DNA of 49,369 bases from contig ONBQ01000149.1 in assembly GCA_900316145.1 (NCBI GenBank), positions 1 through 49,369 on the forward strand, given 5' to 3'. The DNA comes from an uncultured Eubacteriales bacterium (GTDB lineage Bacteria; Bacillota; Clostridia; Lachnospirales; Bianqueaceae). Position 1 is the stretch's first letter. Every line of letters starts with the position of its first letter. The notes under the pieces are model-generated. The model was not told where the DNA came from. It worked only from the letters and a program-made list of their open reading frames with translations, and did no database searches. Shown here one piece after another: positions 1 to 49,369 of this stretch. The translations under genes and the position numbers were made by a program.

Positions 1-32
1 AAGTGTTATACACGTTTATCATGTGTATTTTC

Positions 33-74
33 ACGCTGGCTCCTCCCAAATATTTATTTTAGGGAGGGTTTTTT
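33..74 (+). promoter_or_regulatory. Putative TPP riboswitch expression platform before thiT
   Basis: Bases 42-47 (CCTCCC) are the exact complement of 62-67 (GGGAGG), which is the thiT ribosome-binding site, and six T follow before the ATG at 75. The hairpin could therefore hide the ribosome site or act as a short terminator. Just upstream, 33-40 reads ACGCTGGC, the exact complement of GCCAGCGT, a string typical of the conserved 3' end of TPP aptamers. That aptamer would lie just left of base 1 and is not visible. ThiT genes are commonly under TPP control, so the reading is an inference that fits both pairings. Confidence 0.5.
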
Positions 75-758
75 ATGTCTTCTTTACCGTTTTTCTTTAC
101 TCCTGTCGTTAACGATTGGGGCGAAACGACCTATCAGCCGACTACAGCGGGTTTTACCGCCATGATCCTGATCATGGTCGCTGTGTTTCTGGCCGGTGTT
201 GCTTTATTTGGCAAGCAGCGCAAGTCTTCCACCAAGCAGCTGACTTTCTCCGCTCTGGCTATTGCTCTGGCTACCGTAACATCCATGATCAAACTCATCC
301 ATATGCCGATGGGCGGATCTGTCACTTTACTGTCCATGCTTTTCATCGTCTTAGTCGGATATTGGTATGGCCTTGGCGCCGGTCTGACCGCTGCTTTCAC
401 CTATGGCGTTTTGCAGATGGTCATCGATCCGTACATTCTGACCATTCCCCAGGCTTTAGTCGACTACATCTTCGCTTTCACCGCTTTGGGCTTATCCGGC
501 CTCTTCAGCAAGCAGAAGCATGGCCTGTTAAAAGGCTATATCGTGGCTGTGCTGGCCCGGTATTTCTTCGCTTTCCTCTCTGGATGGATCTTCTTTGGAG
601 CCTATGCCGCGGATTACGGTTTCAAGAGCGGCGTGATCTACTCTCTGGCCTATAACGGCGCCTATCTTGGCGCGGAAGCCGCCATCACCATCGTGGTGAT
701 CCTGATCCCGGTCGTCGCTCACGCTCTGGCGCAGGTCAAGAAGATGGCTGTTGAGTAA
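75..758 (+). CDS. thiT: Energy-coupled thiamine transporter ThiT
   Basis: Substrate-binding membrane subunit (S component) of an ECF-type thiamine importer; it works with a shared EcfA/A'/T module that is not in this window. The 227-residue product has about six hydrophobic segments, with family-like stretches GGSVTLLSML (about residue 80), GLGAGLTAAFTYGVLQ, a PQALVDYIFAF segment, RYFFAFLSGWIFFG and SLAYNGAYLG near the C-terminus. It is longer than the usual roughly 190 residues because of an extra hydrophobic N-terminal segment (residues about 25-45). The start is supported by the ribosome site at 61-68. It is monocistronic, closed by a strong terminator. The thiamine assignment also fits the TPP-type leader. 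Confidence 0.88.
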   Translation: MSSLPFFFTPVVNDWGETTYQPTTAGFTAMILIMVAVFLAGVALFGKQRKSSTKQLTFSALAIALATVTSMIKLIHMPMGGSVTLLSMLFIVLVGYWYGLGAGLTAAFTYGVLQMVIDPYILTIPQALVDYIFAFTALGLSGLFSKQKHGLLKGYIVAVLARYFFAFLSGWIFFGAYAADYGFKSGVIYSLAYNGAYLGAEAAITIVVILIPVVAHALAQVKKMAVE

Positions 759-785
759 AATATAAAGTCTTTTTTAAAACAAAAG

Positions 786-819
786 GAAGCCGCCACATTT
801 CATCTGTGGCGGCTTTTTT
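786..819 (+). terminator. Rho-independent terminator between thiT and purD
   Basis: A 9-bp perfect stem, 788-796 with 806-814, is followed by TTTTT to 819. It ends thiT. The hairpin may also serve purD, which arrives from the other strand, but the T-run on that side is interrupted (TTCCTTTTGTTTT). Confidence 0.92.
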
Positions 820-831
820 GTTGTTATAATT

Positions 832-2097
832 TTACTTCCGGCCGATATCCGTGCGGAAGTGCTCATCTTTGAATGAGACCTTGGACAGGTTGGCGTAGCC
901 CTTGGCGATCGCTTTATCCAGATTCTCATCCAGCGCGACGACTCCCAGAACGCGGCCTCCGCTGGTCACGATCTCGCCCTTTTCATTCTTGGCTGTGCCG
1001 GCGTGGAAGATCATAAGATCATCCTGCCCGTCAAAAGCATGCAGGCCTTCGATCGGATATCCCTTGGCATAAGAAACGGGATAACCGCCGGATGCCAGAA
1101 CGATGCAGACCGCGGCATTATCTTTCCAGGCAATCGGAACCTGATCCAGCGTTCCATCGATGCAGGCTTCGAAAATATCGACCAGGTCTCCATCCAGACG
1201 CGGCAGAACGACCTGGGTCTCCGGATCTCCAAAGCGGGCGTTGTACTCCAGAACCTTGGGACCGTCTGGTGTCAGCATCAAACCAAAGAAGATGATGCCC
1301 TTAAAGGTGCGTCCTTCCGCTTCCATGGCCTTGACCGTGGGACGGAAAATGTTTTCTTCGCAATAGGCCGCGATCTCCGGCGTGTAATACTTGCTGGGAG
1401 AGAACGTTCCCATGCCGCCGGTGTTGAGTCCCTGATCATGATCCAAGGCCCGTTTGTGGTCCTGGGCACTGACCATGGGACGAATGATCTTGCCGTCACA
1501 GAAAGACAAGACGGAGACTTCCGGACCGGTCATGAACTCCTCGATGACCAGCTTGTCACCGGCGCTGCCGAACTTCTTGTCGACCATGATCTCATCGACC
1601 CCATCCATGGCCTGCTGCTCATCTTCGCAGATCAGAACGCCCTTGCCAAGCGCCAAACCATCCGCCTTCAATACGATGGGATAGGTATTGTGCTCCTTCA
1701 GAAACGCTTTGGCTTCTTCACTGCTCGTGAACTCCCAGAACGCCGCTGTAGGAATACCGTATTTATGCATCAGTTCTTTGGAGAAGGCCTTGCTGCCCTC
1801 CAGAATGGCCGCGTTTTTGCGCGGGCCGAATACACGGAGACCGGCTTCCTCAAAGGCATCTACTACACCAAGCATGAGCGGGTCATCCATACCGATGACC
1901 GTCAGATCGATCTCTTTTTCCTTGGCAAAGCGGACCAGTCCCTCGATATCCGTCGCTTTGACAGGAACCAGGGTGGCATCTTCTCCGATGCCGGCATTGC
2001 CCGGCGCGCAGAAGATCTCTGTTGCTTTCGGGCTCTGCTTCAGTTTCCAGACGATGGCGTGCTCACGGCCGCCGCTGCCGACTACCAGTATTTTCAT
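832..2097 (-). CDS. purD: Phosphoribosylamine-glycine ligase (GAR synthetase)
   Basis: Catalyses the ATP-dependent joining of 5-phosphoribosylamine and glycine, an early step of purine synthesis. The 421-residue length is normal. Visible signatures are the N-terminal MKILVVGSGGREHAI, the ATP-grasp segment KADGLALGKGV, the HDQGLNTGGMG motif, and EYNARFGDPETQVVLPRL, the metal/ATP site near the C-terminal third. It is last of purM-purN-purD, 19 bases after purN, with an AAGGAG site before the ATG. No purF, purE or purL is nearby. The identification is secure. Confidence 0.97.
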   Translation of the reverse strand: MKILVVGSGGREHAIVWKLKQSPKATEIFCAPGNAGIGEDATLVPVKATDIEGLVRFAKEKEIDLTVIGMDDPLMLGVVDAFEEAGLRVFGPRKNAAILEGSKAFSKELMHKYGIPTAAFWEFTSSEEAKAFLKEHNTYPIVLKADGLALGKGVLICEDEQQAMDGVDEIMVDKKFGSAGDKLVIEEFMTGPEVSVLSFCDGKIIRPMVSAQDHKRALDHDQGLNTGGMGTFSPSKYYTPEIAAYCEENIFRPTVKAMEAEGRTFKGIIFFGLMLTPDGPKVLEYNARFGDPETQVVLPRLDGDLVDIFEACIDGTLDQVPIAWKDNAAVCIVLASGGYPVSYAKGYPIEGLHAFDGQDDLMIFHAGTAKNEKGEIVTSGGRVLGVVALDENLDKAIAKGYANLSKVSFKDEHFRTDIGRK

Positions 2098-2116
2098 GAT
2101 GTTGCTTCTCCTTGCC

Positions 2117-2743
2117 TTACGCTTCCCGGATCCGGACCCGGTGCTCTTCTACGATCAGTCTTCCTTCCGCCAGCAGTTCCACGGCACAAGGCAACAGCTT
2201 CCACTCTGCCTGTTCCATGATGCGCAGCTGCAAGGCTTCCGGCGTATCCCCCTCCTCGACCGCAACGGCTTTTTGCAGGATGATGGGGCCCGTGTCGGTA
2301 CCTTCATCCACAAAATGGACCGTTGCGCCGCTGACCTTGACTCCGCGTTCCAATACAGCTTCATGGACTTTCAGCCCATAAAACCCATCACCGCAGAAGG
2401 AAGGGATCAAGGAAGGATGTACGTTGATGATCCGATTGGGAAACGCATCCGTCATCGGCTTGGAAAGGACCACAAGGAAACCCGCCAATACGACTGCCTC
2501 TACTCCTCTTTCCAGGAGCAGATCCCGGAGCGCGGTATTATAGCTTTCCGTGCTGTCAAAACGGACCGTGGGCAGGTACAGCGCTTCGATGCCGTGCTCT
2601 CGTGCCCGTTCCAGAGCGTATGCCTTTTTTCTGTTGCTTACGACGCAGACGAATTCGACCTCAGGCATTTCACCCCGGTCTTTCGCGTCAAGCATGGCCT
2701 GCAGGTTCGTGCCGCCGCCTGAGACTAATACCGCGGTCTTCAT
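2117..2743 (-). CDS. purN: Phosphoribosylglycinamide formyltransferase PurN
   Basis: Transfers a formyl group from 10-formyl-tetrahydrofolate to GAR to give FGAR. 208 residues, the usual size. The N-terminus [15 protein letters not shown] binds the phosphate of GAR. The catalytic Asn-His pair sits in [11 protein letters not shown] and the catalytic Asp in DEGTDTGPI, so the N-H-D triad is intact. The start overlaps the purM stop by ATGA (2740-2743), which implies translational coupling. Its product PurD/PurN neighbours act in consecutive steps. Confidence 0.97.
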
Positions 2744-3786
2744 ACCAGGACCGCCTCCGGCGCCTCGTTTTCGGATGCCTCGATCTGACCGATGCAGAAG
2801 GCTTTCTCACCGGCCTCACGCAAAGCTTTGACCGCTTTGTCCGCTTCGGACGCATCGACTGCTACCAGCATGCCGATGCCCATATTGAAGGTATTGAACA
2901 TGCCGTAATCACTGACTTCGCCACATTTCTGGACCAGTCCGAAGATGGGGGGCATGTCCCAGCTGCCGTTCTGAATGACGGCCTTGGTATACTTGGGCAG
3001 CATACGCGGAATGTTCTCATAGAATCCGCCGCCAGTGATATGGCTGATGGCTTTGATCGTAACTGCCTTCTGCAGCGCTTCGATAGCTTTGACATAAATG
3101 CGGGTGGGCGTGATGAGCGCCTCTCCCAATGTCATGCCCAATTCTTCGTGATACTGCGCCAGTCTTTCAGCCGCTCCTTCTTCATTGAGGCCGAAAACCT
3201 TGCGGATCAGCGAGAATCCATTGCTGTGCACGCCGCTCGAACCGATGCCGATCAGAGCGTCTCCCGCCTTTACTGTACTGCCGTCGATCACTTTTTTCTT
3301 GTCCACGATACCGACAGAGAAACCGGCGATATCATATTCATCCTCCGGCATAAGGCCCGGATGCTCGGCTGTTTCTCCGCCGATCAGAGCGCTGTGGCTC
3401 TGCACGCAGCCCTCCGCGACACCCTTGACGATCTGCGCGATCTTTTCCGGATAGTTCTTGCCGCAGGCAATATAATCCAGGAAGAACAACGGAGTGGCTC
3501 CGCAGCAGATAACATCATTGACGCACATGGCAACCGCGTCGATGCCGACGGTATCATGCTTGTCCATCAAGAAGGCCAGCTTGACCTTAGTGCCGACTCC
3601 ATCCGTTCCGGAGACGAGCACCGGCTCTTCCATGTTGATCCCGGCCAGGGAAAACAACCCGCCGAAGCCGCCAAGATCCGTTACCACACGCTCATTCATG
3701 GTTCTCTGAACGTGTTCTTTCATTCGTTTTACCGCTTCATACCCGGCTTCTACATCTACGCCTGCGCTCTTGTACTCGATGGCCAT
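2740..3786 (-). CDS. purM: Phosphoribosylformylglycinamidine cyclo-ligase (AIR synthetase)
   Basis: Closes the imidazole ring of AIR from FGAM with ATP. I place the start at 3786 ([15 protein letters not shown]), giving 348 residues, because an AAGGAG site lies just upstream and family members start this way; a farther ATG at 3816 would add ten residues without similarity. Family motifs include [13 protein letters not shown] (substrate and nucleotide binding), [27 protein letters not shown] and [14 protein letters not shown]. It heads purM-purN-purD and has its own promoter at 3833-3862. Confidence 0.96.
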
Positions 3787-3832
3787 ATTCTTCTCCTTGC
3801 TGATTCTTATGTTCATATGGGAACCATTGCTT

Positions 3833-3862
3833 ATTGTACCCTATGGAATGATGGGTTGTCAA
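3833..3862 (-). promoter_or_regulatory. SigA-type promoter of purM-purN-purD
   Basis: On the minus strand TTGACA (3862-3857) and TACAAT (3838-3833) are separated by 18 bases. The -35 box contains the TGA stop of the upstream gene. The leader to the purM ATG is only about 40 nt, too short for a purine riboswitch; I saw no convincing PurR box. Confidence 0.7.
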
Positions 3863-4602
3863 CCGACTGACGCCCTTTCTCCGGTCAGAAAATACCAGAA
3901 TAATTCCTTGGCTTCTTCCAGATGCGGAGCATTGGCCGCAAAGCCTACATAGGTCGCTTCTCCGTTGATGATCGTACGCAATGTCAGGTTGCCGGACAGA
4001 TCAACAAGATAAGGCTGCGGATCTTTCAAGGTCTCATACCCGTACTCATTGAGCTCTCCCTCACTGACCTCCACGATCGGAGAATCCGCACCTTCCTGTA
4101 CGTAGCCAAGTTCTTCGATCCGGGCCAGCTCTTCATCCGTGAATACATCAGTCAGCGGCATGAGGAAGGCGTTAAACGCGTCATTGCCCAATGCGCTCAG
4201 GTCTCCGACCAGAAGATCGATGCTCTTGGTTTCGATCATCGCGACCAGCTTGGTGCCAGAGGCGGAATCATAGCCGGCAGCTCCCATGTCGATACCTGTT
4301 GAGATCTGATCCGTGCTGATCTCGTGACGGTCATCGTAATATTCCGGGAATACATCAGGCAGCTCTTTCTCCAGCTTTTCCATTTCATCCTGACTGATCT
4401 CATAGGAATGGAAGGTGATGTTGACTGTTGCCTTCTTGGGCGGGTTGATCACATAATGATTCAAAGCCCAGCCGAAGATATACAATCCGACAAGTCCCAA
4501 CACGATAGGAAGCGTGTAATATTCGCGGATGTGCTCAATCTTTTTCTGGAAGCTCATCTCTTTGAATGCTGCTTTCTCTTTATCTTTCTCGTATTTCAGC
4601 AC
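3859..4602 (-). CDS. Single-pass membrane protein of unknown function
   Basis: 247 residues; I do not recognise a named family. The N-terminus is charged and cytoplasmic in character (residues 1-30), then one hydrophobic segment at about 33-50, then an extracytoplasmic region of about 195 residues rich in acidic residues. The stretch TKLVAMIETKSIDLLVGDL and the final ELFWYFLTGE segment faintly recall periplasmic solute-binding folds, but this is only an impression. It lies 26 bases after radA in the uvrA-larB-clpC-radA chain and its stop codon sits inside the purM promoter, so it probably ends that transcription unit. No signal-peptidase or lipobox site was seen, so it should stay membrane-anchored by its N-terminus. 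Confidence 0.75.
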   Translation of the reverse strand: MLKYEKDKEKAAFKEMSFQKKIEHIREYYTLPIVLGLVGLYIFGWALNHYVINPPKKATVNITFHSYEISQDEMEKLEKELPDVFPEYYDDRHEISTDQISTGIDMGAAGYDSASGTKLVAMIETKSIDLLVGDLSALGNDAFNAFLMPLTDVFTDEELARIEELGYVQEGADSPIVEVSEGELNEYGYETLKDPQPYLVDLSGNLTLRTIINGEATYVGFAANAPHLEEAKELFWYFLTGERASVG

Positions 4603-4628
4603 GAGTGCGTCCTCCTGATTCTGTTACT

Positions 4629-6038
4629 TTAAAAGACAGGCTTGATATCCCCGAAGACATTTCGAAGCACCTGCGAGAGCGTTCTTAAGCCTACGACCTC
4701 GATGCCCGGGTACTTGCGCAAAATCTCTTCCCGAAGGGCCCCTGCCGGAATGAATACTTTTTCAAAGCCCATTCTTTCCAGTTCCCGGATCCGGGACTCC
4801 AGCTGCGGCACCTTTTTCAACTCACCAGTCAGGCCTACATCACCAATGAAGACATAGCCCGCCGGGATGCTCTTCTTTAAAGCGGAAGATACCATAGCCA
4901 GGATCACCGCCAGATTGGCCGATTGCTGGGTCAGCTTCAGACCGCCGGTGGTTTTGACCACCACGTTTTTGTCGTACAAAGGCTGCCCGCCCCTCTGCTC
5001 CAGGATGGAGATCAGTGTGGAAAGCTGGTCACGCTTCATGCATTCTGAAGTTCTGGACGGATAGGGCGTAAAGCTTTGTGAGACCAAAGCTTCGATCTCC
5101 GCGATGACAGGACGTGTTCCTTCCCGCACAACGGTCAACGCGCTTCCGTTGACTTCCTGCCCCGGCACCCGCCGTGTCATGAAGTATTCCGAAGGGTTGT
5201 CGATCGGCTTTAAGCCCTCTTCTTCCATGGTGAAAAAGCCCATCTCGCCCGTACTGCCAAAACGGTTCTTCGTAGCGGATAATGTACGCAGATCGTCACC
5301 GTTTTCCGCCTCCATGTACAGGACCGTATCGACCATATGCTCGAGCGCGCGTACGCCCGCCAGCTCATCATCCTTGGTCAGCTGGCCTGCCATGATGACA
5401 GCCCGGGGCTGATCCGCGTCTTTTGCCAGTTTCATCAAGGCCTGTGTACATTCCATGACCTGCGTCGGCGAGCCCGGCCGGGACGCGATCTCATCCAAGG
5501 ACATGGTCTGGATACTGTCCACGATGAGGACCTTGGGGTCCAGTTCCCCCACAGCTCCCAATAATTGATTGAGGCTGGTCGTGGAGTGGACCCAGATCTT
5601 CTCATGGATGCCGTCGAGGATCCGTTCCGCCCGACGGCGGATCTGGCTCTCGCTTTCCTCGCCGGATACATAGAGAACGGTCAGACCTTGCTGAGCCAGC
5701 GTCTCAGCGGCCTGCAGCAGCAGGGTGGACTTGCCGGCTCCTGGCTTGGCCGCGATGATCGTTAAGCTGTCGCGCACGATCCCGCCGCCCAGGACCCGGT
5801 CAAACTCACCGATCCCTGTCTGATAGCGGCGGCTCCGGTCTGTTTTGATATCCCGTAAGGGCTTCAGATTCTTGGGGCGGACCGCGCCTGGCGCACTTCT
5901 GGCCGTTTCCCTGGCTTCTGGAAGGGCTTCCTGAAGCTCCATCGAATTCCAGGTTCCGCATTGAGGACACTGTCCCATCCATTTGGATGAGATATATCCA
6001 CATGAGGAACAAACATAGCTTTCCTTTTTTTTAGGCAT
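4629..6038 (-). CDS. radA: DNA repair protein RadA
   Basis: RecA-related ATPase that promotes branch migration of recombination intermediates. 469 residues, slightly above the usual 455. Domains in order: C4 zinc finger (Cys10, 13, 24, 27), RecA-like core with Walker A KPGAGKST at about 98-105, the RadA-specific KNRFG motif (in ATKNRFGSTGEMG), and a Lon-protease-like C-terminal domain around GDVGLTGELKKVPQLESR. It follows clpC by 14 bases, the arrangement known from Firmicute clpC operons. The ctsR and mcsAB genes normally at the head of that operon are absent here. Confidence 0.97.
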   Translation of the reverse strand: MPKKKESYVCSSCGYISSKWMGQCPQCGTWNSMELQEALPEARETARSAPGAVRPKNLKPLRDIKTDRSRRYQTGIGEFDRVLGGGIVRDSLTIIAAKPGAGKSTLLLQAAETLAQQGLTVLYVSGEESESQIRRRAERILDGIHEKIWVHSTTSLNQLLGAVGELDPKVLIVDSIQTMSLDEIASRPGSPTQVMECTQALMKLAKDADQPRAVIMAGQLTKDDELAGVRALEHMVDTVLYMEAENGDDLRTLSATKNRFGSTGEMGFFTMEEEGLKPIDNPSEYFMTRRVPGQEVNGSALTVVREGTRPVIAEIEALVSQSFTPYPSRTSECMKRDQLSTLISILEQRGGQPLYDKNVVVKTTGGLKLTQQSANLAVILAMVSSALKKSIPAGYVFIGDVGLTGELKKVPQLESRIRELERMGFEKVFIPAGALREEILRKYPGIEVVGLRTLSQVLRNVFGDIKPVF

Positions 6039-6052
6039 GTTCGTTTGATAGT

Positions 6053-8509
6053 TTACGATTCTTTAGACTTGTCTTCTTTTTGAAACAAAAGCTTTCCGTC
6101 TTTTTCTGAAATGGTGACCAAGTCTCCCTCCTGGAAGGCTCCTTCCAGGATCTTCTCCGCCAGCACATCCTCGACCTGTGTCTGCAAAGCGCGGCGCAGC
6201 GGACGGGCACCAAATGCCGGATCGAAGCCTTCTTTGGCCAAGAGGCCGGCTCCATCCTGTTCCAGCTTGATCTGGATACCGGCGGTATCCATGACCCGCT
6301 CCGCAAGCTGACCGAACATCAGATAGACGATGCGGCGGATGTTGTCTTCATTGAGCATATGGAAGACCATGATCTCGTCCAGACGGTTCAAGAATTCCGG
6401 ACGGAACAGCTTCTTGACTTCATCCATGACGTTCTGCTGCATACGCTTGTAATCCTGCTTCTCATCGCGGCCGGCCACAAAGCCAAGATCTTTCGGCGCG
6501 ACGATGCTGCGGGCTCCGACATTGGAAGTCATGATGATCACGGTGTTCTTGAAGTCAACGACACGACCCTGAGAATCCGTGATGCGTCCATCATCCAGGA
6601 CCTGCAGCAGAATATTGAAAACATCCGGATGCGCCTTTTCGATCTCGTCGAACAGAATGACGGAATAAGGCTTGCGGCGGATCTTCTCGCTCAGCTGACC
6701 ACCATCCTCAAAGCCGACATAACCCGGAGGCGAACCGATCAGCTTGGACACGCTGTGCTTTTCCATATATTCGCTCATATCGACCCGGATCAAGGCGTTT
6801 TCATCCCCGAAAAGGGCTTCTGTCAAGGCCTTGGACAACTCCGTCTTTCCTACGCCTGTCGGACCTAAGAACAGGAAGGAGCCGATAGGCCTCTTCGGAT
6901 CTTTCAGACCGACACGGCCGCGGCGGATGGCTTTTGCCACGGCTGCCACCGCTTCATCCTGGCCAATGACCCGGCCGGAAAGGGTTTTCTCCAACTGACG
7001 CAGCTTTTCCGTTTCCTCCTCCGCCAGGCGGGATACCGGGATCTGGGTCCATTCTGACACGATATCGGCGATGGTCTGCTCATCTACGACATCCCGCGGA
7101 CGGCTGTTGGTCTGCTCCCAGTTGAGACGTGCTTCTTCCAGCTTTTTGCGGATCTGGTTTTCTGTCTGTTTGATGGAAACGGCCCGTTCGAAATCTTCAG
7201 ACGCGACTGCTTCTTCTTTTTCCTGGGCCAGATCATTTAACCGGTTTTCCAGGTCCTTGATCTCCGGTGGTGCGGTATACAGGCTTAACCGCACTTTGGA
7301 TCCTGCTTCATCGATCAGGTCGATGGCTTTATCCGGCAGGAAGCGATCGGAAATATAGCGCTTTGAGAGTCTGGCAGCGGCCCGGACCGCATCATCCGTA
7401 ATGATGACATTATGGAAGGCTTCGTATTTATCCTTCAGCCCTTCCAGGATACGGACCGTTTCCTCTTCGGTCGGCTCTTCCACTCTGACCGGCTGGAAAC
7501 GCCGTTCCAAAGCAGGGTCTTTTTCGATATGCTTGCGGTATTCTTCCAAGGTGGTCGCGCCGATCAGCTGCAGCTCGCCCCGGGACAAAGCCGGCTTTAG
7601 GATGTTGGAGGCATCCATGGCCCCCTCCGCCGCTCCGGCTCCGATCAAGGTATGCAGCTCATCCAGGAACAATATGATATCTCCCGCGCGGCTGACCTCG
7701 CCAATGACCTTGTTGATGCGCTCTTCGAATTCTCCGCGGTACTTGGTCCCGGCGATCATGGCTGCCATATCCAGATTAACGACTCTTTTGTTCTTCATGC
7801 TTTCCGGAACAGCACCATCGATGATACGCTGGGCCAGTCCTTCTACGATGGCCGTCTTGCCAACGCCCGGCTCGCCGATCAGGCAAGGATTGTTCTTAGT
7901 GCGGCGGGACAGGATCTGGATGATACGCTGGATCTCTTGCTCCCGGCCAATGATCGGGTCAAAGGCGCCTTCCTTCGCCAGCTTAGTGAAATCTCGGCTG
8001 AACTTATCGAGCGTAGCAGTCCCCTGCGCCTGTTCTTCTTCCATACCAGGACCTGCTTTCGGTCCCTCTTCGCCCTCACGGCCGCGCATAGCCTGGATCA
8101 GATGTCCGAAGATCTGCTGTGGGCTGCCGCCGCCCATGACGATAAATCGCACGGCCAGGCTTTCTCTTTCCCGAAGCAGGGCCATGAGCAGGTGTTCGGT
8201 TCCTACGGACAGCGTCCCCAGACGGACAGCTTCCTGCGCGCTGTTGCTTAAGATCCGCTTGGATTTCGGCGTAAACGCAGGCTCTCCCGCCGCGGGATTC
8301 GGCTCCAGCTCCAGGCGGCTGATCATCTGCAGGATCTTCTCCTCTGTGATCTCTTCCTTTTGCAGGATCTGGGCTGCCATGCCCGTTCCCTCACGGATCA
8401 GACCGAGCAGCAGGTGCTCCGTCCCGATATAGCCGTAGTGCAGCTCCATAGCTGCTTCTTTGGCCAGATCCAGCGCCTTCTGCGCTTGTTTTGTAAAACG
8501 TGCCAACAT
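6053..8509 (-). CDS. clpC: AAA+ unfoldase ClpC, partner of ClpP
   Basis: HSP100 ATPase that unfolds proteins for ClpP. 818 residues, typical. Two Clp-N repeats lie at about 1-145; AAA1 has Walker A GEPGVGKT at about 212-219; a UVR/middle domain ([17 protein letters not shown]) at roughly 425-460 marks ClpC rather than ClpB or ClpA; AAA2 has [14 protein letters not shown], with a D2-small domain at the C-terminus. The start has AGGAGA about 11 bases upstream. It follows larB by 6 bases. I saw no CtsR operator (GGTCAAA direct repeat) upstream, so stress control by CtsR is not supported at this locus. Confidence 0.96.
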
Positions 8510-8515
8510 GGTAAT

Positions 8516-9286
8516 TTATTTCTCCTGTTGATTCAGATTGACTCGATTAATGCTGTTTGCCAGATAGGCCGCGCCGAAACCATTGTCGATGTTCACTACG
8601 CCTACGCCGGACGCGCAGCTGTTCAGCATGGTCAGCAAAGCGGACAGACCATGGAAACTGCTTCCATATCCTACGCTGGTCGGTACGGCAATGAGCGGCT
8701 TATCGATCAGACCGCCGATAACAGAGGCCAGAGCCCCTTCCATGCCGGCCACCGCTATGACTACATTGGCGCGGCGTATCACATCCAGGCGCGCCAGCAG
8801 CCGGTTCAGTCCGGCGACCCCGACATCATAGCAGCGCTCGACCGGATTGCCCAGCATTTCCGCGGTAATGGCCGCTTCCTCCGCTACGGCAATATCCGCC
8901 GACCCGGCTGTCACGATCAGGATGGTGCCCGGCACCTGATGGATCTCTTTACGGCGTACGGTCACGATGCGGGCCAGCTCATGATACTCTGCCTGCGGTG
9001 CGATCTTACGAATATGCTCAAAGGCTTCCCGGGAAGCGCGGGTGGCGAGGATGTTTTCATCCGTGCGCTCCATCATGTTCTTAACGATCCCTTCGATATG
9101 TTCCAAAGCTTTGTTCTCACAATAGATGACTTCCGGAACGCCGACCCGGACAGCCCGGTGATGGTCGATCTTCGCAAAGCCCAGATCATCGAAATTCAGT
9201 CGTTTGATCTGCTCTCCGGCTTCCTCGGTGCTGACTTCACCGTTGCGGACCTTGTTCAAAAGATCCATCAATTCTTCATTATTCAT
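8516..9286 (-). CDS. larB: Nickel-pincer cofactor biosynthesis protein LarB
   Basis: 256 residues. In lactate racemase systems LarB carboxylates and hydrolyses nicotinic acid adenine dinucleotide, the first step to the nickel-pincer nucleotide. The C-terminal half is a PurE-like (AIR carboxylase) domain: TAGSADIAVAEEA, GMEGALASVIGGL, VPTSVGYGSSFHGLSALL. The N-terminal part MNNEELMDLLNKVRNGEVS matches LarB proteins. The usual partners larC, larE and larA are not in the window. It sits between uvrA (20 bases) and clpC (6 bases), an unexpected position. A plain PurE role is unlikely, because PurE is shorter and lacks the N-terminal half. Confidence 0.88.
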   Translation of the reverse strand: MNNEELMDLLNKVRNGEVSTEEAGEQIKRLNFDDLGFAKIDHHRAVRVGVPEVIYCENKALEHIEGIVKNMMERTDENILATRASREAFEHIRKIAPQAEYHELARIVTVRRKEIHQVPGTILIVTAGSADIAVAEEAAITAEMLGNPVERCYDVGVAGLNRLLARLDVIRRANVVIAVAGMEGALASVIGGLIDKPLIAVPTSVGYGSSFHGLSALLTMLNSCASGVGVVNIDNGFGAAYLANSINRVNLNQQEK

Positions 9287-9306
9287 ACTTCATACCCTCA
9301 TTATGG

Positions 9307-12138
9307 TTAAGAACGCTTCTTCAGCAGCGGCACCAGGAACTGTCCGGTATAGGAACCGGGCGTCTTGGCCACTTCTTCCGGTGTACCACAGGCGATCACG
9401 GTTCCGCCCTGATCCCCGCCCTCAGGACCCAAGTCGATGATATAGTCCGCTGTTTTGATGACATCCAGATTGTGCTCGATGACCAGAACGGTGTTGCCCC
9501 CGTCGGCAAGCTTTTGCAGGATCTGGATCAGCTTGCGGACATCTTCGAAATGCAGACCGGTCGTAGGCTCATCCAGGATGTAGAACGTGCGTCCGGTCTC
9601 CCGGCGGGACAGTTCGGTAGCCAGCTTGACACGCTGCGCCTCACCGCCGGACAGCGTCGTGGAAGGCTGCCCCAGCTTGATGTAGGACAAGCCCACATCA
9701 TACAGGGTCTTCAGCTTGGCGTGGATCTTGGGAACGTTCTCAAAGAACGGCAGGGCCTCTTCCACCGACATGTCCAGAACATCCGCGATGGATTTGTCTT
9801 TATACTTGACTTCCAAGGTTTCCCGGTTGTAACGCTTGCCGTGACAGACTTCGCACGGTACATATACATCCGGAAGGAAGTGCATTTCGATCTTGTTGAT
9901 ACCATCTCCGCTGCATGCTTCACAACGGCCGCCCTTGGTGTTGAAACTAAAGCGTCCCTTCTTGTAACCGCGCAGCTTGGCCTCCTGGGTCGTAGCAAAC
10001 AGGTCACGGATCAGGTCGAACACACCGGTATAGGTGGCCGGATTGGAACGCGGCGTGCGCCCGATCGGGGACTGATCGATCGCGATGACCTTATCCAGAT
10101 GCTCCAGCCCTTCGATGCGACTGTACTTGCCCGGCTTGATGCGGGCATGATTCAGATCCCGCTCCAGGATCTTGTACAGGATCTCATTGACGAAGGTGCT
10201 CTTGCCGGAACCGGACACGCCAGTGACGCAGGTAAAGACACCCAGCGGGATCTGGAAATCCGTATTCTTCAGATTATGCTCCTGACAGCCATACAAACGA
10301 AGCCACTTATCTGTGACCGGCCGCCTCTGGGCCGGAACGGTGATGGCCTTTCTGCCGCTTAAATAATCACCCGTCAGTGATTCCTTGCAGGCCATGATAT
10401 CTTCGACCGTACCCTGGCAGATCAGCTGCCCGCCATGGATGCCGGCGGAAGGTCCGATATCGACGATGTGATCCGCGCTGCGCATGGTCTCCTCATCATG
10501 CTCGACCACGATCAAGGTATTGCCCAGGTCCCTGAGCTGCTTCAACGCGCTTAGCAATCTGGCATTATCCCGCTGATGCAGGCCGATGGACGGCTCATCC
10601 AGGATATAGATGACGCCTTCCAGGCCGGAACCGATCTGCGTAGCCAGGCGGATGCGCTGTGCTTCGCCGCCGGACAGGGAGCCGGCTGAACGGGACAAAG
10701 TCAGATAATTCAAACCAACCGTATTTAAGAAGCCCAGGCGGGCCCGGATCTCTTTTAAGATCTGATGGGCGATCAGCTCCTCCCTGTGGGTCAAAGTCAG
10801 ATGGTTAAAGAAATCCAACGCGTCGGATACGGAAAGATCTGTCAGCGAGCTGATATTGAGATCCCCTACAGTGACGCCAAGGACATCCGTGCGAAGGCGG
10901 CGTCCCTGGCACACCGGACAGGGCGTTTTGGTCATGTAGGCCTCATATTCCGCCCGCATCATTTCCGTCGCTTCTTCGTAGCGTCGTTTCATATTGTTGA
11001 GCAGTCCCGGGAAGACCGTCTTATACTCTCTCACGCCAAAGCGGCCTTCATAGGTCATGGAGATCTCGTCTCCGGCTCCGTACATGAGCATGTTGTACAC
11101 ATCCTGAGGCAGGTCCTTGACCGGGGTGTCCAGGCTGAAATGATGGCGCTCCGCCAGGATGCGCAGCAGGCGGCCGGAAAAGCTGTCTTCGGATTTGACC
11201 GAACCCCAGCCCATGACCGCGATGGCTCCGTCCTTTAAGGACAGGTCCTTGTTGGGAATGATCAGGTCTTCATCGAACTCCATCTGCGAGCCGATGCCGG
11301 AACATGCCGGGCAGGCGCCAAAAGGATTGTTAAAAGAAAACATACGAGGCTGCAGCTCTTCGATGCTGATGCCGCAGTCCGGGCAGGCCAGGCTTTGGCT
11401 GAACATCTGCTTTTCCTGCCCCGCTATATCGACACTGACCAGACCATCAGCCAGGCGCAGAACGGTTTCCAGAGAATCCGTTAAGCGGCGGGCGATGCCC
11501 TCCCGCACCACCAGACGGTCGACCACGATCTCGATGGTGTGTTTTTTATTCTTATCCAGATCGATGGTGTCCTCATCCAGCTGATACAGGATATCATCTA
11601 TATACGCGCGGATATAACCGGCCTTTTTCATGGATTCCAGCAGCTTCTGATGCTGGCCCTTGCGGCCGCGCACCATAGGCGCCAGCAGCTGGATGCGCGT
11701 GCCCTCCGGAAGGGAAAGGATCTGGTCGACCATCTGATCGACGCTTTGCCGCTCGATAACACGGCCGCAGTTGGGGCAATGCGGAATGCCGATGCGCGCG
11801 TACAACAGACGCAGATAGTCATAGATCTCTGTGACCGTGCCCACCGTAGAGCGCGGGTTCTTGGATGTGCTTTTCTGATCGATGGAGATGGAGGGAGACA
11901 GTCCTTCGATGCTGTCGACCTCAGGCTTCTCCATCTGCCCCAGGAACATGCGGGCATAGGAAGATAAGGACTCCATATACCGGCGCTGGCCTTCCGCGAA
12001 AATGGTATCGAAGGCCAGGGAAGACTTGCCGGAACCGGACAGGCCGGTCACCACGACGAATTGATTCTTGGGGATGGTCAGCTCCAGATCTTTCAGATTG
12101 TGCTCACGGGCCCCTTTTATACGTATGAAGTCACCCAT
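9307..12138 (-). CDS. uvrA: Excinuclease ABC subunit UvrA
   Basis: Damage-recognising ATPase of nucleotide excision repair. 943 residues, standard length. It has two ABC modules with Walker [13 protein letters not shown] near the N-terminus and [13 protein letters not shown] in the second half; signature sequences [13 protein letters not shown] and [13 protein letters not shown]; and zinc modules [19 protein letters not shown] with CPACSG, and CEACSGDG with CEVCHG. It is downstream of uvrB, separated by 79 bases that hold its own promoter and a LexA box, so it can be induced independently. Its ribosome site (AAAGAG) is weak. Confidence 0.98.
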
Positions 12139-12165
12139 AACATAAACTCTTTCTATATATGATAG

Positions 12166-12179
12166 CGAACAGATGTTCT
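12166..12179 (-). promoter_or_regulatory. LexA (SOS) box in the uvrA leader
   Basis: The plus strand reads CGAACAGATGTTCT, matching 13 of 14 positions of the Bacillus-type consensus CGAACRNRYGTTYC, with the core GAAC-N4-GTTC intact. It lies about 8-21 bases downstream of the predicted transcription start of uvrA, where a bound repressor would block RNA polymerase. Confidence 0.85.
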
Positions 12180-12192
12180 CTTTTCTCTTTGT

Positions 12193-12221
12193 ATTATATC
12201 GGATGTTGACGATATCGTCAA
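12193..12221 (-). promoter_or_regulatory. SigA-type promoter of uvrA
   Basis: Minus strand TTGACG (12221-12216), 17-base spacer, TATAAT (12198-12193). The -35 box overlaps the uvrB stop codon and forms half of a perfect 16-bp palindrome at 12206-12221. Confidence 0.85.
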
Positions 12222-14224
12222 GCCCTCTCGGACAGTTCGATCAAGGCTTTTCTCAGCTCCAGGATCTCGTCGCGGAACAACGCTGCTTCCTCAAACCTAA
12301 GATCCGCGGCCGCACGCTTCATTTCTTTCTCGAGCTGCTTGATCGCCTTGTCGATCTCCTTGCGGGTCATGGATTCCGGATCCTTCTCATGCTTAGCCTT
12401 GCGCTCATCCGGAACATCCTCCGCCTCCAAAGTAGCGCGGATCACATCATGGACCTTCTTCTGGATGCTGCGCGGAGTGATGCCATGTTCTTCATTATAC
12501 TTTTGCTGGATCTCACGGCGCCGGTTCGTTTCATACAGCGCGCGCTCCATGGAACCCGTCATCAGATCCGCGTACAGGATAACATGACCGTCCACATTAC
12601 GGGCGGCTCTGCCAATGGTCTGGACCAGGGATGTTTCTGACCGCAGGAAGCCTTCTTTATCTGCGTCCAGGATCGCGATCAGGGACACTTCCGGAATATC
12701 CAAGCCTTCCCGAAGCAGATTGATGCCGACCAGCACATCATAGACATCGGTACGAAGATCCCGCACGATCTCCAGGCGCTCCAGGGTATCGATGTCCGAA
12801 TGCAGATACTGGACCTTGATGCCCGCTTCCTGCAGATACCGGGTCAGATTCTCTGCCATGCGCTTGGTCAGCGTGGTGACAAGGGTCTTCTGTCCACGTT
12901 CATTCACACGGCGGATCTGGGCGATCAAGTTATCGATCTGGCCCTCTACCGGCTTGACTTCAACGACCGGATCCAGCAGGCCGGTGGGACGGATGATCTG
13001 CTCCGCGGTGTGTTCGCTGTGTTCCGCCTCGTAGGGGCCGGGGGTCGCGGACACATAAAGCATATCATGGGTCTTGCTCTCGAACTCTTTGAAATTGAGG
13101 GGACGGTTGTCCTTGGCAGATGGCAGGCGGAACCCGTAATCCACCAGGACCGACTTACGGGACTGGTCTCCGTTGAACATGCCCCGGACCTGGGGGATCG
13201 TCATATGAGATTCATCCACGATGGTCAGGAAATCATCCGGGAAGTAGTCCAGCAAGGTGTAAGGCGTGCTGCCGGCCGGACGTCCTGCCAGATGTCTGGA
13301 ATAGTTTTCGATACCGGAACAGAAGCCTGTCTCCTGCAGCATCTCGATATCAAAATTGGTCCGTTGGGCCAGGCGCTGAGCCTCCAAAAGCTTATCCTGC
13401 GCCTTGAGCTCCTTGAGGCGTTCCGTCAGTTCTTCCTCGATGCTTCGGATCGCTCTCTTCATTTTTTCCGGCTCTACGACATAGTGAGAAGCCGGGAACA
13501 GCAGCATATGCTCCGTCCGTCCGTAGACCTCGCCTGTCAGGATATCGATCTCGGAAATACGGTCGATCTCATCACCAAAAAACTCGACCCGGTAGGCGTG
13601 CGTTTCCTGGGAAGCCGGCACGACCTCCAGCACATCGCCATGCACGCGGAACGTGCCGCGTTCCAGCACCATTTCATTGCGGGTATACTGCAGATCGACC
13701 AGGCGGCGCATGACATCATCCATCTCCCGGACCATGCCGGGACGCAGGGACAGCGCCATGGTGTTATAGTCGATCGGGTCACCCAGACCATAGATACAGG
13801 AAACGCTGGATACGATAATGACATCCCGGCGCTCAAACAAGGCTGCCGTCGCGGAGTGACGCAGCTTATCGATCTCATCATTGATGGCCGAATCTTTTTC
13901 GATATAGGTATCCGTTTGCGGAACGTAGGCCTCCGGCTGATAATAATCATAGTAGGAAACAAAGTATTCTACCGCGTTCTCCGGGAAGAATTCTTTAAAT
14001 TCCGCGTAAAGCTGAGCTGCCAGCGTTTTATTATGCGCCAGCACCAGCGTAGGGCGGTTCAAAGCCTGGATGACATTCGCCATGGTAAAGGTTTTGCCCG
14101 ATCCCGTAACGCCCAGCAGCGTCTGGTGCTTCATACCGCTCTGAAAGCCCTCGACCAGTTCTTTGATCGCCTGCGGCTGATCACCGGTCGGCTGATAGTC
14201 TGAATGCAGTTTGAAATGGTCCAT
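12218..14224 (-). CDS. uvrB: Excinuclease ABC subunit UvrB
   Basis: DNA-damage verification helicase of nucleotide excision repair. 668 residues, normal. Walker A is [14 protein letters not shown]; the beta-hairpin segment that inserts into DNA is [12 protein letters not shown]; helicase motifs include [22 protein letters not shown] and [18 protein letters not shown]; the C-terminal UVR domain ([18 protein letters not shown]) recruits UvrC. The ATG has AAGGAG upstream, and only 12 bases separate it from the ZIP transporter gene, so the two are probably co-transcribed from the promoter at 15005-15033. uvrC is not in the window. Confidence 0.98.
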
Positions 14225-14236
14225 TTTTCTCCTTAT

Positions 14237-14971
14237 TTACTCCAGAAACCCACTGATCACGATCAGTATCATACCGACAGCCACGAACAAAAGGGACATC
14301 TTTTTATTCGGATCGTGCATCAGATGCGGGATCAGCTCAAAAAAGATGATATAGCAAAGCATGCCTAAGGTAAGAGCGATCAGGATGCCGATAAAGAACT
14401 CGCTCAGGGCTGCGCTTAAGAAGTACATCAGCAACCCGCCGATAAAAGTGGAAAATACGGCCGCCCCAAGCAGCGTATAACGGATCTTCTTCGGTTCATG
14501 CTCCAGGGTCGCAGCCAAAATCATGCCCATGGGAATATTGTGCAGTCCTACGCCCAGCGCGACCAGAGCGCCGACTCTGGTAGATTCCATCGTCAGGCTG
14601 TACACCGCCATGCCCTCGATCATGTTGTGCAGCAATACGGCAATGGAAGACATGATACCGATATGCATCACATTCTCCTCGCTGCATTCATGGGAAAAGC
14701 CATGGGCGTTGTCATGGTCCGGGACCCAATGGTCCAGACCTTTCAGGATCAGAACACCGATCACCGCGCACAGAGCGATCAGATACCAGCGTCCCGATCC
14801 GACATGCTCTACCGCCTCCGGGATCAGATCCAGGAAGACCAGCATGATCATGGTTCCACAGGCCAGGGCGATGGAGATATGCTCCACCTTTTCATGGTCA
14901 TGGGAAAGACGCGTCAGACCTGCGCCGATCAAGATGAAAACTCCTAAAACAAATGTTATCAGTAAACCCAT
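14237..14971 (-). CDS. ZIP family divalent metal transporter
   Basis: 244 residues with about eight hydrophobic segments, beginning MGLLITFVLGVFILIG. The two metal-binding helices carry HNMIEGMAVYS (about residue 115) and HNIPMGMILAATLEHE (about 145), the hallmark of ZIP (ZupT-like) carriers that bring zinc or other divalent metals into the cytoplasm. A His-rich loop (WVPDHDNAHGFSHECSEE) between segments is typical of the regulatory loop. It is first in a pair with uvrB. The start has AAGGAG at a good distance. The exact metal cannot be read from sequence. Confidence 0.9.
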   Translation of the reverse strand: MGLLITFVLGVFILIGAGLTRLSHDHEKVEHISIALACGTMIMLVFLDLIPEAVEHVGSGRWYLIALCAVIGVLILKGLDHWVPDHDNAHGFSHECSEENVMHIGIMSSIAVLLHNMIEGMAVYSLTMESTRVGALVALGVGLHNIPMGMILAATLEHEPKKIRYTLLGAAVFSTFIGGLLMYFLSAALSEFFIGILIALTLGMLCYIIFFELIPHLMHDPNKKMSLLFVAVGMILIVISGFLE

Positions 14972-15004
14972 TCGGTAAAACTCCTTTTGATGCAGTATCT
15001 TATC

Positions 15005-15033
15005 ATTATACTATTCTTTCCATATGATTGCAA
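15005..15033 (-). promoter_or_regulatory. SigA-type promoter of the ZIP transporter-uvrB pair
   Basis: Minus strand TTGCAA (15033-15028), 17-base spacer, TATAAT (15010-15005). The leader is about 30 nt. No complete LexA box or Zur-like operator was recognised next to it. Confidence 0.7.
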
Positions 15034-15085
15034 CGCGAACACTCAAGGCTTTCTAAATTTCGTCATATTGATGAAGCGTATTCGC

Positions 15086-15116
15086 AGAAAAACAGAGCCT
15101 TTTGATCAGGCTCTGT
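15086..15116 (-). terminator. Rho-independent terminator after the CNNM/HlyC gene
   Basis: A 9-bp perfect stem, 15092-15100 with 15108-15116, is followed on the minus strand by a T-run (TTTTTC). It lies 18 bases past the stop of the CNNM-type gene. Confidence 0.85.
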
Positions 15117-15133
15117 CTTGTCATTCTTTTTTC

Positions 15134-16390
15134 TCATTCCTCTGGTTCTTCGATCTCCTTGATGACCACCAGCACTCTCTCGACCTTACGGTCCGCAACG
15201 AGCTGTACGAGGACGGTCAGGTTCTGGTAATCGAAGGTATCTCCCACCGCGGGGATCTTTTCCAGCATTTCGCTGACCCAGCCGCCCACTGTAGAGGATT
15301 CGAACTGATCCACGTCATCCTCATCATGACCGACCAGCTCAAAGAACTCATCCAGCTCCATGCCGCCGGAGATCACATAGGTATCCGGATCGACCTGGCG
15401 GTAATCCACGACGACTTTATCATGTTCATCCCAGATCTCGCCGACCAGCTCTTCCAAGATATCTTCCATAGTCACGATACCCTGCGTGCCGCCGTATTCA
15501 TCAACGATAATGGCCATGTGCGACTGCTTGTTTCTCAATTCTTCCAGAAGGTTCTGGATCTTGATGTTCTCAGGGAAGTATTCCGCCGGCTGTATCTTGT
15601 CGCTCCACTGCGTTTCGCCCTTGAGAAGACATTGCATATAATCCCTCTCATGCAGGATACCGATGATCTCATCAATGGATTCTGAATAGACAGGAAGTCG
15701 GGAATAGGTATGTTCGCTGAAGATCTGGCCCACTTCCTCCATAGTCATGGACTTCTCGACACCGATGATGTTGACACGGTGGGTCAGGATCTCCTCCGCG
15801 GTTACATCATGGAATTCGATGGCGGAACGGATCAGTTCACTTTCCTGCTCATCCAGGATCCCGTCCTCCTCGACCTCATCGATCATGGTCATCAGCTCGT
15901 CTTCTGTAACCGACTGGTCCACTTTGTTTTCAAAGGCCCGGCCCAAAAGGTTTTGCCAATGACGGATCAGATAATTGAACGGCATCAGGATCGTGACCAG
16001 CACCCTCACGATCGAAACCACGCTGCAGGCGAAGCGTTCCGGGATCTGCTTGGCGATGGTCTTAGGCGTGATCTCACCAAAGAACAGGACCAATATGGTA
16101 ATGACGACTGTTGCCCAGAAGGCGCCGTTGTGCGCAAGGATGGTGGTAAAAAGCACGGTGGCCAGCGTACTGGCGATGATATTGACGACATTGTTGCCGA
16201 TCAGAAGGGTGGAGATCAACCTGTCAAACTCCTCGGTTATATCCAGTACCTTCTGTGCTTTCTTGTTCCCGTCCTGTGCCATATTTTTTAATCGTATCCG
16301 ATTGGCGCCTGTAAACGCCGTCTCTGTGGCGGAGAAAAAACCGGATAATAAGATCATGATTATGATCACCACGATCATAGTCGTTTCCAT
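15134..16390 (-). CDS. CNNM/HlyC-CorC family membrane protein (hemolysin-like)
   Basis: 418 residues in three parts: an N-terminal CNNM (DUF21) domain with about four membrane segments (residues 1-190), a CBS-domain pair (about 205-325), and a C-terminal CorC_HlyC domain (about 340-415). The join HMAIIVDEYGGTQGIVTMEDI is the signature at the end of the second CBS repeat. Members such as MpfA and CorC/PaeA affect Mg2+ or polyamine efflux; hemolysin naming is historical. It is monocistronic, with a consensus promoter at 16560-16588, a leader of about 160 nt and its own terminator. Confidence 0.92.
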   Translation of the reverse strand: METTMIVVIIIMILLSGFFSATETAFTGANRIRLKNMAQDGNKKAQKVLDITEEFDRLISTLLIGNNVVNIIASTLATVLFTTILAHNGAFWATVVITILVLFFGEITPKTIAKQIPERFACSVVSIVRVLVTILMPFNYLIRHWQNLLGRAFENKVDQSVTEDELMTMIDEVEEDGILDEQESELIRSAIEFHDVTAEEILTHRVNIIGVEKSMTMEEVGQIFSEHTYSRLPVYSESIDEIIGILHERDYMQCLLKGETQWSDKIQPAEYFPENIKIQNLLEELRNKQSHMAIIVDEYGGTQGIVTMEDILEELVGEIWDEHDKVVVDYRQVDPDTYVISGGMELDEFFELVGHDEDDVDQFESSTVGGWVSEMLEKIPAVGDTFDYQNLTVLVQLVADRKVERVLVVIKEIEEPEE

Positions 16391-16553
16391 TGAACTACTG
16401 ATTACACTCCATTCTCATTTCTATAATTCTAATATAAACAAAACAAGACCAGATACTTATGTACCTCGCCTCAAGATATTACTCATTTGATCAGGATCCG
16501 TTCTCGGTAAGGACCGTCGTCCACTAAAGTTTCACCAGCCTTTGCTTGAATTT
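16391..16553 (-). promoter_or_regulatory. Long leader of the CNNM-type gene, no known riboswitch recognised
   Basis: About 160 nt lie between the predicted transcription start (near 16553) and the ATG. Small stems can be drawn (CGGT-CCTT-ACCG and CCG-AGAA-CGG, adjacent on the minus strand), and a GAGGCGAGGTACATAAG segment follows. It lacks the conserved blocks and length of an M-box, and no intrinsic terminator precedes the ATG. A regulatory role is inferred from length and from the metal-linked gene family only. Confidence 0.3.
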
Positions 16554-16559
16554 ACATTG

Positions 16560-16588
16560 ATTATAATACAGTTGCCTACGCTTGTCAA
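16560..16588 (-). promoter_or_regulatory. Consensus SigA promoter of the CNNM-type gene
   Basis: Minus strand TTGACA (16588-16583), 17-base spacer, TATAAT (16565-16560): both hexamers are perfect. Confidence 0.88.
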
Positions 16589-16612
16589 GCATCACGGTCT
16601 TCAGAGAGCCAG

Positions 16613-16647
16613 AAGGATCCGCGAACCCTTTCAGGCCGCGGATCCTT
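16613..16647 (-). terminator. Hairpin after the sugar isomerase gene, probable terminator
   Basis: An 11-bp perfect GC-rich stem, 16613-16623 with 16637-16647, lies five bases beyond the stop codon. The T-run on the minus strand is poor (TTCTGGCTCTCT), so it may instead be a 3'-end stabiliser. Confidence 0.55.
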
Positions 16648-16652
16648 TGATT

Positions 16653-17534
16653 TTATTGCTGATCCCAGGGATTGGGAACGAACTCTCCGCCCCGGGCCCA
16701 CTTCAGATAGGACAGAGCGTGCAGCTGTCCGGTCATTTCCCACTCTCCCCGATAGATCGGGTCATGATAGCCTTCTACGCAGATATCCCCTTCATAGCCA
16801 TGCTCACGCAGGATGGAAAAGATGTCACGCCAGTTCAGGTCCCCAAAGCCCGGCGTGCGCTGCGGCGCGAAATCAACGGCTCCAAAGACACCGTATTTCG
16901 CGATCGCTGCCTTGTCCACCGACGCGTCCTTGCCATGCATATGATAGACCTTAGGAGCCCACTCTTTTAGCTGGGCGATCGGGTCGATGAGCTGGATCTG
17001 CTGATGGCCGGGTTCCCACTCCAGGCCCAGCGCCTTGGAGGGAACTAAGTCGAACATCATTTCCCAAGCTTTGGGATTGAAGCCGATGTTGCAGGTCGTG
17101 TGGTTCCAGGTTCCGCCCATAGGACAGTTTTCGATCACCAGCTTGACGCCCCGATCCTCCGCCCGGGCGGCCAGATCTGTGAAGACTTCTTTAAATTTCG
17201 GCATTGCCTTATCAACGGATTCTCCTTCAAACGCCCCCGCGAACGTCGCTACATTGGCCGCATGGAAATCCGCCGCCCGGTCAATGACCTGCTCCAAAGT
17301 TTTTTTATGATCTTCATACATCAAGGGATTGCAGAAAAAACCAAGGGTGGATACGTAAACGCCTGTCCCGGCCAGAATGTCATCGATCTTAGGCGCAAGC
17401 TCCTTCAGATCCACCCCGTGCAAGGACATATGAAAATTGACCGCCACACACTCAAAGCCGGCTTTTACCATAGGAGGCAGCCATTCCAGGGCGTGCTCTC
17501 CGGGGATGCAGGTTCCGATCCTGATCTGTTTCAT
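16653..17534 (-). CDS. Sugar phosphate isomerase/epimerase, xylose isomerase-like TIM barrel
   Basis: 293 residues, single AP-endonuclease-family-2/xylose-isomerase-like barrel. Probable metal ligands lie in VIENCPMGG (Glu), GLEWEPGHQQ (Glu/His), VYHMHGKD (His) and ICVEGYHDP (Glu), spaced as in the family. These enzymes interconvert keto-sugars, inosose or related polyols; the substrate cannot be told. It stands alone, divergent from ung, with its own promoter at 17568-17596. The start ATG is preceded by GGAGG. The GntR/FCD regulator beyond ung is a possible but unproved partner. Confidence 0.85.
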   Translation of the reverse strand: MKQIRIGTCIPGEHALEWLPPMVKAGFECVAVNFHMSLHGVDLKELAPKIDDILAGTGVYVSTLGFFCNPLMYEDHKKTLEQVIDRAADFHAANVATFAGAFEGESVDKAMPKFKEVFTDLAARAEDRGVKLVIENCPMGGTWNHTTCNIGFNPKAWEMMFDLVPSKALGLEWEPGHQQIQLIDPIAQLKEWAPKVYHMHGKDASVDKAAIAKYGVFGAVDFAPQRTPGFGDLNWRDIFSILREHGYEGDICVEGYHDPIYRGEWEMTGQLHALSYLKWARGGEFVPNPWDQQ

Positions 17535-17567
17535 AGATGAAGTCCTCCGTTCCGCTTCTTTTTCACT

Positions 17568-17596
17568 ACTATATCGAAATGATTTTACATTGTCAA
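17568..17596 (-). promoter_or_regulatory. SigA-type promoter of the sugar isomerase gene
   Basis: Minus strand TTGACA (17596-17591), 17-base spacer, TATAGT (17573-17568). Its -35 box overlaps the -35 box of the ung promoter on the other strand by five bases. Confidence 0.8.
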
Positions 17597-17619
17597 GGTC
17601 TCTGTTAACATGCTATAAT
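17590..17619 (+). promoter_or_regulatory. SigA-type promoter of ung
   Basis: Plus strand TTGTCA (17590-17595), 18-base spacer, TATAAT (17614-17619). The predicted start lies just before the hairpin at 17632-17666. Confidence 0.72.
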
Positions 17620-17631
17620 ATACTAAATAAG

Positions 17632-17666
17632 TTACCGTTCGGTGCCGGCGGGTTACCGAACAGTAA
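17632..17666 (+). other. Stable hairpin in the ung leader
   Basis: Arms 17632-17643 and 17655-17666 pair over 12 positions with one C-A mismatch (17636/17662) around an 11-base loop. No T-run follows, so it is not a terminator. It ends about 30 bases before the ribosome site. The unit GTTACCG occurs twice (17631-17637 and 17652-17658), allowing an alternative fold. Confidence 0.5.
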
Positions 17667-17708
17667 GAGAAAAACAAGTCTCATCCGATCCATAAAGGAG
17701 AAAAACAT

Positions 17709-18386
17709 ATGGCTGCTGTTTTTACCAATGACTGGCAGGAGCTTCTGGCTCCGGAATTTGCCAAACCTTATTATCAGGAGCTGCGCGCGTTTCTGGCCAG
17801 GGAATACAAGACGCAAACCGTCTATCCCAACATGTATGATATCTTCGGCTGTCTGCACGGAACGGCCTATAAAGATGTTAAGATCGTGATCCTGGGGCAG
17901 GACCCGTATCACGGGCCTGATCAGGCCCACGGCTATAGCTTTTCCGTGCGTCCCGGCGTGGCCATTCCTCCATCTCTTATGAATATCTATAAGGAGCTGC
18001 AGTCTGACCTGGGGCTTTATATCCCGAATAACGGATATCTGAAAAAATGGGCGGACCAGGGCGTTCTCATGCTCAATGCCGTACTGACCGTGCGGGCCGG
18101 GGAAGCCGGCTCTCACCGCGGCAAAGGCTGGGAGACCTTCACTGACCACATCATCTCCTTATTAAATGATCGGGAGGATCCTGTGATCTTCCTTCTGTGG
18201 GGGCGCTACGCGAGGGATAAGAAATCCCTCATCACCAACGCCCGCCACTTTATACTGGAAGCGGCGCATCCAAGCCCGCTCTCCGCGCACAATGGATTCT
18301 TTGGCTGCCGCCATTTTTCCAAAGCCAACGCCATGCTGGAGCAGATCGGCAAGGAGCCCATCGACTGGCAGATCGAAAACATCTGA
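17709..18386 (+). CDS. ung: Uracil-DNA glycosylase, family 1
   Basis: Removes uracil from DNA to start base-excision repair. 225 residues, standard. The catalytic water-activating Asp is in GQDPYHGP (about residue 63-70); the uracil pocket continues in GYSFSV and [12 protein letters not shown]; the DNA-intercalating loop with the catalytic His is [18 protein letters not shown] near the C-terminus. The start has AAAGGAG nine bases upstream. It is monocistronic and closed by the hairpin at 18396-18438. Confidence 0.97.
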
Positions 18387-18395
18387 AAAAAAATC

Positions 18396-18438
18396 AAGCT
18401 GATCCCGGGATCGAAACCCTTGGGGATCAGCTTTTTTT
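18396..18438 (+). terminator. Bidirectional terminator between ung and the GntR gene
   Basis: An 11-bp perfect stem, 18396-18406 with 18423-18433, is followed by T to 18438 on the plus strand and by TGATTTTTTTT on the minus strand. The minus-strand gene ends at the edge of this hairpin. Confidence 0.93.
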
Positions 18439-19123
18439 ATGCCTTTTTCTCTTTATAAATACGCATGATGTTGTTTTGCGTGTTGCGTACATGCTCTGCC
18501 ATCCGGGCTTTTGCCGCTTCCGCATCATGGTTTTTCATGGCTTCCAGAATGAGCCGGTGCTCATGCAGCGACTCGATCGCCCGCCCTTCGGTCTTAAGCG
18601 ATGCGCCGCGCGATCTTCCTACATAATTATGAAGATCCTTCAGGATCCGGCGCAGCATGCGGCTTTGACATATATCATACAATTGCTGATGGAAGCGGCC
18701 ATCCATGGACAAAAGCTTCTCGTAGTTTTCTCTTTCCAGATAAAACTGGGTCAGATCCAGCGTTTCTTCCAGCATATCCAGATCCTCCGGCGCGGCTTCC
18801 AGCGCGGCGCGGGCGGCGGCCATGCTTTCGATCATGATCCGGATCTCATAGATATCACGGATATCTTCGATCGTAATGCCCTTGACAACAGCTCCGCGGT
18901 TCGGACGGATCTCGACCAGTTCTTCCAGCTCCAGCTGTCGAAGTGCCTCTCTGACAGGTGTACGGCTTACTTTCAGTTCTTTCGCGACGCCCAGTTCCGT
19001 GAGCGCTTCCCCATCCTGATACTTGCCCAGCAGGATATTCTGACGAAGCTCTTCGTATACACGATCCGTGAGGTTGGCCCCGCGGTTCTCTTCTTCCCAA
19101 TGCTGTGAACCTTGTTTATTCAC
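18437..19123 (-). CDS. GntR family regulator with FCD effector domain
   Basis: DNA-binding regulator of the FadR/FCD class. I choose the GTG at 19123 (228 residues), with AGAGGA upstream; an earlier TTG at 19192 would lie inside the -10 box of the promoter, so it cannot be transcribed. The winged helix covers about residues 15-80 (LTDRVYEELRQNILLGKY, SRTPVREALRQLE). The all-helical FCD domain follows, with likely metal/ligand residues in MDGRFHQQLYD (Asp, His), LHEHRLIL and MAEHVRNT (His). FCD regulators usually sense small organic acids. Target genes are unknown; the nearest metabolic candidates are the sugar isomerase and the divergent cassette at 19.3 kb. Confidence 0.9.
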   Translation of the reverse strand: MNKQGSQHWEEENRGANLTDRVYEELRQNILLGKYQDGEALTELGVAKELKVSRTPVREALRQLELEELVEIRPNRGAVVKGITIEDIRDIYEIRIMIESMAAARAALEAAPEDLDMLEETLDLTQFYLERENYEKLLSMDGRFHQQLYDICQSRMLRRILKDLHNYVGRSRGASLKTEGRAIESLHEHRLILEAMKNHDAEAAKARMAEHVRNTQNNIMRIYKEKKA

Positions 19124-19180
19124 TTGTTTTCCTCTTTCTTGAAAAGCCTCTTTTTCCCACAGGAGGGCTTTCCGCGCTCT

Positions 19181-19209
19181 ATTGTAGCGCAAGAGTACCC
19201 GGTTGTCAA
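19181..19209 (-). promoter_or_regulatory. SigA-type promoter of the GntR gene
   Basis: Minus strand TTGACA (19209-19204), 17-base spacer, TACAAT (19186-19181). It decides the start codon of the gene, see there. Confidence 0.82.
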
Positions 19210-19333
19210 ACCATTGTAATCATCCCTTCACAATTCATTTACCAAATCCGCGGTTTGTTATTTTTTCGTTCATTCTTTGGACATTTTTGTCCTATATAGT
19301 ATGAGCATCAGACAAAACACGGAGGTGAAACCC

Positions 19334-20083
19334 ATGAACACAGCGGTTTTTCAAAGACACGAGATCAAATATCTGCTCGATCAGGAGCAGCGGGACTTTC
19401 TTTTTCAAGTCATGCAAGGTTACATGGAACCGGATCCTCATGGGGAAAGCACCATCTGCAACATATACTATGATACTCCCGACTACCGTCTGATACGCCG
19501 CTCCCTGGAAAAACCGATATATAAGGAGAAGCTTCGGATCCGCAGTTATGGACCGGCCGCTTCCTCCGACATGATCTTTCTGGAGCTCAAAAAGAAATTC
19601 AAAGGTGTGGTCTACAAACGCCGCATCGAGCTTCCCCAGGAACGGGCCATCGCTTATCTGGATGGAAAAGAACCCCTTTGCGTAGACAGTCAGATCGGCC
19701 GCGAGATCGATTACTTCTGCCGCTATTACGGCGGTCTCAAACCGGCTGTTCACATGTGCTACGACCGCAAGGCATTCTATTCCACCGCGGATCCCGACCT
19801 TCGGATCACCCTGGACCGCAATATCCGATGGGAAGATCAGCATCTTTCCTTATCTTCAAGGCCGGCCGGTACCCAGCTGCTCGATCCCGGACAATCGCTG
19901 CTAGAGATCAAAACGGCGACCGCCCTTCCCCTTTGGCTGACACATGCTTTATGCGAAGCCGACATTCAACACATTTCTTTTTCCAAATACGGAACCGCCT
20001 ATGAGACAGGGCTCTGTTACAAGCCCGCGCAGGCATCCAACTCTTATCATCTTGTAGAAAGCCGAGGTTACTGCTATGTTTGA
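19334..20083 (+). CDS. VTC-domain protein (polyphosphate polymerase-like triphosphate tunnel fold)
   Basis: 249 residues from the ATG at 19334, which has GGAGGTG upstream; a farther start would add residues without similarity. It is a bare VTC domain, without the SPX domain of the yeast Vtc proteins. Charged tunnel-type motifs occur in order: RHEIKYLL, NIYYDTPDY, EKLRIRSYG, IFLELKKKFKG, VYKRRIELP, MCYDRKAFY, LRITLDRNI, LLEIKTA and FSKYG. In yeast the fold polymerises ATP into polyphosphate; the activity of the bacterial stand-alone forms is not established to my knowledge. It overlaps the DUF4956 gene by eight bases, so the two are likely co-translated and functionally linked. Confidence 0.88.
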   Translation: MNTAVFQRHEIKYLLDQEQRDFLFQVMQGYMEPDPHGESTICNIYYDTPDYRLIRRSLEKPIYKEKLRIRSYGPAASSDMIFLELKKKFKGVVYKRRIELPQERAIAYLDGKEPLCVDSQIGREIDYFCRYYGGLKPAVHMCYDRKAFYSTADPDLRITLDRNIRWEDQHLSLSSRPAGTQLLDPGQSLLEIKTATALPLWLTHALCEADIQHISFSKYGTAYETGLCYKPAQASNSYHLVESRGYCYV

Positions 20084-20747
20084 ATCCATCATCACGACTA
20101 CCCTGACACCTGGTGTCTTTGCCCTTTGTCTCTGCGCGGCCCTACTGCTTGGCCTGATCATTTCTGTATCCTACAGGATCCGGTCCTCTTCGACCCGCAG
20201 TTTTACCGTGACCCTCGCCACCCTGCCCGCGATGGTCGCCGTGATCATCATGATGGTGAGCGGTAACTTAGGAGCTGGTGTCGCAGTCGCGGGAACCTTC
20301 TCTCTGGTGCGCTTCCGTTCCGCACCCGGTACCGCCCGCGAGATCGGAGCCATCTTCCTCAGCATGGCGGCAGGTCTTGCCTGCGGCATGGGTTATCTTG
20401 GATTCGCCGTTATCTTTACCGTCGTCCTGTGTGGTGTCGATCTTCTATATAACTCCATCGGTTTCGGGGAGAAAAAAGGCGGCCGCGCGGAGCGGGAGCT
20501 ACGCATCCTGGTCCCGGAAGATCTGGAATACTATGGAATGTTCGATGATCTGTTCCAGAAGTATACTACGCAGGCTGATCTGGTCCAGGTCAAGACGACC
20601 AACCTGGGAAGCCTCAACCGTCTTTCTTACGATGTCCGTCTGAAAGAGGCGGGACAGGAAAAGGCTTTCATCGATGAGCTGCGCTGCCGCAACGGCAACC
20701 TGGAGATCAGCCTGTCCATGAAAGCGATGAATGAAGAGGCTCTGTAA
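20076..20747 (+). CDS. DUF4956 family membrane protein
   Basis: 223 residues. About four membrane segments occupy residues 13-130; between them is the family signature GNLGAGVAVAGTFSLVRFRSAPGTAREIGAI (cited in part: residues about 64-94). The soluble C-terminal part (about 140-223) begins ELRILVPEDLEYYG and ends LEISLSMKAMNE, and reads like an ACT/ferredoxin-like beta-alpha unit, as at the end of MgtC-type proteins; that fold is my inference. Function unknown. Next to VTC genes it could be the membrane partner through which a product is delivered or sensed, which is speculation. Confidence 0.85.
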   Translation: MFESIITTTLTPGVFALCLCAALLLGLIISVSYRIRSSSTRSFTVTLATLPAMVAVIIMMVSGNLGAGVAVAGTFSLVRFRSAPGTAREIGAIFLSMAAGLACGMGYLGFAVIFTVVLCGVDLLYNSIGFGEKKGGRAERELRILVPEDLEYYGMFDDLFQKYTTQADLVQVKTTNLGSLNRLSYDVRLKEAGQEKAFIDELRCRNGNLEISLSMKAMNEEAL

Positions 20748-20791
20748 GAGCCCTTTCCTGATAAAAAACACACTCAGAAAGGAGAACCGAT

Positions 20792-22594
20792 ATGAAACAG
20801 TATTCCCTCATCATTGCGATGCTGCTGTTGATCAGCACCATCTGCTCTGCCTGCACCTCTGGGGCGTCTATCATAGAAAACAGTTTTTCCGATCTTTCCG
20901 AAAGCACCACTGCGGATGGATCTGGTAATGATTCCGTAGAAATTTCCACCACCGAGGCTTCGGAAACCGAAACAGATTCCGTTGTATCCTCCACTTCCAC
21001 TACTGAGTCTTCTTCGGATCTGTTTACCGACAGAGACCTGGACAGTTCTTATGAAAACGCGATCCAGATCACCCTTTCCGACGGAGCCTCCGCCGGTGAC
21101 CAGGTCACGATCGAAGGAGATATCATCACCATTTCCCAGGAAGGCACGTATCTTCTGAGCGGCAGTCTCTCTGACGGACAGATCGTGATCGACGCGGACG
21201 ATACCGCGAAGATCCAGCTGGTCCTTAACAACGTGACCATCACCAACTCGGGCAGTGCCGCGATCTACGTGGCCAGCGCCGATAAGGTCTTCATCACATC
21301 CGCAGCCGGCTCTGTCAATACGCTCTCCTCTGTCGGAACTTTCGAAAGCGACGGCGAGGTTGCGATCGATGGGACCATCTTCGCCCAGGATGACCTGACC
21401 TTCAACGGAGAAGGCACCCTGATCGTTGTTTCCGAAGAAGGCCATGGCATCGTTGCCAAGGATGATCTGAAGATCACGAACGGTACGTATGAGATCACGG
21501 CCGCAAAAAAGGGTCTGGATGCCAATGACAGTGTCCGAATCGCAAATGGCAGCATCACCATTACCGCCGGAACCGACGCGATCCACGTCGAGAATACTGA
21601 AGACACTTCCAAGGGTTACTTCTATATGGAAAACGGCACTTTGAATCTTACGGCACAAGCCGGTGACGGTATCGACGCCACCGGACAGATCCAGATCGAA
21701 GACGGCGAGATCAACATTTTAGCCGGCGGCGGCTACACCAACGGAGAAGCCAAGTCCGACTGGTTCGGTCCCGGACAGTCCACCACTTCTTCTGACGACA
21801 GCACTTCCACCAAAGGCCTGAAATCCGATGTCCTGATCCAGATCGATGGCGGGACCCTTGCCATCAACGCGGCGGATGACAGCCTGCACAGCAACGGCGA
21901 TGTTCTGATCAATAACGGCAACCTGACCTTAGCCAGCGGAGATGACGGGATCCACGCTGATTATACCCTCACGGTAACCGAGGGCACGATCGAGATCCTG
22001 ACCAGCCATGAAGGCTTCGAAGGTTATACGATCGATATCCAAGCCGGTTCCATCTGCCTGGTCTCCAACGATGACGGTTTCAACGCAGCCGGCAGCGGCA
22101 CACCCACCCTCTCCATCTCCGGCGGCATGATCTACGTTAACTCAGCCGGTGACGGTCTGGATTCCAACGGACAGCTGCTCGTTTCCGGCGGCACCATCAC
22201 CATAGACGGCCCGACGGACAATGGCAATGGTTCTCTGGACTATGACACCGAAGCGACCATTACCGGCGGCACCATCATCGCGTTGGGCTCTTCCGGAATG
22301 GCTGAGAACTTTGGTTCCGGTTCGACCCAGGGGACCATCCTCTACAGCTGCAATCAGCAGGCAGCCGGCACCGTCGTCACTCTTACCGACGCGAACGGCA
22401 ATGAGATCATCAATTATACTTCTGCCAAAGCCTTCTCTTCTGTCCTGATCAGTGATCCTGGTATCGAAGCCGGACAGACCTATACCTTGACCATCGGCTC
22501 CTCCTCCGTCACCATCGAAATGACCGGCACCGTGTACGGACAGGGCTCCGGCATGGGCATGGGCGGCATGGGCGGCATGGGCGGCCGCCGCTGA
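20792..22594 (+). CDS. Lipoprotein with Cthe_2159-type carbohydrate-binding beta-helix
   Basis: 600 residues, third gene of the VTC cassette (44 bases after DUF4956, with AGAAAGGAG upstream). The N-terminus MKQYSLIIAMLLLISTICSAC is a lipoprotein-like signal with an imperfect lipobox (Cys at -3 where Leu is usual). A Ser/Thr/Glu linker follows to about residue 85, then a repetitive parallel-beta region with recurring units such as DGEINI, SGGTITID, GDDGIHADYTL and DGLDSNGQ, typical of Cthe_2159 proteins. The founding member from Clostridium thermocellum binds acidic plant polysaccharides. The C-terminus ends in a Gly/Met-rich tail (GMGMGGMGGMGG). Likely displayed at the cell surface; ligand unknown. 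Adhesion or wall attachment are equally possible. Confidence 0.85.
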   Translation: MKQYSLIIAMLLLISTICSACTSGASIIENSFSDLSESTTADGSGNDSVEISTTEASETETDSVVSSTSTTESSSDLFTDRDLDSSYENAIQITLSDGASAGDQVTIEGDIITISQEGTYLLSGSLSDGQIVIDADDTAKIQLVLNNVTITNSGSAAIYVASADKVFITSAAGSVNTLSSVGTFESDGEVAIDGTIFAQDDLTFNGEGTLIVVSEEGHGIVAKDDLKITNGTYEITAAKKGLDANDSVRIANGSITITAGTDAIHVENTEDTSKGYFYMENGTLNLTAQAGDGIDATGQIQIEDGEINILAGGGYTNGEAKSDWFGPGQSTTSSDDSTSTKGLKSDVLIQIDGGTLAINAADDSLHSNGDVLINNGNLTLASGDDGIHADYTLTVTEGTIEILTSHEGFEGYTIDIQAGSICLVSNDDGFNAAGSGTPTLSISGGMIYVNSAGDGLDSNGQLLVSGGTITIDGPTDNGNGSLDYDTEATITGGTIIALGSSGMAENFGSGSTQGTILYSCNQQAAGTVVTLTDANGNEIINYTSAKAFSSVLISDPGIEAGQTYTLTIGSSSVTIEMTGTVYGQGSGMGMGGMGGMGGRR

Positions 22595-22616
22595 CATCCG
22601 CTTACCAATAAAAAAC

Positions 22617-22648
22617 AAGGACTCTCTTAGAAACCATAGAGAGTCCTT
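22617..22648. terminator. Bidirectional terminator between the lipoprotein and DUF1667 genes
   Basis: An 11-bp perfect stem, 22617-22627 with 22638-22648, has ATTTATATT beyond it on the plus strand and GTTTTTTATT beyond it on the minus strand. It serves the two convergent operons. Confidence 0.9.
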
Positions 22649-22673
22649 ATTTATATTCACTGCTTATATAACA

Positions 22674-23033
22674 TCAGCCGATATTGCGGGTCGCTACAAG
22701 ATTCGCTTCGGTTCCCGCAACGCCCGGGATCAGAACATCTCCGACCTTGACGGGCACTTGTGCCTTAACGCCCTGAGCAGCCTTCAGGACTTCGCCGATC
22801 TTTTCCTTCGGGATCGCTTCGCTGGTCTTGACAGACAGCATTTTGTCGCGGCCGGGGTTCTCTACATAGACAGAAGTCGTAACGGTGCGCATCGGATGCG
22901 TTAATTCATTGATCCCGTACTGCTTGCCTCGCGGGCAGGTATTTCCGGTTACCTGAATATCATCCCCATCCTGCGTGACTGTTAAATGGCAGCCGCGCGG
23001 GCACAGGATGCAGATCATTTCTTCTACTCGCAT
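22674..23033 (-). CDS. DUF1667 protein with cysteine motifs, GlpABC-like module
   Basis: 119 residues. The N-terminus has CILCPRGCHL and then NTCPRGKQYG, Cys-rich motifs that could hold an iron-sulfur cluster or zinc; the remainder is a small conserved domain ending VAGTEANLVATRNIG. Such proteins regularly accompany the two flavoproteins found upstream and seem to take the place of the electron-transfer subunit GlpC. Three bases separate it from the middle gene of the operon. The redox role is inferred from context; no experiment is known to me. Confidence 0.85.
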   Translation of the reverse strand: MRVEEMICILCPRGCHLTVTQDGDDIQVTGNTCPRGKQYGINELTHPMRTVTTSVYVENPGRDKMLSVKTSEAIPKEKIGEVLKAAQGVKAQVPVKVGDVLIPGVAGTEANLVATRNIG

Positions 23034-23036
23034 GAT

Positions 23037-24302
23037 TTATGCCTCCTTTTCCACAGCCGATACTACGACTTCTTTGGCATGATACAGTTTTTCCGCGATC
23101 TCCTGCTTGACCGGCAGTTCCTCCATCTCGCCCGGAACGGCACGGATGAACTTGCGCTTGATCAAGGTCTCGCCATCGGCCGTCAGGGTGATCTCACCCG
23201 CGCCTAAGGGGCTTCCTACGCGGAAGTACAGGCTGCAGGCTTCCGGAGCCGCCAATCTCTGCGGAACGATATAACGAACATTGGTGCCGGGCGTCATCGG
23301 TACAGAACCTTCCGTATCCTTGGGACCTTCCAGGACATAACGGGCAGCTGCCGCGCCGGCGATCATGCTTTCTTTAGAAACAAAGTCTACGATGTCATGC
23401 ACATGCAGAACGTTACCGCAGGCGTAGACACCGGAAATGGAAGTCTGACGGTTCTCATCGACCGCGGGGCCTCCGGTGACCGGATCCATAGCCAGTTCCA
23501 TGCCGCGGGACAATTCATTCTCCGGCAGCAGACCTACGGACAGCATCAGTGTATCGCACTTGACGAACTGCTCCGTTTCCTTGATGGGACGACGGTTCTC
23601 ATCGACCCGGGCAATGGTCACGCCTTCGACACGCTTTTTGCCATGGACCTTGACGACCGTGGTATTGAGGTGCAGAGGAATGTCATTGTCCTTCAGGCAC
23701 TGCTGGATATTACGGGCCAGACCGGAAGAATACGGCATGATCTCACAGACCATTTTTACATCCGCGCCTTCCCACTTCATACGGCGGGCCATGATCAGGC
23801 CGATATCACCGGAACCTAAGATGACGACTTCCTTACCGGGCATGACGCCTTCCAGGTTGACCAGACGCTGTGCCAGACCGGCGGAATATACACCGGCGGG
23901 ACGAGTTCCCGGAATCTTCAGATTGCCGCGGACACGCTCTCTGCAGCCCATGGCCAGGATGATGGTCTTGCACTCGAAGACGATGACGCCTTCTTCAGGA
24001 TTGACGCAGTATACATGTTTATCCTTTGTGATCTCCAGGACCATGGTCTCCGTCATATACGGAATATGACGCTCCATGGCCTGATCTACGAAACGCTGCG
24101 CGTATTCCGGTCCGGTCAGTTCTTCTTTGAACCACTGCAGGCCGAAACCGTTATGGATGCACTGCTGCAGGATCCCGCCCAGATGAACGTCACGCTCCAC
24201 GATCAGAAGATCACGCACACCTCCATCATAGGCCGCTACCGCCGCAGCCAGACCGGCCGGGCCGCCGCCAACGATCAATGTATCGATTTTTCTTGTATTC
24301 AT
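23037..24302 (-). CDS. FAD/NAD-dependent oxidoreductase, second subunit of GlpA-like module
   Basis: 421 residues. The FAD-binding motif is VGGGPAGLAAAVAAYDGG at the start, a second Rossmann motif ILGSGDIGLIMARR occurs near residue 165, and GVYACGNVLHVHDIVDFVS near 300 closes the FAD site, as in the pyridine nucleotide-disulfide oxidoreductase family. HLGGILQQCIHNGFG carries a conserved Cys, but no paired redox CxxC is seen. It is coupled to the upstream GlpA-like gene by a 4-base ATGA overlap (24299-24302). It probably passes electrons from that dehydrogenase to NAD(P) or another carrier; the acceptor is unknown. Confidence 0.87.
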   Translation of the reverse strand: MNTRKIDTLIVGGGPAGLAAAVAAYDGGVRDLLIVERDVHLGGILQQCIHNGFGLQWFKEELTGPEYAQRFVDQAMERHIPYMTETMVLEITKDKHVYCVNPEEGVIVFECKTIILAMGCRERVRGNLKIPGTRPAGVYSAGLAQRLVNLEGVMPGKEVVILGSGDIGLIMARRMKWEGADVKMVCEIMPYSSGLARNIQQCLKDNDIPLHLNTTVVKVHGKKRVEGVTIARVDENRRPIKETEQFVKCDTLMLSVGLLPENELSRGMELAMDPVTGGPAVDENRQTSISGVYACGNVLHVHDIVDFVSKESMIAGAAAARYVLEGPKDTEGSVPMTPGTNVRYIVPQRLAAPEACSLYFRVGSPLGAGEITLTADGETLIKRKFIRAVPGEMEELPVKQEIAEKLYHAKEVVVSAVEKEA

Positions 24303-25747
24303 GCCTCGGCACCTCCCTTTAAGTATCCGGTGATCAGCTTGGCATCCGGTCCGTTCTTGGAGACCTCTTCGAACGGAATGCCGGACTCACGGGCAATGAT
24401 CTCCATTACGCGCGGCGTGCAGAAGCTACCCTGACAGCGTCCCATACCGGCACGGCAACGGCGTTTGACTCCGTCGATCGTATAGACCGGGATCGGAGAA
24501 TGAAGTGCCTTTACGATCTGACCCTCCGTGACGGTCTCACAGCGGCATACCATTCTAGCATAGGCCGGATCCTTCTCGATCAAAGCCTGTCTGGCTTCCC
24601 AGCCCAGCTTGTTGAAAGGAGGAATGCCATCCCGGGTGTCCTTCCAGGAGGCTTTTTCTTTTAATGTCAGTTTTTCACCGACCAGACCCGCGACCTTCTT
24701 GGCAATGGCAGGAGCGGCGGTCAAGCCCGGAGAGCAGATACCGGCGGTCTGCAGCAGACCTTCTACCATTTCGGAATACTGAATGATGAAGTCTTCACCG
24801 ATCACGGCGCGCATACCGGCAAAGGTGGTGATGGCACCAGCGCCGGGCAGCTGCGGACAGGTGCGGCGGGCCGTAGCCAGAACGCCGTCCAGACCGTCCT
24901 GCGTGGTGGCGGTATCATCGATATCGTCGACATCTACGCTGCTGGGTCCGACCAGCATATTGCCTTCGGCTGTCTGGGTGACCAGGACGCCCTTGCCCAT
25001 CTTGCTGGGCGGCTGGAACAGGACATGATGGACATATCCGCCATAGTTCTTATCATACAGGATGTATTCGCCCTTGCGGCCGGTCACGGGGAATGCTTCT
25101 CCGCCCGCCATCTGGCTCAGTTCATGGGCATGCACACCACAGCAGTTGATCAGGAGCTTGCAGCAGAAAGTCTCTCCGCCGGCTTCTACTTTGAAACCAT
25201 CGTCTGTCTTTTCTACCGCCGTGACCGGGTGGCTCAGGAAGAAGGAAACACCGTTCTCCGCCGCGTTTTCAGCGAACGCGATGGTCGCCTCGTAAGGAGA
25301 AACGACACCGGCCGTCTCCGCGAACAGCGCGCCTTTGACAGTTTCTGTCACATTCGGCTCCATAGCCTTGACTTCCTCAGCAGACAGGATCCGCATTTTC
25401 GGGACTCCATTCGTAAGGCCACGGTCATACAGTTTGTGAATGGTCTCGACATCCTCATCGTCAAAAGCCAGGACCAGGCTTCCGATGGGCTCGAAGGGGA
25501 TCTCCAGCTTCTTGCACAGCTCCGGGTACATAGCGTTTCCGGCTACATTAAGCTCTGCCATCAAAGTTCCGGGCAGCGCGTCATAACCCGCGTGCACGAT
25601 ACCGGAATTCGCTCCGGACGTTCCCAATGCCAGATCACTGTTGGCTTCCAAAAGCGCAACGTTCAGTTCATATCGTGAAAGCTCTCTGGCAACAGCAGCG
25701 CCGATAACGCCGCCGCCGGCAATCACGACATCCCAGTTTTGGGTCAT
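24299..25747 (-). CDS. GlpA-like FAD-dependent dehydrogenase (probable glycerol-3-phosphate dehydrogenase)
   Basis: 482 residues: a DAO-type FAD domain (VVIAGGGVIGAAVARELSRY at the start, GTSGANSGIVHAGYD, GICSPGLTAAPAIAKKVA) and a C-terminal BFD-like [2Fe-2S] domain with cysteines in MVCRCETVTEGQIV, RRCRAGMGRCQGSFC. This arrangement is that of anaerobic glycerol-3-phosphate dehydrogenase GlpA and related 2-hydroxyacid dehydrogenases. It heads a three-gene operon with the flavoprotein and DUF1667 protein. No glpK or glpF is nearby, so the substrate stays open; glycerol-3-phosphate is the most likely. AGGAGG precedes the start; no clear promoter was found in the 57-base gap upstream. Confidence 0.85.
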   Translation of the reverse strand: MTQNWDVVIAGGGVIGAAVARELSRYELNVALLEANSDLALGTSGANSGIVHAGYDALPGTLMAELNVAGNAMYPELCKKLEIPFEPIGSLVLAFDDEDVETIHKLYDRGLTNGVPKMRILSAEEVKAMEPNVTETVKGALFAETAGVVSPYEATIAFAENAAENGVSFFLSHPVTAVEKTDDGFKVEAGGETFCCKLLINCCGVHAHELSQMAGGEAFPVTGRKGEYILYDKNYGGYVHHVLFQPPSKMGKGVLVTQTAEGNMLVGPSSVDVDDIDDTATTQDGLDGVLATARRTCPQLPGAGAITTFAGMRAVIGEDFIIQYSEMVEGLLQTAGICSPGLTAAPAIAKKVAGLVGEKLTLKEKASWKDTRDGIPPFNKLGWEARQALIEKDPAYARMVCRCETVTEGQIVKALHSPIPVYTIDGVKRRCRAGMGRCQGSFCTPRVMEIIARESGIPFEEVSKNGPDAKLITGYLKGGAEA

Positions 25748-25804
25748 AAAAAAACCTCCTATATATGAATTTCAAATACAAACGATCTAAGAATGGCCAC
25801 CGTA

Positions 25805-26614
25805 TTAAAAATGATGGCCTCCGCCGCCATGCGTCACTCCGCCGGAGGAAATATGAGTGGATGAGCCGCCCCCTCCGCCTCCGCCGCCGGTCCGTTCCTC
25901 ATGGATGATCCGGTGCATGGTGGTGTTTTCTCTCTCCAGGATATCATCGAACTGCATGATATTGAAGTTCGCCTCATCCTGATAGGTCTGGAAGGTGACC
26001 GTATTCTTATACGGTTCCGACCTGCGGATGAACATCGCGGAAATGGCTGCGACGATAGCGGACAGGACCAGATAGATCGGCGAACGCTTCAAAGAGGCCA
26101 TGAACCGATCTTTGAGTGTTGGTCTGGCGTAGGGATCCTTCAGCAGGAAGGCCCTCGTCTTCTCCAGGAAAATATCGGCTGCTCTATAATAAGCCTCATT
26201 TGCCATCGGCTTGTCCATCGTATTCAGGACCTCTTCGATGCGGGCATCCGTCATGTAATAGATCGCCTCTCCGCAAGTGGAAATGTAGATCATACGGTTG
26301 TCCATATCGATCAAGAGGATCGCGCCGGTCGCCTCTTCTCCGAAGCCAAAGCCGCCTTCGTCATAGAAATCATCCGCGTATGCTTCCGAGGACTTTCCTT
26401 GCGCATCGTCAACGGTGAGGATCACAAGATCCGCCCCGGTCTCTTGCGCATACGAGTGGCACTTCTCCTCCAGGTCCTGTTTCTGACTGTCGGAAAACAG
26501 ATCTGCTTCATCATACACTCTTTGATCTTCGGCCCTGGCTTCTGTTGTGTGAAACAGCATGAACGCAACGGCCAGAAGAAGAAAGAATACAATACCTGAT
26601 CTTCGGGCTCTCAT
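25805..26614 (-). CDS. TPM-domain membrane protein with Gly/His-rich tail
   Basis: 269 residues from the ATG at 26614, which overlaps the upstream stop as ATGA; a farther start would overlap that gene by 67 bases. A signal peptide (about residues 1-30, ending TEARA) precedes a TPM domain (about 32-150: RVYDEADLFSDSQKQDLEE, ADLVILTVDD, GAILLIDMDNRMIYIS), a membrane segment near 190-210, and a low-complexity C-terminus of eight Gly then Ser/His-rich sequence ending GGGGHHF. TPM proteins (YgcG, Psb32) are placed in membranes and their biochemistry is poorly known. It is coupled to a zinc-ribbon membrane protein, a pairing that suggests one complex. Confidence 0.85.
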   Translation of the reverse strand: MRARRSGIVFFLLLAVAFMLFHTTEARAEDQRVYDEADLFSDSQKQDLEEKCHSYAQETGADLVILTVDDAQGKSSEAYADDFYDEGGFGFGEEATGAILLIDMDNRMIYISTCGEAIYYMTDARIEEVLNTMDKPMANEAYYRAADIFLEKTRAFLLKDPYARPTLKDRFMASLKRSPIYLVLSAIVAAISAMFIRRSEPYKNTVTFQTYQDEANFNIMQFDDILERENTTMHRIIHEERTGGGGGGGGSSTHISSGGVTHGGGGHHF

Positions 26615-27666
26615 AACAGCAGCCCTCCCAGCAGGAACAAGGAACCGAAGGTGATAGCTCCGTACAACGCGGACCATAACGCGACCTTCTTATTGCTCTT
26701 CGGCGGATGGCCGACGACCTTGCCTGTCTGACCGTTCATGGCGAACATATACCGCTGCCCTTTGTAGCGATAGGTCAGCATCCAGACGGGCAGCAGCGAA
26801 TAGCAGGCATCGACCTTCTGGAAATTGGTCTGTCCCTGGAAATTCAGGTTGGAGTAACCGGAGATCGTCGTACGCAGTTTCTGCTGCGTATACTGCCGCA
26901 CTCTTTGCTCGATGCGTGGATAGACGACCTTGTGTGACTCATCGTATTTTTCCGCCATATAGCCGGACAGATACGGCATGTCAAAGCGGATCAGCTGGTC
27001 ATAATCAAAAGGTTCCAGCGCGTCCATCATTTCATTGTCCATAGCGGACGCGCCATCCGCCGGCACGCGGAAATAGCGCATTCTGGCCCGGCGCAGGATC
27101 TTGTAATACTGTGTATTGACGTATTGATAATCTCCATGGATCCAGGTCCTGACCTTGGTGCCGGTGCCGGTCCCGATCCCTTCCACATAACAGTCGAACA
27201 GCCAGAACGGGACATACATGCCCGTGATCTTATCCAGCTGTTGTTCCGAAGCGAAATCTTTAGGAGTATACCGACCGTTGTGACACCATTTCAGGAAAGC
27301 GCTTTTCGCTTCCTCTTTGCTGATCTTGAACGGGATCATGGATACCGGGCGGTAATCCCCGGTCAGATTGGTCTCGACCAAGGTCGGCGAACCGCAGAAT
27401 CGGCAGAATGTAGCGGAAACATTCTCTTCCGCCACGATGTCCGCGCCGCATTCCGGGCAATGCCAGGCTTTCAGATGGGCATTGAATTCCTCGGACTGTT
27501 CCGGCGTTTCCTCCCGGATGTCTTCCGGTTCGACGTTCACCTCACCGACAAGGGCTTCCTGGGGCGTGAACATAGAGCCGCAATAGCTGCAGGTCATCTG
27601 CTGCACTTCGGCATCAAATTCCAAAGCCGCTCCGCACTTTGGGCATTTATAGACCATCACGGCCAT
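26611..27666 (-). CDS. Double zinc-ribbon membrane protein, TFIIB-like
   Basis: 351 residues. Two zinc ribbons lie at the N-terminus: CPKC and CSYC (residues about 8-28), and CPEC and CRFC (about 74-97), separated by an acidic linker. The middle (100-310) is an uncharacterised domain rich in aromatic residues, including YRPVSMIPFKISKEEAK, VPFWLFDCYVEG and LLPVWMLTYRYKGQRYMFAMNGQTGKVVG. A single C-terminal hydrophobic segment (about 330-350) anchors it with the ribbons in the cytoplasm. Function unknown. Six bases from the amidase-like gene and overlapping the TPM gene; the latter coupling is the strongest functional hint. Confidence 0.85.
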   Translation of the reverse strand: MAVMVYKCPKCGAALEFDAEVQQMTCSYCGSMFTPQEALVGEVNVEPEDIREETPEQSEEFNAHLKAWHCPECGADIVAEENVSATFCRFCGSPTLVETNLTGDYRPVSMIPFKISKEEAKSAFLKWCHNGRYTPKDFASEQQLDKITGMYVPFWLFDCYVEGIGTGTGTKVRTWIHGDYQYVNTQYYKILRRARMRYFRVPADGASAMDNEMMDALEPFDYDQLIRFDMPYLSGYMAEKYDESHKVVYPRIEQRVRQYTQQKLRTTISGYSNLNFQGQTNFQKVDACYSLLPVWMLTYRYKGQRYMFAMNGQTGKVVGHPPKSNKKVALWSALYGAITFGSLFLLGGLLL

Positions 27667-27672
27667 CGTTCA

Positions 27673-28947
27673 TCACTCCCATCCATTGTCCTGGGCTTCA
27701 GGATCTTCCGTCCAGGATTCTTCTGTCCACGACTCCTCTGTCCAGGATTCTTCCGTCCAGGACTCCTCTGTCCAAGACTCCTCCGTCCAGGATTCCTCCG
27801 TCCAGGATTCCTCGCTGGCACTTTCTTCCCATGTGCTTTCGGTACTTTCTTCCGAAGATTCTTCTACCGTCTTGACTTCAGGGATGTTAACATCTACATG
27901 CGGCTCATAGGAGGTGACGATCGATACGATGCTCTCGGCAAGCCGATCGATCATATCGGCCTTTTTCGCGTCATCCACCAAAGCCGCGCGGTCATAATCA
28001 TTGGTAAGGTATCCCATCCGAAGGGAAACGGACGGCATATTGGTCTGATACAGGATCTCGGAAAGCTCCCACTGAGCCCCATTGTCCGGACGGTCCAGGG
28101 CGGTAGCGGCCGCGTTGACGAGCTGGATCGCTACACGCAAGGACTCCTGGCCCCTGGGGGTGTTTTCTTCCGAATCCCAGAACATGCAGGCCACGCCTCC
28201 CTGCGTCAGATCCTCCTCATTGGCCGAAAGGTTTAAGTTTACATACAGATCAGCCTCGCGGTCATTGGCCAGGGCTATCCGATCGGAGATCTCGACATAG
28301 GTATCATCTTCCCTTGTCAGCAAGACCTCGATCTGCGGCGCCAGCTCCCGGATCCGGTCACGCAGACGCGTCGCGATCAACAGATCAAATTCGCTTTCAT
28401 TGATACCCGAGACCGTAAGCCCCGTATCCTCACCGCCATGCGCCGGATCAAGCACGATATGATACAGATACTGTACCTTTTCCGGCGCGCGGGAATCCTC
28501 CGGCGATTTCGCGTGATTATCCGCATGAGACAGGACCATGCCGGTCAAAAAGCCCATGACCTGCTCGTCCAGCTTTTTCAACCCGGTATGATACCCGGAA
28601 TCCAGGGTGACGGTCGGTTCGATCTGTGCTTGTTCCGGTTCGGACGACTCTGTCGCCGTTCCCGTATCTTCTGAAACAGCCTCGGACTCTTGTACAGATG
28701 ATTCCTGCGGTGCTTCGGATGAAGCGCTCTCGCTGGATGTTGCGGCCGCTTCCGATGCCCCTTTCTGCTGTCCGCTTTCTCCTTTTTTGATAAGCTGGGA
28801 AGCCAGCAGAACGATGATCAACGTGAATACCAGAAGACTGCCGTAGAACCGGACCGGGTTCGCGATCTTCCATCTGGCCTTTTTCTTTCTTCTATGGGAT
28901 CTGTGCGTGTTTCGATTCCGATGATCGGGATATCGATTATACGCCAT
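27673..28947 (-). CDS. Amidase_3-like protein, probably catalytically inactive
   Basis: 424 residues. An Arg/Lys-rich cytoplasmic N-terminus (1-35), one membrane segment (about 35-52), a Ser/Glu-rich linker (60-105), an Amidase_3 domain (about 160-345) and a C-terminal EESWT repeat tail. The family uses His, Glu and His as zinc ligands plus a catalytic Glu. Here His170 (LDPAHGGEDTG) and Glu184 remain, but the second His position is Asn239 (ADLYVNLNLSAN in place of the usual SIHAN) and the catalytic Glu position is Arg310 (VSLRMGYLTN). The protein therefore likely binds peptidoglycan or a partner without cleaving. It sits within the long hfq-to-TPM chain. Confidence 0.82.
   Translation of the reverse strand: MAYNRYPDHRNRNTHRSHRRKKKARWKIANPVRFYGSLLVFTLIIVLLASQLIKKGESGQQKGASEAAATSSESASSEAPQESSVQESEAVSEDTGTATESSEPEQAQIEPTVTLDSGYHTGLKKLDEQVMGFLTGMVLSHADNHAKSPEDSRAPEKVQYLYHIVLDPAHGGEDTGLTVSGINESEFDLLIATRLRDRIRELAPQIEVLLTREDDTYVEISDRIALANDREADLYVNLNLSANEEDLTQGGVACMFWDSEENTPRGQESLRVAIQLVNAAATALDRPDNGAQWELSEILYQTNMPSVSLRMGYLTNDYDRAALVDDAKKADMIDRLAESIVSIVTSYEPHVDVNIPEVKTVEESSEESTESTWEESASEESWTEESWTEESWTEESWTEESWTEESWTEESWTEDPEAQDNGWE
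27704..27812. repeat. 15-base tandem repeat encoding EESWT
   Basis: About seven copies of a 15-base unit (plus strand form close to TCCAGGATTCTTCTG) encode repeated Glu-Glu-Ser-Trp-Thr at the C-terminus of the Amidase_3-like protein. Copies differ at third positions, so the protein unit is better conserved than the DNA. Copy number may vary between strains. Confidence 0.92.
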
Positions 28948-28953
28948 TTTGGT

Positions 28954-30078
28954 TTACTCCTCTGTTTTTATACTCAATAGACGGGTCTGGAACACGGCCC
29001 CTCTGGCAACCCGTCCATACATGATCGGTGATTTCAGGCTCTTCATCGCGATCTCTCGCTTTAAGGGTCCAAGCCCTTTATCATAACGAGCCTGCTTGCT
29101 GCCGGATGCATCTTTCAGGATCTTGCCCAGCACAACGGCTGACCGGATGGCATAGCTGATCCCTTCCGCGGAACTGGGACTGATCAGACCGGCCGCTTCG
29201 CCGCAAAGAAAGACTCTTCCCTTGCCGGACAATACGCTTCCGAATGGTCTGGGCCGTAAAAGCCGGCATCCGTTGCGCTCTGCAAGGCCTGTCAGCGGGA
29301 ATCCTTTTTCGATCAGTTCCGCTTTGAGCTTCGCGAACCGCAGCTTGACGTTTTCTCCTTCCGGAATGGCCGTGCCCAGGATGAGCTTATCGCTCTTGGG
29401 AATGAGCCAACTGTAGAAATCCGTGACCTGACGGTCAAAGATGGCCGCATGATACGGGATCTGCTGTTCCGGTGAAATGGTGTAATACTCCTGCAGGCAG
29501 GTATAGGCTCTAGGCGCGCCGCTTAAGAGGTCTCCGGAGACCGGAACCAGATAGCGCTCACTGAGACGGGTCTTCACGATGGAAGCCGCCCCATCCGCGC
29601 CGACCAGATAGCGTGCGTGGATCTTTTCCACATGGCCGGTCTTCTTATTGAGCACCCGCGCTTCCACATAGCCGTCAGACTGCGTAAAGTTCTGCAACAG
29701 ACATTCCTCGCGGAATTCCACATTCTCTTCCGCGGTGGCGCGGCTTAAGAGGAACCGGTCAAAGGCGGTCCTGTCTATATTGACATAGCGTTTCGGATAA
29801 TACCGCTCGGAATGATTATCAAAATCGATGGCCCGTACCGCGAATACCTGCGGATCCTCCAGAACGCTTTTGGGCACTGCGATGTGCAGCATGGTCAAAG
29901 CATCCTGCGCGGAAGGATCCAGAAGGCCTCCGCAACATTTCTCTGTCCGCATCCGGTCCTTTGGATCCGCGGACATACTGCGCTTATCGATCAACAAAAC
30001 TTTTTTATCCCTGGCGATATATTTGGCCAGGATCGAACCGGCCGGACCGGCGCCGGCAATGATCACATCATAGATCAA
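28954..30078 (-). CDS. Geranylgeranyl-reductase-family FAD-dependent oxidoreductase
   Basis: 374 residues from a TTG at 30078. That start has GGGTGGAG six bases upstream, begins two residues before the FAD motif DVIIAGAGPAGS, and overlaps the rsmF-like stop as TTGA; longer reading would overlap rsmF by 100 bases. Other marks: EKCCGGLLDPSAQ, VGADGAASIVKTRL, and FLCGEAAGLISPSSAEGISYA, the second FAD-contact motif of the family. Members saturate isoprenoid chains in archaea and plants or act on other lipids; in Clostridia the substrate is unknown. It is followed by the amidase-like gene after six bases. Confidence 0.85.
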   Translation of the reverse strand: MIYDVIIAGAGPAGSILAKYIARDKKVLLIDKRSMSADPKDRMRTEKCCGGLLDPSAQDALTMLHIAVPKSVLEDPQVFAVRAIDFDNHSERYYPKRYVNIDRTAFDRFLLSRATAEENVEFREECLLQNFTQSDGYVEARVLNKKTGHVEKIHARYLVGADGAASIVKTRLSERYLVPVSGDLLSGAPRAYTCLQEYYTISPEQQIPYHAAIFDRQVTDFYSWLIPKSDKLILGTAIPEGENVKLRFAKLKAELIEKGFPLTGLAERNGCRLLRPRPFGSVLSGKGRVFLCGEAAGLISPSSAEGISYAIRSAVVLGKILKDASGSKQARYDKGLGPLKREIAMKSLKSPIMYGRVARGAVFQTRLLSIKTEE

Positions 30079-31463
30079 AGGTATCTCCACCCTTTCAGAT
30101 ACTTGTTCTTCAACAGATTTCCGCTTCCTTTGGCCCAGCCAAGCGGGAATCCATCCACTAAGACCAGATACCAATCCCGGCCAAATGGACCGGTCAGGGT
30201 CTCTCCTTTTAAATATCGCAATACCCTTTCATCCGAAGACGGAAGATCCAGGACATGGCGAACCTGTTCCTTCCGAAGGGCCATAGCCAAAGCCTGAGAC
30301 GGTTCGAAACGATCGGACCGGATCTCGCCCAGCAGCAGGCCGCTGCGAAGGATACGAAGGCCTTTCACGCGTTCCGGTTCCAGATATTCTTTAACCAGAA
30401 AATCCTTGATCCTTGTCAGTCTTCCCTCTTGCGGGACCACCTCAGAAAGCGGCACCAGAAGGTTTTCCTGGCACCAGGCGGTAAAGGCAGGGTCAGCTTT
30501 GCCCGTTCCGGGATCCTGACCGACACTTTCTTCCGCGGCTCCATCCTTATGAAGGAGCGCTGCGAAATGGCCTTCTCCCCGGACTTTATGCGGCCAGAGC
30601 CGGATGGTTTTCCTGATCTCTTCCGCGATGTCCGGATCTGCGTCCGGGATCCATTCCGGATGTCCATGATCAAACCCTGGCGTCTCGGGAACTTCATCCA
30701 CGCGCATATCCGGATGTTCCTTCAGGAAGCGATACAGACTGACTTCATCTTCCTGCGGAGAAAACGTACAGGTCGAATAGACCATCTGCCCTCCGGGCTT
30801 GAGCATCTCATAAGCAAGATCCAGGATCTCTCTCTGCAGATCCGCGTAATAACCGGTCCCGTACTGCTCCCAGTTCTTCATGATGGCAGGTTCTTTATGG
30901 AACATGCCCTCACCGGAACAAGGCGCGTCGACCAGGATCTTGTCAAAGTAAGCAGGGAACCGGGCCGCCAGCTTAAACGGAGGCTCCGTGGTAACGACAT
31001 AATTGCGGCCGCCAAACAGCTCCAGGTTCTTCAGCAGCGCCTTGGCTCTGGACGGACTGATGTCATTGGAAACCAGCAGTCCTTCGCCCTGAAGGCGGCA
31101 CAGCAGCTGTGTGCTTTTTCCTCCCGGAGCCGCGCACAGATCCAGCACCTTGTCACCCGGCTCTACCGGCAGGATCGCGGCCGGCAGCATGGCGCTGGGC
31201 TCCTGTAAATAGTACAGGCCAGCGTAATAATAAGGATGTTTGGAAGGTTTCTCTTCCTCAGAAGCATAGAACCCTTCCGGACACCAGGCAACAGACTCCT
31301 TATTGCCCCACAAAGACCGGAACTGCTCTTCATCCCACTTCAGGGTGTTGAGCCGCATACCCGACAGGACCGGTCTGTCAAAGCTCTTCAGGTATTCTTC
31401 GTATTGATCCCCCAGCATGTCCCGCATGCGGGTCTCAAAGGATTCCGGAAGTCTGATACTCAT
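30075..31463 (-). CDS. RsmF/NOP2-family 16S rRNA (cytosine-5)-methyltransferase
   Basis: 462 residues. The Rossmann methyltransferase core holds VLDLCAAPGGKSTQL (SAM motif), DAPCSGEGMF (catalytic Cys of motif IV) and YSTCTFSPQEDEVSL (second Cys of motif VI). The C-terminal half is an RsmF-like PUA/ASCH-type extension (about 330-460) that directs it to rRNA. Start ATG at 31463 overlaps the upstream gene by ATGA. RsmF in E. coli makes m5C1407; the Firmicute homologues are less well placed, so the exact base is inference. Confidence 0.9.
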   Translation of the reverse strand: MSIRLPESFETRMRDMLGDQYEEYLKSFDRPVLSGMRLNTLKWDEEQFRSLWGNKESVAWCPEGFYASEEEKPSKHPYYYAGLYYLQEPSAMLPAAILPVEPGDKVLDLCAAPGGKSTQLLCRLQGEGLLVSNDISPSRAKALLKNLELFGGRNYVVTTEPPFKLAARFPAYFDKILVDAPCSGEGMFHKEPAIMKNWEQYGTGYYADLQREILDLAYEMLKPGGQMVYSTCTFSPQEDEVSLYRFLKEHPDMRVDEVPETPGFDHGHPEWIPDADPDIAEEIRKTIRLWPHKVRGEGHFAALLHKDGAAEESVGQDPGTGKADPAFTAWCQENLLVPLSEVVPQEGRLTRIKDFLVKEYLEPERVKGLRILRSGLLLGEIRSDRFEPSQALAMALRKEQVRHVLDLPSSDERVLRYLKGETLTGPFGRDWYLVLVDGFPLGWAKGSGNLLKNKYLKGWRYL

Positions 31464-32752
31464 GGCAGCTGTACCAGTCCGTCATCGATCAGACACTGGA
31501 GGGCCTTCATGACGCCAAGCTTGCCGTGGCTGTAAGTGAGCGCTCCCTGGAAATAGACGATATAAGGCGGGACCATGGGGCCATCGGCGGACAGCTCGAT
31601 CGAAGCACCGGATACGAAGGCGCCCGCTGCCATGATGACATCCCGGTCATAGCCCGGCATGGGACTGGCCACCGGAACGACATAAGAATCGACCGGAGCA
31701 GAAGCCTGGATGCCGCGACAGAACGCGTTCAGCCTTTCCGGGCTGTTCAACGCGATCGCCTCTACGATATCATAATGCGGCTCCTGCGCGGAAGGCGACA
31801 CCGCAAAGCCCAGGTCCGAAAAGACCTGTGCCGCCAGCATAGCCGTCTTGACCGCATGACAGGTCGTCTGAGGCGCCAGGAAAAAGCCCTGATACAAGGT
31901 TCGGGTCACCCCAAGGGTCGCGCCGCCCTCTTTGCCGATACCAGGGGAAGAAAGCCTGGCCGCACAGCGTTCGATCAGGTCCGCCCTTCCGGCAATATAA
32001 CCGCCGATCGGGGCCAGACCGCCGCCCGGATTCTTGATCAAAGAACCCACGGTCAGATCCGCGCCGACATCAGACGGCTCGATCGTCTCGGTGAACTCGC
32101 CATAGCAGTTGTCCACCATAACGACTACGTCCTTTTTAACAGCCCGGACCCGGCGGATGATCTCTCCGATCTCCTCTACGGACAGAGAATGACGGAAGGA
32201 ATAGCCCTTGGAACGCTGGATCTCTACTATCCGGGTCTTATCTGTGATAGAAGACGCGATCGCATCCAGATCAGCCGATCCGTCCTCTTTCAATTCCGCG
32301 ATGCGATAGGTAATGCCGAATTCGGTAAGCGCTCCGATCTCCTCCCGGATGCCGACGACGCCCTGGAGCGTATCATAAGGAGCTCCTAAGGCGAAAAGTA
32401 CTTCATCGCCAGGACGAAGAACGCCAAACAGAGCGGTCGAAAGCGCGTGCGTACCCGAGATGATCTGCGGACGGACCAATGCGTCCTCGGTATGGAAGAC
32501 ATCGGCATATACTGCTTCCAGTGTATCCCGTCCGTCATCCACATTGCCATATCCGGTACTGGTCTCAAAATGGCGCTCCGCCACCCGGTTCTTTCGGAAG
32601 CTGTTCAAAACCTTCCACTGGTTCTGATCCAGAATGTGGTCCACTTCAATGAACCGCTCTGCCAGTTTCTTTTCCGCTTGCATGCAAAAAGAACAGACCT
32701 CAGGTGAAATCTGCATTTCCTGAAGCTGCTCTGAGTATTCCTTCTGACTCAT
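31460..32752 (-). CDS. ynbB: Methionine gamma-lyase-family PLP protein (YnbB-like)
   Basis: 430 residues, fold-type I PLP enzyme related to cystathionine/methionine gamma-lyases. The PLP lysine is probably in [34 protein letters not shown] supplies the Asp that pairs with the pyridine nitrogen; [17 protein letters not shown] forms the phosphate site. Known in the literature as the aluminium-resistance or YnbB family, nearly always next to hfq or miaA in Firmicutes; the physiological substrate is not established. It overlaps hfq upstream and rsmF-like downstream by ATGA, showing tight coupling. Confidence 0.92.
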
Positions 32753-32997
32753 TCCTGATCTTCCTGCTGCTCTCGAATCAGATTCATCGCCACGGGGCGG
32801 AACGGCACGATCGTGGAGATGGCATGCTTGAAGATCATCATCTGCTTGCCGTCGGAATCCAGCATAACGACGTAATTATCATATCCTTTGATCACGCCCT
32901 TTTGCTGATAGCCGTTGGTCAGGATGATCGTAACCTCGCTGCGCTCTTTGCGCAGGATGTTCAGGAACGTATCCTGCAGGTTGATCTGTTTGTTCAT
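32749..32997 (-). CDS. hfq: RNA chaperone Hfq
   Basis: 82 residues. Sm1 motif: [27 protein letters not shown] (spans residues about 8-34); Sm2 motif: [13 protein letters not shown] (about 53-65), close to the usual IYKHAIST. It forms hexamers that bind small RNAs and mRNA. The ribosome site AGGAGG lies seven bases before the ATG. A promoter in the miaA-hfq gap can drive it apart from the longer chain. The C-terminus is short and acidic, as in Gram-positives. Confidence 0.97.
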
Positions 32998-33050
32998 GGT
33001 GTAACCTCCTAAAGTGTTCTTTATGTCTAGATATAAAGGTATATATGGAG

Positions 33051-33079
33051 ATTGTACTTGATTTTTCCCGCTTTTTCAA
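33051..33079 (-). promoter_or_regulatory. Internal SigA-type promoter before hfq
   Basis: Minus strand TTGAAA (33079-33074), 17-base spacer, TACAAT (33056-33051), in the 85-base gap between miaA and hfq. Leader about 47 nt. Confidence 0.72.
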
Positions 33080-33082
33080 GCG

Positions 33083-34033
33083 TTATTTGAGGATAAGAGG
33101 GCCTTCGGCAAAGGTTTTCGGGATATATCGCAAGGCCTGGGACACAAGAGACTCGTTTGGGTCATCCGCGCGGAGCCAGATCATGTCTTTCTCCTTGCGG
33201 AACCACGTCAGCTGGCGCTTGGCGAAATGTCTTGTATCCCGCTTGAGCACCCGGACACTCTCTTCCAGATCTTCCTTTCCTTCCAGATAGGGGATCATTT
33301 CTTTATAACCCAAGCCCTGCATACTGGTCATGCCCGGTCGAATGCCCTGGGCCAGAAGATCTTTAACTTCCTGTACCAGCCCCTCTGCCATCATTTGATC
33401 GACTCTTCGGTCGATGCGGTCGTAGAGGACGGCCCGATCCATATCGATCCCAAACAACAGGAAATCATAGGGAGAGGATCTCTCATGCTGTTCAGCATTG
33501 TGTCGGCTGATGGGACGGCCGTGCATCATATAATACTCCAGAGCCCGGATCACTCGTTTCCGGTTATTGGGGTGAATGGCGGCCGCTGATTCCGGGTCGA
33601 CCTGAAGCAGGCGGGCATGCATCGCCTCCGGTCCCTGTTCTTCCATCTCTCGCTCCAGGCTCTCCCGCAGTTCATCTCCCTCTTCCTCGGCAAAGTCCGT
33701 ATCATACAGTAAGGCATGTACATAAAATCCGGTCCCGCCGCACAGGATCGGGATCTTTCCCCGGGAGGAAATATCTGCTATCGCCTCTTTCGCCTTCTGC
33801 TGAAAGAGCATGACATTCCATTCTTCCTCCGGATCCAGGATATCGATCAGATGATGAGGGATGCCTTTTGCTTCCTCTTTCGTGACCTTCGCCGTACCGA
33901 TATCCATATGGCGGTAGACCTGCATGGAGTCCGCGGAGATCACCTCTCCGTTCAGCCGAAGGGCCAATTCGACCGATAAGGATGTTTTTCCGGAAGCGGT
34001 CGGCCCCGCGATCACGATCAGTTTCTGTTTCAT
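33083..34033 (-). CDS. miaA: tRNA dimethylallyltransferase MiaA
   Basis: Adds a dimethylallyl group to A37 of tRNAs that read UNN codons. 316 residues, usual size. The P-loop is AGPTASGKTSL at residues 8-18, followed by DSMQVYRHMDIGTAK (substrate and catalytic Asp) and LCGGTGFYVHALLYD; IHPNNRKRVIRALEYY is the tRNA-binding block. It is nine bases from mutL. Its product is the substrate of MiaB, whose gene lies in the same chain. Confidence 0.97.
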   Translation of the reverse strand: MKQKLIVIAGPTASGKTSLSVELALRLNGEVISADSMQVYRHMDIGTAKVTKEEAKGIPHHLIDILDPEEEWNVMLFQQKAKEAIADISSRGKIPILCGGTGFYVHALLYDTDFAEEEGDELRESLEREMEEQGPEAMHARLLQVDPESAAAIHPNNRKRVIRALEYYMMHGRPISRHNAEQHERSSPYDFLLFGIDMDRAVLYDRIDRRVDQMMAEGLVQEVKDLLAQGIRPGMTSMQGLGYKEMIPYLEGKEDLEESVRVLKRDTRHFAKRQLTWFRKEKDMIWLRADDPNESLVSQALRYIPKTFAEGPLILK

Positions 34034-34042
34034 ATTCCTTCC

Positions 34043-35866
34043 TCACGACCTTCCGAAGCGATGCTCCAGTTCCTGGCGCGTCATGGTCAGCATGGTCGGA
34101 CGTCCATGCGGGCAATTGAAGGGGTTGGAAGAATGCAGCAGCTGATCCATCAGGCTTTGGATCTCCTCCAATGACAGGGCATCATTTCCCTTGACCGCGG
34201 CTTTGCAGGAAGCCATGGCCATACGATCGATCAGGATCTGCGTGTCGACCCTTCGGCCTCCGTTTTGCAAAAGATCCACCATCGTCTGGAAGTCCTCCCG
34301 TCCCATCGGGCCATTGAAGATAAAAGGTACTTCCCGCACGATGACCGCATCGTCACCAAAAGGCTGCACCCCGTAGCCAAGGCGCTCAAAGACCTGGCGT
34401 TGCTCCAGGACCGCTCGATAATCCTCCGGAGGAAGACTGATGATCATGGGCTCCAAAAGGATCTGGGAATCCAGTTCGCCCTCGGAAAGCTTCTCCTTGA
34501 GGCGGTCATACAAGACTCTTTCGTGGGCTGCGTGCTGATCGACCAGATAGATCGTATCAAATGCCTCCGCGATCCAGTAAGTGCGGAACACCTGGCCCAC
34601 GATACGCAACGACTCCGGTACCGGGCGGGTATTCTTCGGTTCCGGCTCCGGCGTTTTCGGCTCTCCGTAGGGAACGGCCGGCTCTTTCACCACCGGCGCT
34701 GTTTTCTCTTCCGGCTGGGTCGAGAAAATATCTCTTTGTTCATAGACCGGTCTGGGCATGCGCTCCTCTTCCGGCCGTGACACGGGAACAGCCAGCTCCG
34801 GCATCTTTTCCGGAATGACGGATACCGGGTCGACCTTCGGCTGGACCTTGGCGCTTCCTTCCAGCCTTGCTGTCAGGTCCGTGTTCTTAAGGCAGGCAGC
34901 GATGGCCTGATATACGGCCTCTCCTACCTCTTTTTCTTTTGTAAACCGCACGTCCATTTTGGACGGATGCACGTTGACATCCAGTTCCGCGGGGTCCATG
35001 CGGATCATCAATACAATGATCGGGAAGGTTCCGGGAACGATATAGTCCCGATAAGCATCCTCGATGGCCTGCTCCAGGACCCGGCTTCGAATGTAGCGGC
35101 CATTGAGATAATAATTCTCATAGGTACGGTTAGCCCGCGTCTGCTGCGGTTTCGAGATGAACCCATCGATCCGGATCGAACCATCGGTATGGATGGGCAT
35201 CATCTGGGTTACGATATCCCGCCCATAGACCGCGTATATGCCGTTCTTGATCTGATTGTTGCCCGGGCTGTGGATCGAGGGTTCTTTCCCATTTCGGATC
35301 AGTCGGAACGAGATCTCCGGATGGCCCATGACCAGCCGTCCCATGATATCTGTCACCTGCGAAGCTTCCGCGTTGGCGGATTTCAGGAACTTCAGCCGCA
35401 CCGGCGTATTGAAGAACAGGTTCTCTACCTTGATCGTCGTTCCGACCGGGCAAGCCGCCTCTTCCAGCTTTTTCTCGACACCGCCCTCTATCACATAGCG
35501 GACACCTGTCACCGCGGAGGGGACCCGTGTCAGCACTTCCACCTGAGAAACGGCTGCGATACTGGCCAACGCTTCTCCTCGGAAACCCAAAGACCCGATG
35601 CGCGTCAAATCCGAAGCATCCGTGATCTTACTGGTGCTATGACGCAGGAAAGCGGTTCGGATCTGGTCCGCCGCGATCCCGAATCCATTATCCGTCACGC
35701 GGATATAGCTGATCCCGCCTTCCCGGATCTCCACCTGGATGGAGGAAGCGCCGGCATCGATCGCGTTTTCGACCAGCTCCTTTACGATGGAGGCCGGTCG
35801 CTCAATGACTTCTCCCGCGGCGATCTGGTTGATGGTCGCCTGGTCCAGCATTCGGATCTCTGTCAT
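34043..35866 (-). CDS. mutL: DNA mismatch repair protein MutL
   Basis: 607 residues. The N-terminal GHKL ATPase has ELVENAIDAGASSI, DNGFGI and GFRGEALASIAAVS. A variable Pro-rich linker covers about 340-420. The C-terminal domain is of the endonuclease type: DQHAAHERVLYD at 443-454, SCKAAVKGND, and CPHGRPT near the end. The family motif is DQHA-x2-E-x4-E; here the last Glu is Asp454, a conservative change that should keep metal binding. It follows mutS by 15 bases. Nicking MutL fits an organism without MutH. Confidence 0.97.
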   Translation of the reverse strand: MTEIRMLDQATINQIAAGEVIERPASIVKELVENAIDAGASSIQVEIREGGISYIRVTDNGFGIAADQIRTAFLRHSTSKITDASDLTRIGSLGFRGEALASIAAVSQVEVLTRVPSAVTGVRYVIEGGVEKKLEEAACPVGTTIKVENLFFNTPVRLKFLKSANAEASQVTDIMGRLVMGHPEISFRLIRNGKEPSIHSPGNNQIKNGIYAVYGRDIVTQMMPIHTDGSIRIDGFISKPQQTRANRTYENYYLNGRYIRSRVLEQAIEDAYRDYIVPGTFPIIVLMIRMDPAELDVNVHPSKMDVRFTKEKEVGEAVYQAIAACLKNTDLTARLEGSAKVQPKVDPVSVIPEKMPELAVPVSRPEEERMPRPVYEQRDIFSTQPEEKTAPVVKEPAVPYGEPKTPEPEPKNTRPVPESLRIVGQVFRTYWIAEAFDTIYLVDQHAAHERVLYDRLKEKLSEGELDSQILLEPMIISLPPEDYRAVLEQRQVFERLGYGVQPFGDDAVIVREVPFIFNGPMGREDFQTMVDLLQNGGRRVDTQILIDRMAMASCKAAVKGNDALSLEEIQSLMDQLLHSSNPFNCPHGRPTMLTMTRQELEHRFGRS

Positions 35867-35881
35867 GGTTTTCCCTTTCTA

Positions 35882-38545
35882 TTATGATCTTTCAAGCTGC
35901 TGCTTGAGCTCATATAATACATTCATCGCCATCATGGGCGTCATTTCTTCGATCTTCAGTTCCCTGATCTTCCGGATCACCTCCTGATCCGGCCCCTCTG
36001 TCCAGGAGAACAAGGTCATCTGGTCGGTCATGGGCTTTTTCGCCTCTTCTTTGGCGGAACGAGGCTTGGCTTTGATCTTGCCGGCGCGCTTGGCGATATC
36101 CTGATCCAGCAGTTCATCCAGGATCTCATGGGCCCGGTTCACCACTTCTTTCGGAAGGCCGGCCAGTCTGGCTACCTCGATGCCATAGCTCTGATCTCCG
36201 CTTCCGCGAAGGATCTTGCGCAGGAAAATGACATCATCGCCGTTTTCCTTGATGGTAACACAGTAATTCTTGACACCGGACAGCTGTCCCTCGATCTGGG
36301 TCAGCTCATGATAATGCGTGGCGAACAGCGTTTTCGCGCCGATCACATGCTTGTCACTGATATATTCCGCGACCGCCCAGGCAATGGACAATCCGTCAAA
36401 GGTCGATGTTCCCCGGCCGATCTCATCCAGGATCAGAAGGCTCTTTTCTGTCGCGTGACGCAGAATGTTGGACACCTCCGACATCTCGACCATAAACGTG
36501 CTTTGGCCCCCGGCCAGATCGTCGCTGGCTCCCACGCGGGTGAAGATGCGGTCCACGATGGACAGTTCCGCGCTGGCAGCCGGGACAAAGGAGCCGACCT
36601 GCGCCATCAGCTGGATCACCGCTACCTGACGCATATAGGTCGATTTACCCGCCATGTTGGGGCCGGTGATAATGGCCATCCGGTCATCATTGAGGTCCAG
36701 ATAGGTATCATTCGCGATGAAGGGATCTTCTCCCAGCATTTTTTCGACCACGGGGTGGCGTCCTTCATTGATTTTGAGAATACCCTTCTTTCCGTCCTCC
36801 GCGACCGATTTTTTGACAACAGGCCGTACATAGTTATTGCGGAAAGCCGCCTCGCCCAAAGACCGCAGTGCGTCAATATGAGCCACCTGCTCCGCTGTTT
36901 TCTGGATGCGGATCAATTCTCCCGCCACTTTCTGCCGGATCTCCGTAAAGAGCTGATATTCCAGTTCTACCACGCGATCCTGTGCGCCAAGCAAGGTATC
37001 CTCGATCTGTTTCAGCTTTTCCGTGATATAGCGCTCTCCGTTTGCCAGGGTCTGCTTGCGGATATAGCGATCCGGTACCAAGGGAATATTGCCCTTGCTG
37101 ACTTCGATATAATAGCCGAATACCCGGTTAAAGCCGACCCTTAAGTTCTTGATGCCTGTAGCTTCCTTCTCTTCCTGCTCCAGCTCCATGAGCCAGCTTT
37201 TGCCCTCTGTGGAAGCGCTTCTGAGCTTATCGACCGTCTCGTTGTAGCCTTCTTTGATCAGATGCCCTTCCCGCAAGGTGATGGGCGGCTCCTCATAGAT
37301 CGACTCCTCCAGCAAGGCATGCAGGTCGTCCAAAGTATCCATTTCCTGAGACAGCTTCTGGAAATATCCGGCCTGAAGATCGGAGAGGATCAGCTTGATG
37401 CCTGGCAGTTCAGCCAGCGAATTGCGAAGAGCGATCAGGTCTCTGGCACCGGCCGATCCATAACAGACGCGTCCCATCAGGCGCTCCATATCATAGATGC
37501 CGTTCAAGGCCTCTTTCAATTCCTCGCTGATCATCGGATCCGAGGCGATGACCCCGACGCAGTCCAGTCGTTCATTGATCTGCTCTTCCTGGATCAAAGG
37601 CTGCTCGATCCAATGGCGCAGGGTCCGTCCTCCCATAGCGGTCGCGGTATGATCCAAGACCCAAAGCAAGGAGCCTCTGCGGTTCTTATCCCGCATGGTC
37701 TCCGTCAGCTCCAGATTGCGCCTGGTGGAGGAATCCAGCATCATATACTGCTGGACCGAATAAATGTCGATCCGGCTGATATGGGTCAGATCCCGCTTCT
37801 GGGTATCCAGCAGATACTCCAGCAATGCGCCGGCGGCCGTGACCGCAAGCGGCATCTCATGAAGGCCCAGCCCTTCCAGGTTCAGAACATGGAAATGGTC
37901 CATGATCTGTCTCTGGCACCGGTCAAACTGATAATGATAGCTTTCGTATTCGTTGATATAAGGTGAATAGAGCTGCCGGATCCGGGACAGGTCGATGCCC
38001 TGGACACCCGCGGTCTCCTCATTGATCAGGATCTCCTGCGGGCGGAATTTCGCGATCTCATCCATGAAACGCTCTTCATCCGCCAGTTCCGTGACCAGGA
38101 ATTCTCCCGTCGTCACATCCGCGACGGCCATGCCGATCTGGTCCTCTGTGCGTGTGACGGAAAGGATATAATGGTTCTCCTGTTCCGCCCCTTCAGCATT
38201 CATGGTCGTACCCGGTGTTACGATGCGCGTGATCTCCCGCTTGACCAGGCCTTTGGCCAGCTTCGGATCCTCCATCTGCTCACAGATGGCCACCTTATAT
38301 CCTTTCTGCACGAGACGCTGGATATAGGTTTCCGCGGCATGATAAGGAACGCCGCACATCGGCGCTTTCTCATCCTGTCCGCAGGCTCTCGACGTCAGTG
38401 TCAGCTCCAGCTCTCTGGCTGTCGTCACCGCGTCATCAAAAAACATTTCGTAAAAATCACCCAGACGGAAGAATAACAGGCATCCCGGATTCTGTGCTTT
38501 GACTTCGAGATACTGATCCATCATGGGTGTCAGCTGCTTGGCCAT
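35882..38545 (-). CDS. mutS: DNA mismatch recognition protein MutS
   Basis: 887 residues. The mismatch-binding N-terminal domain has the Phe-x-Glu motif in LGDFYEMFFDDA, the clamp and lever regions fill the middle, and the ATPase has TGPNMAGKSTYMRQ (Walker A) and DEIGRGTSTFDGLSIAW (Walker B). It is MutS1, not MutS2, because of the full N-terminal domain. It sits between miaB (3 bases) and mutL (15 bases), the order found in many Firmicutes. Confidence 0.98.
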   Translation of the reverse strand: MAKQLTPMMDQYLEVKAQNPGCLLFFRLGDFYEMFFDDAVTTARELELTLTSRACGQDEKAPMCGVPYHAAETYIQRLVQKGYKVAICEQMEDPKLAKGLVKREITRIVTPGTTMNAEGAEQENHYILSVTRTEDQIGMAVADVTTGEFLVTELADEERFMDEIAKFRPQEILINEETAGVQGIDLSRIRQLYSPYINEYESYHYQFDRCQRQIMDHFHVLNLEGLGLHEMPLAVTAAGALLEYLLDTQKRDLTHISRIDIYSVQQYMMLDSSTRRNLELTETMRDKNRRGSLLWVLDHTATAMGGRTLRHWIEQPLIQEEQINERLDCVGVIASDPMISEELKEALNGIYDMERLMGRVCYGSAGARDLIALRNSLAELPGIKLILSDLQAGYFQKLSQEMDTLDDLHALLEESIYEEPPITLREGHLIKEGYNETVDKLRSASTEGKSWLMELEQEEKEATGIKNLRVGFNRVFGYYIEVSKGNIPLVPDRYIRKQTLANGERYITEKLKQIEDTLLGAQDRVVELEYQLFTEIRQKVAGELIRIQKTAEQVAHIDALRSLGEAAFRNNYVRPVVKKSVAEDGKKGILKINEGRHPVVEKMLGEDPFIANDTYLDLNDDRMAIITGPNMAGKSTYMRQVAVIQLMAQVGSFVPAASAELSIVDRIFTRVGASDDLAGGQSTFMVEMSEVSNILRHATEKSLLILDEIGRGTSTFDGLSIAWAVAEYISDKHVIGAKTLFATHYHELTQIEGQLSGVKNYCVTIKENGDDVIFLRKILRGSGDQSYGIEVARLAGLPKEVVNRAHEILDELLDQDIAKRAGKIKAKPRSAKEEAKKPMTDQMTLFSWTEGPDQEVIRKIRELKIEEMTPMMAMNVLYELKQQLERS

Positions 38546-38548
38546 TCT

Positions 38549-39979
38549 TTATTCTCTTTCTAATAAGTGTCCGATAAAATAATAGGTCTTGGATTCATCC
38601 AATACCACGTCCACGATGTGTCCGATCATGGATTTTGGGGCTTCAAAGTGCACCAGCTGGTTCTGCTCCGTACGTCCTGTCAGCATACCGTTCTTGCTTT
38701 CATCTTCCACCAGGACCTTATGGACCTGACCGATCTTTTTCTCATTGTTCTGATCGATCACTTCTTCCAGCACCTTCAGCAAACGATCAAAATGCGGCTT
38801 GGATTCCGATTCCGGAACTTGCTCCATGACCGCTGCCGGCGTTCCGATACGCGGGGAATAAATGAACGTAAAGGCACTGTCAAAACCGGCTTCTCTGACC
38901 ACCTTGACTGTCTCCTCAAAGTCCTCATCCGTCTCTCCCGGGAAACCTACGATGATATCGGTGGTCAGGGAGATGTCAGGGATCGCTTCTTTGAGCTTAT
39001 GGACTCTGTCCATATAGCGCTCCTGATCATAATGCCGGTTCATCGCTTTCAGCAGTCTGGAACTGCCGGACTGCAGCGGCAGATGGAAATGCGGCATGAG
39101 CTTCGGCTCCTCCGCCATGACCCGGATCAGTTCATCGGACAGATCTTTCGGATGGGAAGTCATAAAGCGCACTCTCTCGATTCCTTCGACGCGGCATACT
39201 TCCTTAAGCAGCTGTGCGAAGGTAATCGGATCTTCAAGCCCTTTTCCATAGGAATTGACATTCTGCCCCAGAAGCTGGATCTCCTTCACGCCGTCTCTGG
39301 CCAGCTCACAGATCTCCTTCAAGATATCCTCCGGCTTGCGGCTCCGCTCCCGGCCTCTTACATAAGGAACGATGCAGTAGGTGCAGAAATTATCACAGCC
39401 GAACATGATATTGACGGATGCTTTGAACCCGAATTTCCGGATCGAGGGAAGGTCTTCCACGATCTCACCGTGTTCCTTCCAGATGTCAATGATCATGCCG
39501 CCCTGGCTTTCTTCCATCGTGGCCAGCAGTTCCGGGAACTTATAGATATTGTGGGTCCCGAAGATCAGGTCCACTTCCCGATAGGACTTTTTAAGCTTTT
39601 CCAGTACGGCGTCCTCCTGCATCATGCATCCGCACAATGCGATCTTCAGATCCGGATTCTGTTTTTTGAAACCCTTGAGATATCCAAGCTTTCCATAGAC
39701 CTTTTGCTCCGCGTTCTCGCGCACGCAACAGGTATTGTAGATCACAAGATCCGCCTGTTTTTCCGACTCCGCCGGCTTATAGCCGATGGCCTCCAGAATA
39801 CCGCAAAGCTTTTCGGAATCTCTTGCGTTCATCTGGCATCCCATGGTCGTGATGCTGTAGGTCCTCTGACGCCCGGTCGCAAGCTTTTCTGCCTCCAGGG
39901 CCTCTTTCAGAAGCCGGATAAAATGATGCTGCCGTTCCGGCTCCTGCAGCGGTGCCGGACGAGTCATATCCAATATCAT
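38549..39979 (-). CDS. miaB: tRNA-2-methylthio-N6-dimethylallyladenosine synthase MiaB
   Basis: Radical-SAM methylthiotransferase that converts i6A37, made by MiaA, to ms2i6A37. 476 residues with a longer than usual N-terminal tail (about 40 residues). UPF0004 domain: TMGCQMNARDSEKL, NTCCVRENAE, GCMMQE supply the three Cys of the second iron-sulfur cluster. The radical-SAM CxxxCxxC is in GCDNFCTYCIVPYVRGRE. A TRAM domain ends the protein. The first ATG is used; an ATG four codons later is also possible. Confidence 0.96.
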   Translation of the reverse strand: MILDMTRPAPLQEPERQHHFIRLLKEALEAEKLATGRQRTYSITTMGCQMNARDSEKLCGILEAIGYKPAESEKQADLVIYNTCCVRENAEQKVYGKLGYLKGFKKQNPDLKIALCGCMMQEDAVLEKLKKSYREVDLIFGTHNIYKFPELLATMEESQGGMIIDIWKEHGEIVEDLPSIRKFGFKASVNIMFGCDNFCTYCIVPYVRGRERSRKPEDILKEICELARDGVKEIQLLGQNVNSYGKGLEDPITFAQLLKEVCRVEGIERVRFMTSHPKDLSDELIRVMAEEPKLMPHFHLPLQSGSSRLLKAMNRHYDQERYMDRVHKLKEAIPDISLTTDIIVGFPGETDEDFEETVKVVREAGFDSAFTFIYSPRIGTPAAVMEQVPESESKPHFDRLLKVLEEVIDQNNEKKIGQVHKVLVEDESKNGMLTGRTEQNQLVHFEAPKSMIGHIVDVVLDESKTYYFIGHLLERE

Positions 39980-39994
39980 GATTTACTGCTCTTT

Positions 39995-41119
39995 CTATAT
40001 CTGAAATAATTGATGGAACAGATCGGTGCGTTCCTTTCCTTCCGCCTTTTCCATGGCATGAAGCAATTCCTGCTCCTCCAAAAAGATGACAGGCTGTTTT
40101 TTCTCCCCCTGAAAGGCATGCAGCCCCAGGCTTGTGCCCCATGCCGGAACAAAACAGCCTTCTCTCGCGATGCGGCAGTTTTTGGAAGTCGCTTTCTTCT
40201 TTTTTACCCCCGGCGCCGTATCCGCCAGCGCTTTATGGATGATCGAATCGGATTCCGGCAAATAAAAGTAGTTCTCCGGATCCGGCAGATAGTGATAAAA
40301 CAATCCCTGGATCAGGGGCAGGGTCAGAAACATGACCGGACTGCCGGCTTCAGTCCGGAACCTGAGGACCTCGGAGGTCATTTTAGGATAGGCCCCTTCC
40401 CCCTCATGGGAAAGGCACGCCGGCCGCGAAAGCACGGCTCTCAGCACGATCCTGTCCGCGAAAGTCTTCTCCAGTGAAAGCTCTTCTACCTCAGAGGCGC
40501 GAAGGCAATCCGCGTAATCATCCACCCTCAGAAGCCGGGGCAGATTCAGGATATCTTCATAGTTGTGCAGGAGAAGGACTTTTTCCAGTGCTTCATCGCC
40601 TGACACCGCGTATTCCTCAAATACGTCGATCAGTTCTCCGCCGGAAAAGGTATCCTCCCGGTCTATTCCAAGGAAGCGTTCGATCGTCTTCAGCTTGCAG
40701 TTCTCCCAGCCAAAGGCCGATGCCAATGGACGGTACCGGCGGTACAGGTCTACGGATTCCCCTTTCAGCTGCGGTGCCTGCACATGCAGCACCCGCGCTC
40801 TGTTCTCCATAAAAGGCAGGTCGAACATATCTCCGTTGAACGTGATGATCACGTCCTGATCCTGCATTTTCTCATAGTAGGCCTCGACCACCGCCGGCTC
40901 ATCATTCCGGTCCGAGGCAAGGTGCTGTTCAATGTAAAAAGATCCGTTTTCGAAATAGAGAAATCCTGTCAGATATACGCTGTCATAGGCACGGCTGAAG
41001 CCGGTCGTCTCGATGTCCATCAGGATCATCCGCTCCGGATCACAGAATCTTCGGAACGCTTCCAGCCAGGCTTCTTTTTCCCGCGCGCCGAGCAGCACCT
41101 GATCTTTCACGATCTTCAT
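39995..41119 (-). CDS. YprB-like RNase H-fold 3'-5' exonuclease domain protein
   Basis: 374 residues. DEDD-type exonuclease motifs: LMDIETTGF (Exo I, about residue 34), VIITFNGDMFDLPF (Exo II, about 90), HNYEDILNLPRLL (Exo III, about 185). It matches the ribonuclease H-like YprB family. The C-terminal half (about 215-374) is not recognised and may be lineage specific. It overlaps ispE by ATGA (41116-41119) and precedes miaB by 15 bases. Nucleic-acid substrate unknown. Confidence 0.85.
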   Translation of the reverse strand: MKIVKDQVLLGAREKEAWLEAFRRFCDPERMILMDIETTGFSRAYDSVYLTGFLYFENGSFYIEQHLASDRNDEPAVVEAYYEKMQDQDVIITFNGDMFDLPFMENRARVLHVQAPQLKGESVDLYRRYRPLASAFGWENCKLKTIERFLGIDREDTFSGGELIDVFEEYAVSGDEALEKVLLLHNYEDILNLPRLLRVDDYADCLRASEVEELSLEKTFADRIVLRAVLSRPACLSHEGEGAYPKMTSEVLRFRTEAGSPVMFLTLPLIQGLFYHYLPDPENYFYLPESDSIIHKALADTAPGVKKKKATSKNCRIAREGCFVPAWGTSLGLHAFQGEKKQPVIFLEEQELLHAMEKAEGKERTDLFHQLFQI

Positions 41120-42009
41120 GAGCGTCTCTCCAGGATCTGCGTATAAAGGACCTGATAACGCGGCGGATACTTCTTTCTCAGTGTATGGAGCGCTTCAGCC
41201 GCCTCTTCTTTATGCTCGAATAAAGAAAACACAGTTGGTCCGCTTCCGCTCATCATCACGCCGGCCGCTCCCAGGTCTCTCAGGTCTTGTTTGATCACTT
41301 CCAGCACCGGGTATTTAGCTAAGGCGGCGGGTTCCAGGAGATTGACCATCTCCCGTCCGCAGGCCCAAAGATCACCCTTTTTCATGGCTTGTTCCATGGC
41401 TTTTTCATTCGGGCGCCGTGTGATGACCTGCTTATCAAACATCTTATAGGACCAAGGCGTGGAGATCCCGAAGGAAGGCTTCACCAGCACCACATAGGCA
41501 TGAGGCATACTGACAGGGAACCGTTGGACCCACTCTCCCCGGCCAGTCGCCAGGCAGGTCCCGCCGATCAGGCAATAGGGCACATCGGACCCCAGTTCGG
41601 ACGCGATCCGCATCAGCTGCCCGCGAGGAATACCCAGATCATAAAGCCGGTTGATCCCCCTGATCACAGCAGCCGTATCGGTACTGCCTCCGGCCAGGCC
41701 GGCCGCGATCGGGATCCTTTTGTTGAGCCGGATGTGAAGACCGCCTGTCAGCCCGAACCGTTCCCGCATGAGTACGGCCGCCCGATAAGCGATATTATTG
41801 GGCGTCGCTCCGAGGAAAGGAACGTTGCATTCAAATGTGATCTCCTCTCCATCCGTGATCTCGAGATATATATCGTCCCACAGACGGATCTGCTGCATGA
41901 TCATAGAAACCTCATGAAAGCCGTCCTCTCGGGCGGCTTTCACATCCAGCGTCAGATTGATCTTCGCATATCCGCGCTGGTATTCTTTCTTTCCAGTTTC
42001 GGGATGCAA
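41116..42009 (-). CDS. ispE: 4-diphosphocytidyl-2-C-methyl-D-erythritol kinase IspE
   Basis: GHMP kinase of the non-mevalonate isoprenoid pathway. 297 residues. Motifs: GYAKINLTLDV (motif 1), PIAAGLAGGSTDTAAVI (ATP loop), and MSGSGPTVFSLFEH (motif 3). The DMAPP ultimately derived from this pathway is the donor for MiaA in the same chain, and prenyl chains are the usual substrate of geranylgeranyl reductases, whose homologue also lies downstream. 15 bases separate it from the mutase gene. Confidence 0.95.
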   Translation of the reverse strand: MHPETGKKEYQRGYAKINLTLDVKAAREDGFHEVSMIMQQIRLWDDIYLEITDGEEITFECNVPFLGATPNNIAYRAAVLMRERFGLTGGLHIRLNKRIPIAAGLAGGSTDTAAVIRGINRLYDLGIPRGQLMRIASELGSDVPYCLIGGTCLATGRGEWVQRFPVSMPHAYVVLVKPSFGISTPWSYKMFDKQVITRRPNEKAMEQAMKKGDLWACGREMVNLLEPAALAKYPVLEVIKQDLRDLGAAGVMMSGSGPTVFSLFEHKEEAAEALHTLRKKYPPRYQVLYTQILERRS

Positions 42010-42024
42010 GGTACGATCTACTCC

Positions 42025-43728
42025 TTATTCACGAAATTCATCGACGGTATCCTTCTTCAGATCCTCGATAATGGACAGGGCATCTTCCTCGGAAGAGCCT
42101 TTTACGCCGAAGTAGAACTTGATCTTCGGCTCCGTGCCGGACGGGCGAACACAGATCCAGCAATTGTCCTCCAGGATGAAGCGAAGCACGTTGGAGGCCG
42201 GCAGGCCATCACAGTCGCCATCCTTATAGTCTTTGATCTCAAGGACCTTCTTGCCACCATAAGACGGCTTAGCATTTCCGCGCAGCGTATCCATGATATC
42301 ACGGATCTTCTGCACACCTTCAATGCCCTCAAAGGCCAGAGACACCTGCGTCTCCTTATAGTAACCATATTTCTCATAGAGCGCGTTCATAGCGTCTACA
42401 AGGTTCATGCCGATGGACTTGTAGTACGCAGCCAGTTCGCTGACCAGAAGCACCGCGTTGACAGAATCCTTATCACGGGCATGCATGCCGGTCAGATAAC
42501 CATAGCTTTCTTCAAAGCCGAACAGATAGGTGCCGCCCTCTGTTTCAGACTTGGTCATCTGCTCGCCGATGTACTTAAAGCCGGTCAGGACCTCACGCAG
42601 CTCCACGTTGTATTCATCCGTCAGCGCGCGGATCATTTCGGTAGATACGATGGTCTTGACGATGAAGCTGTCCGCCGGAAGGTTGCCGGTCTTCTTGCGC
42701 GCATCCAGAATATAGGCCGCGAACAATACGCCGACCATATTGCCAGTGAAGGGAACATAGCCCTTGTCGGACTTGACAACGATACCCATGCGGTCCGCGT
42801 CCGGATCGGTCGCGATCAGAATATCCGCATCGATCTTCTTGCCCAGCTCGATAGCCAGAGAGAAGACTTTGATATCTTCCGGGTTCGGATAAGAAGCCGT
42901 GGGGAAGTTTCCATCCGGCTGTGCCTGCTCGGGAACGACGGTAACATCGGTAAATCCGCACTGCTTGAGCGCGCGGGTAACCGGCATCAGACCTGCTCCA
43001 TGAAGCGGCGTATAAACGATGCGAAGGCCAGAGGCCGTCTTCTTTAAGGTTTCCGGATCGATGATGACCTTGGTTACGGCATCAATGAACTGCTTATCCA
43101 GCTCTTCGCCCAGCACATGATACAGGCCCTTCTCCTCCGCTTCCTGACGGGGCATGACCTTTACGCCGTCGAACATATCGACCTTATCGACCTCATCGAT
43201 GATCTCATGATCCATCGGCGCCAGGACCTGGCATCCATCATCCCAGTATGCTTTATATCCATTATACTTGGAAGGATTATGGCTGGCCGTGATCACGATA
43301 CCGCTCTTGCAACCCAGCGTGCGGACCGCGAAGGACAGCTCCGGCGTGGGACGAAGAGATTCAAATACATAGGTCTTGATCCCGTTGCCATTCAGAACTT
43401 CCGCGGAAGCCTGCGCGAACAACGGAGAATTGTTGCGAGAGTCATAAGCGATCGCGACGCCCATCTGCGCCGTATTCGGATCCTTGGTCAAAAGATAATT
43501 GGCAAGGCCCTGGGTCGCTCTGCGCACTGTGTAGATGTTCATACGGTTGGTGCCGGCTGCCATAACGCCGCGCAGGCCGCCTGTTCCGAATTCCAGATCA
43601 CGATAGAACCGCTCTTCGATCTCTTTCTTATCGTCCGCGATGGAACGAAGTTCCTCTTTGGTGGCTTCATCGACCAGGTCACTTTCAAGCCACTGCTGAT
43701 ACCGGATCTCATACTCCTGCATGTTCAT
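42025..43728 (-). CDS. Phospho-sugar mutase (alpha-D-phosphohexomutase family)
   Basis: 567 residues, the long PgcA/PGM2-type. Catalytic Ser is in VITASHNPSKYNGYKAYW (about residue 145), the Mg2+ loop is DPDADRMGIV (about 300), the sugar-binding loop is GFEESYGYL (about 400) and the phosphate-binding loop is RPSGTEPKIKFYFGV near the C-terminus. It interconverts hexose-1- and -6-phosphates, most likely glucose; phosphomannose or phosphoglucosamine use cannot be excluded, but GlmM proteins are shorter. 18 bases from the PEGA gene. Confidence 0.93.
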   Translation of the reverse strand: MNMQEYEIRYQQWLESDLVDEATKEELRSIADDKKEIEERFYRDLEFGTGGLRGVMAAGTNRMNIYTVRRATQGLANYLLTKDPNTAQMGVAIAYDSRNNSPLFAQASAEVLNGNGIKTYVFESLRPTPELSFAVRTLGCKSGIVITASHNPSKYNGYKAYWDDGCQVLAPMDHEIIDEVDKVDMFDGVKVMPRQEAEEKGLYHVLGEELDKQFIDAVTKVIIDPETLKKTASGLRIVYTPLHGAGLMPVTRALKQCGFTDVTVVPEQAQPDGNFPTASYPNPEDIKVFSLAIELGKKIDADILIATDPDADRMGIVVKSDKGYVPFTGNMVGVLFAAYILDARKKTGNLPADSFIVKTIVSTEMIRALTDEYNVELREVLTGFKYIGEQMTKSETEGGTYLFGFEESYGYLTGMHARDKDSVNAVLLVSELAAYYKSIGMNLVDAMNALYEKYGYYKETQVSLAFEGIEGVQKIRDIMDTLRGNAKPSYGGKKVLEIKDYKDGDCDGLPASNVLRFILEDNCWICVRPSGTEPKIKFYFGVKGSSEEDALSIIEDLKKDTVDEFRE

Positions 43729-43746
43729 ACCTCCATAGTTTTTTTA

Positions 43747-45564
43747 TTAACCGTAGTTTTCCTGACTGCCTGTATCTTCTGAGCCCGGATCAGAGGGCTC
43801 TTCTGAACTGCTTTCTGATTCAGAGGATTCGGGAATGGATGATTCACTGGACTCCGGCTCATAAGAGGATTCGCTGGACTCCGGCTGTGAAGAGTCGGGA
43901 ACTGAAGATTCACTGGATTCCGGCTGTGAAGAGGATTCAGACTCGGAACTCTCCTCGACCGGCAGGAACTCAGAGAAGTACAGGACCTTTTCCAGATCCC
44001 CGCTGTTGATAGTGACCGACATGGACGCGTCATAGTAGCCCGGAGTTACCAGTGTAACGGTATACGTGCCCGGCTCCAGGGATACATTGAGCGGCGCGGT
44101 GCCTTGATATGTGCCATCGATATATACGGCGGAATTGGAGAGGGCCGAAGAAATGGACACATTCGTGGTGCTGTTGGTCAAGGTGATCAGCATTCGCTGG
44201 TAGGGCTGGGTGACCGTTATGGTCTTCTCCAGATCAGTATACCCGTAAGCGGATGCCTGCAAAGTATGCTGGCCATATTCCAGCTCGATCGTTTCACCTG
44301 CCGCGTAATACTGCCCGTCAATGACGATCGTGGCGGATTCCGGGTTCGCGACCAGCTTAACGGAGCCGGTACGCTTCGCGGATTCCGGAAGCTTTAAGGT
44401 CCGGACTTCTTCTCCCACAATGAAGATCTTGCCGGAATAAGCCGTAGCGGAATCCAACGTGATGGTGACCGTATTCATGCCCTCGATCGCGTCGACCGCG
44501 TTCATATTGGCAGTGATCTCGATCGGATCCGACTTGACGCCCGTTACAGAGGTCAAAGTCATGGTTCCGCCGATATACTCATCATAGTTTTCCAGGCGCA
44601 GCTTGCCGGTAGAATGCGTAACATAGATCGTATAGATATGTCCGTCCAGGATCATGGCTGTAAATACGTGATCCTCACCCAGCTCAGACACATCGAATTC
44701 CTCACCCTGATACATGCAGATCAGGTGATCATCCAAAGAATAGGAGCCGCCGGCTACGGACATGCGGTCACCGGAGATCACGGCGCCAAACGCGTCGCTC
44801 AGCTTCGTGACCCGTGATGTGATGCGGAACAGGCTGACCTGATCATCCGCCGCGTTATACTGAACGTTGACGACCTGGCCGCGATGGAGACTGCTTACAG
44901 CGATCTCTTCCCCATACTGATCAGTGATATTATCGGCCCGGTTCAGGTTAAAGACCGAGCTTTCTCCTGTCTCTGCAGAGTAGACAGTCACATCACCCGC
45001 CTCCACGTTGACCGCTTCGATCACGCCAAAGAGCTCTTGGCCATCATACTCTTCCGTTTCTTCGGAAATCTGGGAGATCTCACCGTTAGAGGAAGAACCG
45101 CCGGACTTTCTGCCATAACGGATATGCTGGAATACAGCGAACACGATCAAGGCGACCGCGGCCAGCACACCGATGGCGATCAAAACCAGATTCCGCACAA
45201 GCTTGCGGAAATCCCCTTTATAAGCATCTTCATCCTTGCCGGCCTGATCCATAGGCGAAGCTTCCCATTTGGGCTGCGGAGCCGGACTTTTGACCGGAGG
45301 ATCATTTTGTACATGCGTTCTTGCAGCCGGTTCTTTGGGACGGACCGGAGGCGTATTCTGAACGCTCCTGGGCGCCGGTTTCTCAGATACCGTCGGCTTC
45401 GGCGCAGTTTTTTGTTCCGTTACGGCAGGCTCTTTCTTTTTAGGCGCCTGTCCGGCTGGAGAAGCCGGTTCTGAAAGACCCGAAAACAGGTCTGTCGCGT
45501 TTTCCTCATTGTCTGGCATGCCGTTTCGATTCCCCGTACCCGGCATGTATCTGTCATTGCTCAT
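43747..45564 (-). CDS. PEGA-domain membrane protein
   Basis: 605 residues. Cytoplasmic Pro/Lys-rich N-terminus (1-115), one membrane helix (about 124-146), and a large outside part. The latter has an unrecognised beta-rich region (about 165-400) with three similar segments that resemble a small beta-barrel (DVTVYSAETGES, QVVNVQYNAADDQV, HVFTAMILDGHIYTIYV), then two PEGA repeats (about 405-465, KLVANPESATIVIDGQ; and 475-545, SNSAVYIDGTYQG). The tail is Ser/Glu/Pro-rich. PEGA domains are found in wall-facing proteins of unclear role. It heads the long chain, behind the promoter at 45669-45696. Confidence 0.88.
   Translation of the reverse strand: MSNDRYMPGTGNRNGMPDNEENATDLFSGLSEPASPAGQAPKKKEPAVTEQKTAPKPTVSEKPAPRSVQNTPPVRPKEPAARTHVQNDPPVKSPAPQPKWEASPMDQAGKDEDAYKGDFRKLVRNLVLIAIGVLAAVALIVFAVFQHIRYGRKSGGSSSNGEISQISEETEEYDGQELFGVIEAVNVEAGDVTVYSAETGESSVFNLNRADNITDQYGEEIAVSSLHRGQVVNVQYNAADDQVSLFRITSRVTKLSDAFGAVISGDRMSVAGGSYSLDDHLICMYQGEEFDVSELGEDHVFTAMILDGHIYTIYVTHSTGKLRLENYDEYIGGTMTLTSVTGVKSDPIEITANMNAVDAIEGMNTVTITLDSATAYSGKIFIVGEEVRTLKLPESAKRTGSVKLVANPESATIVIDGQYYAAGETIELEYGQHTLQASAYGYTDLEKTITVTQPYQRMLITLTNSTTNVSISSALSNSAVYIDGTYQGTAPLNVSLEPGTYTVTLVTPGYYDASMSVTINSGDLEKVLYFSEFLPVEESSESESSSQPESSESSVPDSSQPESSESSYEPESSESSIPESSESESSSEEPSDPGSEDTGSQENYG
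43790..43965. repeat. Ser/Glu/Pro-rich coding repeats at the end of the PEGA gene
   Basis: Irregular repeats encoding units such as ESSESS and QPESSESS; on the plus strand GATTCACTGGA/TTCCGGCTGTGA-like strings recur. They form a low-complexity wall-spanning tail and are prone to copy-number change. Confidence 0.7.
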
Positions 45565-45668
45565 AGAAATTCCTCTCTATATCGATGTATTAAATAAACT
45601 CTTCCTTGCATGACCTTACAACGTCTGAAGTCCTTTTCCGGCATCAGAGCATAAGACCATACAATATC

Positions 45669-45696
45669 ATTATATCATACCCTGTCGGAATTTCAA
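45669..45696 (-). promoter_or_regulatory. SigA-type promoter of the PEGA-mutase-ispE-...-mutL chain
   Basis: Minus strand TTGAAA (45696-45691), 16-base spacer, TATAAT (45674-45669), between cca and the PEGA gene. The leader to the ATG is about 98 nt. Confidence 0.75.
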
Positions 45697-45704
45697 ACCT
45701 TTTA

Positions 45705-47072
45705 TCAGGATTCTGAAAAGTTTTGCAGTTCTTTTGCGTCTTTCAGCGAGGCGGCTGTCCGGATCAACAGGTCATGCTCGTTAAGTGAGGGGTCTGACAA
45801 AACCTGTTTGAACAGAAGATCCAGCACCCGTCCGATCACAGGCCCGGATGGATAGCCTAGATCCTTCAAGTCCTTGCCATTGATCTTCAGATCTCCCACG
45901 CGAAGCGGATCCTGATCCTGCAGGATCCTGGCATAAAGGGATTTCATCCGGGAGATCTCTTCCTGATTGACCCGGTCCACCTCTTCCTTTTTGCCCCTTG
46001 CGTCCGCTTCCATCACTTTGAACAGATCCTCCATCAGCTCCGGGCCGGCCTCAGCCGCCATGAATCGCATGTCTTTCTCTGATGAGACCGATGGGATCTC
46101 ATGATACCGGATCAGCTGCAAGATCCGGTTCCTGGACGCGTTGTCAAACTTCAGGCGGCGCATGGCCTGATCCGCGATCTGAACGCTTTTTTCGATATGA
46201 CCGATAAAGTGATCCGTACCGTCCGGGTCCGTCGTTCTGACCGCGGGCTTGCCGATATCATGCAGGAACATGGTCCATCGTAAGACCGGATCCTGCTCGA
46301 TATGCTTCATGGTCTCGATCATGTGACGTCCTACCGTATACTTATGATAAGGCGTGTTCTGCGGTGTGTTCAGGCAGGCTTCCCACTCCGGTAGAATATA
46401 GTGCATCAGCCCCAGCTGGCAGATCTCCTCCACCATTTCCGGATGGTCTGAGATAATGACCTTGTTCAGTTCATCCCGGATCCGTTCCCAGCTGACATGG
46501 GCTATCGTAGGCGACAAAAGCCTGATCGCCTCTCTGGTATTGGGCTCCAGGGAAAAATCAAGCTGGGCCGCGAAACGGACCGCCCGCAGCATGCGCAGCG
46601 CGTCCTCCCGGAATCTGTCAGCCGGGCTGCCGACACAACGGATGATATGATCCCTAAGATCCTCGCGTCCATGATAATGATCGATGATGCCGGATTTGGG
46701 GTGGTACGCCATGGCATTGATCGTAAAATCCCTGCGCAGCAGGTCTTCCCTTAGATTGGTGGAAAAGCTTACCGTATCCGGGCGGCGGTGATCCGTATAG
46801 GCGCCATCCACCCGATAGGTGGTCACCTCATAGGATTCCTGCCCGATCCGGACTGTGACCGTGCCATGCTGAATGCCGGTATCATAAGTATGCGCAAACA
46901 GTCCTTTTACCTCCTCCGGACGCGCGGACGTAGTAATATCCCAATCTTTCGGGACCCGTCCCATAAAACTGTCACGTACGCAGCCGCCGACGATAAAAGC
47001 CTCATAGCCGGCCGTATTCAGCGCGTTCAGTATGACATGCACCCCTCCGGGCAAGTTGATCCTGTCTGCCAT
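45705..47072 (-). CDS. cca: CCA tRNA nucleotidyltransferase with HD domain
   Basis: 455 residues, class II. The nucleotidyltransferase head has FIVGGCVRDSFMGRVPKDWDIT (metal-binding DxD equivalent in DWDIT) and RRDFTINAMAYH; RMLRAVRFAAQLDF is the neck with base-discriminating residues; an HD domain follows (FLHDIGKPAVRTT, about residue 260), as in bacterial CCA enzymes with phosphohydrolase activity. It is a single-gene unit behind the promoter at 47099-47127. Confidence 0.95.
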   Translation of the reverse strand: MADRINLPGGVHVILNALNTAGYEAFIVGGCVRDSFMGRVPKDWDITTSARPEEVKGLFAHTYDTGIQHGTVTVRIGQESYEVTTYRVDGAYTDHRRPDTVSFSTNLREDLLRRDFTINAMAYHPKSGIIDHYHGREDLRDHIIRCVGSPADRFREDALRMLRAVRFAAQLDFSLEPNTREAIRLLSPTIAHVSWERIRDELNKVIISDHPEMVEEICQLGLMHYILPEWEACLNTPQNTPYHKYTVGRHMIETMKHIEQDPVLRWTMFLHDIGKPAVRTTDPDGTDHFIGHIEKSVQIADQAMRRLKFDNASRNRILQLIRYHEIPSVSSEKDMRFMAAEAGPELMEDLFKVMEADARGKKEEVDRVNQEEISRMKSLYARILQDQDPLRVGDLKINGKDLKDLGYPSGPVIGRVLDLLFKQVLSDPSLNEHDLLIRTAASLKDAKELQNFSES

Positions 47073-47098
47073 CTCATATCCTCCTCTTGTATGCTATG

Positions 47099-47127
47099 AT
47101 TATACTATAGCTTTCCCTGTTTGACAA
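47099..47127 (-). promoter_or_regulatory. SigA-type promoter of cca
   Basis: Minus strand TTGTCA (47127-47122), 17-base spacer, TATAAT (47104-47099). An AGGAGG ribosome site follows close to the ATG. Confidence 0.8.
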
Positions 47128-47229
47128 CGTTTGTTAAAACTAATCCTATATACTCATTTCTCTATCGAATGTAGGCATATATATTGGCGCAAAATATACT
47201 TGTTTGCTATGAAAAAACTGCAAATATTG

Positions 47230-47258
47230 TTGACATTTTACGATTCATGGTGCATAAT
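47230..47258 (+). promoter_or_regulatory. SigA-type promoter of the Lrp-family gene
   Basis: Plus strand TTGACA (47230-47235), 17-base spacer, CATAAT (47253-47258). The 100 bases upstream (47128-47229) are AT-rich and otherwise unremarkable; Lrp-type autoregulation there is possible but no clear operator was recognised. Confidence 0.75.
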
Positions 47259-47311
47259 TAGTTTGAATTTGACCTGTTCCACTACTCTACCATAAGAAAG
47301 TGGGTGATTTG

Positions 47312-47761
47312 ATGGATCGTACTGATTCCGAAATCATTTTATTGTTGCAGCAGAATGCCCGCATCTCCATGTCCGAGATCAGTAGTCGCGTCAATCTTTC
47401 CGTCTCTGCCGTGAGTGAACGGCTGAAAAAACTGGAATCAAGCGGTTATATTTCCAAGTATACCGCCATTCTGGATCCGGCCGGATTTGGCAAGACACTG
47501 TTCCTCTTCCTCACAATGGAGATCCGCTCCTTAAAGGATCTGGCAGAAGTCGAATTCTTTATCCAAAATGAGCCTGATATTCTGGAGTATCACAAGCTGG
47601 CTGGCAGCAGCCGGGCCTTGTTAAAGATCGTGACCGAAAACGTTTTATCACTGCAGCGGATCACGGATGGTTTGAAGCAATTCGATTCGATCGGATATAT
47701 GAAAGCGGAGATGATCAGTTCTTCTCCCAAAACCAATGCATCCATTCAACCGGTTCTGTAA
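47312..47761 (+). CDS. Lrp/AsnC family transcriptional regulator
   Basis: 149 residues from the ATG at 47312; a GTG at 47300 is a weaker alternative because it overlaps the likely ribosome site GGGTGA. The helix-turn-helix covers residues 1-55 (ILLLQQNARISMSEISSRV, SVSAVSERLKKLE), then a RAM/effector domain (about 60-140). The typical amino-acid-binding loop is not clearly present (YHKLAGSSRALLKIV), so a ligand cannot be named. It is monocistronic with its own promoter and terminator, divergent from cca and before purO. Confidence 0.88.
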   Translation: MDRTDSEIILLLQQNARISMSEISSRVNLSVSAVSERLKKLESSGYISKYTAILDPAGFGKTLFLFLTMEIRSLKDLAEVEFFIQNEPDILEYHKLAGSSRALLKIVTENVLSLQRITDGLKQFDSIGYMKAEMISSSPKTNASIQPVL

Positions 47762-47768
47762 ACAAACT

Positions 47769-47815
47769 ATACTGTCCAATCCCGATTTTTCGTCGTTTTG
47801 GACAGTATTTTTTTT
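47769..47815 (+). terminator. Terminator after the Lrp-family gene
   Basis: An 11-bp perfect stem, 47769-47779 with 47798-47808, is followed by a run of eight T (47808-47815). The purO pair therefore needs its own promoter in 47816-47880; I see only a weak candidate there (TATGAT near 47824). Confidence 0.92.
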
Positions 47816-47889
47816 GTGATTTCTATGATACTATTAGGTTATAGAAAGCACGTTGGGAAACAACATGCCAAATCTTAAAGGAGGATCGT

Positions 47890-48603
47890 ATGGAACTTCT
47901 ATCAATTGAATCCTTGCTTCGCAATAACGCGTATCCGGGCCGCGGCATCATCATTGGCCGTACCCCTGATTCCAAAAAGGCTGTCACCGCTTATTTCATC
48001 ATGGGCCGCAGTGAAAACAGCCGCAACCGTATCTTTGTTGAAGACGGCGAGGGAATCCGCACGCAGGCGTTTGACCCGTCCAAGCTGGTCGATCCCAGTC
48101 TGATCATTTATGCCCCGGTACGTGTACTCGGCAACAAGACCATCGTCACCAACGGCGATCAGACCGATACCATCTTCCATATGATGGACAGCCAGATGAC
48201 CTTTGAGCAGTCTCTGCGCAGCCGTGAGTTCGAGCCGGATGCTCCGAACTACACGCCTCGTATCTCTGGCATCCTCCACATCGAGAACGGTATCTATAAT
48301 TACGCCATGTCCATACTGAAGAGCGACAATGGCGATCCGGCCGGCTGCAACCGTTTTACCTTCGCGTTCAGCAACGCGAAAGCCGGCGAGGGACGTTTCA
48401 TCCATACCTATATGGGTGACGGGAATCCGCTTCCCAGCTTCGAGGGTGAGCCTGAGCGCATTGGTATCTCCGGCGATATCGACACCTTCACCGCTTCCCT
48501 GTGGGAAAACCTCAATGAAGATAACAAAGTTTCTCTGTTCGTACGCTACATCGATATCGAGACCGGCGCGTATGAGACCCGCATCGTGAATAAAAACCAA
48601 TAA
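47890..48603 (+). CDS. purO: IMP cyclohydrolase, PurO-type
   Basis: Closes FAICAR to IMP, the last step of purine synthesis. 237 residues, matching the archaeal PurO family (IMP_cyclohyd) rather than the MGS-type cyclohydrolase domain of PurH. Supporting stretches: [55 protein letters not shown] and [34 protein letters not shown] lies before the ATG. Eighteen bases separate it from the AICAR formyltransferase gene, so the two replace one bifunctional purH. Confidence 0.93.
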
Positions 48604-48620
48604 GCATGGAGGATCCAGCA

Positions 48621-49369
48621 ATGAAAGAGTTTGAACTGAAATACGGCTGCAACCCCAACCAAAAGCCGTCCCGCGTATTTGTCGAAAATGGTGAACTTCC
48701 GATCACCATTCTGAATGGCCGTCCCGGCTATATCAACCTGCTGGATGCCCTCAACGGCTGGCAGCTCGTATCTGAACTGAAGCGTGCCACCGGTCTGCCG
48801 GCTGCCACCTCTTTTAAGCATGTATCTCCCGCCGGCGCCGCTGTCGGTCTGCCTCTGACGGATACCTTAAAGAAGATCTATTGGGTCGATGATCTTAAAG
48901 TCGAACTGACTCCTCTGGCCTCCGCTTATGCCCGTGCCCGCGGCGCGGACCGCATGTCCTCCTTCGGTGATTTCATCTCCCTTTCCGATCCGTGTGACTA
49001 TGCCACCGCCCGCATCATCAGCCGAGAGGTTTCCGATGGCATCATCGCTCCCGGTTATGAGCCGAAAGCCCTCGAGCTTCTGAAGAAGAAAAAGCAGGGC
49101 GGCTATTGCGTCATCCAGATCGATCCGGAATACAAGCCGGAACCGATCGAGCGCAAGCAGGTCTTCGGTGTGACCTTCGAGCAGGGCCGCAACGAGCTGG
49201 TCATCGACGAGAACTTCTTCTCCAACATCGTGACCGAGAACAAGGACCTTCCCGAAAGCGCGAAGATCGACCTGGCCATCGCCATGATCACTCTGAAATA
49301 CACCCAGTCCAACTCCGTAGCCTACGCGGTCGGCGGACAGGCCATCGGTATCGGTGCCGGTCAGCAGAG
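48621..49369 (+). CDS. AICAR formyltransferase (partial, runs off the window)
   Basis: Transfers a formyl group from 10-formyl-THF to AICAR, giving FAICAR for PurO. The first 249 codons are present with no stop before base 49369; the full length is probably 350-400 residues. Catalytic Lys-His is in [11 protein letters not shown], and the folate/AICAR site includes [23 protein letters not shown] at the very end. It starts directly with the transferase domain ([14 protein letters not shown]), lacking the N-terminal MGS/IMPCH domain of PurH. GGAGG sits ahead of the ATG at 48621. Confidence 0.95.

Follow-up and report, generated by a model that had tools for sequence, protein, structure and literature searches.

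Introduction

A 2023 review treats VTC in eukaryotes only and, for bacteria, gives PPK1 as the main enzyme (PMC10657179). In streptococci and clostridia, cotH, a polyphosphate polymerase gene and a DUF4956 gene, in some cases with DUF4832, form an accessory set of the Pel operon (PMC7112168, PMC12345266). It was reported for S. intermedius that strains deleted for DUF4956 or CotH aggregate less and have altered Pel levels, Pel being raised in the DUF4956 deletion, and that deletion of the VTC gene gives no aggregation or Pel phenotype; the same authors did not find the three-gene CotH set outside Pel loci (PMC12345266). The NELoc-2 locus of C. perfringens is given as VTC, 'tubulin', VTC, 'tubulin', CotH and chitin synthase (PMC2879425).

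The locus analyzed here joins VTC and DUF4956 genes to a Cthe_2159 gene. It lies in a window of 49,369 nucleotides, the whole stretch of DNA that was analyzed. An earlier, sequence-only reading of this DNA had named the cassette its strongest candidate for an undescribed system. No report of the Cthe_2159 version was found in the literature searched (most subscription journals were out of reach), but the VTC-DUF4956-CotH arrangement is known (PMC7112168, PMC12345266, PMC2879425). The same search, with the same reach, found no assay of a bacterial VTC protein. We find that VTC and DUF4956 are obligately paired, that their secreted third partner is swappable and that a two-component system is a frequent neighbor. 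VTC has a polymerase-type tunnel, and DUF4956 has a remote MgtC/SapB ancestry.

The cassette in the window

The features of the locus are as follows.

18437–19192, minus strand: divergent GntR/FCD regulator gene (Pfam), upstream of the cassette
19193–19333, no strand: divergent intergenic region with genus-conserved blocks and a GGACA-N4-TGTCC palindrome at 19279
19334, plus strand: ATG start of the VTC gene, with GGAGGTG upstream at 19321–19327
19334–20083, plus strand: gene of the VTC-domain protein, 249 aa, tunnel fold, without SPX and without a membrane domain
20076–20747, plus strand: gene of the DUF4956 membrane protein, 223 aa, overlapping the VTC gene by 8 bases; remote MgtC/SapB homolog
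20792–22594, plus strand: gene of the Cthe_2159 beta-helix protein, 600 aa, lipoprotein-type signal, Gly/Met-rich C-terminus
22617–22648, plus strand: terminator-like hairpin between convergent genes, 11-bp stem and 10-base loop, then UAUUUAUAUU

The VTC and DUF4956 genes share the bases ATGTTTGA, and 44 bases separate DUF4956 from Cthe_2159. The window sequence confirmed the open reading frames and both of these junctions as given in the sequence-only reading. The single terminator of that reading corresponds to the strong hairpin at 22617–22648 (−16.8 kcal/mol, z −5.15) with its A/T-rich tail, which the convergent gene at 22674 may share. The Pfam matches of VTC (1e-38), DUF4956 (9e-15) and Cthe_2159 (1e-91) all exceed the curated cut-offs, and NCBIfam gave zero matches for the three proteins.

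The cassette forms a three-gene island on the plus strand, and the surrounding housekeeping genes lie mostly on the minus strand. No polysaccharide or glycan synthase gene and no pel-like gene was recognized among the window genes, part of which were scanned against Pfam. An obligate tie to Pel or other polysaccharide synthesis is supported neither in the window nor in most of the loci seen. Elsewhere in the window, positions 25805–28947 encode a TPM-domain protein with a GGGGG...HH tail, a zinc-ribbon membrane protein and an Amidase_3 protein with a long TEESWTEES repeat.

Of the three other genomes of the genus, two retain the GntR/FCD gene next to the cassette along with blocks of the intergenic sequence. 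The region 19193–19333 is the probable promoter region of both the cassette and the regulator gene. Its palindrome at 19279 is the sole copy in the window and is inexact in the congeners, and a TTGTAA...TTACAA-like dyad is common to the window and two congeners. This conserved region is a candidate operator for the GntR/FCD protein, which is a possible regulator of the cassette. Across the collected loci, a response regulator or histidine kinase gene was found no more than 5 kb from VTC in 41 of 61.

The VTC protein

The AF2 model of the window VTC protein (pLDDT 90) has yeast Vtc4, a tunnel enzyme, as its closest fold. When the model was compared with the PDB by Foldseek, the best 13 matches were eukaryotic VTC subunits (3g3r_B, 5.5e-14), and the CYTH hydrolases and cyclases ranked below them (5.5e-8 and weaker). 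A profile search of PDB sequences returned VTC subunits only. Pfam scores the VTC domain at 133 bits, where the cut-off is 23, and finds this domain alone in the 249 residues, with SPX and a cis membrane domain absent. The protein is thus the tunnel-fold enzyme without SPX that had been proposed.

The tunnel residues, which the sequence-only reading had left to a structural alignment, are present by alignment to Vtc4, by conservation in 109 sequences and by the fold match. The counterparts of Vtc4 K200, R264, R266, K281, K294, R361, R373, E426, K428 and K458 are invariant in these 109 VTC sequences, which cover both clades. R68, R70, K86, R145, E191 and K218 of the window protein correspond to R264, R266, K281, R361, E426 and K458; the Vtc4 numbering is that of printed alignments, and MAFFT and visual inspection served to match the C-terminal motifs. 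Yeast VTC was inactivated by mutating R264, R266 and E426 (PMC9911596). Three of the four positions of the acidic patch of TTM hydrolases (PMC4641920) are basic as in Vtc4 (R8, K95 or R97, and K193), and E10 is acidic. The position of Vtc4 K455 is Ser in the window and Ser, Ala or Thr in most sequences, and that of T198 is Glu in the window protein. By its residues and modeled fold, the VTC protein looks like a phosphate polymerase.

The same fold and residues would suit a conventional enzyme for storing polyphosphate inside the cell, held by a membrane anchor, with the lipoprotein gene as a passenger. PPK1 is present in the window's genome, however, and the PPK1-VTC association across genomes is positive. 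VTC as a replacement for PPK1 is therefore rejected, and VTC is not simply the storage-polyphosphate enzyme of the cell. The gene neighborhoods bear further on this explanation.

The DUF4956 protein

The DUF4956 model (pLDDT 80, pTM 0.59) has five membrane segments, one of them short (residues 12–34, 41–60, 64–77, 87–104 and 108–128), followed at about 139–215 by an ACT-like C-terminal domain of beta-alpha-beta-beta-alpha-beta order. The protein had been described as a four-helix membrane protein with a soluble C-terminal domain; the model keeps the domain and raises the helix count to five. Foldseek against the PDB gave weak ACT-like matches to the C-domain and zero matches to the membrane part, with no solved channel matched.

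In hhalign, DUF4956 sets including CotH-type loci matched MgtC/SapB at 97.2–97.8% probability over 206–210 columns, and Cthe-type DUF4956 alone at 87.6% over 110 columns; the histidine-kinase control gave 0.3%. The window DUF4956 had no match to Pfam MgtC at 0.01, and the proteins of CotH-type loci had sub-threshold matches (6e-6 to 2e-4). Judged by profiles and model, DUF4956 is a remote MgtC/SapB homolog with an ACT-like C-domain, in agreement with an independent account that describes SIR_1592 as MgtC plus ACT (PMC12345266). Its VRFR motif is near-invariant; by charge it would lie on the cytoplasmic side, where it is a candidate phosphate-facing site. The 'tubulin' of NELoc-2 is most probably DUF4956. 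A tubulin-like nature of DUF4956, the old annotation (PMC2879425), is supported by neither profile nor model.

The MgtC/SapB relationship and the ACT-like domain also favor the main rival explanation, a signaling or regulatory module in which the MgtC-like DUF4956 would modulate a membrane enzyme or sensor kinase. VTC would then make or consume a small phosphate compound read by the ACT-like domain, no polymer would be exported, and the surface protein would be the output. The two-component system beside many loci is consistent with such a module, as is the finding in S. intermedius that DUF4956 deletion raises Pel and VTC deletion is silent (PMC12345266). Yet the polymerase-specific basic residues stay invariant, and the strict one-to-one pairing argues that VTC is indispensable. 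We regard the signaling explanation as possible but doubtful.

Co-occurrence and gene neighborhoods

The sequence-only reading had staked the cassette on co-occurrence of its three families beyond chance, and this is what we find, both in genome counts and in synteny. Among 150 genomes spread evenly over the window's phylum, VTC and DUF4956 occupy an identical set of 20, with 25 copies of each family (Fisher p 2e-24, the window's own genome excluded). Both are present in the same three of 14 named control genomes (Bacteroides, Corynebacterium and Methanosarcina). VTC is associated with Cthe_2159 (p 6e-7) and more tightly with CotH (p 2e-17), and no VTC genome lacks both. In an informal control of our own counting, ordinary MgtC genes overlap with VTC at about chance in 41 relatives (10 of 15 versus 27 of 41). 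The clean one-to-one pairing of VTC and DUF4956 makes complex prediction and assay straightforward.

The 80 loci collected for neighborhood analysis were selected by similarity to the window's VTC protein and are phylogenetically uneven; they therefore describe the Cthe clade rather than the whole family. DUF4956 follows VTC in 77 of the 78 loci with room, mostly with the same 8-base overlap, and Cthe_2159 follows in 57 of 70. The three-gene unit is conserved in many gut and soil bacteria, and Paenibacillus cellulosilyticus (L164) is a non-pathogenic carrier. No VTC-DUF4956-Cthe_2159 gene fusions were found. The one roomy locus without DUF4956 (L088:8986-10644) has VTC and then a short Cthe_2159 gene.

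The gene order differs in L087 (Spirochaetaceae) and L154, where Cthe_2159 comes first. That the association is kept across families despite the varying order argues against simple passenger linkage, and so does the separate recruitment of Cthe_2159 beside CotH-clade VTC, described below. Together with the PPK1 of the same genome, these points make a storage enzyme with a passenger gene most unlikely.

Several CotH loci in our collection lie beside two-component systems without obvious Pel genes, part of their neighbors having been run through Pfam; this does not fit the reported restriction of the CotH set to Pel loci (PMC12345266). The window's genome also has a separate CotH gene (L036, G000:C110:13688-14782) without adjoining VTC or DUF4956 up to the contig end. 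A CLC-type chloride channel gene is seen downstream of Cthe_2159 in some rumen loci (L042:12098-13381).

A mobile element as carrier was rejected: plasmid and phage hits are few, and the phage record, an unverified contig from feces, carries ordinary bacterial genes. An Enterococcus faecalis plasmid record (L163, LR962858.1) has the order VTC-DUF4956-RR-HK-CotH. The phage record, 'Bacteriophage sp.' (L165, MT835527.1), carries the VTC-DUF4956 pair among ordinary-looking bacterial genes and is probably a mis-sorted bacterial contig.

The third gene

The Cthe_2159 protein of the window matches PF14262 with 307 bits, and its beta-helix domain matches 4peu at 3.9e-34. Its signal is of the lipoprotein type, although the lipobox, CSAC, is atypical at the -3 residue; the lipobox is canonical in most relatives. 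This agrees with the beta-helix surface lipoprotein seen in the letters alone.

In the VTC tree one clade largely has Cthe_2159 as its third gene and the other CotH; as an exception, a CotH protein (L148) sits at the base of the Cthe clade. Cthe_2159 was also recruited separately beside CotH-clade VTC. L144:2458-7920, from a genome of the window's genus, has the order RR-HK-VTC-DUF4956-Cthe_2159 with a VTC-DUF4956 pair of the CotH clade. Its third protein has no CotH domain and comprises a CotH-type anchor, a Cthe_2159 domain and a repetitive mucin-like tail; its N-terminal anchor is similar to the anchor of CotH proteins (46% over 35 residues), and, like several of these, it terminates in a membrane helix with a basic tail. 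Judged from a single fragmented draft genome and a brief alignment, it looks like a hybrid whose display scaffold was kept while one surface domain took the place of the other. The third gene is a surface module that can be swapped, and the way the parts swap suggests one machine at the cell surface.

The third gene, where present, always encodes an outward-facing protein, and in the other clade this belongs to the CotH kinase family. Both facts would suit phosphate transfer, in which VTC and DUF4956 would phosphorylate a surface protein or glycan, modifying or anchoring the lipoprotein or a matrix polymer. The links in the literature to Pel (PMC7112168) and to a chitin-synthase-like gene (PMC2879425) also speak for it. 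However, VTC has no export signal, so that a trans-membrane donor would be required, and no glycan synthase was recognized near the window's cassette among the genes scanned with Pfam. Phosphate transfer is, in our judgment, very unlikely.

Proposed mechanism

Synteny, fold and partner swapping lend good support to the arrangement of an inside enzyme, a membrane protein and an outside protein, first proposed from the sequence alone. We tentatively favor a polyphosphate synthase that is coupled to the membrane and works with a surface partner, the whole being one co-evolved module under envelope regulation. Its residues and fold suggest that VTC would use ATP to build a phosphate polymer on the inner side of the membrane. 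DUF4956 would be its membrane partner, replacing the cis membrane domain of eukaryotic VTC, and may anchor, gate or sense the reaction via the ACT-like domain; that it threads the chain outward is conjecture and the least certain step. The outward-facing third protein, Cthe_2159 here and CotH kinase elsewhere, would act on the product or matrix at the surface. A two-component system or the GntR regulator would control the cassette.

From residues and models, polyphosphate synthesis by the cassette is plausible. Counted against the favored reading are the Ser at K455, the Glu at T198, the presence of PPK1 and the absence of a channel-like match for DUF4956. The null phenotype of VTC deletion in S. 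intermedius (PMC12345266) also argues against a simple contribution of VTC to matrix formation.

A bolder form of the synthase reading, which we consider unlikely, is a bacterial counterpart of the VTC complex whose MgtC-like conduit threads polyphosphate outward to interchangeable surface proteins. The polyphosphate would be bound, perhaps via Ca2+, by Cthe_2159, or spent as phosphoryl donor by an extracytoplasmic CotH kinase. If true, no extracellular ATP would be needed to phosphorylate the surface or to form a matrix polymer.

A widespread bacterial VTC unit with an obligate membrane partner would be a second polyphosphate route, maybe an outward-facing one. It would explain the CotH kinases and Cthe_2159 proteins adjoining VTC-DUF4956 and would give DUF4956, an uncharacterized family, a testable role.

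Comparison with known systems

The cassette shares with the eukaryotic VTC complex the tunnel fold, nearly all polymerase residues and the coupling of a cytoplasmic enzyme to a membrane protein. It differs in lacking SPX and a cis membrane domain, in the replacement of Vtc4 K455 and in the added surface partner; its membrane partner is an unrelated MgtC-like protein acting in trans. DUF4956 aligns end to end with the MgtC/SapB family at the profile level (97–98% probability), through both the helix core and the ACT-like C-domain. Unlike that family, it has the VRFR motif and an obligate VTC partner, and it sits below the Pfam MgtC cut-off.

With the Pel accessory set the cassette has in common the VTC-DUF4956 pair and a secreted third protein. 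The third gene of the window is, however, Cthe_2159 and not CotH, no Pel genes were recognized nearby, and a regulator or two-component system stands beside the cassette instead. NELoc-2 likewise pairs VTC with a membrane protein of matching size, but has CotH and a glycosyltransferase, with no Cthe_2159 in the part of its report consulted. The window's Cthe_2159 protein shares its beta-helix domain with the carbohydrate-binding Cthe_2159 protein (4peu/4phb; about 4e-34); unlike the latter, it is of the lipoprotein type and is encoded in a unit with VTC and DUF4956.
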